DNA of 47,605 bases from Pedosphaera sp. (GTDB taxonomy: Bacteria; Verrucomicrobiota; Verrucomicrobiia; Limisphaerales; SIBE01), in assembly GCA_009695265.1 (NCBI GenBank), contig SIBE01000004.1:1-47605 (forward strand), in the 5' to 3' direction. The notes beneath the pieces were generated by a model. The model was not told the DNA's origin. It made no database searches and was given only the letters and a program-made list of their open reading frames with translations. Shown here one piece after another: positions 1 through 47,605 of the stretch (position 1 is its first letter; each line of letters opens with the position of its first letter). A program made the translations under genes and the position numbers.

Positions 1-57
1 AGGGGCTGGCAGGAAACCTTCGCGCCCAAGGGCCCGGTGGCCAGTCCCAGCGGCTGA
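1..57 (+). CDS. Possible C-terminal end of a CDS truncated by the window start (RGWQETFAPKGPVASPSG*)
   Basis: Open frame from base 1 to a TGA at 55-57; too short to identify. Confidence 0.25.
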   Translation, partial: RGWQETFAPKGPVASPSG

Positions 58-231
58 CTCCTGCCGCGATCTAAACCCGGCCCGTTCGTTCAACCCGCGG
101 AACTCTCCGCCCCGCCGCCGGTGCCACACGGCTCCGCCGGACGGTTACGGACGAAGGCAGCCAATAGGTCCAAACTCCAGTCACCTCAGCCGGCTGCTCG
201 GCCCGTCTTTGGAGATACAGGCAATAACCTG

Positions 232-567
232 CTATTTCTTAAAGGTCCTTACGTAGGCGACTAGTGCTTTTGTCTCTTCATCAGAGAGTTTGTCACCGAA
301 CGGCTTCATCTTTTCCTTGGTGCCTTCCTTCATCCCTTCTTTGATTTGCTTGAACATCTTATCGTCGGTGAGAGTCGCCAGATATTTTGAGTCCGTGAAG
401 TCCTTAACCTGGGCTTTCTTGCCGGCCTTGGTGTCTCCTTTGCCGTCCTTGCCATGACAAGCGACGCAGTGTTTATCCCAGTTCTCTTTGAGGTCGGCGG
501 CTTGGGCGGACCAAGCGACAAGACTAAGGCTGGCGACCGTTATGAGCAGTTTAATTTTCGATTTCAT
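232..567 (-). CDS. Small periplasmic monoheme c-type cytochrome (class I-like)
   Basis: Signal peptide (MKSKIKLLITVASLSLVAWSAQA) followed by HCVACHGKDGKGD (one CXXCH) and a C-terminal LSDEETKALVAYVRTF typical of cytochrome c. Confidence 0.9.
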   Translation of the reverse strand: MKSKIKLLITVASLSLVAWSAQAADLKENWDKHCVACHGKDGKGDTKAGKKAQVKDFTDSKYLATLTDDKMFKQIKEGMKEGTKEKMKPFGDKLSDEETKALVAYVRTFKK

Positions 568-647
568 ATTTTTCCGAGGTTGCAGGTTGTGTCGTTGTTG
601 TGAAGCATTCGCCCACGGACAGCTCAGAATCGGAATTGCATGCTCGA

Positions 648-2801
648 CTACACCAGGTGAGCGTCGTAGTTATTATTTCCTCCCGAGGTGACATCGCGGT
701 TGCTGAAGAAACCGTATTTAAGCGTCCAGAGGAGATTGGCCCGGATGCGACGAATGAGGCTTGCCGTAACGCCATGCTCTTCAGCACCGGCTCCATAGGG
801 CTGGCTGAACTGTGAGTTATCCTCGTAGTTGTTCGCCCGGTAATAGGAATACTGAGCTTGGAGATCGGTTTTATCTGTCAAGGCGTAACCGGTCAGAAAA
901 CTGGTATTCCAGTAATTATTCTTCGAGTTCAGCACAAGATTGGTGCTCCCCGTCATGCCGTCCGCCGGGGTGTCAGTTCGGTCCAACACGTAGTTGATGC
1001 TGCCTTGCAGATAGAGCCGGCTCAACGGACTCCATGTGACACTTTCGCTAAAGATGCGGCTCGTCATTTCAGCGCTCTTGGTCTCGGAAAGGAAATCACC
1101 CGTCGTTCTCACTGTTGAAAGCTGAAAATCATACCGGCTGACCAGAGTGAGGTTATTCAGCAGACGCCATGTGACTCTAAAATTAACATCGTCGGTCTCG
1201 AAATCATGGTCGGTCAAGAAGGCTGGATAACGATTCGCACTGGGAGGGGCATTGGTCGCGGGGAAATCGGCCCGGTGATCGTAGTCATTAGCTCGGATTT
1301 TATGATAATATTGGCCGCTGAAATTCAAACGTTTGAGAGGGTACCAATTCGCTCCTGCAATGTACTTTTGTGTGAAACGGGTTGAGTCCGTATCTCGGAA
1401 CAAATCGAGCGTTCCTGTGGTAGCTTCGGTTTCCCATTCCTTTAGGTTCCCATCACCCTCGAGCCATTCACCTCGAGTGTAGAATACCCAATTGGTCAGG
1501 CCGGTGTAACGGGCTTCAAGGCTTTCGGAAACATCCAAAAAGCCGCGTTCCCTGGTGTTGAGCAGCTCGTCTTGGATCGCCGCGAAAGTGGGCGAGGCCC
1601 CGAAATCCGTTTCAGTAAAACTGGCGACACCCTCTTGATTCTGCTTCTCCACTCGCAGCGCGGGGACGAGCGTCAAATGATCCCAGGGCGTGAGCATGAG
1701 ATTGATGTTCATCACATACTGTTTCACCTGTGATCCCCCGCTGAGAGCAAGAAAGCCTTCATCGCGTTGCTGCCTTCTGGCAAAGAGCGGATCGTAAACC
1801 GCCTCGTAACCACCTCCATAAATTCGGCTGCCAGAGATATCGGTATCCAATGTCGTGAACGAATAGCCGGTAGTAAAAAGAACTTTTTCGTTGAAACGAG
1901 TTTCGCTAAAAGCATGCACATTGAACATGTCCGCCACGACGCCTTCCCGTTGCGTGATATAGCGGTCAAGGGCCGGTTCGCCGGGACGACGATGAATGTT
2001 GCGCGAGTTGTCATTGTTTGAAATCTCATAACGCAGACCAAGTCCCAAGTCCGTGTTCCCAAACGTATGTTTAATATCACTCTCAAAAATATCCCGACGC
2101 TCATCGATATCCAAAAAGGTCGGAACAATCCCTCGACCTGGATTAGCCACCGTCACTCCGGTCAAATTGGAATCGCCCCAGGAGGTCGAGTCCTTTTTCC
2201 TATCTCGGAACAAATGCGAGTATTTGAAGCTCAACTCAGGCCGATCCGGAAGCGTCAGTCCGCCCTCGAAAAAAGCTTCACCTCGGTCGAGAGCAAAATC
2301 CTCGTCATAGAGAGAAAACCATTGACGGTTTTTTGGAAAGAAACCGCCGCTGCCATCGTACCAGGTGCGAAATTCCCGGTAGCCAGCGCGCAGGTAACCA
2401 ATGTCTGGATGGGACAAATCAAGCTTCATGGAATAATCGTGGTTGTCGAAGATGCCGCGCCCATCGAATTGAAGGAGACCTTTCTTGCCGATGTCCTGCT
2501 CGTAGTGGATATCTTCCACACCGCCAAAGGCACCCTTGGGGACACCCTGGCGATGCTGAAACTGGGCCTTGTCGCCGGTCACGAACTGAAACCCGGACGA
2601 AACAGTAAACCAATTCCGGTAATCGACGGAGCTCTTCTCGTCTGATTTTTCCAAGACGGGCTTCTTAGCGTCGGCCTCTTTGGCTTGAGCAGCTGGCTCG
2701 GCTGCTACAAGTGACCATTCCATCAGCCCGGCGCTGAAGATCAACACACTGGCCTTAACGATTGGCTGCAAGCTGCTGGATTGGAAAATGAGTGTTTTCA
2801 T
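648..2801 (-). CDS. Large outer-membrane beta-barrel, MtrB/PioB-like (porin-cytochrome conduit type)
   Basis: 717 aa with signal peptide, repeated amphipathic/aromatic beta-strand pattern, located directly between a multiheme and a monoheme cytochrome on the same strand. The stop at 648-650 is probably premature (see findings; extension to 624). Confidence 0.7.
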   Translation of the reverse strand: MKTLIFQSSSLQPIVKASVLIFSAGLMEWSLVAAEPAAQAKEADAKKPVLEKSDEKSSVDYRNWFTVSSGFQFVTGDKAQFQHRQGVPKGAFGGVEDIHYEQDIGKKGLLQFDGRGIFDNHDYSMKLDLSHPDIGYLRAGYREFRTWYDGSGGFFPKNRQWFSLYDEDFALDRGEAFFEGGLTLPDRPELSFKYSHLFRDRKKDSTSWGDSNLTGVTVANPGRGIVPTFLDIDERRDIFESDIKHTFGNTDLGLGLRYEISNNDNSRNIHRRPGEPALDRYITQREGVVADMFNVHAFSETRFNEKVLFTTGYSFTTLDTDISGSRIYGGGYEAVYDPLFARRQQRDEGFLALSGGSQVKQYVMNINLMLTPWDHLTLVPALRVEKQNQEGVASFTETDFGASPTFAAIQDELLNTRERGFLDVSESLEARYTGLTNWVFYTRGEWLEGDGNLKEWETEATTGTLDLFRDTDSTRFTQKYIAGANWYPLKRLNFSGQYYHKIRANDYDHRADFPATNAPPSANRYPAFLTDHDFETDDVNFRVTWRLLNNLTLVSRYDFQLSTVRTTGDFLSETKSAEMTSRIFSESVTWSPLSRLYLQGSINYVLDRTDTPADGMTGSTNLVLNSKNNYWNTSFLTGYALTDKTDLQAQYSYYRANNYEDNSQFSQPYGAGAEEHGVTASLIRRIRANLLWTLKYGFFSNRDVTSGGNNNYDAHLV

Positions 2802-2835
2802 CGAATCTCCTCATGAGTTGTTGAGTTATAGGTTG

Positions 2836-3654
2836 TTAAAATCTGAGCGATGAACCAACTTGAGAACCATGCACGGCTTCGTGGCAACCAGCCGACCAGC
2901 AGGTGCCCCTGGCTAAGCGGCTTGAGTGATCTTGGCCCCCAATGAAAATCTTGCCGGGTGCGGTTTGCTGCTGAAAATGGCACTTCAGACAGCGGTTTGC
3001 GTTGCGTTCCCGAAGCAGGCGGGGATTGACCGAGCCATGGACCTCATGGCAGGTGGTGCATCCTTCGCGCGTGGCTTCATGCTCGAAGACAAACGGCCCT
3101 CGTTGAGCGGTATGGCACTTCGCGCAGGTTTCATTCTCCACAGCCAAGGCAGTTCCGCCCCCCTTCACAGCCGGTCCTTTGTGAGGATTGTGGCAGTCGG
3201 CACAACTCACTTTTCCTTCCAACACCGGATGATGAGAAGGGAGATTGAATTGGCCTCGTTTATCAAGATGGCATTGGAAGCATGTCTCAGGCGATTGACG
3301 AGGATTGATGATCGTCTGATGAGCTCCACCCGTTTCATTATGAATGCTGCCAGGTCCATGGCAGGATTCACAACCTAGGTTGACGGCGTTTTCGCCTTCG
3401 GCTTTGAGAAGCGCATGCGTCGCGGTCTTGAAGCCCTTGGTGATGTTCTCGTGGCATTGCGCGCAATTATCCGATCCGACGAAATGGGCTCCGGGAATTT
3501 GCGGAGGGGCCATTACGACCCGGGTAACACTGACACAGGAAACGAGGATGGTCGCAGCGAGCATGCCGCAGAGGGCTACAAATGCCTTTGTGCGGGGAAT
3601 GCTGAAAAGTCCGGTAGCCTGCGTTGGTTGAGGGGAGTTAGGTTCAGGTTTCAT
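2836..3654 (-). CDS. Multiheme c-type cytochrome (DmsE/MtrA-like), probable lipoprotein
   Basis: Seven CXXCH motifs (CAQCH, CESCH, CFQCH, CADCH, CAKCH, CTTCH, CLKCH) plus one CX4CH (CWSAGCH); lipobox-like LVSC after the N-terminal hydrophobic segment. Confidence 0.9.
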   Translation of the reverse strand: MKPEPNSPQPTQATGLFSIPRTKAFVALCGMLAATILVSCVSVTRVVMAPPQIPGAHFVGSDNCAQCHENITKGFKTATHALLKAEGENAVNLGCESCHGPGSIHNETGGAHQTIINPRQSPETCFQCHLDKRGQFNLPSHHPVLEGKVSCADCHNPHKGPAVKGGGTALAVENETCAKCHTAQRGPFVFEHEATREGCTTCHEVHGSVNPRLLRERNANRCLKCHFQQQTAPGKIFIGGQDHSSRLARGTCWSAGCHEAVHGSQVGSSLRF

Positions 3655-3989
3655 AGGTCTTAGTCAGGTTCTTAGCTGCGTCGATTCGACATTTTGTGAT
3701 CAGGGAGCGCAACCCGTTGCTTGGCATTTTATAAACGTTTTTTGCAAGAGCCCTATCCAGAAACTGCTCACACACCTCTCGCACGGAGTTGCGACCCTTC
3801 TCGGGCTCACGAGATCAAGGACTCGGATAGCTTATCCGCGCCGCCGACTCTTGGTTTTGCATAAATTGCCAATTGTTTTGCAATGTTTGGCTTATTTGGG
3901 GCCACACGAACTGGATGTCAAAAAACGGTCTGTGAAAAACAAAACCGGTGTAGTCAGGCTTTGCTTTTTGACTAGGGTCGGTCACCAAC

Positions 3990-4283
3990 ATGCAATCCGC
4001 GACCACCTCAAGTTCATCGGAACGGCCCGAACACCCAAATTCATCGGCCATTCCGCTGAGCCGAGTACGCGGCGGGTCATCGGTTCGAATTCGACAGCTG
4101 CCCGATTCTCCGAGCGTGACCCATCGTTTGCGGGAAATCGGCTTCTGCGAGGGCCAATGCATCAAGCTGCTCACCTGCGGCTCCAATATCATCTGCCAGG
4201 TATGTGATGCGCGACTCGCAATCAGAGCTCGTCTGGCCGAGACAATTCTGGTCGAACTCATCTCGCTCCGCAAAGCGGCGTGA
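3990..4283 (+). CDS. feoA: FeoA-domain protein (ferrous iron transport accessory)
   Basis: LPDSPSVTHRLREIGFCEGQCIKLLTCGSNIICQVCDARLAIRARLAETILVELI matches the FeoA pattern (RLRELGF.xG..v......d.l.v...g.rlalr...A..I.V). Confidence 0.75.
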   Translation: MQSATTSSSSERPEHPNSSAIPLSRVRGGSSVRIRQLPDSPSVTHRLREIGFCEGQCIKLLTCGSNIICQVCDARLAIRARLAETILVELISLRKAA

Positions 4284-4586
4284 TCGGCCAAGGCCGGTCT
4301 GGAAGAAGCCGATGTCGCATTGCAAACAGCTCGTCAAGCCGGATGAACTTTCCTTTGCTCTTCCGTTGGCCAAAACCAAAGGCGTCGCTATTCGAGAGAC
4401 ATCCGACCAACTTCACCCGTCTTCTGAAAAACAACAGGTCGCGGAGGATTGCGGTGGCTGGCTTAAGAATCGTCTCGTTGCTTTCGTCAAGAAATGTCTA
4501 GCAATTGACAAAGGCCGAGTAGTGGCCGAAACGCGCCTCCACTAAGTTGGTTCCAGAACGAAGCGACGTTGCGAAAGGTTTAAGGT

Positions 4587-5156
4587 ATGAAAATCAAACC
4601 AACAGGAAAACCGGGACGGGTTGTTGTTGAAATCGATTCGGACGACGAGCAGTTGCTAGAGAATGTTGGTCGGCGCACCAAGACCTCTTCATCCTTCGAG
4701 CTCAAGAAGGTGCTCGTGCCAATCGATTTTTCGGAGTGCTCAAAAAAGGCGCTGCACTACGCGATCGCTTTCGCCAAACAGTTCAATGCCAGCTTGACGC
4801 TGATGCATGTAGTTCACATCAACTACGGATTCGGCGAATTTGCGGCGATCGATTATCCCTTGCTCGAAAAGCAAGTCCGCGAAGGCACTGAAAAGCAGCT
4901 TCTGGAACTGGCGACAGAAGAAATCGGAGAGTCGTTGACGACCGACACGCTCGTCTATACGGGTGTGGCGTCCAGGGAGATTGTCGAGGCCGCGCGCAGT
5001 CTTGAGTGCGACCTCATCATCATGTCCACGCATGGGCACACAGGGCTGAAGCACGTGATGCTCGGCAGCACGACCGAAAACGTGGTTCGCCACGCGCCTT
5101 GTCCAGTGTTGGTGGTCCGGGAGAATGAACATGAATTCATCAATCATCACAACTAA
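4587..5156 (+). CDS. Universal stress protein (UspA family)
   Basis: KKVLVPIDFSECSKKALHYAIAFAKQFNASLTLMHVV ... DLIIMSTHGHTGLKHVMLGSTTENVVRHAPCPVLVVR. Confidence 0.95.
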   Translation: MKIKPTGKPGRVVVEIDSDDEQLLENVGRRTKTSSSFELKKVLVPIDFSECSKKALHYAIAFAKQFNASLTLMHVVHINYGFGEFAAIDYPLLEKQVREGTEKQLLELATEEIGESLTTDTLVYTGVASREIVEAARSLECDLIIMSTHGHTGLKHVMLGSTTENVVRHAPCPVLVVRENEHEFINHHN

Positions 5157-6081
5157 TCACGGCGGCCTTGTGACGAAGCCCACCGGATTCGACGGCGGAC
5201 AAAACGCCAAGGAACAAAGAACGGCCCGTCGAGCGACGATCCTGGAAACAGCGTTCGGCTCCTCTCGGGATTTTCTGGATAATCGCTTTATCTACGCTGT
5301 CGTGTCGGCACGAGCCCGGGGTTTGTCGCTCGGGGTGAATATGAACCCGGACCGATACTGCAATTTCGACTGCGCGTACTGTGAAGTGGACCGGAGCGCC
5401 CCGGCAGGCGAATCAGATTTGGACATTGATGTCATGGTCACTGAACTTCGGCGAACTCTTGCGTTCGTGCATTCAGGCGCTCTTCATGATCATCCGCAGT
5501 ATCATCGGCTGCCTCCCGAACTGCTTCAGCTCAGACACGTGGCGTTAAGCGGCGACGGCGAGCCCACCCTGTGTCCCAAGTTTGCCGAAGCTGTCGAAGC
5601 GGTGGTGCATGTCCGGGCCTTGAACGGACTGCCCTATTTCAAGCTCGTGCTGATTACGAATGCAACAAGACTTGACCTGCCGCAGGTTCAGCAAAGCCTG
5701 AAGTACTTCACCCAAAAAGATGAAATCTGGGTAAAGCTGGAAGCTGGCACTCAATGTTACATGGATAAAGTAAATCGTTCGAACGTGCCTTTGGAAAAAG
5801 TGCTCAGCAATATCTTAAACTTGGGCCGCCAACGGCCTGTGGTAATTCAAGGTCTTTTCCCCTCTGTCAACGGCGAAGGACCATCGACCGCTGAAGTCGG
5901 GCAATATGCCCGCCGACTTCAGGAGCTGAAGGACGGCGGCGCGCAGATTTCGCTGGTTCAGATTTATTCTGCCACTCGACCAACGCCGCATTCGGAATGC
6001 AGCCATTTGCCGTTGAAGCCCCTTTCGGCTATCGCCCAGATCGTGCGGAACACGACCGGGCTCAATGTCGAAGTGTTCTAG
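5125..6081 (+). CDS. Radical SAM protein
   Basis: CNFDCAYC (CX3CX2C) cluster motif, followed by LSGDGEPTL and LVLITNATR. The start may be a downstream GTG, since the annotated start overlaps the usp gene by 32 nt. Confidence 0.88.
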   Translation: MNMNSSIITTNHGGLVTKPTGFDGGQNAKEQRTARRATILETAFGSSRDFLDNRFIYAVVSARARGLSLGVNMNPDRYCNFDCAYCEVDRSAPAGESDLDIDVMVTELRRTLAFVHSGALHDHPQYHRLPPELLQLRHVALSGDGEPTLCPKFAEAVEAVVHVRALNGLPYFKLVLITNATRLDLPQVQQSLKYFTQKDEIWVKLEAGTQCYMDKVNRSNVPLEKVLSNILNLGRQRPVVIQGLFPSVNGEGPSTAEVGQYARRLQELKDGGAQISLVQIYSATRPTPHSECSHLPLKPLSAIAQIVRNTTGLNVEVF

Positions 6082-6327
6082 CCTGAACATCCCACGCGCG
6101 CTCAGCGTGGCTGAACCTGAAATTTGGGCATTTTCCAGCAGTGTGCGGCTCGCACCGAGGACACTTCCGGCTGCCATCTCCCTGATGGGAGATCTGATAG
6201 CAGCCCACCTTTTCAATGGTGGGATCGCGTCGTGGACAACCCAAGTCCCGAAGGAACGATTGAGCTAGACACTGGTATGAACACGGACAGCTTGCAATAA
6301 GTTCAAAATCCAGGATTTTTCTCATCG

Positions 6328-7971
6328 ATGACTTTTCTTCCGGTTGTCGAGCGTGAGTTACGAGTAGCAGCACGGCGGCGCAGCACCTATTGGACGCGCT
6401 GTGGTGCTGGGCTAATGGCGATTGTAGCCTGTGCCTGGATGTGGTGGTCCATGGCGAAGGACGTTCCCAGCGCTCAACTTTCGACGACCTTGTTTGCGAC
6501 AATCTCTGGCTTCGCTCTAGCCTACAGCTTGCTCGCCGGCGTGCGTGTGACTGCAGATTGCTTGAGCGACGAGAAACGCGAGGGGACTCTAGGCCTCTTG
6601 TTTCTAACGGATCTAAAAGGATATGACGTGGTTCTGGGAAAGCTCGTGGCGACTTCGGTGAACTCCTTTTACCGATTGTTGGCAATTTTCCCTGTTCTCG
6701 CGATTCCGTTGCTGCTAGGCGGCTTAACTTCCGGGGAATTCTGGAGAATTGTGCTGGTGTTGTGCAACGCACTCTTCTTTTCGCTCAGCGCCGGAATGTT
6801 CCTCTCCGCGCTGAGCCGTCAGGAGCGCAAAGCCATGCTGGGCACATTTGCTTTGATCTTCGTCATCACGGCTGCCTTCCCCCTCATTGGTCTTATCGTG
6901 TCGGCTCAGCACAACAGTCCATTCGATCTGGCCTATGCCTTGCCGAGTGCCGTTTATGCTTTCGGCATGGCCCAAGAAGCTCAATTCATCACTGGCCCAA
7001 ACAACTATTGGTCATCGGTGCTAACCACTCATTTGTTGGCGTGGGCTTTTCTCGTCCTAGCGAGCGTCATCGTCCCGTACTCATGGCAAGACAAGCCATC
7101 CGGCGCGAAAAAAGTCCGTTGGCGTGAGCGCTGGCAGCTTTGCAAGTTTGGCGACATGGCAACCCGTCGTGCTTTCCGAACGCGCTTGCTGGAGATGAAC
7201 CCTTTCTGCTGGCTGGCTGGTCGAGATCGTCTCAAACCGGCTTACGTCTGGGCCTGCTTGGGGCTCGGCGGATGCGCGTGGGCTTATCTCTTCTTTCAGT
7301 ATCCCACGGACACTCTCGATTCAGCAACGTACGTTCCGACCGCCTTTCTGTTGCATACCATCCTGAAATTCTGGGTTGCCGCTGAAGCGTGCCGCCCGCT
7401 GGCCGAAGAGCGCCACAACGGATCACTCGAATTGCTTTTGTCCACTCCTTTGTCAGTGGAAGAAATTCTGCGCGGCCAAATTCTCGCTTTAAAGCGCCAA
7501 TTTGTCGGCCCCGTATTTATCATTTTGCTCATTGACCTGATCATGTGTCTCGCGGGAAGGAACGATCGCTGGCTCGAGACGGCTCACGATTGGACGATGC
7601 TGTGCATCGGTGGAATTCTGATGTTCGTGGCAGACCTTTATACGCTGGCTTGGGTCGGCATGTGGCTGGGCCTAACGGCGAAGAAAGCGAGTTTCGCGGC
7701 GAGCGGAGCGCTGATGCGAGTGCTGGGGCTGCCTTGGTTTCTGTTGTTCGGTCTCACTTCAGTCATGATGTTGGCTTTCAGTGGATTTGCCGGGCCGCAG
7801 AACTTTTTTTTAGGCGCGTGGTTCATTATTGGCATGCTGAACAACTTGTTTTTCTTTACTCGAGCCAGAACGAAATTGAGCAACGAATTCCGTGACATCG
7901 TATCGCAGCGGTTTGAGAGGAAGGCTCGAGGCGGCTGGTGGCCGTTCAAGAGCGCGAAAGCGAGCCTGTAA
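6328..7971 (+). CDS. ABC-2 type transporter permease
   Basis: VERELRVAARRR... followed by multiple TM segments and CLSDEKREGTLGLLFLTDLKGYDVVLGKL, typical of ABC-2 permeases; a second such module is at RPLAEERHNGSLELLLSTPLSVEEILRGQ. Confidence 0.85.
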   Translation: MTFLPVVERELRVAARRRSTYWTRCGAGLMAIVACAWMWWSMAKDVPSAQLSTTLFATISGFALAYSLLAGVRVTADCLSDEKREGTLGLLFLTDLKGYDVVLGKLVATSVNSFYRLLAIFPVLAIPLLLGGLTSGEFWRIVLVLCNALFFSLSAGMFLSALSRQERKAMLGTFALIFVITAAFPLIGLIVSAQHNSPFDLAYALPSAVYAFGMAQEAQFITGPNNYWSSVLTTHLLAWAFLVLASVIVPYSWQDKPSGAKKVRWRERWQLCKFGDMATRRAFRTRLLEMNPFCWLAGRDRLKPAYVWACLGLGGCAWAYLFFQYPTDTLDSATYVPTAFLLHTILKFWVAAEACRPLAEERHNGSLELLLSTPLSVEEILRGQILALKRQFVGPVFIILLIDLIMCLAGRNDRWLETAHDWTMLCIGGILMFVADLYTLAWVGMWLGLTAKKASFAASGALMRVLGLPWFLLFGLTSVMMLAFSGFAGPQNFFLGAWFIIGMLNNLFFFTRARTKLSNEFRDIVSQRFERKARGGWWPFKSAKASL

Positions 7972-8092
7972 ATGAGTCGGCGAACGGAGTCAGCTTGGTT
8001 CAAAGGGCCCATCCTCATTTCGCGCACCCTTTCAATCCGCAATCCTGATTTCGTCCAGCCAGACCTCGGGAGCTTTCGCCAGATCTTCATCG

Positions 8093-8180
8093 GTGACCTT
8101 GTTTCCGATCGTCGAGCGCGAACTGCGGGTCCCTTCACGGCGTCCGAACACTTACCGGGCGCGCTTCTTCACTGCCTTAC
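8093..8180 (+). pseudogene. Truncated N-terminal remnant of a second ABC-2 permease paralog
   Basis: GTG-start frame MTLFPIVERELRVPSRRPNTYRARFFTALP aligns with the N-terminus of the 6328 permease (MTFLPVVERELRVAARRRSTYWTR), including the preceding 'tcatcg'; homology stops at the convergent endonuclease gene. Confidence 0.75.
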
Positions 8181-8184
8181 CTTC

Positions 8185-9117
8185 TCATTTCTCCTCAGCA
8201 GCAAAGCTCGCGACGATGGGGCGGTGATCGGAAGCAATACCCCAATTGGGTAGCGCCAGAACATAGGTCCCGTTCGTTTTCCATTCCCGGGCCATGCCCC
8301 GGCTCACGAGGATGTAATCGATTCGGCTATAGCTATCCTCTTTGCCGTAGTGATGTGTCCATGTGATGTTGCGCGGAGGATAGCGAGGAGTTGGATTTGA
8401 CGTGTCATCGCCGTTCTTCTCGGCCGGACGGGTATCGGTCAGCGCCGTTTTGCCTCGGCCCAGGACGATTCGAATGGCTCGGGAGTCCTTCACATCATTG
8501 AAATCTCCGAGGACGACTAGGTTGGCGTCAGGATTGATCTTCAATCGAGCAACGATCGTTTCTCTCAGGACTAGAGCCTCCTGCTCTCTTAGCTCCGCTT
8601 CATCGGCCACGGCAACCGGGCGTCGGCTTTTTAAGTGAGCTGTGATCAGCGTGAAGGCGTATCGCGGATTGACTTGAATATCGATCTCAGCAAAACCTCG
8701 GCTGACCCGAAAACGCCGGCCGCCGAGCAGAAACCCCTCGCGCGTGTGCGAACGGCGGGCCACGATCGGGAATTGACTCAGGACCGCGACGTAAATATTC
8801 GTGTCGAATCCAGAGACGTGCTCCCAAAACGGATAATCGAAGCCTTCGGCCTTCAGCGAGGCGCGCAATTCGAGCAACGCGTTGGTGCCCCCGATTTCCT
8901 GAAGAGCCAGGACCTGGGGATGCAGCGCCCGAATGCTTTCGCGGATTTTGGCTTTGGCAACCGCGGGCTTCGCGGGCCGCGTGCCCGCGGCTGCGTCAAT
9001 GTAATTCTCCAAATTGTAAGTGGCGACGCTGAAAGTATCCGCACCAGACGCGCTGATCTGCGCGAGGCAAAACAGCGCGATGATGACGCAACAGCCCTTC
9101 GAAGCTCCCTTGATCAT
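8185..9117 (-). CDS. Secreted endonuclease/exonuclease/phosphatase family protein
   Basis: FSVATYNLENY, LALQEIGG, LVVLGDFNDV, RIDYILVSRG, SDHRPIVASF motifs with N-terminal signal peptide. Confidence 0.93.
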   Translation of the reverse strand: MIKGASKGCCVIIALFCLAQISASGADTFSVATYNLENYIDAAAGTRPAKPAVAKAKIRESIRALHPQVLALQEIGGTNALLELRASLKAEGFDYPFWEHVSGFDTNIYVAVLSQFPIVARRSHTREGFLLGGRRFRVSRGFAEIDIQVNPRYAFTLITAHLKSRRPVAVADEAELREQEALVLRETIVARLKINPDANLVVLGDFNDVKDSRAIRIVLGRGKTALTDTRPAEKNGDDTSNPTPRYPPRNITWTHHYGKEDSYSRIDYILVSRGMAREWKTNGTYVLALPNWGIASDHRPIVASFAAEEK

Positions 9118-9333
9118 CGCGAAGATTTAGTGCCAGAAGAAGGAGAAGTCAAAGGACAATCCTCGGGGAATCAGGGAGCGTCGGCTACGAGGTTGAGCCC
9201 CCTGGCAAGCAAGCGCCATCTCGTGGGCTAAATCGATCCTGGAATTAAATTGAATCGGGCGATTTGGTAGAGTAATAGAATCCGGCTACATCACCACTGC
9301 TGTCATTGAAAAGAAACCGTCAGTCCAAGCGCA

Positions 9334-10731
9334 GTGCTCGCTATGCTCACGTTGCTGACAGATTATCGAAGCCGCGATTGTTCCGGTCTTACTCGCCGTG
9401 ACTTCATCAAGATTGGCGCGTTGGGTCTGGGTTCTCTTGCGTTGCCAGGCCTGCTCGCCGCGCGAGCCACAGCCGCGGCGGCTGGTCAACACGATTTTGT
9501 CAAAGACAAGTCCATCGTGTTGCTGTTTCTGGCGGGAGGCGCAAGCCACATCGAGACGTTCGATCCGCACATGGAGGCTTCGTCGGAAATCCGCAGCGTT
9601 ACCGGTGAGCTCCCGACCACGCTTTCGGGAATCACTTTCGGCGGGACTTTTCCGGGATTGGCGAAGCTGGCTCACAGAATGGCGATTGTCCGGTCGTTCA
9701 GCCATTCGGTAACCGACCACGCCAAGGCGATTCAGCATGTCCTGACCGCCGGTCATCCCGCGCGTGTGAGCATGGGATCGATTTACTCGCGGTTTCGGGG
9801 CACAAACCACCCGAGATCGGGTCTTCCAACTTACGCAGCGATCACCGCGCCCGAGGTTGATCCGCAGTATCGCACCGAGCGAGAACGCGTGCTGGTGGGC
9901 TCTGCTCCCGGTTCACTCGGCCCAGCGTTCGCCCCGTTCGATCCAAACGGCGGAGCGCCCGCAATCAAGAGCATGGAGCTTAGTATCCCGCGTCGGCAAT
10001 TTGAGGACCGCCGCTCTCTGCTCTTGGCTCTCGATCAACTCAATCGCCGGATGGATGCCTCTGGAACCATGGCCGCGATGGACCTCTACACTCAACAAGC
10101 GTTCGATGTGATTCTGCGCGGCGCGGGCGGTGCTTTTGATTTGACAAAGGAAGATCCCAAGTTGACCGCGCGCTACGACACGAGCCGATTTCAAGTGGGG
10201 AAAAAAGCTTTTCGACCCTCGACCCTCGGCCATCAAATGCTGCTGGCGCGCCGTCTCTGCGAAGCGGGCTGCGGCTTCGTCACGGTCCAGAACGCTGGCT
10301 GGGATATGCACGCCGATGGCAATAACCCGGGAATGGAATCTGGCATGGAGATGCTCGGACGGCCGCTCGACCAGGCCGTGTCGGCGTTTCTGGAGGATGT
10401 GGGATCGCGCGGGCTCAGCGACAAAATCCTGCTCGTCATCACCGGCGATTTCGGTCGAACTCCCAAGCTGAACGCTCGGGGCGGACGAGATCATTGGGCG
10501 AACTTGGGAACGCTCGCTTTTGCGGGTGGCGGATTAAAAATGGGACAGGTGATTGGCCGATCGAGCCGCAACGCGGACGAACCAGCTTCCGATCCCATCA
10601 CGCCGCAGCACCTCATGGCGACGATCATGCACACGCTTTTCGATATTGGAAAACTTCGCGTCCAACGAGGTCTTCCCAATGACCTTCTGGCCTTTGTGGA
10701 GCAAACCCAGCCAATTGCCGGTTTGTTGTAA
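9334..10731 (+). CDS. DUF1501 family protein (Tat-exported)
   Basis: Twin-arginine N-terminus TRRDFIKIGALGLGSLALPG; SIVLLFLAGGASHIETFDPH and ITGDFGRTPKLNARGGRDHWA are DUF1501 hallmarks. Confidence 0.93.
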   Translation: MLAMLTLLTDYRSRDCSGLTRRDFIKIGALGLGSLALPGLLAARATAAAAGQHDFVKDKSIVLLFLAGGASHIETFDPHMEASSEIRSVTGELPTTLSGITFGGTFPGLAKLAHRMAIVRSFSHSVTDHAKAIQHVLTAGHPARVSMGSIYSRFRGTNHPRSGLPTYAAITAPEVDPQYRTERERVLVGSAPGSLGPAFAPFDPNGGAPAIKSMELSIPRRQFEDRRSLLLALDQLNRRMDASGTMAAMDLYTQQAFDVILRGAGGAFDLTKEDPKLTARYDTSRFQVGKKAFRPSTLGHQMLLARRLCEAGCGFVTVQNAGWDMHADGNNPGMESGMEMLGRPLDQAVSAFLEDVGSRGLSDKILLVITGDFGRTPKLNARGGRDHWANLGTLAFAGGGLKMGQVIGRSSRNADEPASDPITPQHLMATIMHTLFDIGKLRVQRGLPNDLLAFVEQTQPIAGLL

Positions 10732-10732
10732 G

Positions 10733-11572
10733 CTATTTTGATGGGGCTGCGGGCTTGAGATAAGCTTTGTCCGTCTTGTGGCAGGCCCATAGGAGCCCGC
10801 GCGTGACGAGATCAAGATAGCGGTCATCGCCGACCGTGATATTGTTGTGCCCAATTGTCGTGTTGAAAACGCGGGTCTTGCCGTAATCATTGGTCCAGGC
10901 GACAACGGATTCGACTTCTTTTTCGGTCCCGTCCCTTTGCTTGACGATCTGCTTGCCGCGAGCGACAGCGTGCGCGGTGTCGAAAAGCTTGATGTTGTTG
11001 TAAAGCTCTTCGTCGATGGTCGTCCAATCACTCAACCCGCGCGTGATCTGGTGTTCTTTGTCCGTGAAATGAATGGCGATTGGCTTCTGCGGTCCATGCG
11101 CGCTCGACTGGATGCCGATGAACTTGAACCAATCGTCTGTTCCGGTGCGATAGCAGTGCATGGCGCAATGGAGATTCACCGCTGCGATTCCACCTTGGTG
11201 CGCGGCGAGAATATTCTGGACGTAGGGCATCTCCTTCACGTCGGCGGAGCATTCGTCGTGAATCACCACGTCGTAGGTCTTCGCCCAATCGGGCTTGTCG
11301 TAGATATCAAAGCGCGCCTTGGTGCTCTTGTCGGGAGAATAGACGATATCGACTTGGACATGAGCGCGCTTTTCGATGCCTTCTTTCAGAATGTCCTTTT
11401 GCTTGGCGTAGTCATGACAACAGCCGCCAAGAATCAGCAGCGCGCGAAGCGGTTTTGTGGGCGCGTCGGCTGCCCAGGTTGATGAAACAAGCGCGAGGAA
11501 CACCAGAGCTTGAACACAGAGAGTTGCTACAATTTTCGGAAAGGGTTTCATACTGGAGACTATAGGCCTCAA
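10733..11572 (-). CDS. ThuA-domain secreted protein
   Basis: LRALLILGGCCHDYAKQKDILKEGIE, VVIHDECSADV, HQITRGLSDWTTIDEELYNN, VFNTTIGHNN: ThuA-like pattern. Confidence 0.9.
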   Translation of the reverse strand: MRPIVSSMKPFPKIVATLCVQALVFLALVSSTWAADAPTKPLRALLILGGCCHDYAKQKDILKEGIEKRAHVQVDIVYSPDKSTKARFDIYDKPDWAKTYDVVIHDECSADVKEMPYVQNILAAHQGGIAAVNLHCAMHCYRTGTDDWFKFIGIQSSAHGPQKPIAIHFTDKEHQITRGLSDWTTIDEELYNNIKLFDTAHAVARGKQIVKQRDGTEKEVESVVAWTNDYGKTRVFNTTIGHNNITVGDDRYLDLVTRGLLWACHKTDKAYLKPAAPSK

Positions 11573-11735
11573 GCCGATCGATTCGCAACGGAATTAGTCG
11601 AAAACCCAGCCATCCTCGAACGCGCAACAACCAAACCGCGGAGCCGCGATGCGGCCGTCGGGAGACACGCATCGCTGACTGGCTCTTCCATGAATCTGAA
11701 ACGAAAGCCTGGTGTTCTGTCGGTATGGACGTTGG

Positions 11736-12665
11736 CTATCTGACAATGGCTAGCGCGATAGCGCCAGCGACGGCAATCAGGCCTCCAATGATCGAGCGCG
11801 TGGTCGGTTGCTCTCCTTCAACCAGTCTTGCAAAGGGAATCACAACCAACGGCGTCGTGGCCACAATCGGCAACACGATGGCGGTCGGCGTCCCGGCCAA
11901 AGCCCATTGAAAGCAGCTGACACCAAGCGTAGGACCGGCGATGGCATTGATCACGACCCAATACCACGCGCGATTCCATCTGCTGGCTTCGCTCACTGAA
12001 CGGGCCGTTTGATCGCCCGATGTTTCCTGAACCTGCGTCCAACGCCTGCGTTGCTGGAGCACAATGAAGGAGATCCCGGCAACCATCCATCCGGCGATGA
12101 TCCGTTGGTAAGCGGCGCTCATGCCATCGATCGACTCCCCAGAAAGCTCCGTAAGCTCATACGCTTTGCGGCTGAGGACTGCGCCAAATCCCTGGCCGAA
12201 ACCACCCACAATGCCGTAGAGAACACCCGTGATCAGGTCTCCACGGCTTAGGCCCAAGTGTTTGCTTGGCGCCAAGGCGATCGAGACACCAATTAAAATC
12301 GTGGCGCCCCACAGCATTTGAAGCGAACTCAGTTTTGTTCCCAGCCAAGCCCATTCCACCACGCCTCCCGAAATGGCCGCAGAGCAGTGGACAAGCATGA
12401 TGGTAAGCCGGGAGCCTAACTTCGGCAGAGCTTGATAAAGCGCGAGATCACCGATCCCGAAGCCGACGTACCCGCTCAAGAGGAAGAAAGAAAATCCGTT
12501 ACCGGAAAATCCTTTACCGAAACTGTGAGCCCACAGTCCGAGAAGGCATGTCGCCAGGGTGATCCGCCAAAAGTTTGCTTCGATTCCTCCGAGGATTTTC
12601 GCCATGCGACTCGCGGACACAGCCGAGATTGCAAAGAGGACTGTTGTCAGCATCGCCGGTAACAT
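11736..12665 (-). CDS. DMT/EamA family transporter
   Basis: Ten-TM EamA-like protein starting at MLPAMLTTVLFAISAVSASRMAKILGG; the tracked ORF (to 12815) appears over-extended by about 50 aa of non-hydrophobic sequence. Confidence 0.85.
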   Translation of the reverse strand: MLPAMLTTVLFAISAVSASRMAKILGGIEANFWRITLATCLLGLWAHSFGKGFSGNGFSFFLLSGYVGFGIGDLALYQALPKLGSRLTIMLVHCSAAISGGVVEWAWLGTKLSSLQMLWGATILIGVSIALAPSKHLGLSRGDLITGVLYGIVGGFGQGFGAVLSRKAYELTELSGESIDGMSAAYQRIIAGWMVAGISFIVLQQRRRWTQVQETSGDQTARSVSEASRWNRAWYWVVINAIAGPTLGVSCFQWALAGTPTAIVLPIVATTPLVVIPFARLVEGEQPTTRSIIGGLIAVAGAIALAIVR

Positions 12666-13028
12666 GGCGGTGTAGTTTGTCGGTCCCTGCCTGCTTGTCA
12701 CGCACCGATTGGAGCCTTCAAAGCAGACGTTCACGCGTGAGTTCGTGTCTTGAATTTGAGCGGCGTGTCTAATTCGAAGACACGTCCTCTCAGCGAGTTC
12801 GCGCCGACGTTCCATTTTGCACGGAAATACGAGACGGTACGGCGATTGCTTTAGCTTTTTCCGTAGATGATCACACGGAAGAAAAACTTGAAGACTGAGA
12901 TTCTGAATACCTCCGAAGTTACCGTCGAGCAGACAGCGAATCGGGCTGACGGCAGAGAATCCGTGAGCAACACAACGACGTGATGATTATTTTGTAAACG
13001 TTAAGAACAAACCAACGCTCCAATTTCC

Positions 13029-13448
13029 ATGGACCCAAAACTCGAAGAACTAGCTCAATACATCCGTGCAACTCTGCCCCAAGCCAAAGCGATATCCCAC
13101 CTCAATATCAACGAACAGGCGCGGATCGTGACGTTCACTTGGCACGCGCGACAATTTATCGTCAAGACCAGTTACGAAGTGCTCGAATTAAAAGGAACCA
13201 CTCTTTTTATCACGGGAGCTTCGATGTTAATTCAGGCAGCGTTCACCAAGAAGGATAAGAATGAGAAAGTCCTCACGGCCGTAGGTGAGACGCTCGAGCA
13301 GGTTATGGATATGACAAATAAACACCAGACAGAAAAAGCGTTGAGCTTGTTGGATATGGTCAAGCAGACGCTCCAAAAACTCATTAACGCGAACGCCAGA
13401 TCGATTAAGCCGAAACAAGCGCAGGGAGTTGCGATGAGGGGAGCCTAA
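13029..13448 (+). CDS. Hypothetical protein, 139 aa
   Basis: Clean ORF with plausible coding composition; no recognised family. Confidence 0.65.
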   Translation: MDPKLEELAQYIRATLPQAKAISHLNINEQARIVTFTWHARQFIVKTSYEVLELKGTTLFITGASMLIQAAFTKKDKNEKVLTAVGETLEQVMDMTNKHQTEKALSLLDMVKQTLQKLINANARSIKPKQAQGVAMRGA

Positions 13449-13477
13449 GGCATTGGATTCTGAGGGGTTCTCTTCCC

Positions 13478-13510
13478 TCGTTCTTCGCAAGAATGGAAAG
13501 CGAAGAAACG
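13478..13510 (+). terminator. Stem-loop, possible terminator of the 13029 gene
   Basis: TCGTTCTTCGC / GCGAAGAAACGA inverted repeat (one bulged A) around an 11-nt loop, 30 nt after the stop; no immediate T-tract, so terminator function is not certain. Confidence 0.4.
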
Positions 13511-13569
13511 AGACGACTGGCACTGGTCTCGGTCTAGCATTTTTTCGAGTTATTCCTCGCTCAATTTAG

Positions 13570-14508
13570 TCACGGCGATTTCTCTCCGCTGGCGATGCGG
13601 AAAACGCCATCCGCCGCCCCCGAGAGGAACGTTGCGGAATTCGAATTTAGAGGGGTTCCGACATTGACCCAAATCGTTTCGCCCACCTTCTGCTTCTGCT
13701 GAACCTGATAAGGCGGACGGCCCCCAGTCCACCTGACGCTCACCTTCGTGCTCTCCAAGGAGATACTGCTGATTCGGAACTCTAACTCAGGGGCGTCGTA
13801 GTTGACCACCAACGTGGCGGCATTACTGGCATCTTCACGAGAGCCGAAGCGGCGCGCGGTTTGAGGTACATTCTCGGATTGGCTGATGAGCATCCAGCCA
13901 AAATTCAAGCCGCTGTCATCGGCCCATGACTGCACATCCGCGACCAGGTTCGTGTTTGATCCGAAACCGTAGGCCCCAATGCCGCCCACAGCGGCTGTGG
14001 CACTGACGACAGAGGAAAAATCAGTCGGCGCAACTCCTCCAGCTTGACTCCAAGGAGCGGAAGGGGCGGCGCGCATAAGCCATGTGGCATCGCCTGCCGC
14101 GGCGGGAGCGCCGCTGTTACCAACACCTGTGGTGGGATCGCCCTTGCCTTCTCCCCAAGACCGGAAAACCCGCCGCACCTCGAAAGTTGAACTCGGGCCC
14201 ACACCCGGAGCAAAGGTCACCTTCAAAGCCAATACCGCGGAGGTAATCCGCGACGACTTAGGAATGCGACTGAGATCAAACTTAAATAACCCTCGAGTCG
14301 TGTATGGAAGGTTGGTGTTCGGTTTTGGACTCCCCGTGGAACCCGCCGAGACGTGAGGGTAGCCACCAAAGTTATTCGAGGGATAAAACTCATGAACCAT
14401 AGTGTCGGCAATAGGTGTCAATGTGACCGTTTCACCTTCAATTCTAAGAACCGACGCAAGCAGCACCCACCACACGGCCAATCTAAAACGATCTGTTTGT
14501 TTCATCAT
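13570..14508 (-). CDS. Secreted DNRLRE-domain protein
   Basis: TVTLTPIADTMVHEFYPSNNFGGYPHVSAGS...RGLFKFDLSRIPKSSRITSAVLALKV. Confidence 0.8.
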   Translation of the reverse strand: MMKQTDRFRLAVWWVLLASVLRIEGETVTLTPIADTMVHEFYPSNNFGGYPHVSAGSTGSPKPNTNLPYTTRGLFKFDLSRIPKSSRITSAVLALKVTFAPGVGPSSTFEVRRVFRSWGEGKGDPTTGVGNSGAPAAAGDATWLMRAAPSAPWSQAGGVAPTDFSSVVSATAAVGGIGAYGFGSNTNLVADVQSWADDSGLNFGWMLISQSENVPQTARRFGSREDASNAATLVVNYDAPELEFRISSISLESTKVSVRWTGGRPPYQVQQKQKVGETIWVNVGTPLNSNSATFLSGAADGVFRIASGEKSP

Positions 14509-14746
14509 ATTTCTTCCACGGCAATTAGGGGCGCACGGCCATCCGACTGTTCAAATCCGCTCGCACCACGAGTAACAGAGAGCCGCATATACTGGAGCCT
14601 GAAAAAGGGATAATTCCAAGTTGTTTTGTGATCCAAATGGCGTAATCACAGCAAGGATGCTCGCTTGACGCTAATTCGTTCCGACTCCAACCTGCTGCAA
14701 GATTCGAGCAATCAGACTAACACACTAATCGATTCAGACGCAGTTT

Positions 14747-16147
14747 ATGAGCGCTATGATTCAGCAAAAAAACGCGGGTAACCCAACCGAAATTCCGACC
14801 ATCTCCCGACCCGAGGAAAGGGCGGCTGCAGAGGATCGACGGAAGGCGTATGCGTATCGTTTTCCCCGGGATCGCCGACAACTCGCCAGCAAGTTTTCAG
14901 TTGCAGAAAGCGCGCGCCGACTTCGCCGCTTTTTTTACTTCGAGCGACGCTTGATGCAGGCGCTGGGAGCTTGGACCTTATCGATTCGCGAATTCGAAGT
15001 GAAGCTTGAGACTGGCCGCCACATCTTCTTTCATGCGGATGCCGCAAGGCAATTGCGGGAGCGGCTCAGCGAGCAGGAGATGCGGTTGACGGGCATCGAT
15101 GAATTCCGCGACAGCGAGATCGACCGCTTCATCGAGGAACTCCTCAGCGCGACCGACGCGCCGGAGCTTTTGGTTGGAATTCATCAGGTGGCCGGCCGGG
15201 CATTGGAGAAAGCCTATCGACATCACATCGACGATTCCGATCCAATCACCGACGCGCCCACCATCCGTGTTTTGAAGCGAATTCTAGCCGATTACGAGCC
15301 AATGCTCGAATGGTCCGAAGCTGCAATAACCGCTTACATCGAGGGCGGAGTTGAAGAGAGCGGCCTGGCTTCTTGGCGGTGGCATTTGCAGCGACTGTTG
15401 GGCAGCATTGGAGGGGTTGCGGGAGCTGACCCAGTCAACGCTGAACCAAGCCCGTTGCGCATTGCCGCGAAGTCGTTTCAGCGCGGCACTGTTCCTCTCC
15501 GCGATGTCCGCTTCGAAACGTTCAAGAACACTGGCGACTACGATACGGCTGATGGAGAGGCACGATTTCCAGCCGATTCGTATGAGAGCCTGCGTCTCCG
15601 GTTCATTCGCACGCAACGGGACGAGGTGGACGCTATCGAGGCGTTCGGAACTTTCATCTGGGATATTCGTTTCAAGAATTTTCAAGCCGAGTACGATCTG
15701 GCCCGCATCACTTGGGATGAGGCGCGGCATACCGAGATCGGCCACAGGGCTTTGCTGGCGGCTGGTTACGATCCATTTGAACTCCGGAACCGGCTGATTG
15801 GATCAACGTGCCGCGGCCCGATGGACCCGGCTTTCGCGATGGCCGAGATCAACCTTTTCGGAGAGGTCGGCGTGCTAAAGACGATCAATGGATTGATCGA
15901 AGCCGCGCAGCAAAGGGACGATGCTTTGATGGTGCATATTGCCGATGTTATCCGCGCGGACGAACGCACCCACGTTCGCAAAGGCCAGCACATCTTGAAG
16001 TGCATGACGACCTTGGGCAGCCGCGAGTTGGAATTGAGAACCCGCGAACTCTTCACCGAATGCCTAGTGAGCCTGGGTGCTGTGAAACCAGATATGGATG
16101 TGTTCACGGTGTCGCGCGAAGACATCGAGCACCTGGTCGGAGAGTAG
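14747..16147 (+). CDS. Ferritin-like di-iron protein (uncharacterised)
   Basis: Helical protein with EX2H motifs EARH and ERTH and upstream carboxylates (RDEVDAIE, EINLFGE), consistent with a ferritin-like four-helix bundle. Confidence 0.65.
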   Translation: MSAMIQQKNAGNPTEIPTISRPEERAAAEDRRKAYAYRFPRDRRQLASKFSVAESARRLRRFFYFERRLMQALGAWTLSIREFEVKLETGRHIFFHADAARQLRERLSEQEMRLTGIDEFRDSEIDRFIEELLSATDAPELLVGIHQVAGRALEKAYRHHIDDSDPITDAPTIRVLKRILADYEPMLEWSEAAITAYIEGGVEESGLASWRWHLQRLLGSIGGVAGADPVNAEPSPLRIAAKSFQRGTVPLRDVRFETFKNTGDYDTADGEARFPADSYESLRLRFIRTQRDEVDAIEAFGTFIWDIRFKNFQAEYDLARITWDEARHTEIGHRALLAAGYDPFELRNRLIGSTCRGPMDPAFAMAEINLFGEVGVLKTINGLIEAAQQRDDALMVHIADVIRADERTHVRKGQHILKCMTTLGSRELELRTRELFTECLVSLGAVKPDMDVFTVSREDIEHLVGE

Positions 16148-16236
16148 TCGGGATTCAATATCCGATCGCGGTTTCAGTGGAGGCTTGATTATTCTTTCGC
16201 CTTGCTCACGATGGCAGCGCAACGAAAGGGAACATC

Positions 16237-16542
16237 ATGTTGATCATCCATGTCCATGTGAAGGTAAAGCCCGACCATGTGGAGGCCTTCCGCAAAGCGT
16301 CGTTGGAGAATGCGCGTTGCAGCATTGAGGAATCGGGGATCGCCCGATTCGATGTGCTCCAGCAGTCCGATCAGCCGACATGTTTTTTGCTCAACGAGGT
16401 CTATCGCAGCGATGAAGCTCAGGCGAAGCACAAGGAAACAGAGCACTACAAGCTTTGGCGCGACACTGTGGCTCCGATGATGGCCGAACCCCGGACCAGC
16501 GTGAAGTTGACGAATGTTTATCCTGACGATCACAATTGGTAG
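16237..16542 (+). CDS. Antibiotic biosynthesis monooxygenase (ABM)-domain protein
   Basis: MLIIHVHVKVKPDHVEAFRKASLENARCSIEESGIARFDVLQQSDQPTCFLLNEVYRSDEAQAKHKETEHYKLWRDTV. Confidence 0.92.
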   Translation: MLIIHVHVKVKPDHVEAFRKASLENARCSIEESGIARFDVLQQSDQPTCFLLNEVYRSDEAQAKHKETEHYKLWRDTVAPMMAEPRTSVKLTNVYPDDHNW

Positions 16543-16610
16543 AGCTTTCGATGAGTCGCAGCCGGCATTTCATCTGGTCGAAGCTCAGCCGCACCTGTTC
16601 AATCGAATGA

Positions 16611-16655
16611 TCCCCTCACCCTAACTCTCTCCCCTCTGATCGGGCGAGGGAAGGT
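16611..16655. repeat. Candidate dispersed intergenic repeat (CCCTCACCCTAACTCTCTCCCCT...GGGCGAGGG)
   Basis: Resembles the CCCTCACCCTAACCCTCTCCCC family of intergenic repeats common in bacterial genomes; ends CCCTC...GAGGG are inverted. Confidence 0.35.
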
Positions 16656-16704
16656 AGATCACCGGGTTGCTCCGGTAACGCTCTTCAAACTGACACGTAT
16701 CTCT

Positions 16705-17859
16705 ATGCAATTCGAATTTGCCACCGCGACGCGAATTATATTTGGTCCTGGGGCCATCAGCCAGATCGGTCCGCTGGCAAGGGAGTTCGGAAAGCGCGCG
16801 CTTCTGGTCACAGGCCGCACGGCGGATCGGGCGGAAAAGCTCAGGTCGAATTTGGCTGCGCGCGAGATCACTTGTGTTCCGTTCCAAGTCGCCGGTGAGC
16901 CAACCGTGGATTTGGTCACCTCGGGAATCCGTTTTGCCAGGGATGAACAGTGCGATTTGGTGATCAGTCTCGGGGGAGGGAGCGTCATTGATGCCGGCAA
17001 GGCGATCGCCGCGTTTCTCACCAACACCGGTGACGTCATCGACTACTTGGAAGTGATCGGCCAAGGCAGGCCCCTGACGCAGTTGCCAGCTCCATTCCTG
17101 GCGATTCCGACCACCGCCGGCACCGGAACTGAAGTGACTCGCAACGCCGTGCTCGCTTCGATCCCTCATCGCGTCAAGGTCAGTCTTCGAAGCCCCTTGC
17201 TGCTGGCCAAGATCGCCTTGATCGATCCTGAGCTCACGTATGACCTGACGCCCGCGTTGACAGCGAGCACCGGATTGGATGCCTTGACTCAATTGATCGA
17301 GCCTTACGTCTCCATACGATCCAATCCCCTCACCGACGGTTTTTGTATCGAAGGCATGCGACGGGTCGCGCGGTCGTTGCAACGCGCCTATCGTAATTCC
17401 GATGACGCTCCGGCACGCGAGGACATGGCACTCGCCAGCCTTTTGGGAGGATTAGCGCTGGCCAACGCTGCGTTGGGCGCTGTGCATGGGTTCGCCGCGC
17501 CGCTAGGGGGATCATTTCACGCGCCACATGGAGCAGTCTGCGCGGCCTTGTTGTCGCATGCCATGGAGATTAACGTGCGGGCCTTGCGCGAACGTCAGCC
17601 CGGCAGTGAACCGTTGCGGCGGTATGAGGAAGTGGCCCGCGTTTTAACCGGCCACGGGCAGGCGCGCGCGGAAGATGGCGTCCGATGGGTGCGTGACCTG
17701 TGCGAGGCCTTGCAAGCTCCGAGGTTGCGCGCCTTTGGTATCACGGAGGATCATTTTCCTGAACTGGTGGAGAAAGCCGCCAAGGCCAGCAGCATGCGAG
17801 GCAATTCGATTGTGCTTACTCCGGATGAGATGCGGGAACTCCTCGGTCGGGCCCTTTGA
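16705..17859 (+). CDS. Iron-containing alcohol dehydrogenase (Fe-ADH family)
   Basis: GPGAISQIGPLAREFGKRALLVTGR, SLGGGSVIDAGKAIA, FLAIPTTAGTGTEVTRNAVL, GLDALTQLIEPYVS, AVHGFAAPLGGSFHAPHGAVCAALL. Confidence 0.95.
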   Translation: MQFEFATATRIIFGPGAISQIGPLAREFGKRALLVTGRTADRAEKLRSNLAAREITCVPFQVAGEPTVDLVTSGIRFARDEQCDLVISLGGGSVIDAGKAIAAFLTNTGDVIDYLEVIGQGRPLTQLPAPFLAIPTTAGTGTEVTRNAVLASIPHRVKVSLRSPLLLAKIALIDPELTYDLTPALTASTGLDALTQLIEPYVSIRSNPLTDGFCIEGMRRVARSLQRAYRNSDDAPAREDMALASLLGGLALANAALGAVHGFAAPLGGSFHAPHGAVCAALLSHAMEINVRALRERQPGSEPLRRYEEVARVLTGHGQARAEDGVRWVRDLCEALQAPRLRAFGITEDHFPELVEKAAKASSMRGNSIVLTPDEMRELLGRAL

Positions 17860-17898
17860 GTTTAGCTGCTCTGCAATTCTCGGGTTTTTCAAAAAGGC

Positions 17899-19506
17899 TT
17901 ACTTCGAACTGCTGGATGATATCGTGCCGACGGGTTGGTCCTTGCGAGGGAACAGCGCGGATGGCTCGCCAATCGTGTGCCCCGGAGCCAAACCGCCCCA
18001 AAGTGCGGCGGTCATCTTGTCAGGCGCCGTAGAAAGGTTTAATTGCGCGAAGATTTTGTCGGCACTTGACGGGAGGACAGGCCAGAGCAACACAGCGAGG
18101 ACACGACATATCTCGGCTAGATTGTAAAGAATCTCGTCCAGACGGCTTGCTTGGTTAGGGTCCTTGGCGAGCTTAAAAGGCGCGGTTTGATCCACGTACT
18201 GATTGGCGCGGGTGATGAGCAGCCAAATATTCTGCACAGCCAGTTGAAGCTTGTGTTCTCGGTAATTGGAAACCGCTACCTGCAATGTTTTCGCCGCGTC
18301 ATCCGCCAGTTCATCGGAACGGGCCGGCACGACGCCGTTGCGATAACGCTTCAGCATGGAAAGAGAGCGGTTGACCAAATTGCCCAAGCCATTGGCCAAC
18401 TCCGCTTGGTAACGAGCTTGAAAGCCGGCGTTTGTCCAGTTGCCATCCGGGCCAATGTCCAATTCGCGAACGACATAAAAGCGAAAAGCGTCCAAGCCCC
18501 ATTCGTCAATCACCGCGATGGGATCAACCACATTCCCAGTGCTCTTGCTCATTTTCTGACCGTCCTTTTGCCACCAGCCGTGGACGATCAGTTGCTTGGG
18601 CAAGGCAAGGCCCATCTTTTTTAGCAGGATCGGCCAATAGACCGCGTGGAACTTTACGATGTCCTTGCCGACGACATGGATATCAGCAGGCCAAAGCAGG
18701 GCCGGGGGTTGAGAGCCGAGTGTTGAGAGTTTTGGATCTGCGATTCCATCCAAGACGGAGAGCACGGTCGGATCGCCATGTGAGGCGGGGACAGTGATAT
18801 AATTGACGAGTGCATCGAACCAGACGTAAGTGACGAAATCTTTCTCGAAAGGCAAAGGAATGCCCCAGTTCAAACGCGAAGCCGGGCGAGTGATGCACAG
18901 GTCTTCGAGAACGTTGTTCTTGAGGAAGCCGAGCACTTCGTTCCGGCGAGTGGATGGGTAGATAAAGTCGGGATTCGATTCAATGTAATCAATGAGCCAT
19001 TGCTGATGGTCATCGAGCTTGAAGTAATAATTATCCTCCTCGAGCTCGACCACCTCGCCGTAGCAGGGATCAAATGTCCCATCGGGCCGACGATCTTTTT
19101 CGGTGAGGAACGTTTCCTCTTTGGTTGAGTAAAAGCCTTTGTAGGTGGCCTTGTAAACGTGTCCGCCGGCGTGGAGCTTCGAAAGAGCCGCTTGCACGAC
19201 GCTCCTGTGACGTTCCTCGGTGGTGCGGATGAAATCGTTGTTGCTAAGGCCAAGCTTTTCGGCCAATGCCTTCCAATCCTTGGCAAGCTCATCGCAATAG
19301 GCTTGGGGACTCTTCCCTTCGGTTTCAGCAGCTTGCTGGACTTTTTGTCCATGCTCATCGAGTCCGGTCAGAAAGAACACGTCGTCGCCGAGGCTCCGTC
19401 GGGCGCGAGCTATCACATCGGTGATCACCTTTTCATAGGCGTGCCCGAGATGCGGCTGACCATTCAGATAATCGATTGCTGTTGTAATAAAAAAACGTTT
19501 ACTCAT
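17899..19506 (-). CDS. metG: Methionyl-tRNA synthetase
   Basis: FFITTAIDYLNGQPHLGHAYEKVITDVIARARR (HIGH-type), FLTGLDEHGQK, and KMSKSTGNVVDP (KMSKS). Confidence 0.98.
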   Translation of the reverse strand: MSKRFFITTAIDYLNGQPHLGHAYEKVITDVIARARRSLGDDVFFLTGLDEHGQKVQQAAETEGKSPQAYCDELAKDWKALAEKLGLSNNDFIRTTEERHRSVVQAALSKLHAGGHVYKATYKGFYSTKEETFLTEKDRRPDGTFDPCYGEVVELEEDNYYFKLDDHQQWLIDYIESNPDFIYPSTRRNEVLGFLKNNVLEDLCITRPASRLNWGIPLPFEKDFVTYVWFDALVNYITVPASHGDPTVLSVLDGIADPKLSTLGSQPPALLWPADIHVVGKDIVKFHAVYWPILLKKMGLALPKQLIVHGWWQKDGQKMSKSTGNVVDPIAVIDEWGLDAFRFYVVRELDIGPDGNWTNAGFQARYQAELANGLGNLVNRSLSMLKRYRNGVVPARSDELADDAAKTLQVAVSNYREHKLQLAVQNIWLLITRANQYVDQTAPFKLAKDPNQASRLDEILYNLAEICRVLAVLLWPVLPSSADKIFAQLNLSTAPDKMTAALWGGLAPGHTIGEPSALFPRKDQPVGTISSSSSK

Positions 19507-19573
19507 CTGGAAAAGACTTTGGCTGATGAAACCGGGGTTGGCAACTGTTCGGATAAAATCGCAGCGCGGGTGC

Positions 19574-20611
19574 TTAGAGGAATGAGAGAGCGCCGAGCGC
19601 CGCCCCCAACAGCCAAATCAGGAGGACGGCTTCAGTACGGCTCCAACCGCGGCTGACCAGGCGGTGAGAGAGATGGTTGGTATCGCCGATATAAACTGGA
19701 CGCCCTGATCTCCAGCGGAGAATCACGACCCAGACGAGATCACCCAAGGGCACCGCGAGAATCAGCAACGGGCTCAGCACAGCCCAGACATTTGGATCTT
19801 CCTTCGAATAAAAATGCGGGAGAATCGCGAGCACGGCCAGCAGGTAACCCACTAGATGACTCCCGGCATCGCCCAGAAACACGGTGGCTTTCGGAAAATT
19901 GAAAGGGAGAAACCCGAGCAATGCACCTGAGGCGAGCAAAGCGATGAGCACCACGAGGTACTGGCCATGCACCGCCGCGCTCCAGGCGAAGCACCACGAC
20001 CCGATAGCTCCAAGTCCTGCGCAGAGCCCGTTCATGTTGTCCATGAAATTCAGGGCGTTGGTAAGAGTCAGAATCCAGAGGATTGTAATCGCATAACTAA
20101 AGAAGAGGCTTTGTACAAATAATGTAATTCGAACGCCCGCGGCGGCAACAAGCGCCGCAATAAAGAATTGGCCGCTAAATTTCAGAGCGGCGCTCAGCTC
20201 ATGCTTATCGTCCAGCCAGCCCAGAATGACCATCGCTATCGCTCCCAAAAGGATCGCGGCCAATTGCCCAGCGCGACGGTTGAAGCCGTACCCGAGCAAC
20301 CCGACAGTCCTGGGGTTGAGCCCAGCGAGATCCTCGATAATGGGGTTGTGAAGGACGCCGTCTGGCCCGGCGTGATCAAGCTGAGAAGCCACAAACAATC
20401 CGGCCAGGCCGACGGCGAGAGGCAGGACAATCGCTGTCATCACCGCCAAACCGCCCGCGAGTGCAATGGGTGTTTCGTGGATTTTACGATGGCCCGGATC
20501 ATCAACGAGCCCTGTCTTATAGCACCATTTTCGCCACACCGGCACGCAGGCTACCGACGCCAGCGAAGAAGACAAAAAAGCCAGGAGATAGATGTTGAAC
20601 GGAAAGCTCAT
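19574..20611 (-). CDS. Undecaprenyl-phosphate N-acetylhexosamine-1-phosphate transferase (WecA/TagO-MraY family)
   Basis: DDPGHRKIHETPIALAGGLAV, GWLDDKHELSAALKFSGQ, NALNFMDNMNGLCAGLG, FLGDAGSHLVGYLLA. Confidence 0.93.
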   Translation of the reverse strand: MSFPFNIYLLAFLSSSLASVACVPVWRKWCYKTGLVDDPGHRKIHETPIALAGGLAVMTAIVLPLAVGLAGLFVASQLDHAGPDGVLHNPIIEDLAGLNPRTVGLLGYGFNRRAGQLAAILLGAIAMVILGWLDDKHELSAALKFSGQFFIAALVAAAGVRITLFVQSLFFSYAITILWILTLTNALNFMDNMNGLCAGLGAIGSWCFAWSAAVHGQYLVVLIALLASGALLGFLPFNFPKATVFLGDAGSHLVGYLLAVLAILPHFYSKEDPNVWAVLSPLLILAVPLGDLVWVVILRWRSGRPVYIGDTNHLSHRLVSRGWSRTEAVLLIWLLGAALGALSFL

Positions 20612-21762
20612 TGATTCATCAGCTTCAAATAAAGCGCGTATTGATCATCCACCATCTTCTCGATCGAGAACGCCTCTTGGACAAGCGCCTGCCCGCGGCG
20701 GCCCAGCCGCTCCCGCAATGCCGGATCATTGGCCAATCGGATGACACGATCCGTCAGGCCGGACACGTCGCCGGGGGGGAGCAAAAAGCCGGTTTCATCT
20801 TCGATACAGACCTCGCTCGCTCCATCACAGTTATAAGCAACGACGGGTCGCGCCGCAGCGCAAGCTTGGGCCACCGCCCGCGGCAGACCTTCGCGAAGCG
20901 ACAGATGAACGAGGACATCCATAATACCGACCAGGTGCGGCACTTCACAGGGCGGCACGAGACCCGTGAAAATGAAGTGCTTCTCTAAACCCAGCTCGCG
21001 AGCCTCGAGTTCAAAACGACTCTGCCACTCGCCACCACCTACGAGCAGGAACTTGATTCCGGGGCAAGCTCGAACCATGGCTGGCGCGGCGTTGAATAAA
21101 TCATCGTGGCCTTTAAGTTTGAAGAGCCGGGCGATCTTACCGACGACAAAATCGCCCGGGGCGATCTTCCAGCGGGCCCGCAACGCGGGATCATTGGTGG
21201 CCGAAGTGAACGGTTCCAGACGGAAACCACTAAAGATACGAGTGTAGTTCTGCGGTCGCCCAATTCCAGCGGCGAGGTATTGGCGGGTCATGGCATGAGC
21301 CACGGTGATGAAATGGGAAGTGAATTTTCCTGCATAACGTTCCGCCGTGCGGTAAACCGTGTTTGAGAGCCTGCCTTGAAAGTTTCCAAATGAAGGGCCG
21401 TGAATGCTATGCACGATGATCGGGACTTGCGCGCGGCGGGCAGCAAGCCGTCCCAATATGCCTGCTTTTCCGCTGTGAGTGTGAACGATATCTGGCCGTT
21501 CCGCGCGAAAGATCTGAACCAGACGATGCAAAGCGAGCCAATCGTTCCATGGCCGGACCGGACGTACTAACGCCGGCAGGGTGGTAAGGAGCCTTGGAAT
21601 CACCGAGACCAATGGCTCTAAAGTGCCTTCAGGGCCGGAGGTAGGGCCGGAGATGAGATCAACCTCCAGGCCGGGTTTCTCCCTCAATCCCAGAACCGTG
21701 GCAATCGTGTTCTCTTGTGCTCCGCCCACGATCAACCGGGTGATAACGTGCGTGACGCGCAT
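20608..21762 (-). CDS. Glycosyltransferase family 4 protein
   Basis: VTHVITRLIVGGAQENTIATVLGL, VHTHSGKAGILGRLAAR, VGKIARLFKLKGHDDLFNA, LREGLPRAVAQACAAARPVVAYNCDGASEVC. Confidence 0.95.
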   Translation of the reverse strand: MRVTHVITRLIVGGAQENTIATVLGLREKPGLEVDLISGPTSGPEGTLEPLVSVIPRLLTTLPALVRPVRPWNDWLALHRLVQIFRAERPDIVHTHSGKAGILGRLAARRAQVPIIVHSIHGPSFGNFQGRLSNTVYRTAERYAGKFTSHFITVAHAMTRQYLAAGIGRPQNYTRIFSGFRLEPFTSATNDPALRARWKIAPGDFVVGKIARLFKLKGHDDLFNAAPAMVRACPGIKFLLVGGGEWQSRFELEARELGLEKHFIFTGLVPPCEVPHLVGIMDVLVHLSLREGLPRAVAQACAAARPVVAYNCDGASEVCIEDETGFLLPPGDVSGLTDRVIRLANDPALRERLGRRGQALVQEAFSIEKMVDDQYALYLKLMNQ

Positions 21763-21769
21763 CCATCGA

Positions 21770-24700
21770 TCACGAACGGCCGGCTTTCAACTCTTTCAGC
21801 CGCTCATTGATCTTCTTCTTTTCGGCGACCAATTCGGGACTCTCCTCGTTCGGAACAAACTGTAAGTAAAGCTCGTAATACCTGATGGCATCAGCTGACT
21901 TCTTGCGGCGATATGCAATTTCTCCCAAACCATAATAAGCTACGTAAGATTTGGGCATTTGCCTCAAGAGCAATTCGTAATCCTGTTTGGCTTGCTTGAG
22001 CTTCCCAAGATTCAAGGTGGCGATGGCGCGATTTCTCAAAGCGTTCGGATTGCTCGGCTCTCTTTTGAGCAGCCGGTTGAGCGGCTCCATCGCTTCTTGA
22101 TACGTCTTCGTCTCGATATGAATCACCCCCTGATAAAGCAACGCTTCCGGATTGTCTGGATCAATTTCCAAGACATGCTCCACTTGCGTCAATGCCTTCT
22201 TGTAGTCCTTGGAATCGATGCCCATGAAAACCTTGTAGAGCAGGGCGCGTTGGTTTTTCGGGTCCAGTTGCAGAACGCGATCTAAACTTTCGACGGATCG
22301 GGCGTATTCTTTCGTGTTGTAGAGGATTGTCGCCTGGTTGATCAGCGCTTGGGCGTTGTTGGGATTCACCTTGAGTTCTTTATCAATCGTGCTCAGCGCC
22401 TTGGTGAAGTCCTTGGTTCTGTTGTAGAAAATAACCAAAGCATCCAGGACAGTGGAGTTCTCGGGGTTCTTGGATTGCGCAGCGAGCAATGTCTTTTCCG
22501 CGGCGACGAAATCGTTTTTGGCAAAATGAGCCGCTGCTTCAAGACGGTTGAGCTCAAGCTCGGCCTCGATGGGAAGAGGCGTCGGGGTCTTCATCTCTCG
22601 TATTCGAGCGACTTCCTCCAAGACTTTGTCCGGCCTTTGACCCTGCAGATAAACGTTCACGAGCGCCAATCGAGCATCGGTGTTATTGGTCTCGAACGCT
22701 ATGACCCGGCTGAACTGCAGCGCCGCCTGACGGTAGAGGTTTTGCTGTGTGAAGACCTCGCCGAGTCGATAACAAAAGTCTGGGTGGTCGAAAGGTCCGT
22801 TTTCAATCAACGCTTTTTCCCAGTTGCGGAGCGGGCCAAGTTTCTCCTCGATCGCTTTCGAGAACTCAGCGGAACGGGATGCTCCGGTTCGCAAGGTCTT
22901 GTTGTAATCGAGATTAACGAGGGCCGGAATATTGTTTGTGTTCAGCTCGCTGGCCAGAGTGAACCGGGCGGACGCCTCCTCCAGGCGCTTTTCTCTCTGG
23001 AGCACGACACCGAGGTCGGTAAGAGCGCGAGAGTAAAATGAAGCCGCATATCGGGCATCCGGAGAGTCACGTTTCGCGAGGTCTTGCAGCGCTGCCAAAG
23101 ATCCGCTCAAACCCTTCCAGAAGGCGAGATTGCTCGCCAACTCCGCTTCTCCCGATGGCGGAGGGACGACGGCGTTGGTGGCATACGGCACGAGCTGGTA
23201 ACTCAGCCCTCGCGGTCTGGGATAATACTGTTCGAAGTAAAAACCAAAACTTGGATGCAAGTAATAAAGCTCATTGCTGCGGCCCAGATCGGTGATCCAT
23301 CTCTGCAACGTGGCGTCGTCGATAGCTTCTCCCGCTGGCTGTCCTGCCAGGAGATTTGGCCAGCGCTGGGGAAAGTGCTTGATGAGTTGACGATGGTATT
23401 CCGGAATTGCCAGCGAACGGCTATGGACCAAGACATGTTTGTGAGGAGTCCCCTGATGGCTTAAATGGGCTTCCAATAACAACAAATCCACCGGCTGATC
23501 GCTGAGGACCACGGCACCGCTTGCTGGCAAGCTCTGGGCGGCGAGTTCCGCAAGCTGTCGGAGAACCGGGCTATTGTTATCTCGAACGCTCCTTAGGTTT
23601 TTATAAACCAAGGCCGCTGGCACCGCAATAAACGCGACCCACACGGCAACCGCGATAACGCCCTCGACCAAAAGCGCGCCCTGAGATTTTCTATTCCACG
23701 TTTTTGTTTTTGTCTCTCCGGAGACCAAGAGAATATACCCGCTGAAATAGCCGACGCTTAACGCCCCGAGATAATAGAAGGGCAGGAAAGGAAGCGCAAA
23801 TTGACTCGTCACCAGCCCGCGCGGGCTGAACTTTTGATCAAAGAAGACCGAAGCGCAAGCTATCAAGAACGCCACGTGAATGACTCGAAACATGACATTG
23901 GTCAGCGCGGCACCAGCCGCGCTCGTATCGCCAAAGCTCGTCGGCCAGCGGATTCCGATAATGAAAACTGGCAACAGCGAAGTGAGGGACAACACCAAGA
24001 CTCGGTTGCGAAGAACCGGCGTGTCGAACAAATAGGCCTTCTGGTTGGCAATTTGCACTCGGAAAGTTTGCCAGAAATCAACCCCCGTATCCGACATCGC
24101 CCAGACCAACGGCAGCAGCAAATAGAGCGATAATCCAATCAGCCCGTAGCCCACCATGCGACCGAGTAGGCGAAGCTCGAACAAGCTGGTGCCCTTAATC
24201 CAAATCACCGCAATCAAAAAACATGGGAAGAAGCCGATCATCGCCCAGTTATTTGTGACCCCCAACCCATAGATGAGCGCGAACCGTTTCAGCCAGGACT
24301 CGGCTTGGCTGATCCGGAACTCAAGCAAACATTGAATCACAAAAGCAAATAGCAGGAGATCCAATGATTCATTGGTCGCGGCGATAGAGTGCTCCCAGAA
24401 GGTCAATTGAAACCCGCAGATCAAAACCGCGAAAAGCGGCGGCAACCACGCCGAGGGAATGCTCAGGAGCGAGAATTCACTCCGTTCACGCTGGCGCTGG
24501 GCGTGAGTCCGATCATGGGGGAGCAGTGCGACGGAGCGAGCCAAGACCCCGAGGGTCAAGGCAGCGCAACACGCGGCAAATACATTGAGGGCAATCGGCT
24601 GCCAGGCGAGCGGCAACCAATGAATAGGATAGGTTAATAGAAAAAATAAAGGCGCTTGCAACGGCGGCGTCAGGTCCCATCCCGTGACCTTTGCCGTGTA

Positions 24701-24826
24701 CGGCAAGCTGCTCAAGGTGACCCAGTGATTGAGCGTGAGTAAATAAATTACAAGCGCCCCGGCAGCCACTAACCAGGGCAGCGATGATTGGACCAAACTG
24801 GACTGTGCCTGTTGCTTGTCTTGCAT
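21770..24826 (-). CDS. DUF2723-like membrane protein with C-terminal TPR repeats
   Basis: N-terminal multi-TM region (LVIYLLTLNHWVTLSSLPYTAKVTGWDLTPPLQAPLFFLLT) and C-terminal TPRs (e.g. NPNNAQALINQATILYNTKEYARSVESLDRVLQLDPKNQRALL). Confidence 0.85.
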   Translation of the reverse strand: MQDKQQAQSSLVQSSLPWLVAAGALVIYLLTLNHWVTLSSLPYTAKVTGWDLTPPLQAPLFFLLTYPIHWLPLAWQPIALNVFAACCAALTLGVLARSVALLPHDRTHAQRQRERSEFSLLSIPSAWLPPLFAVLICGFQLTFWEHSIAATNESLDLLLFAFVIQCLLEFRISQAESWLKRFALIYGLGVTNNWAMIGFFPCFLIAVIWIKGTSLFELRLLGRMVGYGLIGLSLYLLLPLVWAMSDTGVDFWQTFRVQIANQKAYLFDTPVLRNRVLVLSLTSLLPVFIIGIRWPTSFGDTSAAGAALTNVMFRVIHVAFLIACASVFFDQKFSPRGLVTSQFALPFLPFYYLGALSVGYFSGYILLVSGETKTKTWNRKSQGALLVEGVIAVAVWVAFIAVPAALVYKNLRSVRDNNSPVLRQLAELAAQSLPASGAVVLSDQPVDLLLLEAHLSHQGTPHKHVLVHSRSLAIPEYHRQLIKHFPQRWPNLLAGQPAGEAIDDATLQRWITDLGRSNELYYLHPSFGFYFEQYYPRPRGLSYQLVPYATNAVVPPPSGEAELASNLAFWKGLSGSLAALQDLAKRDSPDARYAASFYSRALTDLGVVLQREKRLEEASARFTLASELNTNNIPALVNLDYNKTLRTGASRSAEFSKAIEEKLGPLRNWEKALIENGPFDHPDFCYRLGEVFTQQNLYRQAALQFSRVIAFETNNTDARLALVNVYLQGQRPDKVLEEVARIREMKTPTPLPIEAELELNRLEAAAHFAKNDFVAAEKTLLAAQSKNPENSTVLDALVIFYNRTKDFTKALSTIDKELKVNPNNAQALINQATILYNTKEYARSVESLDRVLQLDPKNQRALLYKVFMGIDSKDYKKALTQVEHVLEIDPDNPEALLYQGVIHIETKTYQEAMEPLNRLLKREPSNPNALRNRAIATLNLGKLKQAKQDYELLLRQMPKSYVAYYGLGEIAYRRKKSADAIRYYELYLQFVPNEESPELVAEKKKINERLKELKAGRS

Positions 24827-25062
24827 ACGTCTGAGGTGAGATCAGTTGAAACGATGTGATGGCTCTTGGCAAGTTTAGTTTGGTCGAAAGTCAATTCGCA
24901 GCTCCTCAACCACGAGATGCGGTGGACCGGCGGGTTCGGCAACGGGCGGGAGCAAGCCGGACGGACAGTTGCCCGGTTGTCCATGGATGAGTGACGCGGA
25001 GTTTCTCCTCCAATTCAGGGTTTGCCTCTCGCACTGGAGTGTTCCTTCACTAGAATCGGGAG

Positions 25063-26883
25063 ATGGCGCGCTATTCACGCAATGATCAGGCGGGGGTCGA
25101 ACTCCCGAAGGCGAAACTGGATCTAGAATCCCTCCGGCAGGCGTTGGAGCTGTTCCGATATCTGCGTCCGTACCGCCGCCGATTTGGCGTCGCCATGGCT
25201 GCACTGTTTACGGGCAGTCTGCTTAGTCTGGCCTTCCCCTACCTTGCCGGGAGCATTGTGGACGCTGCTGTGCTCCGCACCCAAGGTGGCGGCAGCATGG
25301 CCGGGGTGGATCGAACGGCGCTCCTGTTAATGGGAATCCTGTCGCTTCAAGCGGGCCTCTCCTACTTCCATTTCCTCTCGTTTGCCACCGTGGGGCAACG
25401 CAGCCTTGTCGATTTGCGTCGCGATGTTTACGCGAGATTGATCTCGCTTCCCATGACGTTTTTCGCGCAACGCCGCGTGGGCGAGCTGGCCAGCCGTCTT
25501 TCCGCCGACCTGATCCAGATCGAGGACACGCTGATCTCCATCCTGCCGCAGTTTCTTCGCCAGAGCACGTTGCTGTTAGGCGGCATCGCGCTGATCGCCG
25601 TCACTTCTCTGAAATTGACGGGCATCATGCTTGTGAGCCTTCCGGTGCTGACCGTTGTCGCCGTGGTGTTCGGCCGGAAGACGCGCAAGATTTCCCGCGA
25701 AGCGCAGGATCGCCTCGCCGACACAGCCACGATCGTGGAGGAAACCCTGCAAGGCATCGTGAACGTGAAGGCATTTGCCAACGAAGGCTATGAGCTCAAT
25801 CGCTATCATGATGGACTCCAAAGATTCCTGAACTCCACCTTGCGCGGCGCTCGGCTGCGAGCGGCCTTCATCGCCTTCATCATTTTCGCGCTGTTCGGCT
25901 CCATCGTGCTGGTGCTCTGGTCGGGTGCTCGTCTTCTGCAACTGGGTGAGATCACGTTCGGCGCTCTCACCCGTTTCATTCTCTATACGACCTTCGTGGC
26001 AGGATCGATGGGCCAGTTCGCCGAGTTATACAGCCAGCTTCAGAAGGCCATCGGAGCCACTCAACGTGTTCGCGAGCTCCTCCGGGAAACCAGTGAAGTG
26101 GAAGCTCTCCTGGGTCCCACGCCGCCCTCGACCTTGGCTCGGCTGCGAGGCGATGTGGTGTTTGAGAATGTTCACTTCACATACCCTTCACGACAAGGTG
26201 TCGAGGTTCTTCATGCGATCAACCTCGCCGCAACTTCCGGCCAAAGGATCGCGATCGTCGGCCCGAGCGGCGCGGGCAAATCCACCCTCATCTCCCTGCT
26301 GCTTCGCTTGTACGACCCATCGGCCGGCCGCCTGTTGATCGACGGCCATGACGCACGCGACTACCGACTCGCGGAGCTCCGGGGTCAAATGTCCATGGTG
26401 CCCCAGGAGGTGCTTCTTTTCGGCGGGAGCATCTCGGAAAATATCGCCTACGGAAAGCCGGGCGCGGGCGTGAAGGAGATCGAGCAGGCCGCCCGACAGG
26501 CCAATGCGCATGATTTCATCCAGGCCTTTCCCGAGGGTTACGCCACGCTCGTCGGCGACCGCGGAATCAAACTCTCCGGCGGCCAGCGCCAACGCGTCGC
26601 CATCGCTCGCGCGATCTTAAAGAATCCCGCCATCCTCATTCTGGACGAAGCCACCAGCTCCCTGGACTCGGAAAGCGAACGCCTGATTCAGGAAGCGCTG
26701 GAAACTCTGATGCACGGGCGCACTTCGTTCATCATCGCTCACCGACTCGCCACCGTACGGCACGCGGATCGAATCATCGTCATCGCCGGAGGATGCGTCG
26801 TGGAATCCGGCACGCACGATGAACTGCAAGCCATCGAACACGGCGTTTACCGTCGCCTCGCCGCCCTGCAATTCCGTGAGTGA
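25063..26883 (+). CDS. ABC exporter (fused TM domain and ATPase, MsbA-like)
   Basis: Walker A GPSGAGKS, signature LSGGQRQRVAIARA, Walker B ILILDEATSSLDSES, H-loop IAHRLATV; N-terminal 6-TM domain. Confidence 0.97.
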   Translation: MARYSRNDQAGVELPKAKLDLESLRQALELFRYLRPYRRRFGVAMAALFTGSLLSLAFPYLAGSIVDAAVLRTQGGGSMAGVDRTALLLMGILSLQAGLSYFHFLSFATVGQRSLVDLRRDVYARLISLPMTFFAQRRVGELASRLSADLIQIEDTLISILPQFLRQSTLLLGGIALIAVTSLKLTGIMLVSLPVLTVVAVVFGRKTRKISREAQDRLADTATIVEETLQGIVNVKAFANEGYELNRYHDGLQRFLNSTLRGARLRAAFIAFIIFALFGSIVLVLWSGARLLQLGEITFGALTRFILYTTFVAGSMGQFAELYSQLQKAIGATQRVRELLRETSEVEALLGPTPPSTLARLRGDVVFENVHFTYPSRQGVEVLHAINLAATSGQRIAIVGPSGAGKSTLISLLLRLYDPSAGRLLIDGHDARDYRLAELRGQMSMVPQEVLLFGGSISENIAYGKPGAGVKEIEQAARQANAHDFIQAFPEGYATLVGDRGIKLSGGQRQRVAIARAILKNPAILILDEATSSLDSESERLIQEALETLMHGRTSFIIAHRLATVRHADRIIVIAGGCVVESGTHDELQAIEHGVYRRLAALQFRE

Positions 26884-26994
26884 ACTCGAAAGGACGGTTC
26901 GCGGTTTTTGCGTCAGACAACGTTCAGCGGATCGAGGCGCCGACCAGTTCCGGATCTACAATAAAATCGGGTCCACGCCATGCTCCATGGTCAA

Positions 26995-28209
26995 TCATGG
27001 ATTCAAAGTGGCAATGGAGTCGAGGCGTGGACAGCAGGGCACTGCTTCCAGCTTCGGTGAGGAGGCGAGTCCTTCTCGGAGGTCCGCCACGCATTCCACA
27101 TGTTGCGTTTGAGGAAACATGTCGAGAGGCGTCACGCGCGACAGGGAGTACATTCCTTCAGCGCATAGCAGACTCAAATCGCGCGCGAGCGTAGCTGGGT
27201 GGCAGGAGATATACAGGATTTGCGCGGGACGGACTTGCCGGAGCAAGTCCAGGCTTTCCTTCAGACATCCGGTTCGGGGGGGGTCGAGAATCACCACGGT
27301 CTCTTTAGGAGGAAATCGTGTCATGATCGAAGGCAAAAGGTCCTCTGCGCGACCGAGCAGATATTCTCCATTCAAACGATGGTGATTCGTCGCGTTGCGC
27401 CGGGCGGCTTCAACCGCCATTTTGTCGAGCTCCACTCCAATAAATGATTCCACCAAGTCCGCGAGCTCCACGCTGAAAAAACCGACACCACAATAGACAT
27501 CAACCAAATGTCGAACGCCGCTCGAACGAACTCGTTCCCTCACCACATCAACCAATTTCGGCAGCAGATGGAAATTGTTTTGGAAAAAGGAATCACGCGG
27601 TACTTCCCATCCTTCCGGCGGCACGCGCATGGCTACTTTGATCCCTCCCTTCGGCGGCGGGTTTTTGCGGACTTCTTGAACCTCGATATTGAGTAATGGC
27701 TCGGCGATCTTGCATTCTTCGATGTCCACGACGAGCCGACTGTCCGCCCGGAGGAATCCAATGTTCAAGGCTTGTTTGAACTTGTCCCACTGACTCCGCA
27801 CCATGATTCGGTTTCTGTATCCGTAAGGCTGCGGGCAAGGCTCCACCGGGTCCACCACAGCTTCAGTAAACCCGCCAACTCGCTCGAAGAGATCAGTAAT
27901 TTGTTTTCGCTTCAGCTCGAGTTGAACGGGATAGGCAACATGTTGATACTGGCAGCCTCCACACGCTCCAAAATAGGGACAAAGCGGAACGACTCGATTC
28001 GGGGATGGTTTGATGATCCCGATCAGGCGAGCTCGGGCAAATCTTCTTTTCACCTCGGTTATCTCAACCTCCGCCTCTTCGCCGACCAATACAAAGGGAA
28101 CAAAAACGACGAATTCTCCAGCTCGTCCCACGCCCTCGCCACCGAAAGCAATGTCATCGATTGCCACTCGGAGTTTGGTTCCGACAATTAGGTTGTTGTC
28201 TGTGTGCAT
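26995..28209 (-). CDS. 23S rRNA (uracil-5-)-methyltransferase, TrmA/RlmD-like
   Basis: TRAM-like N-terminus, CPYFGACGGCQYQHVAY Fe-S motif, VDVYCGVGFFSVELAD, ILDPPRTGCL, ILYISCHPATLARDL. Start set at MHTDNNLIVG (28209) rather than the over-extended 28809. Confidence 0.93.
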   Translation of the reverse strand: MHTDNNLIVGTKLRVAIDDIAFGGEGVGRAGEFVVFVPFVLVGEEAEVEITEVKRRFARARLIGIIKPSPNRVVPLCPYFGACGGCQYQHVAYPVQLELKRKQITDLFERVGGFTEAVVDPVEPCPQPYGYRNRIMVRSQWDKFKQALNIGFLRADSRLVVDIEECKIAEPLLNIEVQEVRKNPPPKGGIKVAMRVPPEGWEVPRDSFFQNNFHLLPKLVDVVRERVRSSGVRHLVDVYCGVGFFSVELADLVESFIGVELDKMAVEAARRNATNHHRLNGEYLLGRAEDLLPSIMTRFPPKETVVILDPPRTGCLKESLDLLRQVRPAQILYISCHPATLARDLSLLCAEGMYSLSRVTPLDMFPQTQHVECVADLREGLASSPKLEAVPCCPRLDSIATLNP

Positions 28210-28410
28210 AGCGGCGGTCACGAAAATTTGAGTGCAAATAACGAACGCATCGGGCCGGCCAACGTTCGCGGTCATTACGATTTTTCCGGGCACTACTATC
28301 TTAGCAAACGCCCGTTGTGCAAGGTGAGATATCAAAAAAGAACCCAGAGAGAGCTGATTCACGCAACGCGCCAGTGGTTTGTCTTGACTGAGTTGGCAAT
28401 CCAACCGGAA

Positions 28411-28728
28411 ATGGGACGCATGATCCATGTGATTGCCACGGTCGATTTGGTGAAAGGAAAACGAGACGCTTTCTTGGCGGAGTTCCATCAACTGGTGCCT
28501 AAGGTCCAGGCCGAGATGGGATGCCTCGAATATGGCCCCACTGTTGATGTCGATACGGGCATTGCCGCCCAGTCCCCATTGCGCAACGACACAGTGACCG
28601 TGGTCGAGAAATGGACTGACCTCCCAGCCTTGGAAAAGCATCTGATAGCGCCGCACATGACCGAGTACCGGGCTCGGGTGAAAGAGTTGGTGCTCGGGGT
28701 CAAACTCCAAATTCTCCAGCCTATCTGA
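28411..28728 (+). CDS. ABM-domain (putative quinol monooxygenase) protein
   Basis: MGRMIHVIATVDLVKGKRDAFLAEFHQLVPKVQAEMGCLEYGPTVD...VVEKWTDLPALEKHLIAPHMTEYRARV; start trimmed from the 28204 ORF. Confidence 0.9.
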   Translation: MGRMIHVIATVDLVKGKRDAFLAEFHQLVPKVQAEMGCLEYGPTVDVDTGIAAQSPLRNDTVTVVEKWTDLPALEKHLIAPHMTEYRARVKELVLGVKLQILQPI

Positions 28729-28821
28729 GCAACGCACACAAGCGCAGTGCCAGGTTCGGGGACGCAAGGCGGGATTGAAAATCCGGGCAAAGGACATTTG
28801 CCCGGTCAATTTCGGACCGTT

Positions 28822-30207
28822 CTACTGCGGGACGAGCTTGTGAACTTTTCCGGTTTTTCCGACGAGTCCATTGCTCTCGTTCGTTAACACATAGAGCTCG
28901 CCCTCGGCGTCCTGCCCAAACGAAACGACGAAAGCGTGCATCTGGCCTTTGTGATGAGTGGCAGATTCAAGGGGTTCGATAGACCATTTCTGAGATCCGG
29001 AAGCGGGCCGCGTCGCCACGTAAATCATGCCGTCCTTGACGACAAAGTTTCGCGACCAATCGCCGAAGACGTAGCGCCCTTGCAACTGTGGCAACGCCTT
29101 CCCACGATAGACGTAGCCGCCGGTGACGCTGATGCCAAGGGCTTCCGGGTCATTTCGAAAGCCGTTCACATTCTTGTATTCGAAAATTGGATCGGTGAGC
29201 GGCTTGCCCATGGCGTCGATCTTTGGACAATCAGCTGGCGGGCTCTTGACGTTCTTTGGATCAAAACAGTGAAAGCCTTCGCGAATTCTCCATCCGTAAT
29301 TCCCGCCTTTGACAATGATGTTTACCTCTTCGAACATGGTCTGACCTATCTCACCTGCGAATAGCTCATGGCTGCCCCCACGATCGAAGGACATCCTCCA
29401 GGAATTGCGTATTCCATAAGCAAATATTTCCGGACGCCCCTTGCCGCTCGCGAACGGGTTGTCCGACGGGATCGCGTAGGGATTTCCTTTATCAACATCA
29501 ATTCTCAGAATCTTGCCGAGCAATGTCGTCACGTCCTGGCCATTGCCGAGTTCAGGCGTATGGCCGCGACCGTCGTCATTGGCGTTGCCTCCGTCGCCGA
29601 CCGAGAGATAGAGGTAACCCTCGGGTCCGAACGCGATGCATCCCCCGTTATGGTTGAACCATGGTTTGTCGATCTGGAGAATGACACGCTCCGATGCTGA
29701 GTCAGCCTGCATCGGATCGTTTGCAGAAACTTTGAACTCGGACAAGGTCATCGTGTGATCCCAATCTTTCGGCCTGTCTGGTCGCAAGGGCGCGCTGTAC
29801 ATCACGTAAAGCTTCCCGTTTTGTGCGAACTTGGGATGCAAGGCCAACCCCAGCAGCCCTCGTTCATCGAAACCCTGATTGAGCTTGATAAGGCGACTCC
29901 GCAGATCCAAAAACGGTTTCTCCAATAGGGCACCGTCCTTCGTTAGAAGCTGGACGGTGCCGATTTGATCCGCGATGAGCAATTGCCCGGATTTGTCGCC
30001 GAAGGGAACTAAAACAGTCGGGGAAGTAAAACCTTCAGCGACTTTCTTGAGAGCGATGCCTGGCTTCGCATCAGCAGCGCTCCCGTTTGATGGGGTCCAA
30101 AGCATTATTCCAGCGGAAGCCATGATGCTCGCGGCCTGACGCCACGTGACGGCGAGTTTGTTCGGAAATTTCATGTTGGCAAAGTGATTCGAGGATTTGG
30201 TTTTCAC
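28822..30207 (-). CDS. Secreted PQQ-dependent sugar (glucose/sorbosone) dehydrogenase-like protein
   Basis: VAEGFTSPTVLVPF, DERGLLGLALHPKFAQNGKLYVMYSAP, NHNGGCIAFGPEGYLYLSVGDGGNAND, LLGKILRIDVD, RNSWRMSFD. Confidence 0.93.
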   Translation of the reverse strand: MKTKSSNHFANMKFPNKLAVTWRQAASIMASAGIMLWTPSNGSAADAKPGIALKKVAEGFTSPTVLVPFGDKSGQLLIADQIGTVQLLTKDGALLEKPFLDLRSRLIKLNQGFDERGLLGLALHPKFAQNGKLYVMYSAPLRPDRPKDWDHTMTLSEFKVSANDPMQADSASERVILQIDKPWFNHNGGCIAFGPEGYLYLSVGDGGNANDDGRGHTPELGNGQDVTTLLGKILRIDVDKGNPYAIPSDNPFASGKGRPEIFAYGIRNSWRMSFDRGGSHELFAGEIGQTMFEEVNIIVKGGNYGWRIREGFHCFDPKNVKSPPADCPKIDAMGKPLTDPIFEYKNVNGFRNDPEALGISVTGGYVYRGKALPQLQGRYVFGDWSRNFVVKDGMIYVATRPASGSQKWSIEPLESATHHKGQMHAFVVSFGQDAEGELYVLTNESNGLVGKTGKVHKLVPQ

Positions 30208-30351
30208 GGGGCAAAGTATATCTGTCTTTTAGGCGCGGCACGCCAGTCAAAAATAAACAGCCCGAACGCGGCACCGGGGCGTTCGGGAAGTCCAACGCCC
30301 TCGGTCGTCCAGACCAGCCGACTTCCGAGCGGAGAGCTTTTGGCGAGATCT

Positions 30352-32088
30352 TTAGAACGGGCCTTTTGGCCAGTGCGTCTCCACGCCCTGCGTTCGGATG
30401 TGGTCTTGGAATTCGGAGAGGAGCTTTCCTCTCTCCCTCACCGAGCGAGGCGCCACGCCCTTTCTCAGGGCGAACGCGGCTAGCAAACCGGCGGCCTCTC
30501 CGATGTTCCATTCGACTGGGTGCAATCGATAACAGCCATTCGTAATGTGAGTTACTCCAAGGTTTTTAGCGGCCGGGAGCAGGTTCTCCATTCGTTGCGG
30601 GAGAAGCGAGCCCAACGGGATTTGAAAGGGCAGCGACGGGATGTCGATGTAGTTGTCGCCCCCGCTGCTCGGATGAAGGTCGATGGGATAACTGCCAATT
30701 CCGACGGTATCAAAGAAATCCTCCGCTCTCACCTCCGATTCCTTTTTTGAAATCAGCTGAGTTCGAGCAGCGACACCGACATGCTGTTCTGCCACCGTGA
30801 AGACCGCTTTAATTCGGCGGGCCTCGCGCACGTAAGGATATTTGGCCAGCCCGTCCTCCGTTCCAACAATGTCCGCTCGCAGTCGGAGTTCGGGAAAACC
30901 ATGCTTGATTCCTGGGCGCGGGGCCTCTGTCTGCAACCAATAGAGCAGAGACAAACTCAATTGTTTGGCGCGTTCGACGTTCCGGGCTGCTTGCTCCGGA
31001 GTCACGCCGACCAAGTTGCCGAGGAGATAATCATTCTGCGGCCAGTTCACGAGACAAATGTCTCCCGCGTAAGTTCCAGGCTGAAAATTGCTTTTGTGCG
31101 CGATGCGACGGTAGTTCCAGAGATTGACCGCAGCGCCCGGGGTATCGCCATCCGGGTTAAAGCCCAATCGGCGAGCTTGCATGGTCGAAGGATGGGTGTA
31201 GGTGAGATCGAGTAGTCTTCCCGGCCAGGGCGGTCGCAGGGGCGGAATGAAGTCGCGCCAAAATTCGTATTCACGGGGCTTCTCGATGGTGTGATCTTGT
31301 CCGGATAAATAATCCGTAGCGAAACAGACGGTAAACGCCTGGTGGTTGTCGGATTGGGCCTCGGCTGGCGCGTGGAGTTCACCCGTCTCTTTCTGCGATT
31401 CAGCCCCCGTGACAAATTCAGTTCCAGTCAGGGGCAAAACGTCGCCCAATTCAGTGGCGTCCAAAAAATAAGGAGCTTGCAATGGCATCTCGTGGCCAGT
31501 CCGCAAACTCCGCACTTTGATAGCCTCGACACGATCATTCTTAAGATCAGCGCCGATTACTTTGTGTTCCAACAGTAGAATGAGTTTGCGTCCTCCCAGA
31601 TACGGAGCGAAGAGCGCCTCCAGGACAGCCAGAGCCACGCGCGGTTCGTGGCACAAACGCGAGACCGAACCATCGCCCGGGTTTAGATTCCAACGTGCGC
31701 GAGCGGCTTCGGTCAGCGGGAAATGACGCTTGTAATAATCCCGGATAGCATTCCGAAGCTCTCGGTACGACTGCGAGCAACCGAACGATTCAATCCATCG
31801 GTGCTCATCCGGAGGCACGGCTTGCTGTGTCAGTTGACCGCCCACCCAATCAGTCTCCTCCGTCATGATGACGCGAAGATTCTGTCGAAGCGCCGCCAGC
31901 GCGGCTGCGCATCCTCCGAGTCCGGCACCGGCAATCACCAAGTCTGCCGAAAGTCCGTTTCGACCTTGCCGAGTCGCATCTCGTTCCTGAGCTGCTCGCG
32001 CGGATTTCGGCAATAATAATCCCGGGCCGGAAACAAGACCACAGCCCACGGCTGATGAAATCCGCTGCATGAAGTTGCGTCGGTCCAT
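30352..32088 (-). CDS. FAD-dependent oxidoreductase (FAD_oxidored type)
   Basis: ADLVIAGAGLGGCAAALAALRQNLRVIMTEETDWVGGQLTQQAVPPDEH; PYFLDATELGDVLPLTGTEFVTGAES. Confidence 0.93.
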   Translation of the reverse strand: MDRRNFMQRISSAVGCGLVSGPGLLLPKSARAAQERDATRQGRNGLSADLVIAGAGLGGCAAALAALRQNLRVIMTEETDWVGGQLTQQAVPPDEHRWIESFGCSQSYRELRNAIRDYYKRHFPLTEAARARWNLNPGDGSVSRLCHEPRVALAVLEALFAPYLGGRKLILLLEHKVIGADLKNDRVEAIKVRSLRTGHEMPLQAPYFLDATELGDVLPLTGTEFVTGAESQKETGELHAPAEAQSDNHQAFTVCFATDYLSGQDHTIEKPREYEFWRDFIPPLRPPWPGRLLDLTYTHPSTMQARRLGFNPDGDTPGAAVNLWNYRRIAHKSNFQPGTYAGDICLVNWPQNDYLLGNLVGVTPEQAARNVERAKQLSLSLLYWLQTEAPRPGIKHGFPELRLRADIVGTEDGLAKYPYVREARRIKAVFTVAEQHVGVAARTQLISKKESEVRAEDFFDTVGIGSYPIDLHPSSGGDNYIDIPSLPFQIPLGSLLPQRMENLLPAAKNLGVTHITNGCYRLHPVEWNIGEAAGLLAAFALRKGVAPRSVRERGKLLSEFQDHIRTQGVETHWPKGPF

Positions 32089-32363
32089 GGCAGTTCAAAG
32101 GCACGAGATCATCCGATCAAATCGGAGTGCGGGTAGCTGGCCATCAATTTGATCGAAGCTGGGCGAAAACTCGGACACGCTCAGGAGATGTAACGCCCAG
32201 GACATCAGAAATTCTCGATCAGAGAGTCGTGGAAACCCGCGCTACTTTATCCGCGCCATTCGACTGCGGCGAGCGATGTCGGCTTAATTCCAAGTTGCTT
32301 TCCAGTTGGAATAACCCGAACTGCCGCTCATCGCGCTTGTTTCTCGACCGCTCTCTCGACCGC

Positions 32364-33428
32364 TCAGTGGGGGTTCTCTGCGTAATGTTTCTTGAGGAGA
32401 TCTTCGCCGAAATCGTTTTGCAGGTCGCGCCAGACGGCATGAACATGATTGGCGTTGTTCTGTGTGTTGTCGTACTCGATCAAAAAGGTGGGGCCTTGGA
32501 CCCGATAATAATGGCCTTTACCCAGTTCAACCGATCCAGCCCAGGCAAAATAGACTTTGTCCAAACCGGCCTGTTGAATTCTCTCCAGATCCTTGTCCGC
32601 CAGGTCAGATCGGTAGCGCCGCACATATTCCTGCACAACGTCCCAGAGCAACTCGGATTGCGCTTTTGTCATCTTATTCATCGCTAGCCCATCCGGTTTG
32701 AGCAGTCGCCCTTTGCGATCCGCTGCGGTGATAATGTCGTTGGGAGCGGTGTTGGTATAGATGGCGATTTTCTTTTGCTCCTCCGTCAGTGATTGCACGA
32801 GCTTGCGGGCCAAGTCCTCTTCCTGTGCCAGAAGGCGAAGACCTGCGCGCGGCCCGGCCTTCACGTCTGCCGGGTTGGTACCAAAAAAAGAAGGAGTGAC
32901 CGAAATTTGCTTTCCATTGATGATGGTGAAATTCAGGGCAAGGTGATGACCTTCCACTCTCCAGCCCCAGGGGTCCTTCGCACCGGGCTGTCCGAAGATA
33001 CTCACGAAATAGAGTTCCGGATCTCGCGCCGGTCCTTTCCCTTGCTCCAACTCCTTCAGGATTTGTTCCAAGCTCATGATCGTTGTCGCTTTCATGTAGC
33101 CGCGCTGGCTCAAACCACTGCTCAACAGAGCGTGAGCGAGATGCTGTTGGGCTGCGGTCATCTCTTTTAACGGAAGTCCTTTGCGGGCCTTGGGAATGAA
33201 ATGCCAATTCATCCGTTCGTCACTTTTCAATTCGAACTTCGCTTTGGCTTGCTGCTCTGGCGAAAGGGCCGCCAACAGGTTATTGGCTCCTGCCGCCATT
33301 TCTTCGGCAGGCGGAAGTGCTCGGACTGAAGCGATGCCGCTGAGGAGAAGAGCCAAAACAAAAAAGGCTCGTAGTGTCGGGAAGGTATTCATAGGCGGAA
33401 AGTCAAGACCATCGGCACAGAAAGGCAA
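32364..33428 (-). CDS. Secreted DUF3500 domain protein
   Basis: LSPEQQAKAKFELKSDERMNWHFIPKARKGLPLKEMTAAQQHLAHALLSSGLSQRGYMKATTIMSLEQIL...DPWGWRVEGHHLALNFTI. Actual start probably MNTFPTLRAF. Confidence 0.88.
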   Translation of the reverse strand: MPFCADGLDFPPMNTFPTLRAFFVLALLLSGIASVRALPPAEEMAAGANNLLAALSPEQQAKAKFELKSDERMNWHFIPKARKGLPLKEMTAAQQHLAHALLSSGLSQRGYMKATTIMSLEQILKELEQGKGPARDPELYFVSIFGQPGAKDPWGWRVEGHHLALNFTIINGKQISVTPSFFGTNPADVKAGPRAGLRLLAQEEDLARKLVQSLTEEQKKIAIYTNTAPNDIITAADRKGRLLKPDGLAMNKMTKAQSELLWDVVQEYVRRYRSDLADKDLERIQQAGLDKVYFAWAGSVELGKGHYYRVQGPTFLIEYDNTQNNANHVHAVWRDLQNDFGEDLLKKHYAENPH

Positions 33429-33487
33429 CTGGAAAATGATAATAAATTAAGTCCGAGAAGCTGCTCGTTTAATTGCCAGCGATCTCC

Positions 33488-34378
33488 TTAGCGTGGGCTG
33501 GCGAGCGTCCAGGCCGCTTCACTCGTTCTCCTGAGCACGATGGCTTCTTTGACCGCCATATCTTCCAAGAGCCACAGAGTCACCCTGCCATTCGTATCCT
33601 GCAACACCATATCCCCCTGGCCATCCCCGTTGAAATCCCCGATGCCGATCAACCGCGACCCGGAGGGCACACTAAAGGCAATCGTTCCATTCCAAAAAGC
33701 CGTGCCGTTCATGAACCAAAAGGCGATCACTCCGCTGTCGTGTAACAAGACGATGTCAGTCCTGCCATCAACGTTGAAATCTCCGGTGCCGACAATGCGC
33801 CAACGCTCCGGCAATTTGTACGGAACAATCCCTTGCTGGATCGTTGTGCCATCCATAAGCCAGTAAGCTACTGACGAATCGCTGTGCGTCAGCAGGAGAT
33901 CCGTCTTGCCATCTCCGTTGAAATCACCTGCGCTGACGATGCGCCATCCAGTTGGCAGTTTGTATTGAGCAATGCCTCTGCTCACCGTCGTGCCGTTCAT
34001 AATCCAAAAAGCGACGGAGCCATCTGCGTGAACTAATACGATGTCGGCCTGGCCATCGCCGTTGAAGTCACCAGTGCATGCGATCTGCCAACCGCCAGGC
34101 AAAACGAGCGGGACAGCTTCGTCACTGACCGAAGCACCGTTCATCATCCAGAAGGCCACGGTGCCCTGATTGTTTTGCCAGACGAGATCCGTGATGCCAT
34201 CGCCGTTGAAATCACTCTGAGGATTGGATCTCCGCGCGATCGAAGTGGCGGATAGGCTCGCGGAATCGGCAGCTCCAGCCGTGTCGATCGCCTCGATTGC
34301 AAGTCCGATCGCTCCAATCAGCCAAAGCCGACCGAACAAGGAAATGGTGCGATGGAGCAAACTTCGTGTCGATTTCAT
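33488..34378 (-). CDS. Secreted FG-GAP/VCBS repeat beta-propeller protein
   Basis: Five consecutive repeats beginning DFNGDG.xDivl...Gxvaf W.MnG, period 48 aa. Confidence 0.9.
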   Translation of the reverse strand: MKSTRSLLHRTISLFGRLWLIGAIGLAIEAIDTAGAADSASLSATSIARRSNPQSDFNGDGITDLVWQNNQGTVAFWMMNGASVSDEAVPLVLPGGWQIACTGDFNGDGQADIVLVHADGSVAFWIMNGTTVSRGIAQYKLPTGWRIVSAGDFNGDGKTDLLLTHSDSSVAYWLMDGTTIQQGIVPYKLPERWRIVGTGDFNVDGRTDIVLLHDSGVIAFWFMNGTAFWNGTIAFSVPSGSRLIGIGDFNGDGQGDMVLQDTNGRVTLWLLEDMAVKEAIVLRRTSEAAWTLASPR

Positions 34379-34431
34379 CGGAGGCTCACAAACAAGAATT
34401 GGACATGCTGTTCGGCCCGGGAGCCAAAACG

Positions 34432-34806
34432 CTATTTACTGACAGGCTGTTTGCCTTCGACCAAACCCATCAGATCGCTGAGTGACGTATAAACCTCGAG
34501 CGAATACTTGCTTTGATCTTTGGCTGCGACCATTTGCATTCCAGCGAGGGCGGTGCCGATCCCGTCCTTTTGTTCCTCAGTCAGTCCGCCAGTGTTGATC
34601 ACGTTCTTCAGCAACGCTATGGCTGCGGAAAAATCACCGGACTTGATCGCCGCAACAGCTTTGTTCGCGTCGGTTTTGGCAGCGGGCGGAGCACTTTGAA
34701 AACTTTGTTCGAGCTTGTTGGTGTCAATCTTGATGCCTGTGCCACATCCGATCGCCAGCCAAGACAACACAAGAGCCGCAGCGATAATTGATGAAAACTG
34801 CTTCAT
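34432..34806 (-). CDS. Small hypothetical lipoprotein
   Basis: MKQFSSIIAAALVLSWLAIGCGTG lipobox; no recognised domain. Start trimmed from 34836. Confidence 0.7.
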   Translation of the reverse strand: MKQFSSIIAAALVLSWLAIGCGTGIKIDTNKLEQSFQSAPPAAKTDANKAVAAIKSGDFSAAIALLKNVINTGGLTEEQKDGIGTALAGMQMVAAKDQSKYSLEVYTSLSDLMGLVEGKQPVSK

Positions 34807-34951
34807 AAAAACCTGTTCTTTCTGTTCGATTGCCATTAAGAGAATGGATCAGACATTCTGCGACGGAGCAAAGAAAAGAAAGACAAAATTCAGACCCCAT
34901 CGCTCCTCGGGGCCGTGCCAGCGCAGCTCAGAGGATCGAAAGAATTCGCTG

Positions 34952-35230
34952 ATGCAGAAAACTGAACTAACTCCCGGCCAGAAGGCCCGTCTCGACATCC
35001 GCGAGGGCCAACATACCGGGCTGACCCATGGTCTAGCTCGTGGCTATGTGCAATGCAACCTTGTCATCCTCCGCAAGGCCTTGGCATTCGATTTTCTGCT
35101 GTATTACCAACGAAATCAACGTGCGTGTCCGATCCTGGAAGTTACGGATCCTGGCAATTCCGAAGCCAAGCAGACCGCGCCAGGCGCTGACTTGCGCATC
35201 GACTTGCCTCGTTACGCGGTTTATCGCTGA
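34952..35230 (+). pseudogene. Truncated DUF1445 / D-glutamate cyclase-like (putative hydro-lyase) N-terminal fragment
   Basis: TGLTHGLARGYVQCNLVILRKALAFDFLLYYQRNQRACPILEVTDPGNSEAKQTAPGADLRIDLPRYAVYR* matches the DUF1445 N-terminal region, then stops at about 92 aa where the family continues to about 260 aa. Confidence 0.72.
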
Positions 35231-35483
35231 CTTGAAAGAAGATCAGATTTGTCTGCCGTGAGATTTGGAACAAAGCGAAACCCATAGCTGCAAATGGAAA
35301 CGAATTGGAAAAGCCAACTGAGAAAATGAACGAGATGCGAAGTCGGCTAGAGGAGATCGGCTTCCCCTGTCCTGATACGGGCCAATGCAAATCGACAGCA
35401 ACCTGAATTGTATGCTGCTCCCGACTTTGCAAGGCGTCTGTTAGGTTAGATAATTCTGAAGTTCGGCGAAGTTCACAAATACC

Positions 35484-36059
35484 GTGAGTTCATCATCTAC
35501 AATTACCGACCAGATTACGTGGCCACTGAGGCTGGCGAGAGAGGGGGACGCAGCCGCACTGGAGACGCTCATTCCGCTGTCGGTTCGGGCGTTGCAGGCT
35601 CCTTACTATTCACAGGCCCAGATGGAGGCCGCGTTGGGGCCAGTCTTTGGCGTTGACCGGCAGCTCATTCGCGACGGCACCTATTTCATCGCCGAGCAGG
35701 ACGGGGCGATTGTCGGTTGCGGCGGTTGGAGTCGGCGGCGTTCGCACTACGGTGGGGACAGCGGTCGAGAGGGTGAGGACGGGTTGCTGGACCCGCAGCG
35801 GGACGCGGCGCGTGTTCGCGCTTTCTTCGTTCACCCCGCATGGGCGCGACGTGGTATCGGACGCAACATCATGGCCGCCTGCGAACGGGCGATTATCGAG
35901 TCGGGCTTCCGCTCGGTGGATATTGTTGCGACGCTGGCGGGGGAACCGCTCTACGCCTCGTTCGGATACGCAGTCGTGGAGAGTTACGATATTGCGACGG
36001 TCAACGGTTTGAGTTTGCCTGTCGTGCGTATGACGAAGAGCATGGAGCGTCGAGTATGA
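35484..36059 (+). CDS. GNAT family N-acetyltransferase
   Basis: AALETLIPLSVRALQAPYYSQAQMEAALG, IVGCGGWSRRR, ARVRAFFVHPAWARRGIGRNIMAACERAI, LYASFGYAVVE. Confidence 0.93.
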   Translation: MSSSSTITDQITWPLRLAREGDAAALETLIPLSVRALQAPYYSQAQMEAALGPVFGVDRQLIRDGTYFIAEQDGAIVGCGGWSRRRSHYGGDSGREGEDGLLDPQRDAARVRAFFVHPAWARRGIGRNIMAACERAIIESGFRSVDIVATLAGEPLYASFGYAVVESYDIATVNGLSLPVVRMTKSMERRV

Positions 36060-36170
36060 CCATGTGGCCCAATAGAATGGTTAAATGTTAGGCGACATCA
36101 CACACAACAGCAGTTACGGAGCAAAACTATGAACGCAATGAACACACCGATGAAAGCTACATGGTGAAAG

Positions 36171-36330
36171 CTGGTCGGCACTGCGGCGGATTTGGCAAAC
36201 ACAAGAACGCGATGGCAGCGTGCGCAAACGACGATGACGCTGGCCTGGATCGCGCAGCGGCTGCGCATGAGCAGTTAGACCCACACAGTGAACCTGATTC
36301 ATGAAAATGTCGCAAAGCAAAAGAACCCAT
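36171..36330 (+). pseudogene. Degenerate C-terminal remnant of a REP-associated/IS200-like transposase-type protein
   Basis: Frame reads LVGTAADLANTRTRWQRAQTTMTLAWIAQRLRMSS*THTVNLI; 'TTMTLAWIAQRLRM' resembles the conserved tail of these transposase-like proteins. Stops and lack of an ORF indicate decay. Confidence 0.45.
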
Positions 36331-36604
36331 AGTGAGGACTGACACTGGCTAGCACCGGCTCCAAATCAGTCAAGGGTAATCCCGTCCTAGTTCCCCGCGG
36401 GGGGCGCATATCCCTTCCTCGCCGTTTCCCCATGCGAGCGAAGCGTCCATGTTGTCATTTGTGCACGCCCGACCCGGGCGGGCCACAGTTTCGGCCGTCG
36501 GCCGCAAACGCAGCTGCGACGCAAGGTGGAAGAACGTGAGAGGCGCCCTGCCCCACGTGGCGGCACCGCTGGCACGTGATGTGCCGCCCCAGGCACCCGC
36601 CCGT

Positions 36605-38680
36605 TCAGCGCCCCGGATTGACCGGCTGCCCCGTGGCGTCCAACGGCTCCATGATCGCGATCCTATCCTTCGGCAGAGACGCGACGAGGTCAGTCAGGTC
36701 ATAGGCGCGCAGTGCGCCAAAGACCGCGTTGACCTTCTGATTTCGGCTCACGGGCGCACGAACGACGTCGACCCACGAGGCCAGCGAACTCTGGAGCTTG
36801 AGCGAGGAGAACAGCTGCGGCTCCAGCGCGGCGGCGTGCAACGCGGGCACACCCGGCTCGCCAACCGAGATCACCGCCACCCGCGCCGGCCGGTTCGATC
36901 CGGCTGGTGAACCAATGAGGTATCGTGTGCACGCCAGCACGTCCTCGGCGCGCATCGCGACAAAAGATTTTCCCAGCAGGTAGGCCAGATTCGAGTCGCG
37001 CGAATTGAAGCCGAGCACCGGTCCCATAGCGTCCCGGCCTGGCGAACGGCTGGATTCGCCGAGGCCGCGCAAGTCCACCGCGAGCACGGTGCGGCCTGAG
37101 AGCGCCAGCATTTCGATCGGTCCGCCAGGCCCGGCATCGATCTGTTTGCCCTCGCCGTGCAGATACAACACCGGGTCCCCGGTGCGCACCGTGGTTTCCG
37201 GCTCGAATTGCAGCGCGGGCAGCCAGATGCCCGGCTCCGGCTGCAACACGATGTGCAGAATCGAGATGCCCTTGCGACCCACCTTGCGACCCATCTCGAC
37301 CTTTGCCGCCGGCAAATCCGCGGCCGCGCGGATCCCCGTGATCCGGCGAACTTCCTGCATGGCCGCAGTTGGATCGCGCCAGAGTTTTGTGCGGTCGGCG
37401 GCAAGACGCGACTCCCAATCGCGATTGAAGTCGATCAGTGAACGGGCGCCCGGCAAACGGAGCACCTGGCCGTCGGGCGTGCAGCGGAGCTGATTGTCGT
37501 TGAGCAACGGGAAGTCCGTTTCGATCACCGGCGCGTCGCTACCGAGGAACCAGCGGCGCATCCAGCGCGCGGCGCCGACGCGCATCTCGGTTGGGAAACC
37601 GTGGGTCGTGTCCGGCTCGATCAGGTCCACTCGTTCGGAAAACCCGAGGCGGGTGTAGAAGCGTTTCGACTGCCGGAAGAGATGCCACGCGCCGATGATG
37701 TCGAAATAGTCCTTGGTCGCCGCCATGATCAGCGTGGGCCGCGGGGCTCGTAGCATCACGTAATCGCCGTGGTCAAGTCCCCGGGTGATCTGGCCGAAGA
37801 TGTTCTGCTCGGCGTCCTGCGGCCCGAGCGTTTCGAGCAGCCGCCGGAAGCCCGTCAGGTAACAGCCCGGCGCCGCCACCGCGATGCGTTCGTCGAGAGC
37901 GCTGAGATAGGCCGAGATCGTGCCGCCCCCGGAGATCCCCGTGGCGCCGATGCGCGTCGGATCGATGTCCGCGCGGCCCTGGAGGTAGTCCACGGCGCGC
38001 ATCCCGTCCCAGATCATATAGCGAGCCACGCTGGTGCCGAGCAGCGAGCAGCTCACGTCCATCACGCTGTGTTCCCCCGTGGTGCCGAATGACGGTTCGC
38101 CGTTCGCCTCGAAGTACTGCCGCCGCTCGCCCTGGCCAATCGGATCGTAGCACAGGCAGGCCACGCCATTTTTCGCCAACACGATGGACGCGCGCTGGTA
38201 CAGATCGCGGGCCTTGGCGTTCTCGCTGTGGCCGGTGGGATGAACCACGCCCGGGTGAGGGCCGGGAGTGAGAGGCAGGTACAGCGTGGCCGTGACGTGA
38301 AACCCCGGCTGGCTCTCGAAAATGATTTTTTCCAGGCGGTAGTCCGCGAAATTCATCTGGCCGGTGGTGCGCGCGTGGAGAGGCGTGCGCGCGGGAAATC
38401 CGCCGAGCGCCGAGAGGAACACCTCGCGCCGGTCCTGCTGCCACGCGCGGAGATATTCGCCGTTCTGAAGTTTCTCGAACGCCGCTTCGCGCCGGTCGAG
38501 CGCGGCGAAGGCCTGGTGCTTCAAGTAGGTCTCCATCATCAGGCCGGGGGCAGCGCCGTCGAGCTGCGCGGGGAGCACGGCGAGATCGTCCACCGCAGCG
38601 CCGGCCGAAAGCGTGGCGAACAGCAGGGCGGCACCGGTGGTCGCGAAGATCGAGGACAGATATTCTTTCAGAGTGCTCAT
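36605..38680 (-). CDS. Secreted alpha/beta hydrolase (acetyl xylan esterase/prolyl oligopeptidase-like), two hydrolase-like halves
   Basis: TLYLPLTPGPHPGVVHPTGH, DYLQGRADIDPTRIGATGISGGGTISAYLSALDERI; a second hydrolase-like half is at GDPVLYLHGEGKQIDAG...TVLAVDLRGLGESS. Confidence 0.85.
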   Translation of the reverse strand: MSTLKEYLSSIFATTGAALLFATLSAGAAVDDLAVLPAQLDGAAPGLMMETYLKHQAFAALDRREAAFEKLQNGEYLRAWQQDRREVFLSALGGFPARTPLHARTTGQMNFADYRLEKIIFESQPGFHVTATLYLPLTPGPHPGVVHPTGHSENAKARDLYQRASIVLAKNGVACLCYDPIGQGERRQYFEANGEPSFGTTGEHSVMDVSCSLLGTSVARYMIWDGMRAVDYLQGRADIDPTRIGATGISGGGTISAYLSALDERIAVAAPGCYLTGFRRLLETLGPQDAEQNIFGQITRGLDHGDYVMLRAPRPTLIMAATKDYFDIIGAWHLFRQSKRFYTRLGFSERVDLIEPDTTHGFPTEMRVGAARWMRRWFLGSDAPVIETDFPLLNDNQLRCTPDGQVLRLPGARSLIDFNRDWESRLAADRTKLWRDPTAAMQEVRRITGIRAAADLPAAKVEMGRKVGRKGISILHIVLQPEPGIWLPALQFEPETTVRTGDPVLYLHGEGKQIDAGPGGPIEMLALSGRTVLAVDLRGLGESSRSPGRDAMGPVLGFNSRDSNLAYLLGKSFVAMRAEDVLACTRYLIGSPAGSNRPARVAVISVGEPGVPALHAAALEPQLFSSLKLQSSLASWVDVVRAPVSRNQKVNAVFGALRAYDLTDLVASLPKDRIAIMEPLDATGQPVNPGR

Positions 38681-38693
38681 GGTGACGCCGACT

Positions 38694-39971
38694 TCAGCGG
38701 ATGTTTTCGATGCAATACAAGTGAGAGTCGGTCCGATAGATCAACGCATCTCCTGAAATCGCCGGAGAAGCCGAGATCCGTTCGGCCAGCTCGTTGGTCG
38801 CCAGCAATTCGAATTTGGCCCCGGCCTTGATGACAAAGGTGGCGCCGAGAACGTCGCTGACGAAGATGTGTCCGTCGCTGGCCACGGGTGATGAGTTGCA
38901 CTCTCCGCCCAGCCGCTCCCGGTAGTGCTCCCGGCCGGTCGGAGCGTCGTAACAAAACAACACACCATTGTCCTTCAAGGCATAGACCAACCCCCGGTAG
39001 TAAAGCAGCGATGGTTCCACCGCCCCCGGCGTATCGCTGACCCAGACGAATTCGGGCGGTTCACCGCCGCGTTTCAGCCGGATGGCGTGGATCGGGCTTA
39101 GCCTCCACAAGTGGAGGAACACCATACCGTCCCCGTAAACCGGGCTGGAAATGATCTCGCCATTGAATGGCCCGCTCCCCTCACCGTATTGCCACCGCTC
39201 GCGATGCGTCACCGCATCGTAGGCCGTGAGCCGGTTCTTTCCCAGCACGAGGATGTCCTCCTGGTCGTGATGTTTGACGCGCAGCGGCGTGGCGTGGGCA
39301 GTTCCGATCGGACGGTCGTTCCGCCAGGCGATTTCACCGCCCCGTTTGTCGAGGCCGATCAGAAAACACGGCCCCGTGTGATGGTCCCAAGGGAACAGCA
39401 CTGCATCGTCCAACACCAGCGAACTCACATTGTAGCCCCAGGCCATTTTGGGATCGCCGAATTTCGGGATGTAGCGACTGACCCAGTTGAGCTCGCCGGC
39501 ATGGGAATAGCGGGCCAGGTCCGCATTGCCGAAAGCCACGTACAGAGCATCGTCTGTCACCGTCGGCGTATTCGCGGCGAGGCTGGATTTCACATGCGTC
39601 CGTTGGCCCGCGCCAAAACCAAAATCATGCCGCCACAATTCGCGACCGCTTTCTCGGTCGAAGCAAAGCGTCAGGAGGGTTTTGCTTCCGTTGGCGTCCA
39701 CGGCGGAGGTGACGAACACCCGATTGCCATAGACGACAGGCGAACTAGTCCCCCAGCCCGGCAGTTTGACGGACCAACGGATGTTTTTCGTCTGCGTCCA
39801 ATGAGTGGGCAGATTCCTGCCGTCCGCAATGCCATCGGCTCTGGGCCCTCTCCAGGCCGGCCAATCGGTGGCGCGTAGCGCTTCCGCGGCGCAAGAGGCC
39901 GGTGGCGGAACAAGCGCAAGCACGCTGAAAACAGCGAGACAAAACAGGGGGCGGAACAGCAATGTCATCAT
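38694..39971 (-). CDS. Secreted PQQ-like beta-propeller repeat protein
   Basis: DWPAWRGPRADGIADGRNLPTHWTQTKNIRWSVKLPGWGTSSPVVYGNRVFVTSA. Confidence 0.93.
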   Translation of the reverse strand: MMTLLFRPLFCLAVFSVLALVPPPASCAAEALRATDWPAWRGPRADGIADGRNLPTHWTQTKNIRWSVKLPGWGTSSPVVYGNRVFVTSAVDANGSKTLLTLCFDRESGRELWRHDFGFGAGQRTHVKSSLAANTPTVTDDALYVAFGNADLARYSHAGELNWVSRYIPKFGDPKMAWGYNVSSLVLDDAVLFPWDHHTGPCFLIGLDKRGGEIAWRNDRPIGTAHATPLRVKHHDQEDILVLGKNRLTAYDAVTHRERWQYGEGSGPFNGEIISSPVYGDGMVFLHLWRLSPIHAIRLKRGGEPPEFVWVSDTPGAVEPSLLYYRGLVYALKDNGVLFCYDAPTGREHYRERLGGECNSSPVASDGHIFVSDVLGATFVIKAGAKFELLATNELAERISASPAISGDALIYRTDSHLYCIENIR

Positions 39972-40432
39972 TGGGGGATTCTGATCGCGGAAAATGAGTT
40001 GGATTCGCTCAAGTGCGGTTCACCTCAACAGGCGGCTTCGACCCTTCGCAGTAGTGCGAGAGCGAGTTCAACCGATTGGGAGAAACTAATAGGAGTTTGG
40101 TTTTTCACGGCGGGCCTGACCATAGCCGTCCATAGGCGTTGGCACAAGAAGAATGCCCAGGGATACGAGCGTCCAACGATGCCTCTCGCGCGGGCGCGGG
40201 CTTCCCTAAAGCCGCGCCGAATCTAAGCCGGACGATCGGACTGTCGGCATCCCCGGCTGTGCGAGCGTCCATGTTTCTCAATTTACCTCACACAACGGCA
40301 GGTAGAATCAAGACTTGGAGAACTCCTCAAGGCTCTTCAGGGTCGTGGCCCGGCGTTAAACCGCGGTAGGACTTTGGATGCTTCGGTCAACCGCGCTCGG
40401 TGTGCTTTTCCGATCTCTTTACTCTCCTCCTC

Positions 40433-40537
40433 CGGTAACAATAGTTTTGGCACAATCGGTCATGCCGGCGAGATCACCGCGGGCAAAATCCAAACTTGTT
40501 TGCCCTGCCACGCCGGATACACTGCTAAATGTTGAGC
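40433..40537 (+). other. Tentative attC-like site upstream of the WD40 cassette
   Basis: CGGTAAC ... GTTGAGC ends with nested inverted repeats (GCCGGCG/CGCCGG; GGGCAAA/TTTGCCC) and the same 26-nt spacing to the downstream start as the other sites; the 5' core is a poor match. Confidence 0.35.
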
Positions 40538-40563
40538 CGAGAACGGAAACAATAGTATCCTAG

Positions 40564-41424
40564 ATGCTCCTCCCCAAACTCGATATTAGGACCGAAGAAA
40601 TCTACACGTGCTTGTTCGCCCCCGATGGCACGCATGCACTTACGGGCGCTCAAGGCAATCCTGTTACGCTCTGGGACCTGACAAACGGCGGTCCGGTGCG
40701 AACTTTCGAGCACACTGGCCCCGTCTGGGCTTTGGCATGGAGCAGCAATCAACGACTTTTCATCTCCCTCGACGGGAGCATGCGGCTGTGGGAGGTCGAT
40801 ACAGGCAGATGCTTGCGGAAGTACGAGGGACGCCATGCTCGGTCGGTAGTGTGGAGTTCCGATGGCAGGCGGACGCTGTCTGCGTCGAACGGCATCGTGC
40901 AACTGACAGACCTCGAATCAGGACGTTGCCTGCGCGTGCTGGAAGGTCATGGCGATGGCGTTTATACCGTAGCGTTCGACCTGGATCAACAGCGGGCGCT
41001 GTCGGGTTCGCGAGACCGGACCGTGCGGGCGTGGGACCTGGATACGGGTCGCTGCACGTGTATTCTGGAAGGCCACACGTATCATGTGCATGGAGTCGTT
41101 TGGGGAGCCGATCAGCGTCACGCCCTTTCGTGCTCGCGAGACATCCGGTTGTGGGACTTGCATACCGGTCGTTGCCTTCGTATTTTCAGCGGGCACCGAA
41201 CTACGATCAGAACTGTCCAGTGGAGTGCAGACCAGCGGTGGGTGCTTTCGGCGGCGCACGACCGAACGGTCCGACTTTGGGAAGTGGAGACCGGACGTTG
41301 TCTAAAGGTGTTTGAAGGACACTCCGCTGGCGTAGTCGCCGCCGCGTTCAGCGTGGATCAGCAGCGCGCGTTCTCTTGCGATTGGAGTGGCGGCATCCGC
41401 GTCTGGGATTTGACGACAGTATGA
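40564..41424 (+). CDS. WD40-repeat beta-propeller protein, about seven blades, no signal peptide
   Basis: Repeats such as SGSRDRTVRAWDLDTGRCTCILEGH, SAAHDRTVRLWEVETGRCLKVFEGH, SCDWSGGIRVWDL. Confidence 0.93.
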   Translation: MLLPKLDIRTEEIYTCLFAPDGTHALTGAQGNPVTLWDLTNGGPVRTFEHTGPVWALAWSSNQRLFISLDGSMRLWEVDTGRCLRKYEGRHARSVVWSSDGRRTLSASNGIVQLTDLESGRCLRVLEGHGDGVYTVAFDLDQQRALSGSRDRTVRAWDLDTGRCTCILEGHTYHVHGVVWGADQRHALSCSRDIRLWDLHTGRCLRIFSGHRTTIRTVQWSADQRWVLSAAHDRTVRLWEVETGRCLKVFEGHSAGVVAAAFSVDQQRAFSCDWSGGIRVWDLTTV

Positions 41425-41437
41425 GCATAGCGCCCTT

Positions 41438-41533
41438 GCCCAACAAGATCACTGGAGCGAACGCTGGCGGACCACGCCTGTTCGTCATGCGGACGCGCTG
41501 GACCGACATCGTCGCTCAGTTCTGCGGTTCGGC
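41438..41533 (+). other. Integron cassette recombination site (attC)
   Basis: GCCCAAC (41438-41444) ... GTTCGGC (41527-41533). 5' arm GCCCAAC-AAGATCAC-TGGAGCGAACG versus reverse complement of 3' arm GCCGAAC-CGCAGAAC-TGAGCGACG: paired cores, 8-nt spacers and an L'' box with extra unpaired bases. Confidence 0.75.
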
Positions 41534-41558
41534 GAAGACACGCGCAAGCCCCCCCGCA

Positions 41559-42242
41559 ATGAACACAGATACTCTCGCGCGAATAGTGGACGGCCGAACT
41601 GATTTGGTATTCGATTACATTTCGTCAGGTCATCCCGTGACTGCAACCGACAAGAGCGGTGTGCCCGTAATCAAGTGGTGCGCGTATTATGGCGACGTGA
41701 GCGCAATCAAGTTTCTGCTCGGCGGCGGTGAGGCGCTCAAGTCGTTGGGCGAGAATTTCGATCTGAACGGAGCTGCCTTCCATGGGCATTGGCAGCTATG
41801 CCAGTACCTGATCGAAAAGGGTGCCGACGTGAACCGCCGCTTGGACGACACTGGTGAAGCGCCATTGCATGCGGCTCTGTGCACGGCGGAGCGCACCGCG
41901 CGCGACCTCGTGATTAAGGTTCTACTCGCGAGTGGCGCGGACCCGAATTGTGTCACGAAGGCATCTGCCGCGACCGGCGGCTTCATGCGAGATTGCCGGA
42001 CGAAAGGCGAGACGCCCCTCCATCGTGCAGCCGCATTCGGTTCGGAGGAGACCATTGACATGCTTTTGAAGGCAGGTGCGCGTGCTGACGCCAAGGACAT
42101 GCATGGCGATTCGCCACTCACTTGGGCGAGCTGGCACATTCGTCCCGATCTTATTCTACGGAAACTTTGTTATGACGATTTCCACATCCGTCCAAACAGG
42201 CGGACGATGGAGGCTTACTTGCACGGGGAGCCACATGTTTAG
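41559..42242 (+). CDS. Ankyrin-repeat protein
   Basis: NGAAFHGHWQLCQYLIEKGADVNRRLDDTGEAPLHAAL, KGETPLHRAAAFGSEETIDMLLKAGARADAKDMHGDSPLTWAS. Start set at MNTDTLARIV, downstream of the attC site, instead of 41376. Confidence 0.9.
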   Translation: MNTDTLARIVDGRTDLVFDYISSGHPVTATDKSGVPVIKWCAYYGDVSAIKFLLGGGEALKSLGENFDLNGAAFHGHWQLCQYLIEKGADVNRRLDDTGEAPLHAALCTAERTARDLVIKVLLASGADPNCVTKASAATGGFMRDCRTKGETPLHRAAAFGSEETIDMLLKAGARADAKDMHGDSPLTWASWHIRPDLILRKLCYDDFHIRPNRRTMEAYLHGEPHV

Positions 42243-42254
42243 CGGGAATAAACA

Positions 42255-42383
42255 TCCGAACAAGCGGATGGACACGAACCGATGCCAGGCGTCCCGGTTG
42301 GGGAGTTGGCGGAGGATCGAGGACGGTTTCTGTGTTTGCCACGGTGCGCTGTCAGCAGCGGTCGCTCACCCAGAGTGTTAGGC
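42255..42383 (+). other. Integron cassette recombination site (attC)
   Basis: TCCGAAC (42255-42261) ... GTTAGGC (42377-42383). 5' arm TCCGAAC-AAGCGGA-TGGACACGAACCG versus reverse complement of 3' arm GCCTAAC-ACTCTGGG-TGAGCGACCG; 12 nt after the ankyrin stop and 29 nt before the VOC start. Confidence 0.7.
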
Positions 42384-42412
42384 AGAAAGCAATCACAGTC
42401 AGTCAATTGACT

Positions 42413-42772
42413 ATGGCAACATCTATACCCCGAACAATAGACTACGTGGAGATTCCTTCGAGGGACGTAACGGTCTCTCGCGCCTTCTTTACCCAGCTCG
42501 TCGGTTGGACCTTCACCGATTACGGCCCGGATTACACGTCCTTCGAGGATGGTCGGATCACCGGAGGCTTTTACAGGTCGGACAAGATTTCTCACGTCGA
42601 AGCCGGTGGATCACTCGTTGTGATATACACCGAGACTCTGGAACAGGCGAAGGCGGATGTGATTCGTCTTGGTGCGTCCATCACTCGCGACATTTTCTGC
42701 TTCCCTGGTGGCCGAAGGTTCCACTTCACCGAACCGGGCGGAAGCGAGTTCTCAATATGGTCGGACAAGTAG
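42413..42772 (+). CDS. VOC/glyoxalase-family protein
   Basis: RTIDYVEIPSRDVTVSRAFFTQLVGWTFTDYGPDYTSFEDGRITGGFY...LVVIYTETLEQAKADVIRLGASITRDIFCFPGGRRFHFTEPGGSEFSIWSD. Confidence 0.93.
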   Translation: MATSIPRTIDYVEIPSRDVTVSRAFFTQLVGWTFTDYGPDYTSFEDGRITGGFYRSDKISHVEAGGSLVVIYTETLEQAKADVIRLGASITRDIFCFPGGRRFHFTEPGGSEFSIWSDK

Positions 42773-43031
42773 GCTTCGGGGATCTGCCAGATTTGTGGAT
42801 CGGCGTCGGAAAGCAGCGAAGCTTGTAGAAGCAAAGCGCGAACGAACGACTCGCGTTGATTGTTCGGCTTTCACTGACTCCTCGATTGCGAAGCTGCGGC
42901 AAACCAGGGTAACTGCCTGTGCCGTCACACATCGGGCGGCACTCCTTTTTCCTTTAACGGCACGCCTGTAGATGCTTATTCTCGAACCAACGATAACAAT
43001 TCCTATCCATAACCATTTACCAGGAGATCTC

Positions 43032-44264
43032 ATGAAAAACGCGAGTCGAACGTTGGCTGTTGTTTCGAGCTGTGCGCTTCTGCTGAGCGCGAGCAGCGCT
43101 TTACCACAGGACTGGCCCCAGTGGCGCGGCCAGAACCGCGACGGGAAGGCGACCGGGTTCAACGCCCCTCAAACCTGGCCCAAGGAATTGACGCAGAAAT
43201 GGAAAGTAACCGTCGGACTCGGGGACGCGACGCCGATTCTGGTGGGCGACAAACTTTATGTCTTTGCACGACAGGACGGGAGCGAAGTCGCGCGCTGCCT
43301 CGATGCGGCCACGGGCAAGGAAATTTGGCAAGAGAAGTACGATGCACTCGGCGCAACGGGGCCGGCCTCGGGACACTCAGGACCCAGAAGCTCGCCGGCG
43401 GTAGCCCATGGAAAGGTCGTGACACTCGGAGTTCGCGGGACGCTCTCCTGCCTCGACGCAGCCACCGGCAAGACGCTATGGCGCAAAGATGATTTCCAGG
43501 GTGCCTGGCCTCCCTTTTTCACGTCGTCGTCACCGATCATCGTGGATGGCTTGTGCATCGCGCAACTCGGCGGCAAAGCCAACAGCGCAATCGCTGCCTA
43601 TGACTTGACCACCGGTGAGCCGAAATGGAAATGGTCCGGCGATGGCACCGCCTACGCCTCGCCTGCCGTAATGACACTCGGAGGCGCGAAGTGGGTCATT
43701 GCGCAGACAGAGTCGAAAATGGTGGCGGTCAGGCCGGCTGACGGGAAGCTCGTGTGGGAAGTTCCGTTCGCGGTTCGAGGCAGAGGTTACAACGCTTCGA
43801 CACCGATTGTGGATGGGCAGACGATCATTTACGGCGGCCAGGACCGCGGCATCAAGGCTGTAAAGCTTGAAAAGGAAGGGGATAGCTTCGTTGCCAAGGA
43901 GCTTTGGAGTAACGCGGAGACTTCAGCGCAATTCAACACGCCGGTGCTCAAGGATGGCCTGCTCTTTGGCGTGACTCAGAATGGAGACTTTTTTTGCATC
44001 AACGCTCAAACTGGCAAGCTGGCCTGGACTACACCTGGCGGGGGAGGACGCGGTGGTTACGGGTCCGTCGTAGATGCAGGATCGGTCCTGCTGGCATTGA
44101 CGCCCAAATCGCAATTGGTCGCCTTCCAACCGAGCGAAAAGGAATACAAGGAACTGGCCAGCTATAAAGCGGCCGAGACGCCCACCTACGCGCATCTCGC
44201 GCTTTCGGGGAATCGCGTGTTCGTCAAGGACCAGGATTCCGTAACCCTTTCGACCGTCGAGTGA
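43032..44264 (+). CDS. Secreted PQQ-like beta-propeller repeat protein
   Basis: Signal peptide, then QDWPQWRGQNRDGKATGFNAPQTWPKELTQKWKVTVG...CLDAATGKEIWQEKYD...CLDAATGKTLWRKDDF. Start trimmed to MKNASRTLAV. Confidence 0.93.
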   Translation: MKNASRTLAVVSSCALLLSASSALPQDWPQWRGQNRDGKATGFNAPQTWPKELTQKWKVTVGLGDATPILVGDKLYVFARQDGSEVARCLDAATGKEIWQEKYDALGATGPASGHSGPRSSPAVAHGKVVTLGVRGTLSCLDAATGKTLWRKDDFQGAWPPFFTSSSPIIVDGLCIAQLGGKANSAIAAYDLTTGEPKWKWSGDGTAYASPAVMTLGGAKWVIAQTESKMVAVRPADGKLVWEVPFAVRGRGYNASTPIVDGQTIIYGGQDRGIKAVKLEKEGDSFVAKELWSNAETSAQFNTPVLKDGLLFGVTQNGDFFCINAQTGKLAWTTPGGGGRGGYGSVVDAGSVLLALTPKSQLVAFQPSEKEYKELASYKAAETPTYAHLALSGNRVFVKDQDSVTLSTVE

Positions 44265-46552
44265 GCGACGTGAAACGCCAGCTTGAAAGTCGGCGCCTGC
44301 ATTCGCTCCTAGCCAGTGCGTTTGCGGGGCTTCTCGTCCTTGGTCCGATGAGACCACCCGGCGAACAGGGTGACAGCCCAGCCGGTTTGCGTGCTGCCCA
44401 GCTTGAGCAGAGTCAAGCCACCCTCGCGGGCGGCGATCCCTCGCTGCAAGTCGAACGAGATTGGGTGGACAGCCGCTGGAGTCGAACGGATGTCGGCCAG
44501 TTCCTCGCGTCTAATATTGAATTAGGCGGCAGCCGGATCGCGAAGGGCCTTTCGATCAAGGTTGGTGAGCATGACGAAGGTGTCGTGTGTTTTGACACCG
44601 GTAACTGTGTGCTTCGCGCGGGTTGGGGAGGCGGGTTTCTCCGGTTTTCTTCCGCCCGTTTCGGTCTCATTCAAACGCCGCAGATCGCCGGTCAAATCGC
44701 CTTCATCACGCCGGAGGGCACGGGTTGGCTCGGGACGACCAACCGCTACTCGGGCCTGCATCTCCACGGCAGACGCGTGGTGCTCGAATACACGGTGGAT
44801 AACGTCCGCGTGCTGGATTCGCCATGGCTGGAGCAGCCTGACGGCCTCTCGGTTTTCACCCGTTCGCTCGAACTGCCACCTTGCCAGCGCGAGTTAAAAT
44901 TGGTCGTAGCGGCCGGCGCCGAACGAATGACAGTCGCCTCAGATTCGCAACAGACGCGAGCCGTAGCCGGCTCTGGGCCGACCGATCTTGCTGTCGCTGT
45001 CATCGGCTCAAATGTTCACGTCACCAATGAAACCGGAAGGCTCACCGTTGTGTTTCCCGCGCACGACAAACCCCGGCGCGTCAAGCTGCTGCTTTGGGCC
45101 GGGGACAAGGCCTTGTTACCGAAGTTCGTCGTATTCGAAAAGACCGCTGGCCAGCCTGAGAATCTCTCGGCGCTGCTCACCCCGGGACCCGCGCGCTGGT
45201 TGCCCGAGTTAACGACGTCCGGGCAACGCGGACTCGACACCGACATCCTCGCCATCGATGCGCTCACTCTTCCTTATGAGAACCCGTGGCATGCGCTCAT
45301 GTTCCTGGGCGGAGTCGATTTCACTCCCGATGGTGCCGCCTACATCTGCACCATTCATGGCGACGTCTGGCGCGTAACCGGCATCGACGACTCGCTGAGG
45401 CGTCTGCGTTGGAAGCGTTTCGCCACGGGACTGTTCCAGGCGCTCGGTCTCAAAGTGCGTGACGGGCAAGTCTTCGTGCTGGGCCGGGACCAGATCACGC
45501 GACTCCACGATCTCGATGGAGACGGCGAAGCCGATTTCTACGAAAACTTCTGCAACTTGATCGACACTGCGCCCGGTCACAATTATGTGACTTGCTTAGA
45601 AAAGGATGACATCGGAAATTTTTACTATGTCGATCCGCGCGGCGTGCATCGGATTTCATCGGACGGACGGCGCAAGGATACGCTTGCGACCGGTTTTCGG
45701 AACCCGAACGGCCTCGGCGTCAGCTCCGACGGCAAGATCATTACAGTCGCGCCACAGCAGGGTGAATGGACGCCGTCATCGGCACTATGCGAAATTCAAG
45801 TCGGCGGCTACTACGGACATGGTGGACCGAAGATACTGAGCGGGCGTCCGCTTGGCTACAACCCGCCACTGTGCTGGATTCCTCATAGCGTGGACAATTC
45901 CAGCGGCAGCCAAGTCTGGGTGCCGCCGGGTCGATGGGGTCCGCTCGCGGGGCAAATGCTGCACCTGCTTTGGGGGCGGTGCGGATTGATGCTCACGCTG
46001 CGCGATGTGGTGGATGGCATTCCTCAAGGGGCTGTCGTCCCATTGCCGGGACGTCTTCTTTCCGGACCGAACCGGGGCACGTTCAATCCTCGCGATGGCA
46101 ATCTCTACATTGCAGGTAGCAGCGGCTGGCAGACGAGCGCGGTCAAAGAAGGGGCTTTGCATCGGATTCGGTTGACGGGCAAACCTGTTTATTTGCCGAT
46201 CGCCTGGCACGCGCAGAGCAACGGCTTGACGCTGACGTTTACGCAACCGCTCGACCGCGCCACGGCCGAAGACATCGGCAGCTATGCCGTTCATCAGTGG
46301 AATTACCAGTACGCGGCGCAATACGGTTCAAAGGATTGGTCCGTCGCAAACGCGGGGAAAGAAGGCCGCGACGAGGTCATTGTAAAATCCGCCCGACTGT
46401 TGCCCGATGGCAAGTCGGTTTTCCTCGCTGTGCCTGGCCTGCGCCCCGTGATGCAGATGGAAATCAAATACAACCTGGACGCCGCCGACGGCAAATCGCT
46501 GCGGAGCCAGCTCTGGCTTACATTGAACCGGCTCGATGCGGAGCGGCGTTAA
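44261..46552 (+). CDS. Secreted glucose/sorbosone dehydrogenase-like (six-bladed propeller) protein, translationally coupled to the upstream gene
   Basis: GTGA overlap with the upstream stop; FLGGVDFTPDGAAYICTIHGDVWRVTGID, GLGVSSDGKIITVAPQQGEWTPSSALCEIQVGGYYGHGG. Confidence 0.75.
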   Translation: MSDVKRQLESRRLHSLLASAFAGLLVLGPMRPPGEQGDSPAGLRAAQLEQSQATLAGGDPSLQVERDWVDSRWSRTDVGQFLASNIELGGSRIAKGLSIKVGEHDEGVVCFDTGNCVLRAGWGGGFLRFSSARFGLIQTPQIAGQIAFITPEGTGWLGTTNRYSGLHLHGRRVVLEYTVDNVRVLDSPWLEQPDGLSVFTRSLELPPCQRELKLVVAAGAERMTVASDSQQTRAVAGSGPTDLAVAVIGSNVHVTNETGRLTVVFPAHDKPRRVKLLLWAGDKALLPKFVVFEKTAGQPENLSALLTPGPARWLPELTTSGQRGLDTDILAIDALTLPYENPWHALMFLGGVDFTPDGAAYICTIHGDVWRVTGIDDSLRRLRWKRFATGLFQALGLKVRDGQVFVLGRDQITRLHDLDGDGEADFYENFCNLIDTAPGHNYVTCLEKDDIGNFYYVDPRGVHRISSDGRRKDTLATGFRNPNGLGVSSDGKIITVAPQQGEWTPSSALCEIQVGGYYGHGGPKILSGRPLGYNPPLCWIPHSVDNSSGSQVWVPPGRWGPLAGQMLHLLWGRCGLMLTLRDVVDGIPQGAVVPLPGRLLSGPNRGTFNPRDGNLYIAGSSGWQTSAVKEGALHRIRLTGKPVYLPIAWHAQSNGLTLTFTQPLDRATAEDIGSYAVHQWNYQYAAQYGSKDWSVANAGKEGRDEVIVKSARLLPDGKSVFLAVPGLRPVMQMEIKYNLDAADGKSLRSQLWLTLNRLDAERR

Positions 46553-46730
46553 ATGAGAGTGAAGGCTCTCACATCGTTGGAGCACAACTCGCGTTGGCAG
46601 AGAGCACAAAAAAAGAGCATGTGCTTAATGCAATAATGATTGAGCGCAGCGGCTCGTTTGCCTCTTCAATCTTCGCTTCGACGAATCTTGGAATCTCAGT
46701 AATCCTCATTTTGGGCAAAGGAAATTAAGC

Positions 46731-47605
46731 TCAGTGACGCACGAGAGCCTCTGCCCGGGCCGAAGCGATGCTGGCGTTGCGACCGATTTTTCGGAAGGAA
46801 CGCAGGGCCAGGAGCATGGCGGCGACGACCAATATAGCACTGAAGAAAAACGCCGCGCCCGGCAGATAAACCGGAGCCTCAAGGCTGATGAAATAGCGAA
46901 AGAGTCCGGTGGCGATGAGTGGTCCTAGAATGCCGGCGACGCTCGCCAGGCTGGTCAGCGAACCTTGCACGCCCCCTTGCTCGTCGGCGCCCACGCCGCG
47001 AGAAATCAGCCCTTGGACAGCGGGTCCCATGATGCCGCCGAGCGAGCCGACGACGAGGATCGCATAGATCATCCAGCCTTCGGTGGCGAGCCCGTAACCC
47101 GCGTAGCTCAGCGCGCCAATGCCGAGTCCGAGTACTGCGGTTTTTTCCTCACCGAGACGCCGGACGACCGTCCCCGTCAGCCCGGCCTGAACGATCGCAG
47201 CCATCAAGCCGACGATGGCGAGCGATATACCGATCTGGCCGACTGTCCAATGGTAGCGGTAGCCGGTGTAGAGCACCCAGGTGCCGGGCAACACTTGATG
47301 GGCCAGGTGGATCAGAAAATAAGTTCCGGCGAGACCAAAGACCATCGGATAACGGCGCAGGTCGAGCAACGACCCAACCGGGTTTGAACGGGTCCAACTG
47401 AACGCGCGGCGGTTGGCCGGAGCGAGCGACTCTGGAAGCATTAGCCAACCATAGAGACAGTTCAGCAGCGTGAGCCCGCCAGCGACAAGGAAAGGGACGC
47501 GGAGTCCGACGTTTCCCAAAATGCCACCGAGCGCCGGACCGAGGATGAATCCAAGACCAAAGGCCGCGCCGATGAGGCCGAAGTTAGCCGCCCGTTTTTC
47601 CGGAG
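46731..47605 (-). CDS. MFS transporter (TetA-like), partial; 5' end lies beyond the window
   Basis: The frame stays open to the window edge: [60 protein letters not shown], typical TetA-like MFS. Confidence 0.9.

Follow-up and report, generated by a model that had tools for sequence, protein, structure and literature searches.

A putative porin-cytochrome conduit built around an MtrA-related octaheme cytochrome in Pedosphaera sp. (Verrucomicrobiota)

Several systems that pair a multiheme cytochrome with an outer-membrane barrel resemble the locus described here. The closest in layout is MtoABD, with PmcA and ImoA, of Sideroxydans lithotrophicus ES-1 (PMC13390432, PMC5566968), where an MtrA-family decaheme cytochrome (MtoA), a porin and a small periplasmic monoheme cytochrome belong to one cluster and have an inner-membrane, quinone-linked partner; the Mto system is proposed to run inward. 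In MtrCAB of Shewanella, the wire cytochrome MtrA is likewise paired with a large barrel. The OmbB-OmaB-OmcB system of Geobacter, reported to have no sequence relationship to Mtr (PMC6344600), has an octaheme periplasmic cytochrome with a barrel. A further pair consists of GSU2203 (OmcK) and GSU2204, the genes for which both rise on hematite and magnetite (PMC4070692), GSU2204 being described as an MtrB/PioB-family barrel that contains CXXCH (PMC13188914). Within the Verrucomicrobia, He et al. (2017; PMC5615132) found eight-heme cytochromes next to porins for which 20 or more strands were predicted and proposed extracellular electron transfer (EET) to humic substances, and the available portion of that article states that no system homologous to those of Shewanella or Geobacter is present.

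The window, a stretch of 47,605 nt, is the entire contig C113 of a 3.1 Mb assembly (G000) that is about 61% complete. The initial annotation had read three same-strand genes at 232-3654 as a lipoprotein octaheme cytochrome, an outer-membrane barrel of about 720 residues and a small monoheme c-type cytochrome, and each of these assignments held. The features of the locus are the following:

2836-3654, minus strand: octaheme lipoprotein cytochrome c of the MtrA/DmsE/OmcK superfamily, 272 aa, from heme motifs and from matches to MtrA and NCBIfam models
648-2801, minus strand: large outer-membrane beta-barrel, heme-free, with signal peptide, 717 aa as read, from homologues and pairing with the octaheme gene
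624-650, minus strand: in-frame TAG (648-650), then codons for SSMQFRF and TGA, at the barrel C-terminus, from translation and comparison with locus L042
232-567, minus strand: periplasmic class I monoheme cytochrome c, 111 aa, mature pI about 9.2 (PF13442, E 5.3e-14)
3990-4283, plus strand: FeoA-domain gene (PF04023, E 2.3e-12), a divergent neighbor outside the system

The genes are transcribed in the order octaheme, barrel and monoheme, with intergenic gaps of 34 nt and 80 nt, respectively. Seven CXXCH motifs and one CX4CH motif were identified in the octaheme, none in the barrel and one CXXCH in the small protein. The contig edge lies 231 nt beyond the monoheme gene, and sequence further downstream is absent from the window. 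We consider it likely that the three genes form an operon encoding a porin-cytochrome conduit, in which electrons would pass from the quinol pool to the monoheme, then to the octaheme inside the barrel and finally to an extracellular acceptor. This reading, which the initial annotation had put forward, is supported by the gene content, the relationship of the octaheme to MtrA and OmcK, the heme-free barrel that always accompanies it, the synteny of the pair, the conserved monoheme and the quinol-linked modules in the neighborhood in relatives. The initial annotation had also taken the adjacent feoA gene as a hint of iron redox chemistry. The gene itself is real, but among the loci examined its adjacency to the triad was otherwise found only in L042, from the same genus, and we therefore place it outside the system; as a neighbor that is not conserved, it is uninformative on function.

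The octaheme cytochrome links the locus to described systems. It matched MtrA (PDB 6r2q chain A, E 1.6e-30; chain B of this entry is listed as "Structure of the Mtr complex," and the molecule name of chain A in the sequence file is odd), and the alignment covers both halves of the protein; hemes 1-2 correspond to the first two of MtrA, and hemes 3-8 to its hemes 5-10. Judged from this alignment, the octaheme corresponds to MtrA minus one two-heme unit. A cytochrome homologous to MtrA is present, as in MtrAB, MtoAB and PioAB, but it carries eight hemes rather than the ten of those systems. Among 64 homologues, the eight heme sites and 16 histidines were invariant or nearly so, a number of histidines sufficient for eight bis-histidine hemes. 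The last heme site is of the CX4CH type (CWSAGCH in the window) in 63 of the 64, and the lipobox cysteine (LVSC40), which together with the eight heme motifs bears out the annotation as an octaheme lipoprotein, was aligned in the same proportion (63/64). As far as the aligned homologues indicate, the lipobox, the eight sites, the CX4CH motif and the 16 histidines are constant marks of this family when compared with MtrA. An AlphaFold prediction of the octaheme from a five-sequence alignment was not interpretable (mean pLDDT 33.8).

The octaheme also scored against TIGR03508, the DmsE family (E 2.3e-46), which could suggest that the octaheme and barrel supply a reductase on the outer surface that acts on a soluble substrate such as DMSO, as in DmsE/DmsF-type systems. 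However, the score was below the curated cut-off of the family, and no terminal reductase gene was recognized in the neighborhoods examined, in which the heme-less neighbors were annotated in part. We regard this explanation as very improbable.

Comparison with the other cytochrome-porin pairs places the locus more precisely. Clusters of eight-heme cytochromes and porins are already known in the Verrucomicrobia, and the pair in the window, from the same phylum and likewise made up of a large porin and a cytochrome with eight hemes, fits the published description in PMC5615132. The available portion of that text does not mention a conserved monoheme, a CX4CH last heme, a lipobox or a fused type, and in contrast to its statement on non-homology, the octaheme is here clearly homologous to MtrA and OmcK. 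The octaheme matched the GSU2203 (OmcK) family (NF041028, E 1.3e-50), although the 172.5 bits of this match are below the curated cut-off of 325 and the GSU2203 family is decaheme. Unlike MtrA, the octaheme has two hemes fewer and a lipobox, and no MtrC gene was seen. Going by the published description, OmbB-OmaB-OmcB differs in that the octaheme in the window is Mtr-related and has no visible dodecaheme OmcB partner.

The identity of the barrel is harder to establish. No significant Pfam, NCBIfam or PDB match was obtained for the window barrel, and PDB sequence and profile searches gave nothing credible. The parallel with Mtr/Pio barrels drawn in the initial annotation was not borne out at this level: the MtrB/PioB profile PF11854 did not match the window barrel (the best value, 0.0064, occurred in 2 of 38 family members), and a sequence comparison with MtrB gave no significant match, nor could homology to the MtoABD porin be demonstrated. 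The GSU2204 family (NF041027) was matched by 4 of the 38 members (best E 3.4e-09), but not by the window barrel, which also differs from GSU2204 in having no CXXCH; the one match that was located, to the C-terminal barrel stretch of L064, reached 17.3 of 350 bits and was thus below the cut-off. A search for a plasmid homologue found none. An AlphaFold model from a five-sequence alignment was not interpretable (mean pLDDT 35.6) because the alignment was too shallow, and the number of peaks in hydrophobic alternation (32, compared with 21 ± 3.4 in shuffles) is too noisy a measure to give a strand number.

We also considered an identity of the barrel that the initial annotation had named as evidence against a conduit, namely an unrelated uptake porin or a TonB receptor whose gene lies beside the cytochrome genes by chance. 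A Foldseek search with the low-confidence model returned only large outer-membrane barrels of many sorts, among which TonB receptors scored above MtrB, although such a model cannot discriminate between them, and a few of the 38 family members matched generic porin models weakly. On the other hand, TonB plug or receptor domains were absent from the families matched by these 38 members at E up to 1, the pairing with the octaheme is invariant and mirrored by the split in the cytochrome tree, as described below, and a heme domain is fused to the barrel in paralogues. We find this explanation scarcely credible. On the searches made, the barrel is not provably MtrB/PioB and does not appear to be a TonB receptor.

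Conservation of the octaheme-barrel pair, for which a synteny search had been suggested, was pronounced. Homologues of the barrel were found in 99 of 146 relatives and of the cytochrome in 113, and the pair is spread across the order and therefore not due to chance; in a phylum-wide sample, 18 of 289 genomes matched, including that of the window. We tabulated loci of the window type (type A) and of a paralogous type (type B), with the near-duplicate A loci L044 and L070 counted once. In all 43 A loci and all 19 B loci, the octaheme gene immediately precedes that of the barrel, such that a barrel gene and a periplasmic multiheme cytochrome gene are conserved as a unit, as in porin-cytochrome systems. 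In the cytochrome tree, the sequences paired with A and B barrels separate cleanly, with one change compared with 17 in shuffles, as expected of partners without swapping. One A and one B locus are present in the genome of the window, the latter on another contig (C35, L002). Two loci depart from these patterns. In L086 (G002:C171, 1297-1563), from the same genus, the octaheme adjoins the monoheme and the barrel between them is missing, by deletion or as an assembly artefact, and L065 (G065:C139) represents a third variant, with a cytochrome that has eight regular CXXCH motifs and a heme-free barrel 24% identical to that in the window.

The barrel copy in the window has an unusual end. Its frame stops at TAG (648-650), where L042, a same-genus relative with a 96% identical barrel, has TAC and continues ...AHLVYSSMQFRF. 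The codons past the TAG in the window still read SSMQFRF followed by TGA, and a single-base change thus removes the last eight residues relative to L042. A C-terminal aromatic residue is the usual outer-membrane assembly signal, and the C-terminal residue is aromatic in nearly all A-type relatives. The TAG is compatible with a sequencing error as well as with a genuine nonsense mutation late in the gene, and this barrel copy may be non-functional because the codon truncates it. Synonymous differences from L042 outnumber nonsynonymous ones in all three genes, and the excess in the barrel (58 synonymous and 37 nonsynonymous-codon differences) indicates that the gene has been under constraint.

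The third gene of the triad separates the two types of loci. Of the A loci, 41 extend for 600 nt or more downstream of the barrel. A homologue of the monoheme was located no further than 600 nt past the barrel in 24 of them and anywhere downstream in 28; 14 of the 17 loci without an adjacent monoheme have a 9-heme cytochrome nearby. The B loci with room (n = 18) contained no separate monoheme gene, and every one of the 19 B barrels carries a single heme site close to its N-terminus, within a fused domain of the PSCyt1 type; PF07635 matched the B barrel of this genome with an E-value of 1.6e-15 and 8 members among the 38 scanned. The difference between types in the separate monoheme has a Fisher p of 8e-6, which is only a guide because related loci are not independent. 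In some monohemes of one family (L076, L079, L092, L093), KKP replaces MKP, which holds the probable methionine ligand of the heme. A small monoheme beside a conduit has a precedent in MtoABD, and the nearest described pair with a CXXCH in the barrel itself is that of GSU2204, which in this respect resembles the B-type fusion.

The monoheme and the PSCyt1 domain share a general type without being close homologues: their profiles align over only 19 columns, around the heme site, and the exchange is therefore one of type and not of orthologues. We infer that the monoheme in A loci and the PSCyt1 domain in B loci provide one role, periplasmic electron entry, in two ways. At somewhat less than even confidence, we suggest that the Verrucomicrobia run two parallel conduits on one octaheme-barrel core, with either a free monoheme (A) or a PSCyt1 domain fused to the barrel N-terminus (B). 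If true, the periplasmic mouth of the conduit is where the monoheme docks, and the fusion could serve to map the docking site. No description of this alternation was found in the literature searched, which covered the text of mainly open-access papers; the alternation may be the newer part of our findings.

The direction of electron flow can be considered in the light of the genes that follow the monoheme in relatives. These encode a NapC/NrfH-like membrane protein with 6 hemes, a protein that combines 11 hemes with a membrane part of the cytochrome-b561 type, or a module of 4-heme, FeS and NrfD proteins. Homologues of the 6-heme and 11-heme proteins were searched for in the genome of the window and not found, which is weak evidence because the genome is incomplete. 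A module with a 4-heme protein, a twin-arginine FeS protein and NrfD is present on a contig separate from the triad (C54, L136; 8778-11657), and its FeS and NrfD proteins share 76-85% identity with their counterparts after the monoheme in L045, L072, L077, L078 and L095. Another contig (C96, L137) carries apparent genes for alternative complex III with those for an oxidase behind them, which implies aerobic respiration too, and anaerobic EET is therefore not the only respiration of this bacterium.

A conduit that runs inward, from Fe(II) or another extracellular donor to the octaheme, the monoheme and the respiratory chain, as proposed for MtoABD, would agree with the layout of a multiheme cytochrome, a porin and a small monoheme with no extracellular decaheme, and with the alternative complex III and oxidase genes. 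However, the NapC/NrfH-like, NrfD-type and 11-heme/cytochrome-b modules that adjoin the operons of relatives are usually quinol-oxidizing, although the reversibility of such quinol modules has been discussed for ImoA (PMC13390432). We consider inward flow unlikely, and electrons probably flow outward.

In the outward conduit that we favor, the octaheme lipoprotein would be anchored to the periplasmic side of the outer membrane, its hemes forming a wire within the large barrel, and the monoheme would act as a dedicated soluble periplasmic carrier. Electrons would enter from a quinol dehydrogenase of the inner membrane, for which the 4-heme/FeS/NrfD module is the probable candidate in this genome, and travel via the monoheme to the periplasmic end of the octaheme. 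From the last heme they would go to acceptors outside the cell, perhaps humic quinones or Fe(III), either directly or through extracellular cytochromes with genes at another site; no such gene is seen here, the contig being cut off. Points against a conduit are the barrel without an MtrB/PioB match, the unusable models, the lack of an extracellular cytochrome gene in view, the A loci without an adjacent monoheme (17/41), the truncated barrel in the window and the alternative complex III and oxidase genes.

Our findings support a widespread capacity for EET in the Verrucomicrobia, which are abundant in soils and lakes and are not known for this process. They tie the verrucomicrobial conduit to the MtrA/OmcK superfamily and outline a testable electron path from the quinol pool to the outside of the cell. 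The fused and unfused versions of the monoheme represent a natural experiment on the contact between periplasmic carriers and conduits of the outer membrane.
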